DNA of 37,847 nt. Source: Ruminococcus flavefaciens (GTDB lineage: Bacteria; Bacillota; Clostridia; Oscillospirales; Ruminococcaceae). Under the pieces are notes generated by a model that saw only the letters and a program-made list of their open reading frames with translations, was not told the origin of the DNA and ran no database searches. The stretch's first letter is position 1, and every line of letters begins with the position of its first letter. Where the stretch lies: contig JAMPIL010000015.1 of assembly GCA_023662725.1 (NCBI GenBank), positions 1-37,847 on the forward strand, read 5' to 3'. Positions 1-37,847 of the stretch are shown here, piece by piece. A program made the translations under genes and the position numbers.

Positions 1-49
1 AGTTTTGTGAAACTTTCATTTTACCACTTGACTTTTATTTGCAGGTCTC

Positions 50-90
50 AAAACAGAAAGGGCAGGTACTCCTGCCCTTATCTTTTTTAT
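50..90 (-). terminator. Rho-independent terminator after argF
   Basis: A perfect 9-bp stem AAGGGCAGG/CCTGCCCTT (58-66 and 71-79) with a 4-nt loop lies 13 bases beyond the argF stop. On the minus strand it is followed by a T-rich run, so it should end the arginine transcript. It also has a T run on the plus side and could work in both directions. Nothing else is recognisable in bases 1-49. Confidence 0.85.
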
Positions 91-91
91 A

Positions 92-994
92 TTACGCCAT
101 AAGCTTGACCATAACAGCCTTCTGAGCGTGGAGACGGTTTTCAGCCTCTTCAAATATCTCATCAGAGTGAGCCTCGAAAACTTTCTCTGTAATTTCCTCT
201 TCACGATGCGCAGGGAGACAATGAAGAACCATAGCGTCCGGCTTAGCAGCAGCCATAAGCTCATCGTTGATCTGATATCCGGCAAAAGCTTTCTTTCTCT
301 TCTCAGCTTCGCCCTCCTGTCCCATAGAAGCCCAGACATCGGTAATAAGTACATCCGCATCCTTAGCAGCCTGAACTGGAGAATTTGTCAGCTCAAAGTT
401 GTCATAAGCAGCAGCAAAATCAAGAATCTCCTTAGGCGGCTGATAATCGTCCGGACAAGCAACAGATACTGCCATACCTACTTTAAGGCATCCGACAATA
501 AGAGAATTAGCCATATTGTTTCCATCACCGATAAAGCACATTTTCAGTCCGTCGAAACTGCCCTTAAATTCACGAATGGTCATAAGGTCGGCAAGAACCT
601 GACATGGATGACAGAAGTCGGTAAGACCGTTGATTATCGGGATACTTCCGTATTCGGCAAGATCCTCAACTTCCTTCTGCTCGAATGTACGGATCATAAT
701 ACCGTCAAGATAGCGTGAAAGAACTCTTGCCGTATCCTGAACAGGCTCGCCTCTTCCGATCTGAAGATCGTTTGAAGAGAGGAACAGAGGATATCCGCCG
801 AGCTGATACATACCTGTTTCAAAAGAAACTCTTGTACGTGTAGAAGCCTTCTGGAAAATCATTCCGAGGGTTTTGCCTTTAAGGTGGGGATGCGGGATGC
901 CGTGTTTAAGTTCATATTTAAGCTGATCTGCAAGGTTGAGGATATCGATAATTTCCTCAGAAGAGAGATCGAGCATTTTCAGTAAATGTTTCAT
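92..994 (-). CDS. argF: Ornithine carbamoyltransferase
   Basis: Catalyses carbamoyl phosphate + L-ornithine to citrulline, the sixth step of arginine synthesis, in the cytosol. The 300-residue product has the usual family length. The carbamoyl-phosphate loop STRTR is at residues 51-55, HPCQ at 129-132, the ornithine-binding SMGQE at 223-227 and the catalytic HCLPAHR at 258-264. The start is preceded by AAAGGAC about 9 bases upstream. It is the last gene of the minus-strand arginine cluster, 29 bp after the small gene at 1024-1488, and is followed by a strong terminator. The family also has catabolic (arcB) members; the position among argD, argB, argJ and argC makes the biosynthetic role much more likely. 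Confidence 0.96.
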   Translation of the reverse strand: MKHLLKMLDLSSEEIIDILNLADQLKYELKHGIPHPHLKGKTLGMIFQKASTRTRVSFETGMYQLGGYPLFLSSNDLQIGRGEPVQDTARVLSRYLDGIMIRTFEQKEVEDLAEYGSIPIINGLTDFCHPCQVLADLMTIREFKGSFDGLKMCFIGDGNNMANSLIVGCLKVGMAVSVACPDDYQPPKEILDFAAAYDNFELTNSPVQAAKDADVLITDVWASMGQEGEAEKRKKAFAGYQINDELMAAAKPDAMVLHCLPAHREEEITEKVFEAHSDEIFEEAENRLHAQKAVMVKLMA

Positions 995-1023
995 TATATT
1001 TTAGTCCTTTCCGAATTTGATAA

Positions 1024-1488
1024 TCAGCTTTTATTCATTTCGCCGAAAGCTCTGTCGATAGCAACGGCAAAAAGCGGTATATAGTCGTCAAACGCAGTGT
1101 TTTCGATATCGAGATCATATTGCAGATCGCCTGATACAGCCGTTTTTGTCTTAATATGACCGACAGTTATATCATTGAGAATAATATCGAAATTTTTTCT
1201 GTCCTTGCTTGCGATAACAAATTTCATATCCTTTCCCTCGGCAGTGATAGTCGGATCGAGGAAGAGCGATTTACACTCCATTTTAAGAAATTCGTCGTCA
1301 TTAAGGATAACCGTGAATGCCGGTTTTCTGTCGTCGCCGGTCTGAAGCAGCGTATACAAATTATAGTTGCTTGCGTCAAGAAGAATATAGCGTGGACTGA
1401 ATCCTTTTTTCTTGACCGTATACAAAAGTCTTGACTTTTTGTCCTCAACGATATATTTGCTGCCCTTTGATGCTACTAATAACTCCAT
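1024..1488 (-). CDS. Small beta-rich protein of unknown function, possibly LURP-one-related/tubby-like
   Basis: A 154-residue cytosolic protein with no signal peptide. Alternating short hydrophobic strands (such as SKYIVED, LLYTVKKK, YILLDASNYNLYTLL) end in a hydrophobic helix, IPLFAVAIDRAF, near residues 136-147. This strand pattern with one buried C-terminal helix resembles the LURP-one-related/tubby C-terminal-like fold, but I see no diagnostic motif and hold that only as a suggestion. The gene begins 2 bp after the argD stop and ends 29 bp before argF, so it is almost certainly cotranscribed with them. No arginine-pathway enzyme of this kind is known to me, so its place in the operon is unexplained. 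Confidence 0.7.
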   Translation of the reverse strand: MELLVASKGSKYIVEDKKSRLLYTVKKKGFSPRYILLDASNYNLYTLLQTGDDRKPAFTVILNDDEFLKMECKSLFLDPTITAEGKDMKFVIASKDRKNFDIILNDITVGHIKTKTAVSGDLQYDLDIENTAFDDYIPLFAVAIDRAFGEMNKS

Positions 1489-1490
1489 GC

Positions 1491-2669
1491 TCAGTCCTCC
1501 AGTATATTGATAAGTATATCCAGCCCGCCGTCGATCTCTTCATAAGATATGTTAAGAGGCGGAAGAAGTCTTATTTTTTCCTTTGCGGTAAGAACAAGCA
1601 CTCCCCTTTCAAGAGCTTCTCTTGCTGTATCGGCAGCTTTTTTTGTTTTAAGAGCAATGCCGATCATAAGACCAATACCGCTTATCGCCTCTACCTCGCT
1701 GCATTTTTCAAGCTTAGACCTTATGTAATCAGCCTTTTTTCCGACTTCATCAAGGAAACCGTCTCCGGTAACTCTTTCAAGAACTGCAAGACCTCCTGCG
1801 CAGGCGATAGGATTTCCGCCAAACGTTGAGCCGTGTGTTCCGGGAGTAAGAACTCCGCTGCTTTTTTCCGAAAACAGACAAGCTCCCATAGGAACACCGC
1901 CTGCGATACCTTTTGCAAGTGTCGTAATATCGGCTTTTTTACCGAAAACATCGCCGGCAAGAAGCGTACCTGTTCTTCCGACGCCCGTCTGAACCTCATC
2001 AGCAATAACAAGAACGTCCTTTTCAGCGCAAAGACTGTAAACAGCTTCAACAAACTCCTGTTCAAGAGCGTTCACACCGCCCTCGCCCTGAACGTATTCT
2101 ATCATAACAGCGCACACCGTATCGTCCAGTTTAGCTTTAAGATCTTCAATATCGTTAGCCCTGACATTAACGAATCCCTCAAGGAACGGGAAAAAGTAAT
2201 TATGAAAAACGTCCTGACCTGTAGCCGAAAGAGTAGCCATAGTTCTGCCATGGAAGGAGTTCACCAGAGTGATGATATTATGTCTGCCCTTACCGTATTT
2301 ATCGAAGCTGTATTTTCTTGCGGCTTTGATAGCGCATTCATTTGCTTCCGCACCGCTGTTTCCGAAAAATACAGAAGCATAGCCTGTTGCATTGCAGAGT
2401 TTTTCTGCAAATTCAGCCTGAATCTCGGTATAATAATAATTCGAGGTATGCTGAAGAGAACGAACCTGACTGCAAACGGCGTCCGCCCATTTTTCATCGC
2501 AGAAACCGAGAGAATTAACGCCTATTCCGCTTCCGAGATCGATATATTCCTTACCGTTTTCATCGGCGCATCGTCTGCCCTGTCCCTTTTTCATAGCGAG
2601 AGGATAACGTCCGTAGGATTGTGCCACATAGCTGTTAAATTTTTCTATCGTTTTTTCATTACTTCCCAT
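1491..2669 (-). CDS. argD: Acetylornithine aminotransferase
   Basis: PLP-dependent class III aminotransferase converting N-acetylglutamate semialdehyde plus glutamate to N-acetylornithine and 2-oxoglutarate. The 392 residues match the family. Visible motifs are SGAEANE (105-111, phosphate binding), FHGRT (139-143), DEVQTGVGRTG (224-234, PLP ring aspartate) and LAKGIAGG with the Schiff-base lysine K253. The start has AAGGAGG about 7 bases upstream. It lies 145 bp downstream of argB with a candidate internal promoter in that gap. Related enzymes (ornithine or succinylornithine aminotransferases) share these motifs; context decides for ArgD. Confidence 0.95.
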   Translation of the reverse strand: MGSNEKTIEKFNSYVAQSYGRYPLAMKKGQGRRCADENGKEYIDLGSGIGVNSLGFCDEKWADAVCSQVRSLQHTSNYYYTEIQAEFAEKLCNATGYASVFFGNSGAEANECAIKAARKYSFDKYGKGRHNIITLVNSFHGRTMATLSATGQDVFHNYFFPFLEGFVNVRANDIEDLKAKLDDTVCAVMIEYVQGEGGVNALEQEFVEAVYSLCAEKDVLVIADEVQTGVGRTGTLLAGDVFGKKADITTLAKGIAGGVPMGACLFSEKSSGVLTPGTHGSTFGGNPIACAGGLAVLERVTGDGFLDEVGKKADYIRSKLEKCSEVEAISGIGLMIGIALKTKKAADTAREALERGVLVLTAKEKIRLLPPLNISYEEIDGGLDILINILED

Positions 2670-2724
2670 AAATTTTCCTCCTTAGGGACAAGATATTCAT
2701 TAACGTATTCTATTATACATAATA

Positions 2725-2754
2725 ATTATAACGCTGAATGCCATACAAAATCAA
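2725..2754 (-). promoter_or_regulatory. Candidate internal promoter upstream of argD
   Basis: On the minus strand TTGATT (2749-2754) and TATAAT (2725-2730) are separated by 18 bp in the 145-bp argB-argD gap. This could give argD, the 1024-1488 gene and argF separate expression. No terminator is visible after argB, so read-through is also likely. AT-rich sequence makes a chance match possible. Confidence 0.45.
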
Positions 2755-2814
2755 TAACCAGAGGGCTTTATTTCGTAAATTTTCAGTTTATAAGTAAAAT
2801 AATATTTCTATTTC

Positions 2815-3681
2815 TTATACAAACTGCGTACCGATGCCCTCGTTTGAAAGAATTTCGATAAGGATAGAATGAGGCACTCTGCCGTCAATGATAACAGTTT
2901 TGTTCACGCCTCTTCTTACGGCTTCAACGCAGCAGTCGATTTTAGGAATCATTCCGCCGGAGATGATTCCCTGTCTTTTCAGGAACGGAACTTCGCTCAC
3001 ATTCACTTCGGGAATAAGAGTTTTCGGATCGTCCTTATCACGAAGCAGACCGGCGATATCGGTCATGAGTATAAGATTTTCAGCGCCCAGCTCGGCAGCA
3101 ATTCTTGCAGCGGCAGTATCGGCATTGACATTATATGTATTACCGTTTTCATCTGTTGCAACAGTTGCGATAACGGGGATATTTCCGTTTGCAAGAGCGT
3201 CGAGAATAGGCTTAGTGTTGACCTTTGTTATTTCGCCTACATAGCCGAGATCCTGACCGTCGTCGGTCATTTTTTTCTCTGCCGTAAGCATTTCGCCGTC
3301 GATACCGCAAAGACCTACTGCGCTTCCCTTATGCTGAGCGAGAAGCTGAACAAGCTCTTTGTTCACCTTTCCGGCGAGAACCATTTTCACCACATTTATG
3401 GTAGCCTCGTCCGTATAGCGCAGACCGTTTATAAATTTGCTCTCGATACCGAGCTTGCCGAGCATATCGTTGATCTCCGGACCGCCTCCGTGAACGAGAA
3501 CTACCTTAACTCCAACGAGTGAAAGCAAAACGATATCCGTCATAACAGCGTCTTTAAGCTCATTGTTGGTCATAGCGTTGCCGCCGTATTTGATGACAAG
3601 GATCTTATTGTTATATTTCTGAATATACGGCAAAGCGTCGATAAGGACTTGCGATCTGTCGCTGTTTGAAATTTTTTCCAT
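2815..3681 (-). CDS. argB: Acetylglutamate kinase
   Basis: Phosphorylates N-acetyl-L-glutamate with ATP, the second step of arginine synthesis and in many bacteria the arginine-feedback step. The 288-residue amino-acid-kinase-fold protein shows KYGGNAM (31-37) and the substrate loop VHGGGPEI (63-70); NVNADTAAARIA is the typical ATP-site segment. An upstream in-frame ATG at 3804 would add 41 lysine-rich residues encoded partly in the repeat at 3799-3914. I prefer the ATG at 3681 because GAAGGG precedes it and family members begin near here. It is separated from argJ by the repeat copy. Confidence 0.95.
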   Translation of the reverse strand: MEKISNSDRSQVLIDALPYIQKYNNKILVIKYGGNAMTNNELKDAVMTDIVLLSLVGVKVVLVHGGGPEINDMLGKLGIESKFINGLRYTDEATINVVKMVLAGKVNKELVQLLAQHKGSAVGLCGIDGEMLTAEKKMTDDGQDLGYVGEITKVNTKPILDALANGNIPVIATVATDENGNTYNVNADTAAARIAAELGAENLILMTDIAGLLRDKDDPKTLIPEVNVSEVPFLKRQGIISGGMIPKIDCCVEAVRRGVNKTVIIDGRVPHSILIEILSNEGIGTQFV

Positions 3682-3798
3682 TTTTATTTTTCCCTTCAAA
3701 ATATATATCGCAATACTCCGACAAAAGCGTTTATCGTTCATAGGCATTGCCGGGGATTTTGTTTTCTTGGACTTCCTGCTTATGTTATTATTCTTTTC

Positions 3799-3914
3799 GG
3801 GCATTCTGCCCTAATTATTTCTTATACCCTTTATGGGTATAAGAAATAATTAATACCGGGTTTCCAAAGGGATGATATCCCTTTGGCAGAGGGTGCGGGG
3901 GACAGAGTTCCCCG
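3799..3914 (+). repeat. Variable-stem intergenic repeat, copy 1
   Basis: Lies between argJ and argB, oriented against their transcription. Parts in order: small hairpin GGGCATTCTGCCC; a 17-bp perfect palindromic stem starting AATTATTTCTTATACCC (3813-3829) and returning at 3835-3851; the conserved AATACCGGGTTTCC; hairpin CCAAAGGGAT/ATCCCTTTGG; G-rich link; terminal GGGGGAC/GTTCCCC hairpin. The same order recurs at other loci in the window. Confidence 0.9.
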
Positions 3915-3923
3915 TAGATATCC

Positions 3924-5219
3924 TTACGAACGGTAATCGCCGTTGATTTTTACATAATCGTAAGTGAGGTCGCATCCCCACGCAACAGCAGAACCAGAGC
4001 CGCTTCCGATTGAAATTCTGATAAGAATTTCTTCCTCTTCGAGAATCTCCTTTGCCTTTTCCTCGGAAAATTCTAAACCAGCGCCTTTTTTGCAAACGTC
4101 AACGCTTCCCTTTGCAGAACCGATCGAAACGTCAACCATATTTATATCAAAATCAGCGTCAGCATAGCCTACAGCGCAAAGAATTCTTCCCCAGTTTGCG
4201 TCCTCACCGAACATAGCAGCCTTGAAAAGACTGGACGTAATAACAGATTTAGCGACAATTTCAGCCGTTTTCTCTGTATCGGCGCCGGAACAAACGCACT
4301 CGATCAGCTTAGTAGCGCCCTCGCCGTCACGAGCCATAAGGCGGGCGAGATTCATCATAACTCCGTACAGAGCCGTTTCAAACTTCTCAAAGTCCTCGTC
4401 CTCATGAACGACAGGTTTATTTCCGGCAGTACCGGCAGCAAGCAGGCAGACCATATCGTTTGTGGAAGTATCGCCGTCAACGCTTACACGGTTAAGAGTA
4501 ACCTTTACCACATCGCTGAGAGCACGTTGGAGAAGCTCTGCTGAAATATCGGCGTCGGTAGTGATAAAAGTAAGCGTAGTAGCCATATTCGGATGTATCA
4601 TGCCGCTTCCCTTGAGCATACCGCCCATAGTGCAGATTTTACCGCCAAGTTCAAACTGAACCGCAAGTTCCTTCGGCATAGTATCGGTAGTCATAATAGC
4701 TTCAACCGCACGAGGATTTCCGTCATAGGAAAGTCCCTCGGCAAGTTCTTTCATACCGTTTGCAATAGGCTCGATAGGAAGTATCTGACCGATAACTCCC
4801 GTTGAAGCGACGATAACGTCGTCAGCGTTGATTCCAAGTTCCGCAGCAGCAAGAGCGCACATTTGATCGGCTTTCTCAACGCCGTCCGGATTGCAGGTGT
4901 TAGCATTTACGGAATTCACGATAACAGCTTTAGCCTTACCGTTTTTAAGATGTTCCTTCGTCACAAGGATAGGAGCTCCCTTAACCTTATTTGTCGTATA
5001 AACGGCAGCAGCAGTACACTCCTTATCAGCGACTATAAGAGCGAGATCATTTTTCTTTTTTGCAGACGGAAGAGCGTTATTGCTTTCCGCTGAATTTTTA
5101 TCCATGTCAGTAAGCGGCTTATGAGCAAGTCCGCACTGGATTCCATTTGCCCTGAAACCCTTAGCGGCGCATACTCCGCCGTCAACGAATTTTAAACCTT
5201 TTACTTCTTTAAGTTCCAT
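3924..5219 (-). CDS. argJ: Bifunctional ornithine acetyltransferase / N-acetylglutamate synthase
   Basis: Moves the acetyl group from N-acetylornithine to glutamate (acetyl recycling) and in many organisms also makes acetylglutamate from acetyl-CoA. The precursor cleaves itself into alpha and beta chains before a nucleophilic threonine; here this is the MAT|TL site, with T214 as the new N-terminus, following KGSGMIHPN. Counting from the chosen start the protein is 431 residues. The ATG at 5219 has GAGGA 7 bases upstream; the in-frame ATG at 5235-5237 would overlap argC and has a poorer site. Residues about 35-56 form a polar Ser/Asn/Lys-rich stretch that looks like an insertion relative to typical ArgJ. 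No argA or argE is present in the window, consistent with the cyclic pathway. Confidence 0.95.
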   Translation of the reverse strand: MELKEVKGLKFVDGGVCAAKGFRANGIQCGLAHKPLTDMDKNSAESNNALPSAKKKNDLALIVADKECTAAAVYTTNKVKGAPILVTKEHLKNGKAKAVIVNSVNANTCNPDGVEKADQMCALAAAELGINADDVIVASTGVIGQILPIEPIANGMKELAEGLSYDGNPRAVEAIMTTDTMPKELAVQFELGGKICTMGGMLKGSGMIHPNMATTLTFITTDADISAELLQRALSDVVKVTLNRVSVDGDTSTNDMVCLLAAGTAGNKPVVHEDEDFEKFETALYGVMMNLARLMARDGEGATKLIECVCSGADTEKTAEIVAKSVITSSLFKAAMFGEDANWGRILCAVGYADADFDINMVDVSIGSAKGSVDVCKKGAGLEFSEEKAKEILEEEEILIRISIGSGSGSAVAWGCDLTYDYVKINGDYRS

Positions 5220-5229
5220 AATTTTATCC

Positions 5230-6177
5230 TCATACAAGACCTGTAGTCTCGTCTATTCCCATCATAATATTAAGACACTGAACAGCCGCTCCGCTTGCGC
5301 CTTTTCCGAGATTATCAAGACGTGAGCAAAGGAGAATCTGTTCGTCGTTTCCGAAAACGAAAACCTGAATTTTATTCTGTCCGCTGAGCGTATTAGAAGC
5401 AAGGAAAAAGCTCTTCTGCTCGTCTGCTGACATAAGCGGCATAACCTCGACCATTTTTGCTCCGTCATAGTGCTTTGCGTACATATCGTGAATCGACTCA
5501 GCCGTAACGGAAGAACCGAGCATCCTCGTCTGAATCGGAACGCTTACGACCATTCCGCTGAAATAATCGCAGATTATCGGATTAAACATCGGAGCGTACT
5601 TTAAACCTGAAACGGCCTGCATCTCAGGAAGATGCTTGTGCTGCTGCGAGAGCGCATACTGTCTTGGACTATTGAATTCAAACGGCTTTTCGCTTCCCTC
5701 GTAAACTGCGATAGCTTTTTTTCCTGCGCCGCTGTAACCGGAAGTTGCATAGGCGAAAACAGGAAAATCATCGGTAATAATATTATTTTTCACCAGAGGA
5801 TAAACTATCGAAGCAAATCCGCTTGCATAGCATCCGGGAACGGCAACCCTGTTGGAAGTTCTGATTTTTTCCCTGTGCTGAGGAGAAAGTTCGGGAAAAC
5901 CGTAAGCCCAGTCGGGGTTGGTTCTGTGAGCCGTAGAAGCGTCGATTATCCTGACTTTATCGTTGTCCACGAACGAAACTGCTTCTCTTGCAGCGTCATC
6001 CGGAAGACAGAGGAAAGTGTAATCCGACATATTTATAAGTCTTGCTCTCTCGGCGGAATCCTTACGCTTATCCTCGCTGATACGGAGCAGTTCAATATCG
6101 TTTCTGACCTCGAAACGCTCAAGGATTTTAAGTCCGGTAGTACCTTCCTGACCGTCTATATATACTTTAACTGACAT
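5230..6177 (-). CDS. argC: N-acetyl-gamma-glutamyl-phosphate reductase, type 2
   Basis: NADPH-dependent reduction of acetylglutamyl phosphate to the semialdehyde. The protein is 315 residues, shorter than the type 1 enzymes of about 345, and its N-terminus (VYIDGQEGTTGLKI) matches the short type 2 group. The catalytic cysteine is C116 in PGCYASG. The start has AAAGGA 7-8 bases upstream. argJ starts 11 bp after the argC stop. A TGAAT half-site at 6213-6217 lies between repeat copy 2 and the start and might be a weak ARG half-box. Confidence 0.94.
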   Translation of the reverse strand: MSVKVYIDGQEGTTGLKILERFEVRNDIELLRISEDKRKDSAERARLINMSDYTFLCLPDDAAREAVSFVDNDKVRIIDASTAHRTNPDWAYGFPELSPQHREKIRTSNRVAVPGCYASGFASIVYPLVKNNIITDDFPVFAYATSGYSGAGKKAIAVYEGSEKPFEFNSPRQYALSQQHKHLPEMQAVSGLKYAPMFNPIICDYFSGMVVSVPIQTRMLGSSVTAESIHDMYAKHYDGAKMVEVMPLMSADEQKSFFLASNTLSGQNKIQVFVFGNDEQILLCSRLDNLGKGASGAAVQCLNIMMGIDETTGLV

Positions 6178-6223
6178 ATTCTTATCCTTTCGGGAGAAAA
6201 TTTACTTTCATATGAATTTATTT

Positions 6224-6343
6224 AGGGGGACTCTGTCCCCCCTATCCCCCCTGCCAAAGGGGAGTACATCCCCTTTGGAAACCCGGTATTAATCTATCTT
6301 AATCCCCATTGAGGGGATTAAGATAGATTAGGGCGAATGCCCA
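6224..6343 (-). repeat. Variable-stem intergenic repeat, copy 2
   Basis: Minus-oriented copy in the 270-bp gap upstream of argC, in the same direction as the operon. The central stem is AATCTATCTTAATCCCC with its complement (about 6292-6329 on the plus strand), quite different from copy 1. The flanks GGGCATTCGCCC and AATACCGGGTTTCC, the CCAAAGGGG hairpin and the GGGGGGACAGAGTCCCCCC hairpin are conserved. The rest of the gap (6344-6448) holds only the upstream conserved part of the repeat and AT-rich sequence. Confidence 0.9.
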
Positions 6344-6448
6344 TAGGAAAGATACCCTTTAGCAGAGATAAAGAAACAGGATTCCCATACAATTCAAACA
6401 AAAGGCAAATATTATTTCGATAGAATAATAATAAGCCCTGAAAGCAGG

Positions 6449-6715
6449 TTATTTTCTCTTCTTCTTTTTATTTTTTCTTTTATTGGTCTTGCGCTGATAT
6501 TTAAGGCGTTTCGGATCTTTAAGATCGGATTCGTCCTCTTTCATGGAGTGCCATACGCTGATAACGAGCGTAACGACAACGATAAAGACGAACCACCATA
6601 TATAGGCTTTCGGACGAACCGGAATCCATAATCCCATAACAAGCATACCCACAACCCAGAGAACGCCCATAAAAATGCACAGACCAATAGTAAAAACAAG
6701 ATCTTTTTTCTTCAT
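6449..6715 (-). CDS. Small two-helix membrane protein with lysine-rich tail
   Basis: An 88-residue protein starting MKKKDLVF. Two hydrophobic segments (about residues 5-30 and 37-58) are followed by a C-terminal tail that is almost wholly Lys/Arg/Asn. The ATG at 6715 follows the argH stop as TGATATG, suggesting translational coupling. A TTG-started form 12 codons longer overlaps argH and has no ribosome site, so I did not use it. No family recognised; the basic tail may lie on membranes or nucleic acid. A repeat copy and then argC follow. Confidence 0.65.
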   Translation of the reverse strand: MKKKDLVFTIGLCIFMGVLWVVGMLVMGLWIPVRPKAYIWWFVFIVVVTLVISVWHSMKEDESDLKDPKRLKYQRKTNKRKNKKKKRK

Positions 6716-6716
6716 A

Positions 6717-8105
6717 TCAAACCATAAATGCTTCAAGAGCCTTTTCCGCAAGAGCTATCTGCTCCTTAACAGCGTCCGGAGAAGGACCACCCTCGGATTT
6801 ACGCTCCTTAACGCAGGTATCAAGGCTTATAGCCTCATAAACGTCGTCAGCGAAAATATCGGTCATTTTCTTGTATTCCTCAATCGGGAGCGTTTCAAGA
6901 GTCAGTCCCTTGCCGATACATTCTGCAACGAGAGTTCCGGTGATCTTATAAGCGTCACGGAACGGCATACCCTTTTTAACAAGGTAATCAGCGCAGTCCG
7001 TAGCATTGATGAATCCACGGGCAGCAGCGTTTCTCATATTATCCTTAAGAACACGCATCGTTGCGAGCATAGGAGTAAACGTTTTCACGCAGAGCTTAAC
7101 GTTGTCAACAGCGTCGAAAATAGCCTCCTTATCCTCCTGCATATCCTTGTTGTAAGCGAGAGGAATACCCTTCATCATGGTGAGAAGAGTGAGCAGATCG
7201 CCGTTTACTCTGCCCGTCTTGCCACGGATAAGCTCGGTAACATCGGGATTCTTTTTCTGCGGCATTATAGAAGAGCCTGTTGCGAAAGCGTCATCCAGCT
7301 CAACGAACTTGAATTCCCAGCTGCACCACATTATTATTTCCTCGGAAAAACGTGAGAGATGCGTCATGAGCAGCGACAGAGCGCAGTTCAGTTCAACGCA
7401 GTAATCACGGTCGGAAACTCCGTCAAGGCTGTTTGCCATAGGAGCAGTAAATCCGAGCAGTTCGGCAGTTTGTTTACGGTTGGTTTTATAGGTAGTACCT
7501 GCAAGAGCGCCGCAACCGAGAGGACTGTAATTCATACGCTTAGCAGTATCCTGAAGTCTTTCGAGGTCACGCAGCAGCATCCAGACATAAGCCATAAGAT
7601 GATGAGCAAAAGTAACAGGCTGCGCTCTCTGAAGATGAGTATAACCGGGCATTACCGTTTCGGTATGTTCTTTTGCCATATTTATGAGAGTCTGAGCAAG
7701 TTCAACGGTGAGCTTTGATATCTCAGCGATCTCGTCACGGAGATAAAGTCTGAGGTCAACAGCAACCTGATCGTTTCTCGAACGAGCGGTGTGGAGTCTT
7801 TTACCCACATCGCCGAGACGCTTTGTGAGTTCAGCCTCGATGAACATATGAATATCCTCAGCGGAGGGATCAAGCTCCAGCTTACCGGAATCGATATCCG
7901 CAAGAATTTCCTTAAGACCTGCAATAATTTCAAGGCTGTCCTCCTTAGAAATTATACCACAGTCGCCCAGCATGGTTGCATGAGCAATACTGCCCTGTAT
8001 ATCGTGACGGTACATACGACCGTCAAAAGCGATAGAAGAGTTGAAAGCGTTAACGGTATCGTCAACCTGCTTTGAAAATCTTCCCGCCCACATCATATCT
8101 GCCAT
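6717..8105 (-). CDS. argH: Argininosuccinate lyase
   Basis: Splits argininosuccinate into arginine and fumarate, the last step of the pathway. The 462-residue product belongs to the fumarase/aspartase superfamily. HTARSRND is at residues 105-112, GYTHLQRAQP at 154-163, and the signature loop GSSIMPQKKN with the catalytic serine at 277-286. The ATG at 8105 has AGGAG 8-9 bases upstream; the longer reading frame to 8147 would overlap the upstream gene and lacks support. It follows the P-loop gene by 28 bp. Confidence 0.96.
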   Translation of the reverse strand: MADMMWAGRFSKQVDDTVNAFNSSIAFDGRMYRHDIQGSIAHATMLGDCGIISKEDSLEIIAGLKEILADIDSGKLELDPSAEDIHMFIEAELTKRLGDVGKRLHTARSRNDQVAVDLRLYLRDEIAEISKLTVELAQTLINMAKEHTETVMPGYTHLQRAQPVTFAHHLMAYVWMLLRDLERLQDTAKRMNYSPLGCGALAGTTYKTNRKQTAELLGFTAPMANSLDGVSDRDYCVELNCALSLLMTHLSRFSEEIIMWCSWEFKFVELDDAFATGSSIMPQKKNPDVTELIRGKTGRVNGDLLTLLTMMKGIPLAYNKDMQEDKEAIFDAVDNVKLCVKTFTPMLATMRVLKDNMRNAAARGFINATDCADYLVKKGMPFRDAYKITGTLVAECIGKGLTLETLPIEEYKKMTDIFADDVYEAISLDTCVKERKSEGGPSPDAVKEQIALAEKALEAFMV

Positions 8106-8133
8106 AATTTTTTCTCCTGTCGTTTTAGTGTTG

Positions 8134-8646
8134 TTAAAATAAATCAAAATTCACCTCATATTCATCGCTTATCAAAATACGAGGAAGATTGTATTTCTCA
8201 CACATATTTAGATTGTGCTGATTGTCGCTTATTAGCTGTTCAATCTCGCAGTAATCATCAATACGGTGTTCTATTTCGTCGGCATGGCTTTTTATATTTG
8301 CGATATTGCGTTGGATATATTCTGTTGTCATAATCAAACAAATATAGCTAATACTTTTCAAGTAAACCTTGCTAAAATCTTTTCGCCAATCGAACGGAAT
8401 ATAGCACCCCTCAATGATAAGATTTTGATTGTTCTCGATAGCTGTTTTAATGATTTCCTTAATAATTGACCAAAGATAAGGCTCAAGTTTTTTATCATCT
8501 TCAGGTGTAAGATTTGTTTGCTTACTCCGTATAAGACCCATTTTCAAATGATCAACCGAAAGATAAGGAAATAAATACTGTTCCAATAACCTTTGTGCCA
8601 AAACAGTTTTACCGGTATGTGATGCTCCTGTTATAATTACAACCAT
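8134..8646 (-). CDS. P-loop NTPase, small-molecule kinase-like
   Basis: A 170-residue protein with a Walker A loop GASHTGKT at residues 7-14, DHLKMG in the position where kinases bind their acceptor, and a hydrophobic strand ending IIEGCYIP near 76-83. This is the pattern of the AAA_33/zeta-toxin/nucleoside-kinase-like group; the substrate cannot be told from sequence. The start has GAGGAT 8 bases upstream. It sits between the argG terminator and argH, interrupting an otherwise dedicated arginine cluster. Its codons are visibly more AT-rich than those of argG and argH, which suggests a later insertion. Confidence 0.75.
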   Translation of the reverse strand: MVVIITGASHTGKTVLAQRLLEQYLFPYLSVDHLKMGLIRSKQTNLTPEDDKKLEPYLWSIIKEIIKTAIENNQNLIIEGCYIPFDWRKDFSKVYLKSISYICLIMTTEYIQRNIANIKSHADEIEHRIDDYCEIEQLISDNQHNLNMCEKYNLPRILISDEYEVNFDLF

Positions 8647-8689
8647 TTATTCATCCTCATAAATTCCGATTTATCTTAACAACACAATT

Positions 8690-8728
8690 AAATTATAACA
8701 GGCAGGAGAATTTCGCCTCCCCTGCCTG
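8690..8728 (-). terminator. Terminator or attenuator after argG
   Basis: On the minus strand CAGGCAGG (8721-8728) pairs with CCTGCCTG (8699-8706), with extra G-C pairs inside, followed by TTATAATTTAATT. It lies 17 bases past the argG stop and should separate argG from the downstream arg genes at least partly. The following AT-rich stretch may carry a weak promoter for the P-loop gene. Confidence 0.8.
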
Positions 8729-8744
8729 AAAATATTGAATGAAA

Positions 8745-9974
8745 TTACTTGTTGTTACGTTTCTGATCGAGCTTAGCCTTAACGTGGATCGGGAGACCGA
8801 AGAGGTTGATAAAGCCTTCTGCGTCCTTCTGGTTGTAAACCTCGTCCTCATCGAAAGTAGCAACTTCCTCGTCATAAAGAGTATAAGGAGAAGTTACGCC
8901 TGCGTTGATGATATTGCCCTTATAGAGCTTGAGCTTAACGTCACCTGTAACAGTCTTCTGAGTTTCGGTAACGAAAGCGCTCATAGCCTCACGAAGAGGA
9001 GTATACCACTGACCGTTGTAAACGATATCGGCAAACTTGATTCCGAGGTACTGCTTGATGCGAGCAGTTTCCTTGTCGATACAGATAGTTTCGAGAACTT
9101 CGTGAGCATGGTAAAGGATAGCGCCGCCGGGAGTCTCGTAAACGCCTCTTGACTTCATACCAACGAGACGGTTTTCAACGAGATCAGCAAGACCGATTCC
9201 GTTTTCGCCGCCGAGCTTGTTAAGAGCAGTAACCATTTCAACGCCGTTAAGTTCCTTACCGTCGAGCATTGTAGGAATACCCTTTTCAAAGTGGATAGTG
9301 ATGTAAGTCGGCTTGTCGGGAGCGTCGATAGGAGAAACGCCCATTTCGAGGAAGCCCGGCTTTTCATACTGCGGCTCGTTAGCAGGATCTTCAAGATCGA
9401 GACCTTCGTGTGAGAGGTGCCAGATGTTCTTATCCTTAGAATAGTTTGTTTCTCTGTTTATCTTAAGAGGAATATTATGAGCCTCAGCGTAGTCGATTTC
9501 CTGATCACGTGACTTAAGATCCCATTCTCTCCAAGGAGCGATAATGGTCATATCCGGAGCAAAAGCCTTAATAGCAAGCTCGAAACGAACCTGATCGTTT
9601 CCCTTACCTGTACAGCCGTGACAGATAGCGTCTGCGCCTTCTTTGATAGCGATCTCAGCGATTCTCTTAGCGATTATCGGACGAGCGAAAGAAGTACCGA
9701 GCATATATCTGTTTTCATAGACAGCGCCTGCCTGAACAGTGGGGTAAACGTAATCCTGAATGAATTCTTCCTTAAGATCCTCGATGTAAAGCTTAGAAGC
9801 GCCTGTCTTGATAGCCTTTTCCTCAAGACCGTCAAGTTCTGTTCCCTGACCAACGTCACCGGAAACAGCGATTACTTCACAGTTATTATAATTTTCTTTA
9901 AGCCACGGGATGATGATAGATGTATCAAGTCCGCCTGAATAAGCAAGAACAACTTTTTTTATTTCCTTAGCCAT
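8745..9974 (-). CDS. argG: Argininosuccinate synthase
   Basis: Joins citrulline and aspartate using ATP to form argininosuccinate. The 409-residue protein starts with the PP-loop AYSGGLDTS (11-19) and has [13 protein letters not shown] (the second family signature, about 119-131) and the SRDQE segment. The start is preceded by a full AGGAGG. It is the first gene of the minus-strand arginine cluster and has the best promoter there, at 10029-10056, about 55 bp upstream of the ATG, with an ARG-box-like palindrome next to it. Confidence 0.97.
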
Positions 9975-10028
9975 AAAAATAAACCTCCTGAATTCAAATG
10001 CATCTCAGCATAAAAATGTTATAATAAC

Positions 10029-10056
10029 ATTATACACCGATTATTGCCAATGTCAA
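10029..10056 (-). promoter_or_regulatory. Consensus sigma-A promoter for argG
   Basis: Minus strand TTGACA (10051-10056), a 16-bp spacer, and TATAAT (10029-10034). Both hexamers are perfect consensus. The predicted start of transcription is near 10021, leaving a short leader with AGGAGG before argG. Confidence 0.85.
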
Positions 10057-10061
10057 GAGCT

Positions 10062-10079
10062 ATTGAATAAATATTCATT
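10062..10079. promoter_or_regulatory. ARG-box-type operator (ArgR/AhrC)
   Basis: The core TGAATAAATATTCA (10064-10077) fits the published 18-bp ARG box pattern wnTGAATwwwwATTCAnw at every fixed position. It sits 5 bp upstream of the argG -35. A weaker half-match ending ATTCA at 10092-10096 lies 19 bp further on, which would suit paired hexamer binding. This suggests arginine-dependent repression of argG; no argR gene is in the window. Confidence 0.7.
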
Positions 10080-10240
10080 TTTATCATAAATATTCACAAA
10101 TATACGCATATTATTCATTCAATAAATCATTATTGAGTATAAAAACCAGTTTTTTCCTTAATGAATGTAGAAAAAAATTTGTTAAAACCTTGTGCGTTTT
10201 GTATGAATTACCGATTTTTCGGCAAGTTTCTCTGAATGAC
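10080..10240. other. AT-rich divergent intergenic region
   Basis: Very AT-rich sequence between the divergent argG and dehydrogenase promoters, with several loose TTCAT/ATGAA half-sites near 10110-10165 that could be additional weak ARG half-boxes. No open reading frame or clear structure is seen. Confidence 0.4.
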
Positions 10241-10268
10241 TTGATATTTTTTAAGTATATGTTATAAT
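10241..10268 (+). promoter_or_regulatory. Extended -10 promoter for the dehydrogenase gene
   Basis: TTGATA (10241-10246), 16-bp spacer, TATAAT (10263-10268) preceded by TGT, which makes an extended -10. Transcription would start at about 10275, almost exactly at the left end of the inverted-repeat element, so the whole element would be the 5' leader. Confidence 0.7.
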
Positions 10269-10272
10269 ATAG

Positions 10273-10437
10273 TATAGGTAATCTCTAAAAACCCTGTTTC
10301 GGCAAGAAAAACAGATAGGTGCGGCAGTTACAAGTAAAGCCCTCGAAGACGGGCTGCCGCCCTGCGAGAGGGATTGACGCAGTAAATGCCGTGCATAGCT
10401 GTTTTTTCTCGAAAAAGGTTTTTAGAGGTTACCTATA
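10273..10437. other. 165-bp element with 21-bp terminal inverted repeats: structured leader RNA or MITE
   Basis: The ends (10273-10293 and 10417-10437) are complementary over 21 bp with one mismatch that would be G-U in RNA; the inner part of each arm reads CTCTAAAAACC or its complement. Inside, GAAAAACAG (10306-10314) pairs with CTGTTTTTTC (10399-10408), GTGCGGCA with TGCCGTGC using G-U pairs, and CCCTC...GGGC-tgcc-GCCC...GAGGG forms a hairpin. The structure is therefore one long branched rod. Terminal TA dinucleotides would suit a Tc1/mariner-type MITE target, while the promoter placed right at its edge suits a leader RNA or small RNA. It matches no riboswitch class I can name. Confidence 0.6.
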
Positions 10438-10488
10438 AAGAAATCAGGAGAATCGCTCCTGACAAATTTGATTACGGAGGCTATTACA

Positions 10489-11439
10489 ATGAGTGATAAA
10501 GCTAAAAACGGAAGCAAAATTACTATACTCGGCGCTGGAAACGTAGGCGCTTCCATCGCATATACTTTCGCAGTTGCAGGAACCTGCTCTGACGTAGTTC
10601 TCGTCGACATCAACAAGGCTAAGGCTAAGGGAGAAGCTATGGATATTCGTCAGGGAGTTTCTTTCGGTCATAACGTTGAGATCTGTGACGGTACATATGA
10701 AGACGCAAAGGGTTCGGATATTGTTGTCGTTACTCTCGGTCTTGCAAGAAAACCCGGTCAGACAAGACTTGATCTTGCTCAGGCAAACGTAAATATCATC
10801 AAGGAAGTTATGCCGCAGGTTGCAAAGTACGCTCCGGATGCAGTTTACGTTGTTGTAAGCAATCCTGTTGACGTTTTAACATATACTATTTTACAGTGTA
10901 CAGATCTTTCACCAAAGCAGGTAATCGGTTCCGGTACAGCACTTGATACATCACGTCTGCGTTCAAGCATTGCCGATCATGTAGGACTCAGCCCGAACAG
11001 CATCCACGCTTATGTTTTCGGCGAGCACGGCGATTCTTCCTTTATTCCGTGGTCGCTCACGAATATTGCCGGTATTCCTATGGAAGAATATTGTCAGGAT
11101 CAGGATCACGTTAATATCAACGAAGATGAGATCATTGATGAAGTCCGCAAAGCCGGTGCAGAAGTTATAAAGAGAAAGGGCGCAACTTTCTATGCTATCG
11201 CAATGTCAGTAAACAAGATCTGCGATTCCATTCTTCGTGACGCAAACAATATCATCACAGTTTCCTATCTTATAGAAGATAAATACGGCATCAACAACAT
11301 CTGCCTCAGCCTTCCGGCAGTACTTGGCAGCAACGGTATTGAAAAAGAGGTCTGCCCCAAGCTTACAGACGCTGAAGTTGAGAAGCTCCAGAAAAGTGCA
11401 GCAGCGCTCAGAAGCGTTCTTGATCAGATCTCATTCTAA
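10489..11439 (+). CDS. NAD-dependent 2-hydroxyacid dehydrogenase, L-lactate/malate dehydrogenase family
   Basis: A 316-residue LDH/MDH-family enzyme. It has the NAD fold GAGNVGAS (16-23), substrate arginines in RKPGQTR (R87 and R93), the LDTSRLR segment (152-158) and the catalytic histidine H180 in GEHGD. Overall sequence and neighbours in related clostridia are usually named L-lactate dehydrogenase. However, the residue at the classical specificity position (102 in dogfish numbering) is Arg here (R87 in ARKPGQ), as in malate dehydrogenases, whereas standard LDHs carry Gln. I therefore leave the gene symbol open: ldh or mdh. The ATG at 10489 has GGAGG 8 bases upstream; a GTG/ATT-type start further up is less likely. 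The 5' leader is the 165-bp structured element. Confidence 0.85.
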   Translation: MSDKAKNGSKITILGAGNVGASIAYTFAVAGTCSDVVLVDINKAKAKGEAMDIRQGVSFGHNVEICDGTYEDAKGSDIVVVTLGLARKPGQTRLDLAQANVNIIKEVMPQVAKYAPDAVYVVVSNPVDVLTYTILQCTDLSPKQVIGSGTALDTSRLRSSIADHVGLSPNSIHAYVFGEHGDSSFIPWSLTNIAGIPMEEYCQDQDHVNINEDEIIDEVRKAGAEVIKRKGATFYAIAMSVNKICDSILRDANNIITVSYLIEDKYGINNICLSLPAVLGSNGIEKEVCPKLTDAEVEKLQKSAAALRSVLDQISF

Positions 11440-11473
11440 AACAATTTCAAAGAACCTGTCTGTAACGGCAATG

Positions 11474-11657
11474 CCGTCAACTTAAGGTCTTTCGCTCCTA
11501 AACACCTTTGATAGGATGTTCATACTATTGACATTATTTTCTAATTATCCCTGATACCCTTTACGGGTGTCAGGGATAATTAATACTGGGTTTCCAAAGG
11601 GATGATATCCCTTTGGCAGGGGGTGTGGGGGACAGAGTCCCCCGCTTAAGTTGACGG
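11474..11657 (+). repeat. Variable-stem intergenic repeat, copy 3, with outer 13-bp inverted repeat
   Basis: Core 11541-11644: stem TAATTATCCCTGATACCC and its near-perfect complement, then AATACTGGGTTTCC, CCAAAGGGAT/ATCCCTTTGG and GGGGGAC/GTCCCCC. The leading GGGCATTCGCCC hairpin is missing here. The copy is framed by a perfect 13-bp inverted repeat, CCGTCAACTTAAG at 11474-11486 and CTTAAGTTGACGG at 11645-11657. It lies between the dehydrogenase gene and hydF, in their direction. Confidence 0.85.
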
Positions 11658-11703
11658 ACTTGTCACTTCCGGCAGGTTCTTATTCTTTTGGAGGTAATTT
11701 ATT

Positions 11704-12903
11704 ATGAGCCTTAACGATACTCCTTCCGGCGAAAGAATGCATATCGGATTTTTCGGACGAAGAAATGCAGGGAAATCCAGCGTAGTAAACGCTGTTACAG
11801 GACAGGAGCTTTCCGTTGTTTCCGACGTTAAAGGAACAACGACCGATCCTGTTGCAAAAGCAATGGAACTTCTTCCTCTCGGAGCAGTAGTTATCATAGA
11901 TACTCCCGGATTTGATGACGAGGGCGATCTTGGCGAACTGCGTGTAAAAAAGACAAAACAAATTCTCAATCGAACCGATATTGCCATTCTTGTTATAGAT
12001 TCCACCATCGGTATGACCGAAACGGAACATCAGCTTGTCCGGCTTTTCAAGGAGAAAGATATCCCATATATAATTGCCTATAATAAGTCGGATATCCTGA
12101 ATAAATCTGTCGGCAGCGAGAACGAAATATCCGTAAGCGCAGCTGATAAAACGAATATTCAAGAGCTTAAAGAAAAGATCGCTGCACTTGTAAGAACCGA
12201 CAATTCAGGAAAAAGAATAGTCGGAGATTTGATAAGCGAAGAAGATGTTATCGTTCTCGTTACTCCGATTGACGAAGCAGCTCCGAAAGGACGAATTATC
12301 CTTCCCCAGCAGCAGACTTTGCGTGACATTCTTGATGCAGGGGCTATTGCGGCGGTAACAAAAGAATTTCAGCTTGAGCAAACTCTTAAAAAACTCGCTT
12401 CCAAGCCGAAAATGGTCATAACCGACAGTCAGGCATTCGCCATGGTGAGCAAAATAGTACCGGAGGATCTCCCCCTGACTTCATTCTCGATACTTATGGC
12501 GAGATATAAGGGATTCCTTGAAACAGCAGTTGCCGGAGCAGCAGCGATCCCTATGCTGAAAGACGGCGACAGCGTTCTTATTTCAGAAGGATGCACGCAC
12601 CACAGACAGTGCGGAGATATCGGAAGCGTTAAACTTCCGGCTCTTCTTAAAAAGACAACGGGAAAAAATCTCAATATCTGTCTTACATCAGGACGTGAAT
12701 TTCCGGAAGATCTCTCGCCCTACAGCCTCGTTATTCACTGCGGAGGCTGTATGCTGAACGAGCGTGAGGTAACTTACCGCAGGAAAACTGCCGAAGATCA
12801 AGAAGTTCCTTTCACCAATTACGGAATCGCACTTGCATATATGAACGGAATCCTGAAGCGAAGTCTTGAGATTTTTCCGAATCTTGCGAGGAAAATAAAA
12901 TGA
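11704..12903 (+). CDS. hydF: [FeFe]-hydrogenase H-cluster maturation GTPase HydF
   Basis: Scaffold protein that receives the 2Fe subcluster built by HydE and HydG and passes it to [FeFe]-hydrogenase. The 399-residue protein has an N-terminal Era-like GTPase domain: Walker A GRRNAGKS (18-25), DTPG (66-69), NKSD (127-130). The C-terminal iron-sulfur site CxH...CxxC is C297, H299, C346 and C349. The start follows GGAGG by 9 bases. The next gene overlaps its stop by ATGA. hydE, hydG and the hydrogenase itself are not in this window. Confidence 0.95.
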   Translation: MSLNDTPSGERMHIGFFGRRNAGKSSVVNAVTGQELSVVSDVKGTTTDPVAKAMELLPLGAVVIIDTPGFDDEGDLGELRVKKTKQILNRTDIAILVIDSTIGMTETEHQLVRLFKEKDIPYIIAYNKSDILNKSVGSENEISVSAADKTNIQELKEKIAALVRTDNSGKRIVGDLISEEDVIVLVTPIDEAAPKGRIILPQQQTLRDILDAGAIAAVTKEFQLEQTLKKLASKPKMVITDSQAFAMVSKIVPEDLPLTSFSILMARYKGFLETAVAGAAAIPMLKDGDSVLISEGCTHHRQCGDIGSVKLPALLKKTTGKNLNICLTSGREFPEDLSPYSLVIHCGGCMLNEREVTYRRKTAEDQEVPFTNYGIALAYMNGILKRSLEIFPNLARKIK

Positions 12904-13286
12904 GAAAACGCATACCGTATGTATTAGGATTTCTGATTCTAACACTTGCAGAAGTTCTTATAGCGTTGTTTATTCACGGCGGATTCGTCCGAAACTATCT
13001 CGGAGACGTTATCGTAGTCTGGGTAATCTACTGTTTTGTACAGGCTATTGCAGGCGGACGCTTCAACGGTTATATCGTAGCCGTGGGAGTTATGATATTT
13101 GCATTTATCGTAGAATTTTTGCAGAAAATAAACATCGTTGATATTCTTGGTCTTGGCGGAATACAGTTTTTCCGTACGCTAATCGGCACAAGCTTCTCAC
13201 CTATTGACCTGATTTGCTATGCCGCAGGCTCTGCAATAATTTGCGTATCCGTATTCATAAAGAATAAAATCAAAAATAAACCGTAA
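12900..13286 (+). CDS. DUF2809-type integral membrane protein
   Basis: A 128-residue protein with four hydrophobic segments (roughly residues 5-26, 34-52, 57-74 and 98-120) and the VEFLQ...GTSFSPIDLICYAAG arrangement typical of the DUF2809 family. Function is unknown. It starts inside the hydF stop (ATGA overlap), so it is translationally coupled to hydF. A bidirectional terminator follows. Confidence 0.75.
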   Translation: MRKRIPYVLGFLILTLAEVLIALFIHGGFVRNYLGDVIVVWVIYCFVQAIAGGRFNGYIVAVGVMIFAFIVEFLQKINIVDILGLGGIQFFRTLIGTSFSPIDLICYAAGSAIICVSVFIKNKIKNKP

Positions 13287-13301
13287 AATCGGTACAATGA
13301 A

Positions 13302-13337
13302 AAAAGCTCCTGTAATATTACACAGGAGCTTTTATAT
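13302..13337. terminator. Bidirectional terminator between convergent genes
   Basis: Perfect 12-bp stem AAAAGCTCCTGT/ACAGGAGCTTTT (13302-13313 and 13322-13333) with a 8-nt loop and T runs in both directions. It separates the hydF operon from the convergent secreted-protein genes. Confidence 0.9.
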
Positions 13338-13340
13338 TTA

Positions 13341-13766
13341 TCAGCCTATTGTAAAGGTATCAATAACAGTTCTTCCGTCAGAATCATATACATTGATAAC
13401 TCTCGGAGGATTTCCGTTCTTTGCTCTTTCCTCCATCATTTTTACCGCTTCTTCCGGACAAGAGGGCTGTTCGCCATCCAGATCTGCGGGATAGGCATAT
13501 CCTCTTATTCCATTGTCTCCCAATACGGCAATTAGATCAGGATAATCACTTACATACATAACGTCAAGTGTACTTCCGAATGTCTGACCATACTCATTAA
13601 CATCATACTTCGGCTGAACATGAGGCACAGGTTCGTTTGTTTCTGCATTATAAACCACAGGTTCGCCAACAACATTTTCTTTCTTTTCCGCAATTGCAAA
13701 TGCTGTTGTAGCAACGGAAAAACCAGCCAAAAGCGAAATAGCTGTAACTACATTTAATATTTTCAT
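13341..13766 (-). CDS. Small secreted protein, unknown function
   Basis: 141 residues with an N-terminal signal peptide (about 1-24, hydrophobic core then TAFA). The mature part has a DLDGEQPSCPEEAVKMMEE segment and ends in an RVINVYDSDGRTVIDTF strand pair, a layout I recognise from small clostridial secreted proteins of unknown role. The start has GGAGG 7 bases upstream. It lies 20 bp downstream of the gene at 13787-14272 and probably shares its promoter. Confidence 0.75.
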   Translation of the reverse strand: MKILNVVTAISLLAGFSVATTAFAIAEKKENVVGEPVVYNAETNEPVPHVQPKYDVNEYGQTFGSTLDVMYVSDYPDLIAVLGDNGIRGYAYPADLDGEQPSCPEEAVKMMEERAKNGNPPRVINVYDSDGRTVIDTFTIG

Positions 13767-13786
13767 AAACTTACCTCCTTAACGTC

Positions 13787-14272
13787 TCATGTATAATCAT
13801 TTAAATTCGGGGTCTTATAAGTTCCATACGTGTAGTAGTCAGTCCCCATCCAAACTTTTATTTGCCCTTGTGAATATACCGCTGGAGAACCAGAAAAACC
13901 CCTTAATGTTTTCGGATTGTACATTGATATTGTATTGCTGCTGTTATATCGCCATTCACCATAATCAACAACATATCCATCTGCATCATATAGTTTTGGC
14001 TTTGACCCCATATATCCAGCCGGTACCGAAACTCCTCCAACAGAACCGATAATGGTAGCCGCAGTTGCATACTTTCCATTAGAATCTGAACCTGTAATTA
14101 TTGAATTATAAACCCTGTAGCTATACCCAGCATGACTTACAGTAAAGGATGCACTGTTTGCAGATGACTGAGCATTTGCAGAAGCTGCAGGTCCAATGCT
14201 TAAGATTCCTATCAAAGTACCGCATATAAACGATTTGATAGAACTCTTAACGTTGTTTTTTAAGCTTTTCAT
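13787..14272 (-). CDS. Small secreted protein, unknown function
   Basis: 161 residues. The signal peptide is residues 1-34 (basic start, hydrophobic core, ANAQ). The mature protein is rich in Ser, Tyr and Gly, with VPAGYMGSKPKLYDADG and a tyrosine-rich C-terminus (YSQGQIKVWMGTDYYTYG). This recalls a widespread clostridial family of small exported beta-rich proteins with no known activity. A GFSGSP motif near residue 127 looks like a serine-protease loop, but no His/Asp partners are evident, so I do not call it a protease. GGGAGG precedes the start. Its codons are AT-rich compared with neighbours. Confidence 0.75.
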   Translation of the reverse strand: MKSLKNNVKSSIKSFICGTLIGILSIGPAASANAQSSANSASFTVSHAGYSYRVYNSIITGSDSNGKYATAATIIGSVGGVSVPAGYMGSKPKLYDADGYVVDYGEWRYNSSNTISMYNPKTLRGFSGSPAVYSQGQIKVWMGTDYYTYGTYKTPNLNDYT

Positions 14273-14341
14273 AATCTACCTCCCTTAATATTCGTACAAT
14301 TGTTTACGGACGTATGATATGATGTTTCTTTTACTATCTTT

Positions 14342-14370
14342 ATTATACAATTTTATACTGTTATTGTCAA
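14342..14370 (-). promoter_or_regulatory. Consensus promoter for the secreted-protein pair
   Basis: Minus strand TTGACA (14365-14370), 17-bp spacer, TATAAT (14342-14347): a perfect sigma-A promoter about 70 bp upstream of the 14272 start. Predicts strong expression. The surrounding 14280-14560 is very AT-rich and otherwise featureless. Confidence 0.85.
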
Positions 14371-14563
14371 TAGTATAAATAAACAGTTATACAATTATAT
14401 TGCTGTTCATATTGCATATATTGTCGCATATATTACAAACATTCTATCAGTAAACAATAAATTCCTTTGCTGCATATAATAAATTGAAGTTGTATAAAAT
14501 CAGCCTTTAAGGGCAATAATATTGACATCAAACAAGTTATTATAAATTCGGGAGATTAACATT

Positions 14564-14911
14564 ATGCCAGTAAAAAGAGGAGAAATTTATTATGCCGATC
14601 TGAGTCCGGTAGTTGGCTCGGAGCAAGGCGGTATCAGACCAGTACTTATCGTTCAGAACGACGTTGGAAACAAGCACAGTCCAACAGTAATAGCCGCAGC
14701 TATAACAAGCCAGCGTGACAAAACTCACCTGCCGACTCATATTGAAGTTCAGGCAGATAAGTGCGGACTTGCAAAAGACAGCATCGTTCTGCTTGAACAG
14801 ATACGGACCATTGACAAAAAACGATTAAAGGATAAAATGGGAGAACTTGACCTTAGGTCTATGAATAAGGTGAATACAGCGCTTTCCATAAGTTTCGGAC
14901 TGGAGATTTAA
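14564..14911 (+). CDS. EndoA/MazF-type endoribonuclease toxin
   Basis: 115-residue PemK/MazF-fold protein. The N-terminus [22 protein letters not shown] is the family hallmark (catalytic Arg in GGIRP near residue 25), and TSQ near 48-50 holds the second active-site residue. It is closest in style to Bacillus EndoA (NdoA), which cuts mRNA at specific sites. GGGAG precedes the ATG by 10 bases. No EndoAI antitoxin and no alr gene precedes it; the region upstream belongs to the divergent secreted-protein promoter. The antitoxin is either elsewhere or lost. Confidence 0.9.
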
Positions 14912-14942
14912 ACGGCACTTCCCGTTTTGAGAGATAAAAGGA

Positions 14943-15100
14943 ATTTTGTTTCCCTTGATTCTTCGCTAAAGAGTATATCTCTCGGGCATCGCCCTGCTTA
15001 TTTCAAATCCCTTATTGGGATTTGAAACAAGCAATACCGGGTTTCCAAAGGGACTGTACGTCCCTTTGGCAGGGAGTTAAGGGGGACAGCGTCCCCCTTA
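14943..15100 (+). repeat. Variable-stem intergenic repeat, copy 4
   Basis: Core 14984-15100, preceded by the conserved lead-in TTTTGTTTCCCTTGATTCTT that recurs in several copies. The central stem is GCTTATTTCAAATCCC with a nearly complete complement (one mismatch). Then AATACCGGGTTTCC, CCAAAGGGAC...GTCCCTTTGG, and a terminal hairpin TAAGGGGGACagcGTCCCCCTTA. It ends 6 bp from the stop of the convergent P-type ATPase gene and could act as a terminator for both genes. Confidence 0.9.
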
Positions 15101-15106
15101 TATCTT

Positions 15107-17731
15107 TCAATGCGAGAAAATACTGCTCACAATCGGAACGGCTGCGCTTAGTCCGAGGGCAATAAGCATTTGTTTCGAGGTAAGCATAACCGTTTCAAAA
15201 ACTCCCTGAAGCTGAGGAACGGCTACGGCTGCCGCAAGAGCGCCGACAGAAACTGCTACAGCGAGCAGAAGTTTAACATTGCTGAAAGGATTAATGCGGA
15301 AAATCGACTTCTTCTCCGATTTGCATTCAAAAACGTGTATAAGCTGCGACATTACAAGCGTTATAAGAGCAGCAGTTCTTGCCGCTTCAACCGTTCCGCC
15401 CATGTTAAGAGTAACCGCAAAGGATGCAAGAGTCGAAAGACCTATGAAAATACCTCTGAAAATTATTTTTCCCATAAGACCGTCGGAGAAAAATCCCTCT
15501 GTAGATTTTCTCGGCGGTCTGTTCATTATATCCTTTTCCGGCGGCTCCATTCCAAGAGCAATAGCGGGAAGTCCGTCTGTAACGAGATTGACCAGAAGGA
15601 TCTGAACCGGCAGAAGAATGATTGGCATTCCCATAATGATACCAAGGAACATCGTTAAAACCTCGCCAATGTTGCAGGAAAGCAGATAACGGACGAATTT
15701 TCGTATATTTGAATAAACGCATCTTCCCTGTTCAACCGCATTGACAAGAGTTGCAAGGTTGTCATCGAGCAGAATAACATCCGCCGCCTGCTTTGTAACA
15801 TCGGTTCCCGTAATGCCCATAGCAACTCCGACATCGGCTTCTTTTATAGCAGGAGCGTCATTTACACCGTCTCCCGTCATGGTGACTATCTCACCCCTGC
15901 GTTTAAAGCTTCGGACGATTCTTAATTTGTGAACCGGCTCAACTCGTGCAAAAACGGTATATTTGCCTATTTCATGGTCTAATTCACTGTCGGAAAGCTT
16001 ATCGAGTTCTTCTCCGGTCATAGCCTTGCCGCCTTTAAGAAGTCCTGCTTTTTTAGCTACGGCAACGGCGGTATTTTTGTGATCTCCGGTTATCATGACC
16101 GTTTTGACAGAAGCGTTGGCACACTTGCGTATAGCGGCTTTCGCCTCTTCTCTCGGAGGATCGATCATTCCGGTAAGTCCGAGAAAAATAAGGTTTCCCC
16201 TGTCAGGATCAAACGTATCGGAGACGCAGAATGCAAGCGCAAGAACTCTTAAAGCCTTATCGGACATTTCTATAACTTTAGCAGAGATCTTACGGCGTAT
16301 CTCGGAATTCATTGGCTTTATCTCGCCGTTTTCGTCCATAAACTGGGAGCATCTTGGCATAATGACTTCTTCCGCACCCTTGAAATAAAGACGTTTATCG
16401 CTTCTTGTAAGACAATGTACAGCCATAAATCTCGTTTCGCTGTCAAAGGGATACTCCTCCAGTTTTCGACAGCGTTCTTCAAGCTCCGGCTTTTTTATTC
16501 CGATCTTTGCTGCGGCAACAAGAATTGCAATTTCAGTCGGGTCGCCAGTTACCTGCCATTCGCCCTTACCTGAAATAGCTCCCCTGCTGCGGCTTCTGGT
16601 CTGTTTTGACGCAGAAATAGAAGCTGTTGAACACATTGCACCGCATATGAGCGTTTCCGTAAGAGCCTTTTCATTTCGAGGATTAACGGCAATTCCCTCG
16701 CCGCCCTTGGTAACTCCGCCGCTTATACGATACCCCATACCACTGAAATAATAGCTTTCGCCGACTGTAGCAAGTTCAGTCACGGTCATTTTATTTTCGG
16801 TAATAGTACCGGTTTTGTCCGAACAAATTACGGAAGCGCAGCCAAGAGTTTCAACGCTGTGGAGCTTATTCACAAGAGCCTTTTGTTTCAGCATACGGTT
16901 CACGGCAAGCGCAAGAGCTATTGTAACAGTAGCCGGAAGTCCCTCCGGAATAGCGGCAATTGCAATAGTGATTCCGGTCATGAGCATATCAAAAACGTTC
17001 TCGCCCCTCAGAACTCCGGCTCCGAAAACTGCAACGCATACCACCAGACATATAATTGCAACGACCTTTCCAAGCTCTGCAAGACGTTTTTGCAAAGGAG
17101 TCATTTCCTTTTCAATACTGCTTAGCATTTCCGAAATTCTTCCCATCTGAGTTTTCTTACCCGTTGCAATAACCTTTGCAAGACAAGTCCCCTTTGTTGC
17201 AGAAGCTCCGCAATAAATGATATTCGCTTTATTAAGCGAATTATCGGTATCATTTTTATTTCCCGCAAGCTTTGCGACAGCCTCCGATTCACCTGTTAAA
17301 ATAGATTCGTCGGTAAAAAATCCTGCTGCCTTCAAAACAGCGCAGTCAGCCGGAATACGGTCGCCGGCTTCCAGCTCGATGATGTCATCGGGAACGAGCC
17401 TTGCAGCTTCGACCTCTTTAAGAGTTCCGTCACGATAACATTTCGCCGTTGGAGCTGTCATAGATTTAAGCGCCTCAAGAGTATGCTCCGTACGATACTC
17501 CTGAATAAACCCAAGAATCGCATTAAGCAGTACGATAAGAATTATCGTGACAGCATCGGTTATCTCTCCGAGCAGAACAGAAACAACAGTCGCCGCAAGA
17601 AGTATCATAACCATAACGTCCTTGAACTGTCCGACAAAAATTCCGGCAGCGCTTGTTCTTTTGCTTTCCTCAAGGACGTTTTCGCCCTCTGTTTTCAGCC
17701 TTTCGGCTGCTTCTTTTTCAGTAAGTCCCAT
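15107..17731 (-). CDS. Cation-transporting P-type ATPase, Ca2+ type (P2A/SERCA-like)
   Basis: An 874-residue membrane pump. Motifs: TGES (146-149, actuator domain), IPEGLP in TM4 (261-266), and DKTGT with the phosphorylated aspartate D305. A nucleotide-binding domain and TGDGVNDAPA hinge follow, and NLVTDGLPAIALG lies in TM6. The PEGLP and TDGLPA ion-site motifs are those of Ca2+ pumps; Mn2+ transport is an alternative. Ten membrane segments are expected and the hydrophobic pattern fits. I chose the ATG at 17731 (AAAGGATTGAG upstream) over a longer frame to 17818 that would start in the terminator region. Stands alone, convergent with the toxin gene. Confidence 0.92.
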   Translation of the reverse strand: MGLTEKEAAERLKTEGENVLEESKRTSAAGIFVGQFKDVMVMILLAATVVSVLLGEITDAVTIILIVLLNAILGFIQEYRTEHTLEALKSMTAPTAKCYRDGTLKEVEAARLVPDDIIELEAGDRIPADCAVLKAAGFFTDESILTGESEAVAKLAGNKNDTDNSLNKANIIYCGASATKGTCLAKVIATGKKTQMGRISEMLSSIEKEMTPLQKRLAELGKVVAIICLVVCVAVFGAGVLRGENVFDMLMTGITIAIAAIPEGLPATVTIALALAVNRMLKQKALVNKLHSVETLGCASVICSDKTGTITENKMTVTELATVGESYYFSGMGYRISGGVTKGGEGIAVNPRNEKALTETLICGAMCSTASISASKQTRSRSRGAISGKGEWQVTGDPTEIAILVAAAKIGIKKPELEERCRKLEEYPFDSETRFMAVHCLTRSDKRLYFKGAEEVIMPRCSQFMDENGEIKPMNSEIRRKISAKVIEMSDKALRVLALAFCVSDTFDPDRGNLIFLGLTGMIDPPREEAKAAIRKCANASVKTVMITGDHKNTAVAVAKKAGLLKGGKAMTGEELDKLSDSELDHEIGKYTVFARVEPVHKLRIVRSFKRRGEIVTMTGDGVNDAPAIKEADVGVAMGITGTDVTKQAADVILLDDNLATLVNAVEQGRCVYSNIRKFVRYLLSCNIGEVLTMFLGIIMGMPIILLPVQILLVNLVTDGLPAIALGMEPPEKDIMNRPPRKSTEGFFSDGLMGKIIFRGIFIGLSTLASFAVTLNMGGTVEAARTAALITLVMSQLIHVFECKSEKKSIFRINPFSNVKLLLAVAVSVGALAAAVAVPQLQGVFETVMLTSKQMLIALGLSAAVPIVSSIFSH

Positions 17732-17796
17732 AATCTCAATCCTTTCAAAGGAAGTTTTGTCCTTAAAGAATATGCGAAAATGAGACAAGATATTCA

Positions 17797-17835
17797 CAAA
17801 AAAATCAGCCGACAGCAATTAAGCCGCCGGCTGAT
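17797..17835 (-). terminator. Terminator after the dockerin gene pair
   Basis: Minus strand ATCAGCCG/CGGCTGAT stem (17828-17835 and 17804-17811) followed by seven T. The loop region GCGGCTTAATTGCT is nearly the same as in the terminator behind the cellulase gene (19272-19312). Confidence 0.85.
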
Positions 17836-17877
17836 GAATTATATTTTATCAATATTCAATTCTTACAATTATAATAA

Positions 17878-18258
17878 TTAATCGTTTTCTCTCATTTGAT
17901 CGATTACGTCCTGAGCCTCTTTTAGTATCTCTTCCTCTGTTTTAGAAGAGTTTAAAGTATATTGACGAAGTATCTTAGCTGCGTCAACACCGTCAACTAC
18001 ACCGTTGCCATCCATATCTCCGTATTCAACAATTGTATCACTGTATGGAATATCAGCAGGGTTTACATCGGATATCATTAATGTATAGTAGCGAAGCGTA
18101 AGAGTAGCATCAACACCGTCAACACGTCCATCAGCGTTTACATCGCCTACTTGAATTTCAGCGGAAGATTGGCCATTTTCTGTTTCTGCAAATGCTGCCA
18201 TAGGAGCAACCGTAAGTCCAAGTGCCAATGCTGATAAAAAAGCTGTTAATTTTTTCAT
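17878..18258 (-). CDS. Secreted dockerin-only protein
   Basis: 126 residues. The signal peptide ends near AAFA (residue 24). After a short linker comes a dockerin with two Ca2+ F-hand repeats, DVNADGRVDGVDATLTLRYY and DMDGNGVVDGVDAAKILRQY, then a charged helical tail. There is no catalytic or binding module besides the dockerin. The repeats carry G-V at positions 10-11 of both loops, so the module is internally symmetric, as expected of dual-mode cohesin binding. AGGAGG precedes the ATG at 18258; the upstream in-frame ATG at 18303 overlaps the previous gene. Follows that gene by 16 bp in an operon. Confidence 0.88.
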   Translation of the reverse strand: MKKLTAFLSALALGLTVAPMAAFAETENGQSSAEIQVGDVNADGRVDGVDATLTLRYYTLMISDVNPADIPYSDTIVEYGDMDGNGVVDGVDAAKILRQYTLNSSKTEEEILKEAQDVIDQMREND

Positions 18259-18274
18259 AATATTTACCTCCTGA

Positions 18275-19105
18275 TTAATCGTTATATATTTCATAGATAT
18301 CAACTTTACCTATGTTTCCGTCATAGCTCATATTAGATATTATTATTGTATAGTATCTAAGAAGCAGATCAGCATCTGCCTGTGAAATGAATCCGTCATT
18401 ATTCACATCCGCAGCATATGCGCTTCTTAAGTCCGGAATTTCATTTGTAAAATTTCCGTTAATATCCTTTATTTTAATATCACCGCCGCTTAACTCACAA
18501 GCTCTTAGCACACGTGTTGCATCAATACCGTCAACTACTCCATTACCGCTAACATCACCAACAAGATATTCGTTGGATTCAAGCATTTCAGGAGTATTTA
18601 TTGAACCTGTTCCTTGTGAGGGGTTATATATATATCCGTCATCCATAGTTGACACCATATCTGATATTGGAACAGTACGGAATAATATTTTTCCGGTTGA
18701 ATTAAAAGGATTGTTAACTTCCGTTCTTTCAACATAAAAAGCAACAAAATGACCATTTAAATCTTCATCATGACTTTGCATATACGTACACGTTGCAATG
18801 TTATCATCAATAATCTTGTAACCGTACATTCCATCAGCCATGCCTTCCATATCTTCTCCTTCAGATGATTTTGCAAATCTTAATCCTTCATCAAGAACAA
18901 CATGGAAACCGCAAGTTGCAAAAGCTGGCATATTTTCAATAACAACATCCGCTCGGATATCGCCGTCACTTTCAACAGTAAAATCCAGATACATTTTTGG
19001 TGCATAATCTGCCGCCTGAGCCGAAGACATATGAATCGTAGGTACTGCCGCTAACGTTACAACAGCTGCAAGACCCGATATGGCAGCGTGTTTAAACTTC
19101 TTCAT
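18275..19105 (-). CDS. Secreted protein with N-terminal beta domain and C-terminal dockerin
   Basis: 276 residues. Signal peptide to about residue 33 (SSAQAA). Residues 35-150 form a beta-rich domain (DIRADVVIENMPAFATCGF, VVLDEGLRF, HFVAFYVER) whose strand order resembles cohesin/cohesin-like or CBM folds; this is a pattern impression, not a motif match. The dockerin (about 183-257) has loops DVSGNGVVDGID and DVNNDGFISQAD, separated by an unusually long linker. No glycoside hydrolase domain. The ATG at 19105 has GGAG 8 bases upstream; the in-frame GTG 9 bases earlier lies in the ribosome site. Likely a cellulosome component of unknown role. Confidence 0.82.
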   Translation of the reverse strand: MKKFKHAAISGLAAVVTLAAVPTIHMSSAQAADYAPKMYLDFTVESDGDIRADVVIENMPAFATCGFHVVLDEGLRFAKSSEGEDMEGMADGMYGYKIIDDNIATCTYMQSHDEDLNGHFVAFYVERTEVNNPFNSTGKILFRTVPISDMVSTMDDGYIYNPSQGTGSINTPEMLESNEYLVGDVSGNGVVDGIDATRVLRACELSGGDIKIKDINGNFTNEIPDLRSAYAADVNNDGFISQADADLLLRYYTIIISNMSYDGNIGKVDIYEIYND

Positions 19106-19177
19106 AGTAATCACTCCTGAATTTTAATAAACCTTTATGATATAATATGCATAAAATGTATATTTTATCACAATTAT

Positions 19178-19206
19178 ATTATAACATATCCCATGCAAAA
19201 TGTCAA
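19178..19206 (-). promoter_or_regulatory. Consensus promoter of the dockerin gene pair
   Basis: Minus strand TTGACA (19201-19206), 17-bp spacer ending TGT, TATAAT (19178-19183): both boxes perfect plus an extended -10. About 70-nt leader before the 19105 start. Confidence 0.85.
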
Positions 19207-19271
19207 GCATATGTTCTATTTTTCTTTTTGAATTACCGCCAATTATTTTAAAATATATTTGTCGATTATGC

Positions 19272-19312
19272 ATAAATAAAAACTCTGCCGATAGCAATAA
19301 AGCCGCCGGCAG
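19272..19312 (-). terminator. Terminator after the GH5 gene
   Basis: Minus strand CTGCCG/CGGCAG stem (19307-19312 and 19284-19289) with inner GGCGGCTTTATTGCTATC and a TTTTTATT tail. Closely related in sequence to the terminator at 17797-17835. Confidence 0.85.
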
Positions 19313-19318
19313 TAAGTA

Positions 19319-21121
19319 TTATTTTATAACTTTGTCCACACCTTCGATAGTAAACTCAATTTTCAAACTATCCTTAGGCATATTGATCTCAATGTTAGGA
19401 GCTTCAGTGTTGTAAATGTTAACAATTTCAATATAAAGGTTACCGTCACTATCCTCTGTTATGATTGGCTTGTCTATTGCAGTTACATCATTATCATAGA
19501 AAACAGCTACGTCTGAAATTCTCAGAGCATTTGTAAACGGAACATCAGTGCTTACAAAGAGCATATTAAATCCATCCGAATCGGAAGAGAAATCATATCC
19601 CGAAACTCCGACAGAGTATCTTCCGTCCTCTTTGATCTCAGCGTCAGTGAACGAAGCTCCGGTATCAATAATATCGTCCTTACCGTCTCCGTCCTGATCT
19701 TCACCCCACTTAATGAGCGTATTGAACCATTCTGTTTTTGCACCGTAATTTGAATCGCCGTAAGCATTTCTGAAAGTGTACACCTTGGTCTGAATACCGA
19801 AATAAGCATTAATTGCGTTTTTTGATTCAGCCGCTCCGCTGCTTACCGATGTTCCTCTTCCTGCTTGCGGATTCTTTTCACTAACAGCGTTCACGATCGC
19901 TGAAATTATTTCCGGCTGAGTCTGGGTTGCATCATTTCTGTCGAAAAGACCGAAACCGTATTGTCCATTATAACCATTATCCCAATACACCGGAGTAATT
20001 CCGTTTGCAGCAGCTGTTCCGGCGAGAAAGCCATTGTAGTAAACTCTGTTTTCGGCTATCTGATTAGGGATTCCGGCATTTGCAAGAGTTTTGTCGATAC
20101 ATCCGAATTCACCGATAACTACCGGAACTCCTTTATCAACGAACTGAGTTTTCAGCTTCTTCATCTGTTCTTCAATGTGATCCTCTTCACCCCAAGTAAC
20201 CTTATTTCGTGGATTCGCCTTATTCACATCAACGATTTCCTGTCCCTTGTCGCCCCAAAGGAAAGTTTTCTTACCTTCTTCGCCGCAGTAATCCCACGGA
20301 TCGTAGCAATGAACCGAAAGGATAATTCTGTTTTCACCTGAGGTATTATTATCGCTTGGAAGTTCAAAACCGTAGTCGCCGCAGGTATAGTCGATATTAG
20401 TATTCCAGCCCGGAACCATAAGCCAGCGGTGTGTATTTTCCGAACCCGTTCCACGAACCGTATCGACAAAAATCTGATTATAAGCGTTGATATTATCGTA
20501 ATACTCAGGAATCGGATCATGATATTCTCCATCAAATTCCTCATTCATACTTTCAAAAATAAGGTGTTCATCATAACCGGCAAATTTTTCGGCGATCTGA
20601 GTCCAGAGAGCCTGATATTTCTCCTTGATGTAATCCTGATCTTCACCGTTGCAAAGAAGCCAGCCTCCTGTAATAGAATTATAACCGTCGCCGTGAACAT
20701 TGATGATAATGTTAAGATTCTGATTATAACAATACTGAACAACTTCTTCCACACGATCGAGCCATGCCTCATCAACCTTATAACCATTGCTGTCGTCGAT
20801 CTTACTAAGATACGATACAGGAATTCGCACCGTTTTGAATCCGGCTGCTGCTACAGCGTCGATCATTTCCTGTGAAGCAGCAGGATTTCCCCATACAGTT
20901 TCGTTTGGATTCCCACCGGAATTGGCTTCGAGAGTATTGCCGTAATTCCAGCCGGCGCCAAGTTCTTCTGCAATGCTGTCGATCGAGATAGTGGGACTTA
21001 CCTCTTTTGTTTTTTCTGCCGAACCGCTTTCAGAGTTGTCTTTTGACGAACATCCGCTGAATACTGCGGCGGTCATTGCAGCGCTGCACACAACTGCTGC
21101 AATTTTTTTGTAGATACTCAT
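19319..21121 (-). CDS. GH5 endoglucanase, membrane-anchored lipoprotein with C-terminal accessory domain
   Basis: A 600-residue secreted beta-1,4-glucanase-type enzyme. Residues 1-24 are a lipoprotein signal with lipobox FSGC (C24), followed by a Ser/Glu/Lys linker. Residues about 45-415 are a GH5 TIM barrel, subfamily-4-like: NVHGDG (141-146), acid/base E194 in SMNE, HCY (271-273), nucleophile E338 in VIGEFGC, and W380. Residues about 435-600 form a beta-rich accessory domain, perhaps a carbohydrate-binding module; its DQDGDGKDD stretch resembles a Ca loop but is single and not a dockerin. Cello-oligosaccharide, glucan or xyloglucan activity cannot be distinguished. AGGAGG precedes the ATG. 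Next to dockerin genes but anchored by lipid instead. Confidence 0.92.
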   Translation of the reverse strand: MSIYKKIAAVVCSAAMTAAVFSGCSSKDNSESGSAEKTKEVSPTISIDSIAEELGAGWNYGNTLEANSGGNPNETVWGNPAASQEMIDAVAAAGFKTVRIPVSYLSKIDDSNGYKVDEAWLDRVEEVVQYCYNQNLNIIINVHGDGYNSITGGWLLCNGEDQDYIKEKYQALWTQIAEKFAGYDEHLIFESMNEEFDGEYHDPIPEYYDNINAYNQIFVDTVRGTGSENTHRWLMVPGWNTNIDYTCGDYGFELPSDNNTSGENRIILSVHCYDPWDYCGEEGKKTFLWGDKGQEIVDVNKANPRNKVTWGEEDHIEEQMKKLKTQFVDKGVPVVIGEFGCIDKTLANAGIPNQIAENRVYYNGFLAGTAAANGITPVYWDNGYNGQYGFGLFDRNDATQTQPEIISAIVNAVSEKNPQAGRGTSVSSGAAESKNAINAYFGIQTKVYTFRNAYGDSNYGAKTEWFNTLIKWGEDQDGDGKDDIIDTGASFTDAEIKEDGRYSVGVSGYDFSSDSDGFNMLFVSTDVPFTNALRISDVAVFYDNDVTAIDKPIITEDSDGNLYIEIVNIYNTEAPNIEINMPKDSLKIEFTIEGVDKVIK

Positions 21122-21180
21122 TTGTTTGCCTCCTGATGAAAATTTTTGTACATAATGCCTATAATATAAATTGCACTATC

Positions 21181-21209
21181 ATTATATCACATACTCACAG
21201 GAATTTCAA
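21181..21209 (-). promoter_or_regulatory. Promoter of the GH5 gene
   Basis: Minus strand TTGAAA (21204-21209), 17-bp spacer ending TGTGA, TATAAT (21181-21186), about 60 bp upstream of the cellulase start. Confidence 0.8.
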
Positions 21210-21241
21210 GGACAATGGCATTTATTTTTATTAAGAGTTAC

Positions 21242-21408
21242 CACGGGGGACGCTGTCTCCGCACCCCTGCCAAAGGGGAGTACATCCCCTTTGGAATCCC
21301 TGTATTAATAATTCCTGATACCAATAAAAGGTATCAGGAATTATTAGGGCAAGAATGCTCAGATGAAAATAACTTCTTTTGTCAAGGAATCAGAGAAACA
21401 AAGTTCGC
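21242..21408 (-). repeat. Variable-stem intergenic repeat, copy 5
   Basis: Minus-oriented; core 21242-21360 and conserved lead-in (minus strand CTTTGTTTCTCTGATTCCTTG) at 21385-21408. The central stem AATAATTCCTGATACC with exact complement is again different. The first hairpin is looser (GAGCATTCTTGCCC) and GGGTTTCC has become GGGATTCC, so this copy is drifting. It is upstream of the cellulase promoter. Confidence 0.85.
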
Positions 21409-21467
21409 TTAGTAAACACAACAAAAAGTAAATGCTGTTGCTGTTAGATTCAATAAGAAACAGATTC

Positions 21468-21508
21468 TAAAAATTTAAAGCGTGCGCAACTATCTATTAC
21501 GCACGCTT
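21468..21508 (-). terminator. Terminator after spoVAE
   Basis: Perfect 9-bp stem AAGCGTGCG/CGCACGCTT (21478-21486 and 21500-21508), followed on the minus strand by TTAAATTTTT. It ends the spoVAD-spoVAE transcript. Confidence 0.75.
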
Positions 21509-21524
21509 CAAAAACTATTTTCAT

Positions 21525-21540
21525 TGTTTCACGTGAAACA
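21525..21540. promoter_or_regulatory. parS centromere site (ParB/Spo0J binding)
   Basis: TGTTTCACGTGAAACA, a perfect 16-bp palindrome identical to the parS consensus known from Bacillus subtilis and widely conserved in bacteria. It lies between the spoVAE terminator and the spoVAE stop codon. parS sites cluster in the origin-proximal part of the chromosome, so this locus is probably not far from oriC. Confidence 0.9.
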
Positions 21541-21569
21541 TTTTCGCTCACCAATCAGAACATATTTTC

Positions 21570-21932
21570 TTATTTTTTATCCTTTTGCTTGAAAACCGCT
21601 GAAGCAATAAGACCGAAAAGAAGCGCAGCGGTGATACCTCCGGCAGCAGCAGTCATACCTCCGGTAAAAATCCCGATAAAACCGTCCTCTTCAATTGCAC
21701 GTCTTATGCCCTCTGCCAGAGTGTGACCGAAACCTGTCAGCGGAACAGTAGCTCCTGCTCCTGCAAAATCGACAAGCGGCTTATACAGTCCGACGGCAGA
21801 AATAAGAACTCCTGCCACAACATATCCGGTTAGAATTCTCGCCGGAGTAAGCTTAGTGTAATCAATAAGAAGCTGTCCGATACCGCAGATAACTCCACCT
21901 ATCAGAAATGCTTTTATAATATCAGCGATCAT
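21570..21932 (-). CDS. spoVAE: Stage V sporulation protein AE (SpoVAEb-type)
   Basis: 120-residue membrane protein with about four hydrophobic segments, including GGVICGIGQLLIDYT and LTGYVVAGVLISAVGLY, both characteristic of SpoVAEb. It belongs to the SpoVA channel for dipicolinic acid and Ca2+ in spore formation and germination. Its ATG overlaps the spoVAD stop by 4 bp. A basic KQKDKK tail ends the protein. Confidence 0.92.
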   Translation of the reverse strand: MIADIIKAFLIGGVICGIGQLLIDYTKLTPARILTGYVVAGVLISAVGLYKPLVDFAGAGATVPLTGFGHTLAEGIRRAIEEDGFIGIFTGGMTAAAGGITAALLFGLIASAVFKQKDKK

Positions 21933-22948
21933 AATTTTTCCGCCTTTCTAATATGAACAAGATGAGATATAGTTGGGATAGATTCTCCCTGTTGAAGCGA
22001 CATAGGCGACATCAGAGCTCCTGTTGCGGCAAAAAGGATATTTTTAGTCTGTCCGTTTTCCAGCATCGGAAGGAAATATCCGCAAAGAACGCTTGCGCTG
22101 CATCCGCAGCCTGAACCGCCGCAGTGAGTATCCTGAGTTTCCGCATCAAAAATCATTTCACCGCAGTCACGATGCTGAACGGAAATATCTATCCCCTGTT
22201 TCAGAAGAAAATCTACAAGGAGCTTGCTGCCGGTAATTCCGAGGTCACCGGTTATAATATAATCGTAATCCGAGGGAACAGTTTTAGTGGCGTCAAGATA
22301 TCTTTTTATCGTACCTGCCGCCGCCGGAGCCATGGCGCTTCCCATATTATTGATATCGGTAACACCCATGTCCGTAATTTTTCCGATACATCCGCCGATT
22401 ATTTCAGCTCCGCCGATATTTTTCGAGAGCAGAACAGCTCCGGAAGCAGTACAAGTCCATTGCGATGTTGGCGTACGCTGTCCGCCATATGAAAGAGGAA
22501 AACGAAATTGTCTTTCCGCCGTTGAAAAATGGGAGGAAGTAACAGCGGCAGCTCTGTTCACAGAACCTCCGTCCACGAGAAGAGAAGCAATAAGAAGTCC
22601 CTCTGCCATAGTAGAGCAAGCGCCGTAAATTCCCAGATATGGAATTTCAAGTTCACGCAGACCGTAAGTTGAACCGATACATTGATTAATGAGATCGCCG
22701 GAGCAAATTGCATCGACATCCTCTTTAACAAGTCCTGCTTTTCTTATTGCAAGACTGACCGCTTCAAGCTGAAAACTGCTTTCCGCCTGTTCCCATGTTT
22801 CTCTTCCGAAGTGACTGTCCTCAATAACCTCGTCGAAGTATTCTCCAAGAGGACCTTCCCCCTCCTTCTGACCGGCAACAGCGGCAAAGCTTTCTATTTT
22901 GGGTGGTTTTTCAATCTGAAAAATTCCGGCTTCAATATATTTTGCCAT
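21929..22948 (-). CDS. spoVAD: Stage V sporulation protein AD
   Basis: 339-residue thiolase-fold protein that binds dipicolinic acid in the SpoVA complex. Conserved stretches include GPLGEYFDEV, the IYGACSTMAEGL segment (Cys in the thiolase position, near residue 110), FPLSYGGQRTPTSQWT and DTHCGGSGCGCSASV. The start has GGAGG 7 bases upstream. spoVAC, which normally precedes spoVAD, is not present: the 540 bp upstream hold no gene. Whether the host sporulates cannot be told from this pair alone. Confidence 0.95.
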   Translation of the reverse strand: MAKYIEAGIFQIEKPPKIESFAAVAGQKEGEGPLGEYFDEVIEDSHFGRETWEQAESSFQLEAVSLAIRKAGLVKEDVDAICSGDLINQCIGSTYGLRELEIPYLGIYGACSTMAEGLLIASLLVDGGSVNRAAAVTSSHFSTAERQFRFPLSYGGQRTPTSQWTCTASGAVLLSKNIGGAEIIGGCIGKITDMGVTDINNMGSAMAPAAAGTIKRYLDATKTVPSDYDYIITGDLGITGSKLLVDFLLKQGIDISVQHRDCGEMIFDAETQDTHCGGSGCGCSASVLCGYFLPMLENGQTKNILFAATGALMSPMSLQQGESIPTISHLVHIRKAEKL

Positions 22949-22972
22949 AAAATACCTCCATGTATAAATAGT

Positions 22973-23051
22973 GGGATTCCAAAGGGTGCATTCACCCTTT
23001 GGTCAGGTCAAGGGCGGAAAGCCCTTGTGGGGTATCGGGGCAAAGCCCCGC
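22973..23051 (+). repeat. Degenerate variable-stem repeat, copy 6 (3' part only)
   Basis: GGGATTCCAAAGGGTGCATTCACCCTTTGG (22973-23002) matches the CCAAAGGG hairpin of the other copies, but the long central stem is absent. It is followed by two further hairpins, AAGGGCggaaaGCCCTT and CGGGGCaaaGCCCCG, in the place of the terminal GGGGGAC hairpin. It lies 24 bp upstream of spoVAD, divergent to it. Confidence 0.7.
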
Positions 23052-23054
23052 AAA

Positions 23055-23133
23055 GGACAGCGTGGAGTGAAAAAACAGAATTAAAACTTGCCATTCCGTC
23101 AAATTTAAAATAGAACATAATTACACGCTGTCC
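23055..23133. repeat. Short inverted repeat upstream of spoVAD
   Basis: GGACAGCGTG (23055-23064) and CACGCTGTCC (23124-23133) are a perfect 10-bp inverted pair with a 59-base interior. Just after, GCATA...GCGTATGC forms another pair. No match to a known mobile element. Confidence 0.5.
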
Positions 23134-23304
23134 GCATAAACCAGTGAGCACAGCGAAGCGTATGCGAACGGACGGTTCTGTCAGAATCAACGGCTGCACA
23201 TTCTTATACTCCGATACACATAATATTCAATGAAAATATTTTCTCCGAAAAAACATTTTTTATGCGTAAAATCTGAAAAGTTTTTATAAACTCTGTGAAA
23301 TTCG

Positions 23305-23333
23305 TTGCAAAAAAAAAGCAATTATGATATAAT
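23305..23333 (+). promoter_or_regulatory. Promoter upstream of the leucine-rich-repeat operon (distal)
   Basis: TTGCAA (23305-23310), 17-bp spacer ending TGA, TATAAT (23328-23333). The motif TTATGATATAATG (23322-23334) is repeated at 23437-23449. Confidence 0.65.
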
Positions 23334-23418
23334 GAAAGCAAGCGTTCATTATATATGATTAAGATGCCCTCGCAGATACGCAAATCATAGATTTGCTCCC
23401 TGTGGATCGGGCAATTAT

Positions 23419-23448
23419 ATCACAAACTCTTTGAGTTTATGATATAAT
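23419..23448 (+). promoter_or_regulatory. Second -10 box in a hairpin upstream of the leucine-rich-repeat operon
   Basis: TGATATAAT with TATAAT at 23443-23448, 44 bp before the ATG; no good -35. It overlaps the hairpin TATCACAAACTC-ttt-GAGTTTATGATA (about 23418-23444), which could be an operator or RNA stem. Confidence 0.45.
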
Positions 23449-23491
23449 GATTGTGGCGATATTCTATTTTAAAATAAACGAGGTACAAAAA

Positions 23492-25696
23492 ATGTTCAAG
23501 CATAAAAAAATTGCAGCCTTTATTTTAGGACTGCTTATAAGCGTTTCAGCGGTTTCACCGATCTACGGCGCTTTTGCCGAAAGCGAAGAGGAAACTCCCG
23601 CAGCGACCGAAACTTCGGACGAAGAAGCTTCCGAAATCATCGTTTCCGGAGAATTTTCCTATTCCCTCACTCACGATAACACCGTCTGCATCGAGGACTG
23701 TTCAAGCGAAGAAGAAAATCTCGTAATTCCCGATACTATCGACGGTATCGCCGTTACAGAGCTTGGCAAACTTGCTTTCGGCAACGATATCGGCAAGCCA
23801 TACGAAACAATAACTCTGCCCGCTTCCATTGAATATATTTCATCAGACAATCCATTTGCAGTCTGCGACACCCTTAAAGAAGTGATTGTTGATTCTTCCA
23901 ATGAAAATTATATTGCAGAGGGCGGAGTGCTTTTCACTAAGGATAAATCAAAACTCGTCTGCTATCCGCAGAAAAAAACAGGAAGCAGCTATTCCATTCC
24001 CGAGGGAGTTTCCGTTTTAGGAGAAGTTTCACTTTATAACACACAGCTCAGCGAAATAACGTTTCCTTCAACTTTAAAAGAAATTCAATATTACGCACTG
24101 GGAAGCAATTCAAAACTTATCTCTGCTGATTTAAGCAAAACCGCTGTATCTTCTATTGGCTTATACGCTTTCACAGACTGTTCATCACTCAGCAGCGTTC
24201 TTCTTCCTGATTCTCTTTATGAGATAGCCGGAGCGGCTTTCAGCCGTTGTACAGCGCTTAGTGAAATAACTCTTCCGAAGAATCTCGGAATGATCGGACA
24301 GTATGCATTTATTAATACAGGACTTTCTAAAATTACTATTCCCGATTCCGTTACAGAAATCGGATACAGCGCTTTCGGCTATTCTCTTGACAGCGAAGGA
24401 AACGAAACTGTCGACAGCAATTTTATAATCATCGGAAGCTACGGCTCGGCCGCTCAGACATACGCAAATGATTCCGATTCCGAATACGATTACGCAAACA
24501 GCTTTAAATTCCGAAGCCCCGAACAGGACGCACAGATAACCGAGCAGCTTGCTCTTGAAAAAAGAGTTTTCGGAGATTACGAATATGCCGTTGTAAACGG
24601 AGAAGCTGTGATCACAGCCTGCGTTTCCGCTGATACCGTTCTCAATGTTCCCTCCGAGCTTGAGGGATTAACAGTTACAGCTGTTTATCCGGTAGCCTTC
24701 ACAAGCTGTACATCCGAAGAGATAATTCTTCCCGAAACGATAACATATATTCGTGAAATGTCGTTTTACAGCTGCGCTAATCTGAAAAAGATAACTCTTC
24801 CGTCAAGTCTTACGGAAATCGGAAACAACGCTTTCGACACCTGCACTCTTCTTGAAACTGTCGATACAGGCGGAGCAGTTACAATAGGTCAGAATGTTTT
24901 TCTGGATTGTCCCTCACTTAAAAATCTCACTATCTCAGGAAACTGCACTTCTATCGGCGCAGAAGACGAAGAACCGTTTCTTTATTGCTCTGCTCTTGAA
25001 TCGGTAACAGTAACCTCCGGCGACGGAATATATTCATCCGAAAACGGAATTCTTTACAACAAGGATAAATCCACGATAATCCTTTATCCACAAGCAAAAA
25101 CGGATAAAAAGTATAAAGCTCCGAAAAGCGTAAAAGAAATCGGACAATCCGCTTTTTATCACTGTAAATATCTTGAATCGGCTGATATTTCGGGAGTTGA
25201 AGTTTTAAAGGACTATGCTTTTGAGGGATGTGAAAAGCTTAAAAAAGTAAAGCTCTCTAAAAATCTTACACAGATAGGAGCCGACGCTTTTTACGGCTGC
25301 AAAGCTTTAACAAGTCTGCGTTTTTATGATAAGCTCACTTATATCGGAGAAGGAGCTTTCGGCGAATGCTACAATGAAAATGCCGATACGGATAATATCG
25401 ATCCGGAAATCACCGGCACAGACGAAAGCGAACCGCACGATGTGCTCATCGAGGGCTTTAAGATCTATGCCGATAAGGAAAGCATGGCTTATGAGTATGC
25501 GGAAAAGAGAAAAATTCCGATAGTAAGCGGTACCGTTCTTTTCCTCGGACTTAACATCCATAAAGGAATCCTGTTTGGCGGCGCAGGAGTTATTGCTGCG
25601 ATTATTGCAGCATTCATAACAAAGCTTATCGTTTCAAAAGCCAAAAAGAAAAAATCTGAAAATAAACAAAAAGAGGATAAAAAAGATGAAGAATAA
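23492..25696 (+). CDS. BspA-type leucine-rich-repeat surface protein with C-terminal membrane anchor
   Basis: 734 residues. Signal peptide to about residue 30 (AFAE). It is followed by many roughly 23-residue LRR_5 repeats of the kind TLPSSLTEIGNNAFDTCTLLETV, in two blocks separated by a divergent region around residues 325-375. Residues about 690-712 form a membrane helix (AGVIAAIIAAFITKLIV) and the protein ends in a Lys/Glu-rich tail, so the repeats lie outside the cell. Such proteins mediate binding to surfaces or host and bacterial partners; the ligand here is unknown. The ATG at 23492 has GAGG 9 bases upstream; the longer frame to 23447 has none. Overlaps the next gene by 11 bp. Confidence 0.9.
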   Translation: MFKHKKIAAFILGLLISVSAVSPIYGAFAESEEETPAATETSDEEASEIIVSGEFSYSLTHDNTVCIEDCSSEEENLVIPDTIDGIAVTELGKLAFGNDIGKPYETITLPASIEYISSDNPFAVCDTLKEVIVDSSNENYIAEGGVLFTKDKSKLVCYPQKKTGSSYSIPEGVSVLGEVSLYNTQLSEITFPSTLKEIQYYALGSNSKLISADLSKTAVSSIGLYAFTDCSSLSSVLLPDSLYEIAGAAFSRCTALSEITLPKNLGMIGQYAFINTGLSKITIPDSVTEIGYSAFGYSLDSEGNETVDSNFIIIGSYGSAAQTYANDSDSEYDYANSFKFRSPEQDAQITEQLALEKRVFGDYEYAVVNGEAVITACVSADTVLNVPSELEGLTVTAVYPVAFTSCTSEEIILPETITYIREMSFYSCANLKKITLPSSLTEIGNNAFDTCTLLETVDTGGAVTIGQNVFLDCPSLKNLTISGNCTSIGAEDEEPFLYCSALESVTVTSGDGIYSSENGILYNKDKSTIILYPQAKTDKKYKAPKSVKEIGQSAFYHCKYLESADISGVEVLKDYAFEGCEKLKKVKLSKNLTQIGADAFYGCKALTSLRFYDKLTYIGEGAFGECYNENADTDNIDPEITGTDESEPHDVLIEGFKIYADKESMAYEYAEKRKIPIVSGTVLFLGLNIHKGILFGGAGVIAAIIAAFITKLIVSKAKKKKSENKQKEDKKDEE

Positions 25697-27086
25697 ATTC
25701 AAAAAAATTCTTTCCGTATCTGCCGCTGCATTGTTATCACTGTCTATAGCGGCATCTCTTTCAGCATACGCTGATCCTGAAACAGCAGAAGAAGTTATAA
25801 GCGACGGTTCGTTTATTTATGACACCGTAGACGGCGGATACACTATTAAAAGATGTACCGCAACGATTATAACCTCCATTCCGGGTATCGTAAACGGAAT
25901 TCCTATCGTTGAAATATCCGAAGGAGCTTTCAGCAACTGCGCCGGTATAACTGAACTAAACATTCCCCAGACCGTAAAAAAAATCGGTTCGGGAGCTTTC
26001 ACATACTGTACCTCGCTTCAAAAAATCACCATCCCATCCTCGGTAACGGAAATACCGGATCAGGCATTTTTAGGCTGCTCATATCTTACGGATATAGAAC
26101 TTCCCGATACCGTTACAAAAATAGGCGATTCCGCCTTCGCAGTCTGCTCCCGCCTGACTGATTTTGAACTTCCCGATTCTCTTGTCGAGCTTGGCGATAT
26201 GGCGTTCAACTGCACCCCTCTCACCAATATTGATACGGAAGGCTGTGCCGGATTCGTTGTTGATGACAAAATACTTTACGACCGAAACAAAAAGGAGATA
26301 TACCGTGCCTTAAACGATATATCGGGAGATATCTATATTGCCGATTCTGTTGAAACTATAGGCGGCGGAGCTTTTTCGCTCTGCTACGGAATCGAAAATG
26401 TTTTTGTATCCGGTTCAGTTCAAACTATAGGAGATAACAGCTTCCGTGACTGCGTTTCACTGAAAAAACTGGATCTCACCGAGGGACTTTCTTCAATAGG
26501 AACTTGTGCGTTTATAAATAATATTTCTCTTGAAACAGTAGAATTTCCTCTGTCGCTCCAGTCGATAGGAGACAGCGCATTCATGAACTGTACATCGCTG
26601 AACAAGGCTATTTTTCAAGACGGACTCAAGTCTATCGGAGCAAACGCATTTTACGACTGCGAGAATCTCATGCAGGTAAGTATCCCGAAAACGGTTGAAA
26701 CTATCGGAGAAGACGCTTTCGGTAAAATTTCAGACGAAGAAGGAAATACCCTTAGTTTAAGCGGATTCAAGATGAACGTTTCATCCGGTTCTGCCGCAGA
26801 AAAATATGCAAAAAGCGACAATATCGAGCATACGGCGTCTGATAAAAGCCTAAAGAAAATCGCATTCATCATAATAGCTGTGGGACTTATAATTGCTGTG
26901 ATATTTTTTGCGGTCGTGCTTATGGCAAGAAACCGTAAAAGCGCCACTGCTGCTGCCAAAAAAGCGCAGAAAGAAGCTCTTGAAAAAGAAGCCGAGGAGA
27001 ATTACGTTAAGATCTTAGACGACTCCTCCGAAGACGATAATAAGAATTCCGATAAGAAAAAATCCGATAAAAAGAAATCAAAGTAA
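25686..27086 (+). CDS. BspA-type leucine-rich-repeat surface protein with C-terminal membrane anchor
   Basis: 466 residues, paralogous in plan to the preceding gene. Signal peptide to about residue 29 (SAYAD), LRR_5 repeats (for example IELPDTVTKIGDSAFAVC), a membrane helix near 393-413 (IIIAVGLIIAVIFFAVVLMA), and a charged coil-like cytosolic tail. The ATG lies inside the end of the upstream gene with AGAGG in front, showing tight cotranslation. A strong terminator follows, so the two make a two-gene operon. Function beyond adhesion or scaffolding cannot be inferred. Confidence 0.9.
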   Translation: MKNKFKKILSVSAAALLSLSIAASLSAYADPETAEEVISDGSFIYDTVDGGYTIKRCTATIITSIPGIVNGIPIVEISEGAFSNCAGITELNIPQTVKKIGSGAFTYCTSLQKITIPSSVTEIPDQAFLGCSYLTDIELPDTVTKIGDSAFAVCSRLTDFELPDSLVELGDMAFNCTPLTNIDTEGCAGFVVDDKILYDRNKKEIYRALNDISGDIYIADSVETIGGGAFSLCYGIENVFVSGSVQTIGDNSFRDCVSLKKLDLTEGLSSIGTCAFINNISLETVEFPLSLQSIGDSAFMNCTSLNKAIFQDGLKSIGANAFYDCENLMQVSIPKTVETIGEDAFGKISDEEGNTLSLSGFKMNVSSGSAAEKYAKSDNIEHTASDKSLKKIAFIIIAVGLIIAVIFFAVVLMARNRKSATAAAKKAQKEALEKEAEENYVKILDDSSEDDNKNSDKKKSDKKKSK

Positions 27087-27091
27087 AAAAC

Positions 27092-27125
27092 AGCTGCTGT
27101 ACCCAAAGTACAGCAGCTTATTTTA
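27092..27125 (+). terminator. Terminator after the leucine-rich-repeat operon
   Basis: Perfect 11-bp stem AGCTGCTGTAC/GTACAGCAGCT (27092-27102 and 27108-27118), 5-nt loop, then TATTTTAT. Confidence 0.88.
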
Positions 27126-27178
27126 TGTCCGAAACAAACCTGCGTAACAGTATTTGCATTTACGCATTTTTCAGCATA

Positions 27179-27314
27179 GATTCTGTTTCTCTATTGTATT
27201 CTTTCAAAGAGCGGTTATCCCTTTCGGGCATTCGCCCTAATAAAAATAAAAGCCCCTTACGGGGTTTTTATTTTTATTAATATCGGGTTTCCAAAGGGGA
27301 GACAGCGTCTCCCC
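27179..27314 (+). repeat. Variable-stem intergenic repeat, copy 7 (shortened)
   Basis: Lead-in GATTCTGTTTCTCTATTG (27179-27196), first hairpin GGGCATTCGCCC (27226-27237), stem AATAAAAATAAAAGCCCC with near-complete complement, then AATATCGGGTTTCC. The CCAAAGGG hairpin and terminal hairpin are merged into one, CCAAAGGGGAGACagcGTCTCCCC, as if the part between two G runs had been deleted. Lies between convergent operons. Confidence 0.85.
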
Positions 27315-27343
27315 TTAAAAAAGTCATAAGCGTAAAAAACGGC

Positions 27344-27760
27344 TTATTCTTCGGGTTCTTTGATTTCGCCCACGATCGGGAGCGGATCAATACCCTGTCT
27401 TGTATAATAGTCGGAAAGAGCCGACCTTACAGCCTGCTCTGCGAGGACTGAACAATGTATCTTCACTGCCGGAAGTCCGTCAAGAGCCTCTACAACAGCG
27501 TCGTTTGTAAGCTTAAGAGCGTCGTCGATGGACTTTCCCTTGATAAGCTCCGTAGCCATAGAAGACGTAGCGATTGCCGCACCGCATCCGAAAGTTTTAA
27601 ATTTAGCGTCTGTGATGATACCGTCGTCGATTTTCAGGTACATCTTCATAATGTCGCCGCACTTAGCGTTACCGATCTCGCCAACGCCGTCTGCATTTTC
27701 TATCTCGCCTACATTTCTCGGATTTGAAAAATGATCGAGAACTTTTTCACTGTACATCAT
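27344..27760 (-). CDS. iscU: Fe-S cluster scaffold protein, IscU/NifU-like
   Basis: 138-residue scaffold on which iron-sulfur clusters are assembled. The three cluster cysteines are C34 (AKCGD), C59 (FGCGA) and C103 (HCSVLAE). The C-terminal extension past residue 125 (LPIVGEIKEPEE) is typical of the clostridial NifU-like group. AAGGAG lies upstream of a tandem ATG ATG. It follows the cysteine desulfurase gene by 30 bp, forming the classic minimal pair; no iscR, iscA or suf genes are nearby. Confidence 0.94.
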   Translation of the reverse strand: MMYSEKVLDHFSNPRNVGEIENADGVGEIGNAKCGDIMKMYLKIDDGIITDAKFKTFGCGAAIATSSMATELIKGKSIDDALKLTNDAVVEALDGLPAVKIHCSVLAEQAVRSALSDYYTRQGIDPLPIVGEIKEPEE

Positions 27761-27790
27761 AATTTTATTTCTCCTTTGTATATAATTAAG

Positions 27791-28981
27791 TTACTTTACT
27801 TCTTCGCCGTTCATCATTTTTTCCCAGACAGGAGACATTGAACGCAGTCTTTCAACGACCTTCGGAACAACCTCGAGGATATAGTCAACGTCCTCGTCAG
27901 TAACATCCTCTTCAATGGAAAGTCGGAGCGAACCGTGAGCGACCTCGTGTTTCAGTCCGATCGAGAGCAGAACGTGGGAGGGATCGAGCGAACCGGAGGT
28001 GCAGGCGGAACCGGATGAAGCGCAGATACCATACTGATCGAGCATCAGAAGCAGCGCTTCTCCCTCGATTCCCTCAATAGAAATATTAAGATTTCCCGGC
28101 AGACGCTTTTCTCTGTCGCCGTTCAGACGTGTGTACGGAAGCTGGAGAATGCCGTCGATAAGGCGGTTTCTTCTTGGAATGATAACTGCTGCCTTTTCGG
28201 AAATATTTCTTACGGCAGCCTCGATTGCCACTCCTAAACCAACGATAGCCGGAACATTTTCCGTGCCTGCACGTTTATTGCGTTCCTGAGCGCCGCCGTG
28301 AATAAGATTCGGAAGAGTGATTCCCTTTCTTATATAAAGAGCTCCGATGCCTTTCTGAGCATGAATTTTATGTCCTGAGAGAGAAAGCATATCTATACTC
28401 TGTTTTTTAACGTCTATCTCAACATGACCGACTGCCTGAACTGCGTCCGTATGGAAAACGGCGTTTTTCTCATGGCATACTGCGGCAATTTCCTCAATAG
28501 GCTGAATAGTACCTATCTCGTTGTTAGCGTACATTATGGTAACAAGAGCGGTATCCTCACGTATAGCATTTTTCACGTCCACAGGATCAACAAGGCCCTT
28601 ATCGCTTACCGGAATATAAGTTATCTCAAAACCGTGCTTAGCGAGGTATTCGCAGGTATGAAGAACAGCATGATGCTCGAAAACGGAAGTAATGATGTGC
28701 TTCTTACCCTTTTTAGCCATTGTTTCGGCGATTCCTTTTATTGCCCAGTTATCGGATTCCGAACCGCAGCTTGTGAAGAAAATCTCTTTCGGCTCTGCGC
28801 CGATAGCCTTTGCGACCTGTGCTCTTGCCTCTTCAACGTCACGCTGAGCGTCACGTCCAAGCTTGTAAATGCTTGAAGCGTTTCCGTATGCTGTTCTGAA
28901 ATGGGGCATCATAGCGTTGAGAACTTCTTCAGAAACCGCAGTTGTAGCGGCATTATCGGCATATATAAATCTTTTTTCCAT
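27791..28981 (-). CDS. iscS: Cysteine desulfurase, IscS/NifS family
   Basis: 396-residue PLP enzyme releasing sulfur from cysteine for iron-sulfur cluster assembly. The Schiff-base lysine K205 is in [20 protein letters not shown] (177-185) binds PLP, and the mobile-loop catalytic cysteine C327 is in SSGSACTSG. The start has GGAGG 8 bases upstream. It sits between rnhA (15 bp upstream) and iscU. NifS and IscS cannot be separated by sequence alone; no nitrogen-fixation gene is present. Confidence 0.94.
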
Positions 28982-28996
28982 TATAAAAATCCTCCT

Positions 28997-29449
28997 TTAT
29001 TTTAGCGAATATATATCACGCTGTTCGACAGCAAGACGGTCGCAGCGTTCGTTTTCGGGATGACCTGCATGACCTTTTACCCAATTGAAAATGACCTCAT
29101 GCTTTTCAAGAAGCGGGAGAAGCCGTTCCCATAGATCGACATTCAGCGCAGGTTTTTTATCGGATTTTATCCAGCCTTTCTTCTTCCAGCCGTAAACCCA
29201 GCCTTTTGTAACGCTGTCCACAACGTATTTGCTGTCGGTAGTGAGAATAACCTTACATGGTTCTTTCAAAGCGGAAAGAGCGACTATAACTCCGAGCAGT
29301 TCCATGCGGTTGTTAGTGGTATTGCTGTCGCCGCCGGATAATTCTTTTTCATTTTCGCCGTAACGAAGTACAACTCCGTAGCCGCCCGGACCGGGATTTC
29401 CGCTGCAAGCGCCGTCGGTAAAAATTTCAACTGTTTTAACGGGAATCAT
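28997..29449 (-). CDS. rnhA: Ribonuclease HI
   Basis: 150-residue enzyme cutting the RNA strand of RNA-DNA hybrids. The carboxylate set is D12 ([14 protein letters not shown]), E50 (RMEL), D72 (TTDSKY) and D137 (CDRLA), with the flexible-loop histidine H127. The reading frame stays open upstream to 29524, but those residues are encoded by the repeat copy there and are not family sequence. The ATG at 29449 matches the family N-terminus, yet AAAGGAG touches it directly with no spacer, an odd arrangement that may lower translation or mean a rare start codon a few bases later. Confidence 0.93.
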
Positions 29450-29458
29450 CTCCTTTAC

Positions 29459-29622
29459 TAAGGGGGACGCTGTCCCCCTTAAACCCTCTGCCAAAGGGAT
29501 AATCACCCCTTTGGAAACCCACAATTAAATTATTACAAATACCCACATGGGCATTTGTAATAATTGGACGCAGTCCATGGGGCAGCTACACTTTTGACAG
29601 AAAGCAAAGAGAAACAAGTTCC
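29459..29622 (-). repeat. Variable-stem intergenic repeat, copy 8
   Basis: Minus-oriented, ending 10 bp upstream of rnhA; core 29459-29585, lead-in (minus strand ACTTGTTTCTCTTTGCTTTC) at 29600-29622. The central stem is AATTATTACAAATGCCC with near-exact complement, and the following conserved part is TGTGGGTTTCC. The CCAAAGGG hairpin and TAAGGGGGACagcGTCCCCCTTA hairpin are both present. Confidence 0.88.
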
Positions 29623-29929
29623 ACTTAAAATACAGAAAATATTCTGTTACAATGTAGAAAATATTTCATTATCTATTGTAACTCATTTTCGCCTAAAAAT
29701 CAACATTTGTTAACCGGAGTAAACTCAAATATTGTTTGCACAAACAAACAATATATATCCACCTCCTCCCCTGCCACTCCCCTCAGCGTAATATCGTCAA
29801 AAAGCGTCATTTTCTCAGTTTTGGAAAAAATATATAATTTGTTGCAAATATCACTTTTATTTAATGTAATAATATGGTATAATTAATTTGCAGAGTTCTG
29901 CAAAAAATAAAAATGCGAGGTAAGATCCC
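29623..29929. other. AT-rich gap upstream of the flavodiiron gene, with a 10-bp inverted repeat
   Basis: ATATTGTTTG (29729-29738) and CAAACAATAT (29745-29754) form a perfect inverted repeat with 6-nt loop, about 180 bp upstream of the flavodiiron gene. It could be an operator or a weak terminator. TATAAT at 29878-29883 preceded by TGG is an extended -10 for the operon; no clear -35. Nothing else recognised. Confidence 0.5.
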
Positions 29930-31099
29930 ATGAATAAAATAGCTAATGAAATTTATTATATCGGTGTTAACGACCACAAAATCGACCTTTTTGAAGGACA
30001 GTTTGACGTTCCGAACGGAATGGCTTACAACTCATATATCATCCTTGATGAAAAAATCGCCGTTTTCGATACAGTTGACGGAAACTTCACTGACCAGTGG
30101 CTTGAAAATATCAGCAATACTCTTGAAGGAAGAAATCCCGATTATCTCATAGTTCAGCATATGGAACCCGACCATTCCGCCAATATTCTCAATTTTATAA
30201 AAGCTTATCCCGAAGCCACTATAGTCGGCAACGCAAAGACTTTTGCTATGATGAGCGCATATTTCGAGGACATTGATTCGCTTATCGCTGATAAAAAGCT
30301 TGAGGTAAAAGACGGCGATACTCTTTCTCTTGGCAGACATGAGCTGACCTTCGTTTTCGCACCTATGGTACACTGGCCGGAGGTTATGTTCACTTACGAC
30401 AGCGCTGAAAAGGTTCTTTTTTCTGCTGACGCATTCGGAAAATTCGGCGCTCTCGATACTGACGAAGACTGGGCTTGCGAGGCTCGCCGCTACTATTTCG
30501 GAATCGTAGGAAAATACGGAGTACAGGTTCAGTCGGTTCTTAAAAAGGCTTCCGCTCTTGATATTCAGACTATCTGTCCTCTCCACGGACCTATTCTCAG
30601 CGAGAATCTTGAATATTATCTCGGACTTTACAATACATGGTCAAGCTACGGCGTTGAATCCGAGGGAGTTATGATAGCCTATACATCCGTTTACGGAAAC
30701 ACCAAAAAGGCTGCCGAGCTTCTTAAAGACAAGCTTCTCGAAAAAGGCTGCCCGAAGGTTGTTTTCTGCGACCTTGCCCGTGAAGATATGGCTGAAGCTG
30801 TTGAGGACGCTTTCCGCTATGGCAAGCTTGTTCTCGCAACAACAACTTATAATGCAGATATTTTCCCATTCATGAAGCATTTTATTCAGGATCTTATCGA
30901 AAGAAACTACCAGAACCGCACTATCGGTCTTATCGAAAACGGAAGCTGGGCAATTACAGCCGGAAAGACCATGAAGGCTATGTTTGAAAAATCTAAAAAT
31001 ATTACATGGCTCGATACCACAGTTTCTGTAAAAGCAGGCGTTAAAACTGAAAATATCGCACAAATTGAAGCTATGGCAGACGAGCTTATGAAAGGCTGA
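29930..31099 (+). CDS. Flavodiiron protein (A-type flavoprotein, O2/NO reductase)
   Basis: 389 residues. The N-terminal metallo-beta-lactamase-like domain carries the diiron ligands H77, E79, D81, H82 (HMEPDH), H148, D167 and H219. The C-terminal flavodoxin domain starts near residue 246 (VMIAYTSVYGNTKKAAELL binds FMN). It reduces O2 to water or NO to N2O with electrons from rubredoxin or another carrier, protecting anaerobes. It lacks the extra rubredoxin domain of flavorubredoxin. GAGG lies upstream of the ATG. First gene of an operon with a ferredoxin:thioredoxin-reductase-like protein and thioredoxin. Confidence 0.95.
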   Translation: MNKIANEIYYIGVNDHKIDLFEGQFDVPNGMAYNSYIILDEKIAVFDTVDGNFTDQWLENISNTLEGRNPDYLIVQHMEPDHSANILNFIKAYPEATIVGNAKTFAMMSAYFEDIDSLIADKKLEVKDGDTLSLGRHELTFVFAPMVHWPEVMFTYDSAEKVLFSADAFGKFGALDTDEDWACEARRYYFGIVGKYGVQVQSVLKKASALDIQTICPLHGPILSENLEYYLGLYNTWSSYGVESEGVMIAYTSVYGNTKKAAELLKDKLLEKGCPKVVFCDLAREDMAEAVEDAFRYGKLVLATTTYNADIFPFMKHFIQDLIERNYQNRTIGLIENGSWAITAGKTMKAMFEKSKNITWLDTTVSVKAGVKTENIAQIEAMADELMKG

Positions 31100-31105
31100 A
31101 AATAA

Positions 31106-31309
31106 ATGAAAGTTACTCTTAATCCCGATAAGGAACTTGTAGCAAAAATCAAGGACGGACTTAAAAAGAAAGACGGCTACTGTCCCTGCCGTATTCCAAG
31201 AACACCCGAAAATAAATGTATGTGCAAAGAATTCCGTGAGCAGATAGAAGATCCCGAATTTGAGGGCTTCTGTCATTGTATGCTTTATTATAAGAATCTG
31301 GAGGATTAA
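31106..31309 (+). CDS. Ferredoxin:thioredoxin reductase catalytic-chain-like protein
   Basis: Only 67 residues. It contains the characteristic cysteine pattern CPC (26-28), CMC (38-40) and CHC (56-58) of the FTR catalytic beta chain, in which four cysteines hold a 4Fe-4S cluster and a C-C pair next to it reduces thioredoxin. Spacing between CxC motifs is compact relative to plant FTR. No FTR alpha (variable) chain is in the window. It begins 6 bp after the flavodiiron stop and ends just before a thioredoxin gene, its probable partner. Confidence 0.88.
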   Translation: MKVTLNPDKELVAKIKDGLKKKDGYCPCRIPRTPENKCMCKEFREQIEDPEFEGFCHCMLYYKNLED

Positions 31310-31313
31310 TCGA

Positions 31314-31628
31314 ATGAACGAAATAATTATCACAAAGGAAAATTTTGATGATGAAGTCCGCAACTATAAGGGTATGCCGATTCTGCTCGATTTCTGGGCA
31401 AGCTGGTGCGGACCGTGCATGATGCTCGCTCCGGTTATCGAAGAAATAGCAGACGAGTATGACGGAAAAATAAAAGTTGGCAAAGTAAACGTTGACGAAC
31501 AGCCCGAACTTGCCGCCGCTTTCAGAGTTGAAAGCATTCCCCTCCTCGTAGCAGTCAAAGACGGAGCTATCACAGCTCAGTCTGTTGGAGTCCGTCCAAA
31601 AGAGCAGATACTGGAAATGCTGAAATAA
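31314..31628 (+). CDS. trxA: Thioredoxin
   Basis: 104-residue thioredoxin with the active-site WCGPC (C32, C35) in DFWASWCGPC and a cis-proline in SIPLL near residue 75. The ATG at 31314 has GGAGG 8-9 bases upstream; the frame is open to 31260 but that part overlaps the preceding gene. It is the third gene of the flavodiiron-FTR-thioredoxin set and probably receives electrons from the FTR-like protein. Confidence 0.93.
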   Translation: MNEIIITKENFDDEVRNYKGMPILLDFWASWCGPCMMLAPVIEEIADEYDGKIKVGKVNVDEQPELAAAFRVESIPLLVAVKDGAITAQSVGVRPKEQILEMLK

Positions 31629-31643
31629 AGGAACGATATCAAA

Positions 31644-32435
31644 ATGTATATCGTAAATTCTGAAATCGACGGCGGAAAAGCTTTCGACTGGGGACGAACT
31701 TCCGCTGATTACGCAAAATTCCGTGATATTTATCCTCAGATATTCTACGACAAAATTGTAGATCAGGGACTATGTGTAAACGGTCAGAGAGCGCTCGATA
31801 TTGCTACAGGAACCGGAGTCATACCCCGAAATATGTACAGATACGGCGCAGAGTGAACAGGTACGGATATATCGACAAATCAAATCGAACAGGCAAAGCT
31901 TCTCGCAAAACAATCGGATATGAACATCGAATTTTATACGGTTTCTGCTGAAGATATCAGTTATCCCGACAATTCATTCAATGTTATTACGGCTTGCCAG
32001 TGCTTCTGGTACTTTGATCACAAAAAGGTTATGCCAAATCTTGCAAGAATGCTGAAACCCAACGGGAAACTGCTGATTCTATATATGGCATGGCTTCCGT
32101 TTGAGGATAATATTGCCGGAGAAAGTGAAAAACTGGTTCTGAAATATAATCCGAATTGGTCAGGCGCAGGCGAAATGCGTAAGCCTATATGGATTCCTGA
32201 TGAAGCCAACGAATACTTCACGCTGACTAAACATGAAGAATACGACTTGAACGTCCATTTCACAAAAGAAAGCTGGCACGGCAGAATGAAATCCTGCCGA
32301 GGCGTTGGCGCATCTCTTTCGGAAGAAGAACTTCACGCATGGGAATTTGAACATAAGGCTCTTCTTGATAAAATAGCTCCTGATGAATTTGACGTTCTCC
32401 ACTATGCGGCATTTGCAATTCTTGAGAAAAAATAA
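31644..32435 (+). pseudogene. SAM-dependent methyltransferase, interrupted by one TGA
   Basis: Class I methyltransferase of about 263 codons. Motif I is ALDIATGTGVIPRNM (about 50-64) and motif II TGTDIS follows, with LARMLKPNGKLLILYMAW later. The frame is broken at codon 71: 31854-31856 is TGA after RYGAE and before TGTDIS, where relatives have Trp (AEWTGTDIS), so TGG appears to have become TGA. No other damage is seen and the frame continues to 32435. It follows thioredoxin by 15 bp. This may be a very recent nonsense mutation, a sequencing error or a read-through codon. The substrate is unknown. Confidence 0.85.
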
Positions 32436-32503
32436 ATTATCGTTTAAATTGATTTTACCTGTCCATAATATAATTATCTCATCATAATATAAAGGAGATT
32501 TCT

Positions 32504-32605
32504 ATGGCAGGTTTCATTTTAGGAGCAATATTCGGCGGAACAATCGGAGTATTTTCCATGTGTCTCTGCACAGCCGCCAAAACCGGTGATTCTGATTCAT
32601 TATAA
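32504..32605 (+). CDS. DUF3789-like microprotein
   Basis: A 33-residue protein: a single hydrophobic glycine-rich helix (GFILGAIFGGTIGVFSMCLC) followed by a short polar tail. AAAGGAG lies 8 bases before the ATG and a strong terminator follows directly, so it is very likely a real gene. Size and sequence fit the DUF3789 family of tiny membrane proteins, function unknown. Confidence 0.8.
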   Translation: MAGFILGAIFGGTIGVFSMCLCTAAKTGDSDSL

Positions 32606-32634
32606 AAAAGGAGCTGACAAACAGCTCCTTTTTC
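32604..32634 (+). terminator. Terminator after the microprotein gene
   Basis: GGAGCTG/CAGCTCC stem (32610-32616 and 32622-32628), extended by A/T pairs, then TTTTT. Its A run on the other side also suits the minus direction. Confidence 0.88.
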
Positions 32635-32646
32635 ATACCTTGAAAC

Positions 32647-33072
32647 TTACTTCCTCCTGCCGCAATTTTTATCAAATACCGGATTGCAGGCATAGAAATT
32701 TCGTGCATTCAGATTATCCTGTGTTATGCGAAGAGCTTCGCCGAATCTCTGATAATGGACGATCTCTCTTTGTCTCAGGAACTTAATGGGATCTCTTACA
32801 TCAGGATCGTCTGCAAGACGAAGTATGTTATCATAGGTCGTTCTTGCCTTTTGCTCAGCCGCCATATTCTCATGAAGATCAGTTATTATATCTCCTTTGG
32901 ACTGGAAATAAGCTGCTGTAAACGGAGTTCCCGATGCAGCTATCGGATAAATTCCCGTTGTATGATCTACAAAGTATGTGTCAAAACCGCTTGCTTTTAT
33001 TTCATCTATGGTAAGGTCTTTTGTAAGCTGATAAAGAATCGCCGAAATCATTTCAACGTGAGCTAATTCATA
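32647..33072 (-). pseudogene. 5'-truncated CotJC/manganese-catalase family gene
   Basis: About 142 residues of the C-terminal two thirds of a CotJC-like Mn-catalase protein, recognised by ELAHVEMISAILYQL, FDTYFVDHTTGIYPIAASG, AAEQKARTTYDNILRL and REIVHYQRFGEAL. Family members are about 190 residues; the N-terminal 50 or so, with the first metal ligands, are missing. Upstream the frame meets TAA at 33079-33081, and the internal ATG at 33051 has no ribosome site. It borders the dockerin array directly, so the truncation may date from that region's insertion or expansion. Confidence 0.8.
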
Positions 33073-33128
33073 CGAACATTAAAGATATACGTATATAGAT
33101 CATATATATCAATAAATAACTTAAAAAG

Positions 33129-33165
33129 AACAGTCGACCCTAAAAAAGGATCGACTGTTTTTTAT
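33129..33165. terminator. Terminator of the dockerin array
   Basis: AACAGTCGA/TCGACTGTT stem (33129-33137 and 33151-33159) with T runs on both strands. It lies 18-50 bp after the last gene of the minus-strand dockerin operon. Confidence 0.85.
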
Positions 33166-33182
33166 TAGGAAAATAAAAGAAA

Positions 33183-33833
33183 TCAATATTTTTCGAAATA
33201 ATCAATTACTCCAGCTTCATATTTTTGAAGAAGCTCTACGTCTGCTTGATCTACAACACCATCAAAATTGACATCGGCAGCACGTTCTCCGTATGCATCG
33301 AGTTTATACTTTGTAGGGTTACCAAGGTACTGTATAATGGCAGCAGCATCAGCTAAGTCTACACACTTATCATTATTAGCGTCTCCAACCAGAACGGGAG
33401 TAGCAGTAAAACACTCAAGCCCCATATACTTACGATTTGCATCGAATGCGGCAGTTTTCGGTTCATTAGTAATCTGAAGAGCATCGGTTGTCCAGATAGT
33501 GGCTCTAAACATATTTCCGGGAGCAACAATAGCTCCGGGAGCACGAAAAGATGCATGAAAGCTCATGGTTTCACCTATGCTTGGACTACTGCCGCCTATA
33601 ATGTCTCCGCCGAAAGCTCCGGTTTCAACCTTATCAAACTCTACATTACCCTTGAATTTAAACTCCAGATCAGCCCACATAACTCCGGAATTAGCCTCAA
33701 CGTCGCAATATATAACATATGTATTCAATTTTTCGAATGAATCCGCCGCATCAACGGCAACACCGTTCACTATTGGCAAAGCGCAAAGTACGCCAGCAGA
33801 AACTGCGGATAAAACTTTCTTGAATTTTTTCAT
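33183..33833 (-). CDS. Secreted beta-domain/dockerin protein (array member 1)
   Basis: 216 residues. Signal peptide MKKFKKVLSAVSAGVLCALP to VDAA (about 31). The central domain (about 35-150) is unique among the array in detail but shares the strand plan NTYVIYCDVEANSG, AIVAPGNMFRATI and TAAFDANRKYMGLE. The dockerin has loops DANNDKCVDLAD and DVNFDGVVDQAD; residues at positions 10-11 are LA and QA. The first loop has Lys in place of Gly at position 6. The ATG at 33833 has AAAGGATG 7-10 bases upstream, as in every member. It is the last gene of the operon. Confidence 0.88.
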   Translation of the reverse strand: MKKFKKVLSAVSAGVLCALPIVNGVAVDAADSFEKLNTYVIYCDVEANSGVMWADLEFKFKGNVEFDKVETGAFGGDIIGGSSPSIGETMSFHASFRAPGAIVAPGNMFRATIWTTDALQITNEPKTAAFDANRKYMGLECFTATPVLVGDANNDKCVDLADAAAIIQYLGNPTKYKLDAYGERAADVNFDGVVDQADVELLQKYEAGVIDYFEKY

Positions 33834-33872
33834 AGTAAACATCCTTTCAAAATTTCATATTAAGACGTTCAC

Positions 33873-34520
33873 TTAAAAATTACTTATAGAGCCTGCTACA
33901 TAATACTGAATAAGCAAAGCATCTTCATCATTAACAACGCCGTCGTAATTTACATCGGCAGCACGAAAAGCTTTACCAAGCGGATATTTTGTTGAATTTG
34001 CAAGATGCTGTTTAATTAAAATTGCATCGTTTATGTCAACAATTTCATCACCGTCTACATCGCCTATCATGACTATATCTGGAGTTGCAACACCTTTACC
34101 TAAAAAAACATGATTTACATCAAAAGCAGATGGATCATTTACTTCAACCGGTATTTCTTTCCCAGGCTCTTTCGGTTCGGTTATCACTTTAACCTTAAAT
34201 ACCGTTCCTTTCGCTGCAAGGGCGCCGTTAGCCTCATACTGTGTTGCGTAAGATACTTTTCCGTCAACTCTTTTTGTTATATAAGTTCTCATATCACCGT
34301 TACCAAGATTGCCGTGCATAGCCTGAGCCTCATCTTCTCCATTATGAATCACAATCATATTGCAATACTTAGCTCCTGAATTTTCTTCAACATCGCAGAA
34401 TACCATATAAGTATCATATTGTCCTGGTCTGACAGCATTGGCAGCAACTCCATTCATCATTGGCAAAGCGCAAAGCACTCCGGCAGAAACTGCTGATAAG
34501 ATTTTCTTGAATTTTTTCAT
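33873..34520 (-). CDS. Secreted beta-domain/dockerin protein (array member 2)
   Basis: 215 residues with the shared signal peptide. Central domain DTYMVFCDVEENSGAKYCNM, NLGNGDM, TQYEANGALAAKGTVFKVKV, ending DPSAFDVNHVFLGK. The ANGALxxxGTxFKVKV segment resembles the late strand of cohesin-type domains. Dockerin loops DVDGDEIVDIND and DVNYDGVVNDED (positions 10-11: IN, DE). Very close to member 3 throughout, so a recent tandem duplicate. The gap to member 3 contains a second copy of the AAACATCCTTT ribosome-site sequence, probably left by the duplication. Confidence 0.88.
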   Translation of the reverse strand: MKKFKKILSAVSAGVLCALPMMNGVAANAVRPGQYDTYMVFCDVEENSGAKYCNMIVIHNGEDEAQAMHGNLGNGDMRTYITKRVDGKVSYATQYEANGALAAKGTVFKVKVITEPKEPGKEIPVEVNDPSAFDVNHVFLGKGVATPDIVMIGDVDGDEIVDINDAILIKQHLANSTKYPLGKAFRAADVNYDGVVNDEDALLIQYYVAGSISNF

Positions 34521-34562
34521 AATAAAACATCCTTTCATATAATTAATGGTTAAAACATCCTT

Positions 34563-35198
34563 TTAAAAGTGATTGATCAATTTTACTTCATACTGTTGTA
34601 TAAGCAAAGCATCGTCATCATTAACAACACCGTCGTAATTTACATCAGCAGCACGGAATTGTTTTTCTTTTAAAGGATAATCTTTGGGATTTGAAAGATG
34701 CTGTTTGATTAAAACTGCATCGGATATATTAACTTTTTTGTCACCATTTACATCTCCTATAAGCACCAAATCTGCCTTTACCACATCTTTATTTATAAAA
34801 ATATGATTTGTATCAAAAGCTGATGGAGTAGTTATTTCCGGTGCACCCGAATCAGTTACGACTTTTACTTTGAATATAGTTCCTGAAGCTGACAAAGCTC
34901 CGTTAGCCTTATATTGTGTGTAATAAGACACTGTTCCATCGACTCTATTTGTTGAATAAGTGTTCAGAGATCCGCCGCCAATATTCCCTAATATAGATTT
35001 AACTTGATCTTCAGCCGAATGATATAATATAAAGTCACAATGCATAACTCCAGAATTAGCGGGAACATCACAAAATACCATATAAGTATCCAATTTTCCT
35101 TCACTGGAAGCCGCATTAACAGCAACTCCATTCATCATAGGCAGAGCGCAAAGTACAGCAGCAGAAACAGCAGATAAAATCTTCTTAAATTTTTTCAT
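34563..35198 (-). CDS. Secreted beta-domain/dockerin protein (array member 3)
   Basis: 211 residues, sister of member 2. Signal peptide to about residue 30 (VNAA); central domain DTYMVFCDVPANSGVMHCDF, NIGGGSL, TQYKANGALSASGTIFKVKV, TPSAFDTNHIFINK. Dockerin loops DVNGDKKVNISD and DVNYDGVVNDDD (positions 10-11: IS, DD). The start chosen at 35198 is six codons inside the longest frame, because the earlier ATG is part of the AAAGGATG ribosome site. Confidence 0.88.
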   Translation of the reverse strand: MKKFKKILSAVSAAVLCALPMMNGVAVNAASSEGKLDTYMVFCDVPANSGVMHCDFILYHSAEDQVKSILGNIGGGSLNTYSTNRVDGTVSYYTQYKANGALSASGTIFKVKVVTDSGAPEITTPSAFDTNHIFINKDVVKADLVLIGDVNGDKKVNISDAVLIKQHLSNPKDYPLKEKQFRAADVNYDGVVNDDDALLIQQYEVKLINHF

Positions 35199-35234
35199 AA
35201 TAAAACATCCTTTCACATTCAGTAAAAATTAATC

Positions 35235-35885
35235 TCAGAAATGCTTGATCATACCAGCGTCATATTGCTGAATCAACAATGCATCAGCTTTGTCTACAAC
35301 ACCGTCAAGATTAACATCAGCAGCTATTCCATTATCTTTGAGGGGATAACCGGTTGGATTTGTAAGATTTTGTAATATAAGAGTAGCATCAGCAATATCA
35401 ACACATCCATCCTGATTTACGTCGCCTAAAAGATATATTTCGTTGTCTAACGCTGTCTTTGCCATACTATTGCCGTTTGCATTTTTTATAGCAACATTAT
35501 CACATGATATGAAATCATAAATATCATCGATTGATACAGATAAATCTCCAAGGAATTTAGTAGTAGCCGCTATACCCTCTTCTCCAAAAGCACTTCCGGT
35601 ATATGTTGTCTGAATTTTATGACTGGTAGTGTAATGAATTGAATTAAAGCTATTAGTACCACAAAGAGCAGTTTTCATACTTGGTTCTGCTATAAACATG
35701 GGATTATAATTGATTATACAGTCAAAATATGCAATCTTGGGATTCCGAACTATATTATACATTACAAAGGTATTTTTATAACCTTCTTCATTAGAAGCCG
35801 CATCAGCAGCAGCACCATTAATCATAGGCATAGCGCAAAGAACAGCAGCAGAAACTGTGGATAAAATCTTCTTGAATTTTTTCAT
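35235..35885 (-). CDS. Secreted beta-domain/dockerin protein (array member 4)
   Basis: 216 residues. The central domain (AYFDCIINYNPMFIAEPSM, ALCGTNSFNSIHYTTS, QTTYTGSAFG, KNANGNSM) differs from members 1-3 and 5-6 but closely matches member 7, three genes upstream. Dockerin loops DVNQDGCVDIAD and DVNLDGVVDKAD (positions 10-11: IA, KA). The ribosome site is AAAGGAGG, stronger than in the other members. Confidence 0.88.
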   Translation of the reverse strand: MKKFKKILSTVSAAVLCAMPMINGAAADAASNEEGYKNTFVMYNIVRNPKIAYFDCIINYNPMFIAEPSMKTALCGTNSFNSIHYTTSHKIQTTYTGSAFGEEGIAATTKFLGDLSVSIDDIYDFISCDNVAIKNANGNSMAKTALDNEIYLLGDVNQDGCVDIADATLILQNLTNPTGYPLKDNGIAADVNLDGVVDKADALLIQQYDAGMIKHF

Positions 35886-35899
35886 AATAAAACCTCCTT

Positions 35900-36535
35900 T
35901 CAGAAATGAGTTATAATATTAGCAAGATATTGTTGTATCATCGTGGCATCGTCTTCTGTAACAACGCCGTCCCCATTGGCATCTGCCGCACGAATATTTT
36001 TTAATGGATTTCTTGAAGGGTTAGTGAGGTAACTGCTAATGGCTACAACATCGCTAATACTTATTATGCCATCGTCATCAACATCTCCGACAAAAACAAC
36101 TTCAATTTTAACCGGATTATTACTCATCAATTTTAAGGAATTATCAAATGCGCTTGTACTATTTTTAACAATACCAGAATCGAAGTCATTTGCCGACAGA
36201 ATTTTTACAGTAAAAGCAGTACCGGGAGAGATCAAAACACCGTCCGCCTGATAAAATCCACCATACTCCATGTAATTCGGGGTCTGAATCTGACTGGTAT
36301 GAACATCACCTCCAAGATTTCCGATTTCCGTACTATCAACTTTCATGTTATTAAAATCTAAGCAAAACGAAATACGTCTTATGTTTGATTTCTCCGGAAC
36401 ATCATAATAAATTCTGTAAGTATTTCTATATGTATCGGATAAAACCGCTGCATTAACATCAACACCATTTACCATAGGCAATGAGCAAAGAACAGCGGCA
36501 GAAACTGCTGATAAAACTTTCTTAAAGTTTTTCAT
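35900..36535 (-). CDS. Secreted beta-domain/dockerin protein (array member 5)
   Basis: 211 residues. The signal peptide starts MKNFKKVLSAVSAAVLCSLP. The central domain (NTYRIYYDVPEKSNIRRISF, DFNNMKVDSTEIGNLGGD, GVLISPGTAFTVKI, SAFDNSLKLM) pairs with member 6. Dockerin loops DVDDDGIISISD and DANGDGVVTEDD (positions 10-11: IS, ED). Only 14 bp separates it from member 4. Confidence 0.88.
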   Translation of the reverse strand: MKNFKKVLSAVSAAVLCSLPMVNGVDVNAAVLSDTYRNTYRIYYDVPEKSNIRRISFCLDFNNMKVDSTEIGNLGGDVHTSQIQTPNYMEYGGFYQADGVLISPGTAFTVKILSANDFDSGIVKNSTSAFDNSLKLMSNNPVKIEVVFVGDVDDDGIISISDVVAISSYLTNPSRNPLKNIRAADANGDGVVTEDDATMIQQYLANIITHF

Positions 36536-36580
36536 AATAATACATCCTTTTAATTTAATATCAAATGATTATATGATCAA

Positions 36581-37213
36581 TCAGAAATGCTCAATATTTT
36601 TTACTGTATAATTTAAAACCATATCAGAATCTTCATTGGTTACAATGCCGTCATCATTAACATCGGCTGCCCTTAGGTTAATAGAAACGTTTTCGGCATC
36701 CATTAGATATCTGTTAATATTTATTGCATCCATTATATCAACCACACCGTCATTATTAACATCTCCCATAAGGACAACGTCAACAGTAATCGGGCTTGGT
36801 TTTATAAGGCTAAGAGATTTATCGAATCCCTGTGCCTGCATTCTTACCAAACAGCTGTTAAAATCATAATTTGTCGTAAATTTTGACGCAAACAATGTTC
36901 CTGGATTCATAAGAACCGTTGATGATTCAAAGAGAATTCCAAACTCCTCATAATCAGGAGTAGTTACCTTTGCGTCTGTCAGCGTTCCTCCAAGATTGCC
37001 TTTAATTATTGATTGTGCAACATCCATATCATTATAATCAATAACCAATGTCGCTCTTTTTATTCCGGAGTTTTTTGATATGTCACAATATACCTTGTAA
37101 GTATTAATTCTTCCGGATTCCGAAGCAGCATCAGCAGCGATACCGTTCACCAAAGGCATTGCACAGAGTACGGCAGCAGAAACAGCAGATAAGATTTTCT
37201 TAATTTTTTTCAT
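36581..37213 (-). CDS. Secreted beta-domain/dockerin protein (array member 6)
   Basis: 210 residues. Central domain NTYKVYCDISKNSGIKRATL, DYNDMDVAQSIIKGNLGGT, VLMNPGTLFASKF, FDKSLSLI, related to member 5. Dockerin loops DVNNDGVVDIMD and DVNDDGIVTNED (positions 10-11: IM, NE). The first loop is followed by AININRYLMDAE, lacking the NPxxYPLK linker seen in others. Confidence 0.88.
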   Translation of the reverse strand: MKKIKKILSAVSAAVLCAMPLVNGIAADAASESGRINTYKVYCDISKNSGIKRATLVIDYNDMDVAQSIIKGNLGGTLTDAKVTTPDYEEFGILFESSTVLMNPGTLFASKFTTNYDFNSCLVRMQAQGFDKSLSLIKPSPITVDVVLMGDVNNDGVVDIMDAININRYLMDAENVSINLRAADVNDDGIVTNEDSDMVLNYTVKNIEHF

Positions 37214-37257
37214 AATAAGCATCCTTTCAAATTATAACTTGCGATACAAACTGTTTA

Positions 37258-37847
37258 TTAAAAATGTTCAAGAACTCCTAAACAATATTGAATTAACATT
37301 TCCTTGTCTTCATCTGTTATTACACCGTCTCTATTTACATCAGTAGCACGAAAATCTTTTAATGGGTATGCTGCCGGGTCAATAAGATATTTGGTAATAT
37401 AAGTTGCATCTCCTAAATTTACATCACCACTTCCATCAACATCTCCTAAAAGAACAGCATCTAATAATAATGACGTTGGTGACATATTGTTTCCATTTGC
37501 ATTTTTTATAACAGGATTTCCATAAGATATAAGATCATAAATATCCGAAGTACCTAACGGAACCAGGAGTTTTGTCGTAGCAGCTGTTCCTGCTTTGCCA
37601 AAAGCTTTTCCACTGTAAGTTGTTTGAATTTTTCGGCTTGTAGTGTAATGAATAGAGTTAAAGTTATTAGTCCCGCAAAGTGCAGTTTTCATGCTTGGTT
37701 CTGCAATGACACTTGAATCATAACTGATTGTAAAATCAAAATATGCAATATTCGGATTTTGAACGTCATGATAAAGCACATAAGTATCATGAGTAGCCGC
37801 ATCAGCAGCGATACCGTTCACCAAAGGCATAGCACAGAGTACACCAG
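37258..37847 (-). CDS. Secreted beta-domain/dockerin protein (array member 7, cut by window edge)
   Basis: The 3' part, 196 codons or so, of a seventh member; the frame runs off the window through GVLCAMPLVNG, the end of the shared signal peptide, so the true start lies outside. Central domain AYFDFTISYDSSVIAEPSM, ALCGTNNFNSIHYTTS, QTTYSGKAFG is the sister of member 4. Dockerin loops DVDGSGDVNLGD and DVNRDGVITDED (positions 10-11: LG, DE). The array probably continues upstream, together with its promoter. Confidence 0.88.
   Translation of the reverse strand, partial: GVLCAMPLVNGIAADAATHDTYVLYHDVQNPNIAYFDFTISYDSSVIAEPSMKTALCGTNNFNSIHYTTSRKIQTTYSGKAFGKAGTAATTKLLVPLGTSDIYDLISYGNPVIKNANGNNMSPTSLLLDAVLLGDVDGSGDVNLGDATYITKYLIDPAAYPLKDFRATDVNRDGVITDEDKEMLIQYCLGVLEHF

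Follow-up and report, generated by a model that had tools for sequence, protein, structure and literature searches.

Organization of the array and its surroundings

The 37,847-nt window is an entire contig (G000:C6) of Ruminococcus flavefaciens and ends in seven adjacent open reading frames (ORFs), all on the minus strand (33183-37845) in head-to-tail order with 14-45 nt between neighbours. Each encodes a protein of about 210 amino acids with a signal-peptide-like start (signal peptides were assessed by eye), a central domain that varies among the seven and a dockerin recognized by Pfam. As the window stops where the contig stops, gene 7 is truncated at its 5' end and the array comprises at least seven genes. 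The features are:

32647-33051, minus strand: C-terminal fragment of a putative cotJC, manganese catalase (Pfam, NCBIfam); the stretch 32650-33075 is homologous to residues 57-198 of the query
33129-33159, minus strand: terminator-like hairpin (13 pairs) that follows array gene 1
33183-33842, minus strand: array gene 1 (last transcribed), type D, ORF of 219 aa; likely start 33833; dockerin 33183-33392; cohesin-like domain ~33393-33725
33873-34538, minus strand: array gene 2, type A; likely start 34520; cohesin-like domain ~34071-34415
34563-35216, minus strand: array gene 3, type A; listed start GTG, likely ATG start 35198; cohesin-like domain ~34764-35090
35235-35885, minus strand: array gene 4, type C; cohesin-like domain ~35433-35774
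35900-36535, minus strand: array gene 5, type B; cohesin-like domain ~36095-36424
36581-37222, minus strand: array gene 6, type B; likely start 37213; cohesin-like domain ~36773-37105
37258-37845, minus strand: array gene 7, type C, the first to be transcribed in this stretch; truncated by the contig end on its 5' side; cohesin-like domain ~37453-37788
37793-37847, strand not specified: signal-region coding stretch of 55 nt that in identical form also opens contig G000:C9; on C9 this leader continues into a CHAP-domain protein

A ribosome-site-like motif, AAAGGATG or AAAGGAGG, precedes an MKKFKK-like start in all six complete ORFs, and judging by the position of this motif, four of the six complete genes are likely to start 9 or 18 nt downstream of the listed ORF start. 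The 55-nt repeat shared with contig C9 is the likely cause of the assembly break. An extension of the array through C9 was rejected, because C9 leads into the CHAP protein and not into another array gene.

At its other end the array abuts a broken sporulation gene. The manganese-catalase spore-coat fragment, which we read as cotJC, has its break some 110 nt from where the array ends; many relatives are broken in the same codon region. The N-terminal part of the gene is found on contig C11 and the C-terminal part on C6. Intervening elements of sporulation genes are an established concept, as with skin in sigK and gin in gerE (PMC5595907). Similar to these, a serine recombinase is located at the junction of a split gene (sigK and cotJC in the window's genome, cotJC in G051 and G049), and the two halves of the window genome's sigK, located on different contigs, have the 10-nt sequence ATTGAAAATG in common. 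The differences are the targets, i.e., cotJC and dpaB in Ruminococcus (for dpaB of G050 the C-terminal part alone was seen), the dockerin cargo, and the location of both the cotJC and the sigK halves of the window's genome on separate contigs. In G051, G049, G018, and G040 the cotJC halves are on a single contig, with no family member between them. A cotJC element was rejected as the certain home of the array, as the halves lie on separate contigs here and the splits followed in G049, G018, and G040 have no such array; the claim is thus limited to the array abutting a broken cotJC.

Dockerins and the central domain

The original prediction of seven adjacent secreted-type dockerin genes without a catalytic domain holds. 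Dockerin_1 was over its cut-off in all seven proteins (E 2.6e-13 to 5.5e-10). Pfam assigned none of them to an enzyme or CBM family, and its remaining matches were EF-hand-like or at chance level. In NCBIfam a cellobiosidase model matched far under its cut-off, aligned over the C-terminal dockerin of the model only, and all else was at chance level. With no assignment in either collection a CBM or enzyme identity was rejected, and the proposal that these are carbohydrate-binding subunits finds no support. The genome itself encodes eight cohesins over the Pfam cut-off and one below it, so that neither of the findings named as refuting the original prediction was made.

The central domain is, by profile comparison, a highly divergent cohesin, one that the Pfam cohesin model does not match on any of the seven array proteins. 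A profile built from 31 family sequences (A13; 115 positions vs. 139 in the Pfam cohesin model) was searched against 485 proteins. In this non-random set, for which some loci were fetched with the family's own profile and others as Pfam cohesins, the first 44 rows were family (E <=2.8e-25; many rows are repeat copies of one gene) and were followed by 18 rows representing 16 distinct proteins (E 1e-11 to 1e-4). Ten of these 16 were put through Pfam and in all ten PF00963 covers the residues matched by A13; the loci fetched as Pfam cohesins include L128, which was scanned in Pfam, and L108, which was not. A row-reversed A13 gave no match at E<=0.01 among the same 485 proteins. Using hhalign, A13 aligned to 34 cohesins with a probability of 94 (E 1.3e-7) over 96 columns; the first such comparison, with nine cohesins of the window's genome, gave no signal. 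In profile searches of the PDB all eight matches of profile A8 were cohesin or scaffoldin chains, each of them weak on its own (E 0.018-0.76), and with the larger A13 cohesins made up five of seven matches (best E 0.076). A reciprocal cohesin profile recovered no more than four rows of the family below E 1e-3, the best at 1e-5, and on the seven array genes its best value was 0.0011, the others being 0.8-7 or not listed. The 'QQNTWRF' dockerin proteins (L061, L056, and L089) were kept out of the family because A13 scores them at only 0.003-0.03. Both the cohesin-type strands and the small adaptor scaffoldins suspected originally are thus supported by the profiles.

It is conceivable that a domain of cohesin descent no longer binds dockerins but another ligand (a glycan, the wall or another surface protein), in which case the dockerin would serve only to present it on the cellulosome. 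Such a loss would fit the 13-28% identity between central domains of different types in the window, the single invariant column of the A13 alignment, the shortening of the domain and the weak reciprocal scores. On the other hand a cohesin pattern is still detectable over ~96 columns, and ScaC of R. flavefaciens binds dockerins through a cohesin that is likewise divergent (PMC2930009). We regard this alternative as unlikely.

When the central domain is read as a cohesin, the architecture becomes that of the known adaptor scaffoldin ScaC, with the order signal peptide (by eye in the array), cohesin and dockerin. Among 24 non-family dockerin stretches compared, that of ScaC is the top match for gene 3 (34563-35216; 49% identity) and ranks third for gene 4 (35235-35885); for six of the seven array dockerins it is not the top match. 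The host also has what we take to be a scaC-scaA-scaB-like cluster, and its own ScaC-like gene (L014:7450-8355, ORF of 301 aa) lies within it. Unlike ScaC, the array proteins measure about 210 aa in total (vs. 301 aa for the host's ScaC-like ORF) and have a shorter cohesin that is beyond Pfam detection, their genes are in tandem and away from the sca cluster, and their relatives are found on mobile elements. Since the array lies outside the sca cluster its genes are ScaC-like rather than ScaC. The putative cohesins ScaK, ScaL, ScaM, ScaN, and ScaP of R. flavefaciens FD-1, which were set aside as too divergent (PMC5301203), can be likened to the array cohesins by description, and the sections consulted of that paper mention no tandem array or phage link for them. 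Since 5-11 proteins with a cohesin plus a dockerin have been published per strain of R. flavefaciens (PMC4081043), the original description as a candidate undescribed system goes too far where the architecture is concerned, but it may hold for the arrays and the link to mobile elements. It is the compact divergent adaptors in tandem arrays that are a novel form of an otherwise known architecture.

Types, selection, and mobile context

The proposed grouping by central domain was reproduced, with identities of 63% for genes 7 and 4, 38% for genes 6 and 5, and 57% for genes 3 and 2, while gene 1 stands alone. Among all array genes identity ranges from 13 to 63% in the central domain and from 41 to 68% in the dockerin. 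The signal regions, described earlier as nearly identical, are merely similar (53-94% at the amino acid and 67-92% at the nucleotide level).

A second species (G050) has a four-gene array at the corresponding site, and another array of such genes was found in a second genus. Genes 2 (33873-34538) and 4 (35235-35885) have orthologs in the G050 array (L046:3839-4489 and L046:2512-3162, respectively). With a central-domain dN/dS of ~0.3-0.5 these two array genes are under purifying selection. Rapid positive selection on the central domain was not seen in these two clear pairs, so that the idea of a displayed repertoire undergoing rapid diversification finds no support. It is also very improbable that the seven genes are decayed remnants of former adaptors, now functionless, next to a broken sporulation gene. 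The abutting cotJC fragment and the existence of a fused, pseudogene-like relative (L087:1202-1891) would suit such decay; however, all seven ORFs are open, the six complete ones carry ribosome-site-like motifs, and the dN/dS values with the two G050 orthologs argue against it.

Profile matches were obtained in 13 of 125 genus genomes (small members in 12) and were absent from the other 112, some of which are incomplete. Cohesins are found in 124 of the 125, including all 13 with a profile match. The family is patchy between species, and with no profile match in 112 genomes it does not belong to the core of the cellulosome.

Of 17 loci in the genus, six are beside phage endolysin genes, two are beside serine recombinases, which abut parts of sigK and dpaB, three (the array included) are against or near a broken cotJC, and six were given no mobile context. 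A PHROGs endolysin adjoins the family member in G083, G111, G071, and G051, together with tail genes in G111 and G051. The member in G049 has the same neighbouring ORFs as that in G051, and in G035 a lysin fragment 3.6 kb away makes a place next to the lysin probable. A similar terminator-like repeat follows each member in G083. In the other genus a family member is next to a PD-Lambda-5-like gene. In the tree, gene 1 (33183-33842) groups with G108 and the phage-linked members of G083, G111, and G071 (96/90), and gene 4 forms a clade with the G051 prophage member (100/99), i.e., array types cluster with phage-linked relatives. No attachment sites were found at the phage-linked loci; a tRNA-end-like sequence by the G116 integrase, considered as a candidate site, occurs only in G116 among the loci compared.

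Sites behind the endolysin of Bacillota temperate phages hold lysogenic-conversion cargo (morons). Family members right behind the endolysin resemble such cargo. The similar phage ends of G116 and G092, where a partial lysin adjoins the CAP gene (contigs of 4.8 and 4.6 kb), lack a family member, as expected for morons. The family members would differ from known morons in being cellulosome parts, and the window array has no adjoining phage genes. The proteins could serve the phages and recombinase elements that carry them, by shielding or occupying the cell-surface cellulosome on which they would dock, e.g., against rival phages, or by rewiring which enzymes are held. The endolysin-linked loci, the moron-like ends without a member, the recombinases at sigK and dpaB and the PD-Lambda-5-like neighbour are all compatible with this. 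There is however no sign of any effect on phages; four pattern scans of IMG/VR that left out types A and B (47, 72, 234, and 154 pattern stretches) and one tblastn of INPHARED with a phage-linked member gave no confirmed relative, the window array has no phage genes next to it, and six of the 17 loci were assigned no mobile context. We consider a device for the element's own benefit quite unlikely.

Proposed role and implications

On balance we think it likely that the array is a set of ScaC-like adaptor scaffoldins, each docking on the cellulosome and offering a cohesin of changed specificity. The computed support consists of the tandem layout, the dockerin, the cohesin homology, the scaffoldin cohesins encoded by this genome, the purifying selection seen in two ortholog pairs and the mobile context of relatives. 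Proteins with a single cohesin plus a dockerin act, or are proposed to act, as adaptors (PMC4081043; PMC2930009). The array proteins would be secreted, and their dockerins would attach them to the cell-bound cellulosome through its scaffoldin cohesins. The diverged N-terminal cohesin, provided that dockerin binding persists, would then be a socket of changed specificity for another dockerin-bearing protein. As the types differ chiefly in the cohesin, the array would allow a broader range of proteins to be recruited.

It is tempting to speculate, as a tentative possibility, that Ruminococcus temperate phages and recombinase elements of the rumen and gut carry cellulosome parts of their own, that lysogeny leads to export of compact cohesin-dockerin adaptors which plug into the surface cellulosome of the host and rewire or shield it, and that chromosomal arrays like the present one are stores in which types collected from such elements accumulate.

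Profile A13 provides a sequence profile for cohesins that Pfam overlooks, so that certain 'dockerin proteins of unknown function' may have to be reinterpreted as scaffoldins. Cellulosomes are usually seen as host machines. Adaptors that are patchy in distribution, arrayed and linked to mobile elements would mean that mobile DNA alters the contents of the fibre-degrading complex, and the present findings suggest that a host cellulosome may gain parts from mobile DNA.

Architecture of the array and nature of its central domain

The seven open reading frames of the array lie head to tail on the minus strand (33183-37845 of the window) with intergenic gaps of 14-45 nt, the window being one entire contig (C6) of a draft genome of 3.11 Mb and 70 contigs, and the six that are complete encode products of 211-221 residues. 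In agreement with the original prediction of dockerin proteins without a catalytic domain, Pfam identified a C-terminal Dockerin_1 domain in all seven products and no enzyme or CBM domain in any of them; the only NCBIfam match was to a cellobiosidase model, far under its cut-off and covering the dockerin part of that model. The G+C content is 36.3% in the array compared to 42.6% in contig bases 1-33000. Because a AAAGGATG or AAAGGAGG motif precedes a MKKFKK-like start in all six complete genes, the true starts of four array genes are probably a few codons downstream of the listed ones. The array is followed by one terminator-like element:

33159-33129, minus strand: terminator-like hairpin of 13 pairs, downstream of the last array gene

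Further dockerin genes are found on the minus strand of the window at 18275-19114 and 17971-18147 (a 279-residue protein and, close to it, a short stretch of dockerin), where they adjoin a GH5 cellulase reading frame (19319-21121). Two side-by-side plus-strand genes (23447-27086) encode leucine-rich-repeat proteins of the BspA type, with 749 and 466 residues.

The central domain was compared with PDB sequences by use of two profiles. A8 (26 domains) gave eight PDB matches at E up to 10, with a best E of 0.018, and every one is a chain of a cohesin or scaffoldin; A13 (31 domains) gave seven, of which five were cohesins (best E 0.076). A13 was also run against 485 proteins, a non-random set made up of family loci, loci fetched with A8, loci of Pfam-found cohesins, and neighbours. 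The 44 family rows came first (E <=2.8e-25), followed by 18 rows representing 16 distinct proteins at E 1e-11 to 1e-4. PF00963 covered the A13-matched residues in all ten of these 16 that were scanned with Pfam, one of the ten having been fetched as a Pfam cohesin (locus L128) and nine through the family's own profiles. The row-reversed A13 gave no match at E<=0.01 in the same 485 proteins. Alignment of A13 to 34 cohesins with hhalign resulted in a probability of 94 and an E of 1.3e-7 over 96 columns; an earlier hhalign run against nine cohesins of the host genome gave no signal. A reciprocal cohesin profile recovered only four family rows at <1e-3, and for the window genes its best value was 0.0011 (37258-37845), the rest being at 0.8-7 or not listed. 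By these sequence comparisons the central domain is homologous to cohesin and highly divergent, and the cohesin-type strands suspected earlier are supported by A13, by the Pfam overlap and by hhalign. Two comparisons with orthologs in G050, a MAG of Ruminococcus obtained from the cecum of roe deer, gave dN/dS of 0.14/0.27 and 0.09/0.28, i.e., the central domain is constrained and does not diversify fast.

Host cellulosome and mosaic structure of the genes

The original prediction depended on the genome holding cohesins, and eight above the Pfam cut-off are present in a single cluster (contig C11:1202438-1208213), with one weak match elsewhere. Gene order and architecture of the cluster resemble scaC-scaA-scaB. 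Dockerin matches at E<=0.001 number 80 in the genome, and cohesins are found in 124 of the 125 genomes of the genus. When the array dockerins were compared with 24 non-family stretches (some overlapping) from the 30 best loci of the same genome and the sca cluster, the dockerin of the adaptor scaffoldin ScaC was the top match of gene 34563-35216 (49%), and the top match of the other six was a protein other than ScaC.

DNA identity between array genes is 67-92% in the signal region, 52-75% in the dockerin and 35-71% in the central domain. Signal-region dS is low in two of the six neighbour pairs, 0.27 (17 codons only) and 0.29, with centres at dS >1, and is 0.53-1.23 in the other four. The contig ends inside the leader of array gene 7, and the last 55 nt of the window equal the start of another contig of the same genome, where the leader continues into a different protein:

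Contig C9 (L211:3-932): CHAP-domain protein with the signal region of array gene 7 (55 nt identical)

The low signal-region dS next to unlike centres, together with the leader common to the CHAP gene, hints, in small numbers, that 5' ends may have been swapped by exchange or gene conversion.

Relatives in the genus and their phage context

Profile A3 matched in 13 of the 125 genus genomes. One of these (G045) has long multidomain proteins only, the single one scanned having a Pfam cohesin; with it set aside, we count 27 small members at 17 loci in 12 genomes. In G050 the site of the window array is occupied by an array of four genes. A family-wide draw gave matches in 16 of 396 genomes, several being ordinary cohesins; in one of a different genus (G382), four small dockerin proteins, three of them members, lie next to an AgrB gene. 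In the central-domain tree, where deep joins are weakly supported and branches long, window type D groups with phage-linked members of G083, G111 and G071 and with G108 (96/90), and both type C genes group with a G051 prophage member, G113, G323, one G382 array gene and a G050 ortholog (100/99). In the tree the array types are therefore intermixed with single members, of which some are phage-linked.

Two short member-bearing contigs of the host genome (C53 and C63; L010 and L011) have a common 219-residue reading frame, with Big_5 in the L010 copy; L010 also encodes a dockerin protein resembling a papain-type peptidase by eye, in which Pfam finds the dockerin only. Small dockerin proteins of another type, QQNTWRF (L061:355-978, L056:1459-2085, L089:4624-5238), occur next to members in G108 and G382 and also in the host genome, and are borderline cohesin-like with A13 (E 0.003-0.03).

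Six of the 17 loci have phage lysis genes alongside the member:

G111: tail terminator, major tail protein, tape measure and M15/GH25 endolysin immediately before the member
G083 and G071: endolysin of the G111 type next to the member
G051: tape measure, Dit, tail protein, methylase and amidase endolysin near the member
G049: neighbouring reading frames as in G051
G035: lysin fragment 3.6 kb from the member

G083 has two tandem members with a similar terminator-like repeat after each, and its phage end adjoins a truncated sigK. The member is missing from two contigs, of 4.8 kb in G116 and 4.6 kb in G092, on which a partial lysin adjoins a CAP-protein gene. The member at the G051 prophage end is followed by a leucine-rich-repeat, transglutaminase-like and dockerin protein (L050:9197-10348), a second kind of dockerin cargo at this site. 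In G323 (L090:6364-8728) a member immediately precedes genes for a PD-Lambda-5_B-like methyltransferase and for an ATPase that weakly matches PtuA, which may form a phage-defence pair.

Interrupted sporulation genes and overall reading

Two of the 17 loci have a large serine recombinase next to the member, and the recombinase in turn abuts a portion of a sporulation gene: in the host genome this is sigK, and in G050 it is dpaB (dipicolinate synthase B, C-terminal part observed). Three further loci (the window array, the G050 array and a single G119 member) have a C-terminal piece of cotJC adjoining them or no more than 3.9 kb off, which leaves six loci without an assigned context. The interrupted genes of the host genome are:

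Contig C33:107992-108330 and contig C11:654696 onward (L060:14696-15089): split sigK, with a 573-residue serine recombinase at one half
Window 32650-33075: C-terminal part of cotJC
Contig C11:192566-192784: N-terminal half of cotJC, with a 505-residue serine recombinase at the junction

Both sigK halves have ATTGAAAATG in common at the break. The split sigK resembles the skin element in its recombinase and in the shared ATTGAAAATG, whereas its halves lie on different contigs. The N-terminal cotJC half is preceded by cotJA- and cotJB-like reading frames, as judged by eye. By eye and among the matches listed, a joined cotJC query matched at least 194 of 198 residues in 30 of the 125 genomes; a C-terminal part beginning near residue 50-59 was seen by eye in at least 25 of the 125, one at a contig edge. 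Further parts in the genus begin near residue 20 or stop near 173, and several junctions carry a serine recombinase; in G051 the two halves are separated by 5.4 kb that include a serine recombinase. From these C-terminal parts and recombinase-split halves it follows that broken cotJC is common in the genus, mostly without such an array, and cotJC is likely a hot spot for sporulation-gene elements. The window array abuts a broken cotJC, and with the halves on different contigs our claim is limited to this adjacency.

Intervening elements in sporulation genes are already known (PMC5595907); among the titles and starts of abstracts listed, no report of a split cotJC was found, nor one of prophage-borne dockerin or cellulosome parts. 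In published reports, single-cohesin-plus-dockerin proteins number 5-11 per R. flavefaciens strain and are possible adaptors (PMC4081043), ScaC binds ScaA and has a divergent cohesin (PMC2930009), and some FD-1 cohesins were set aside from testing for excess divergence (PMC5301203). Judged from sequence, the array products are probably small adaptor scaffoldins of the ScaC kind, with divergent cohesins whose binding of dockerins is putative. They differ from ScaC in their compact form, in cohesins too divergent for Pfam, in their tandem arrays and in having relatives on mobile elements. A bolder reading is that such elements may bring about lysogenic conversion of the cellulosome.
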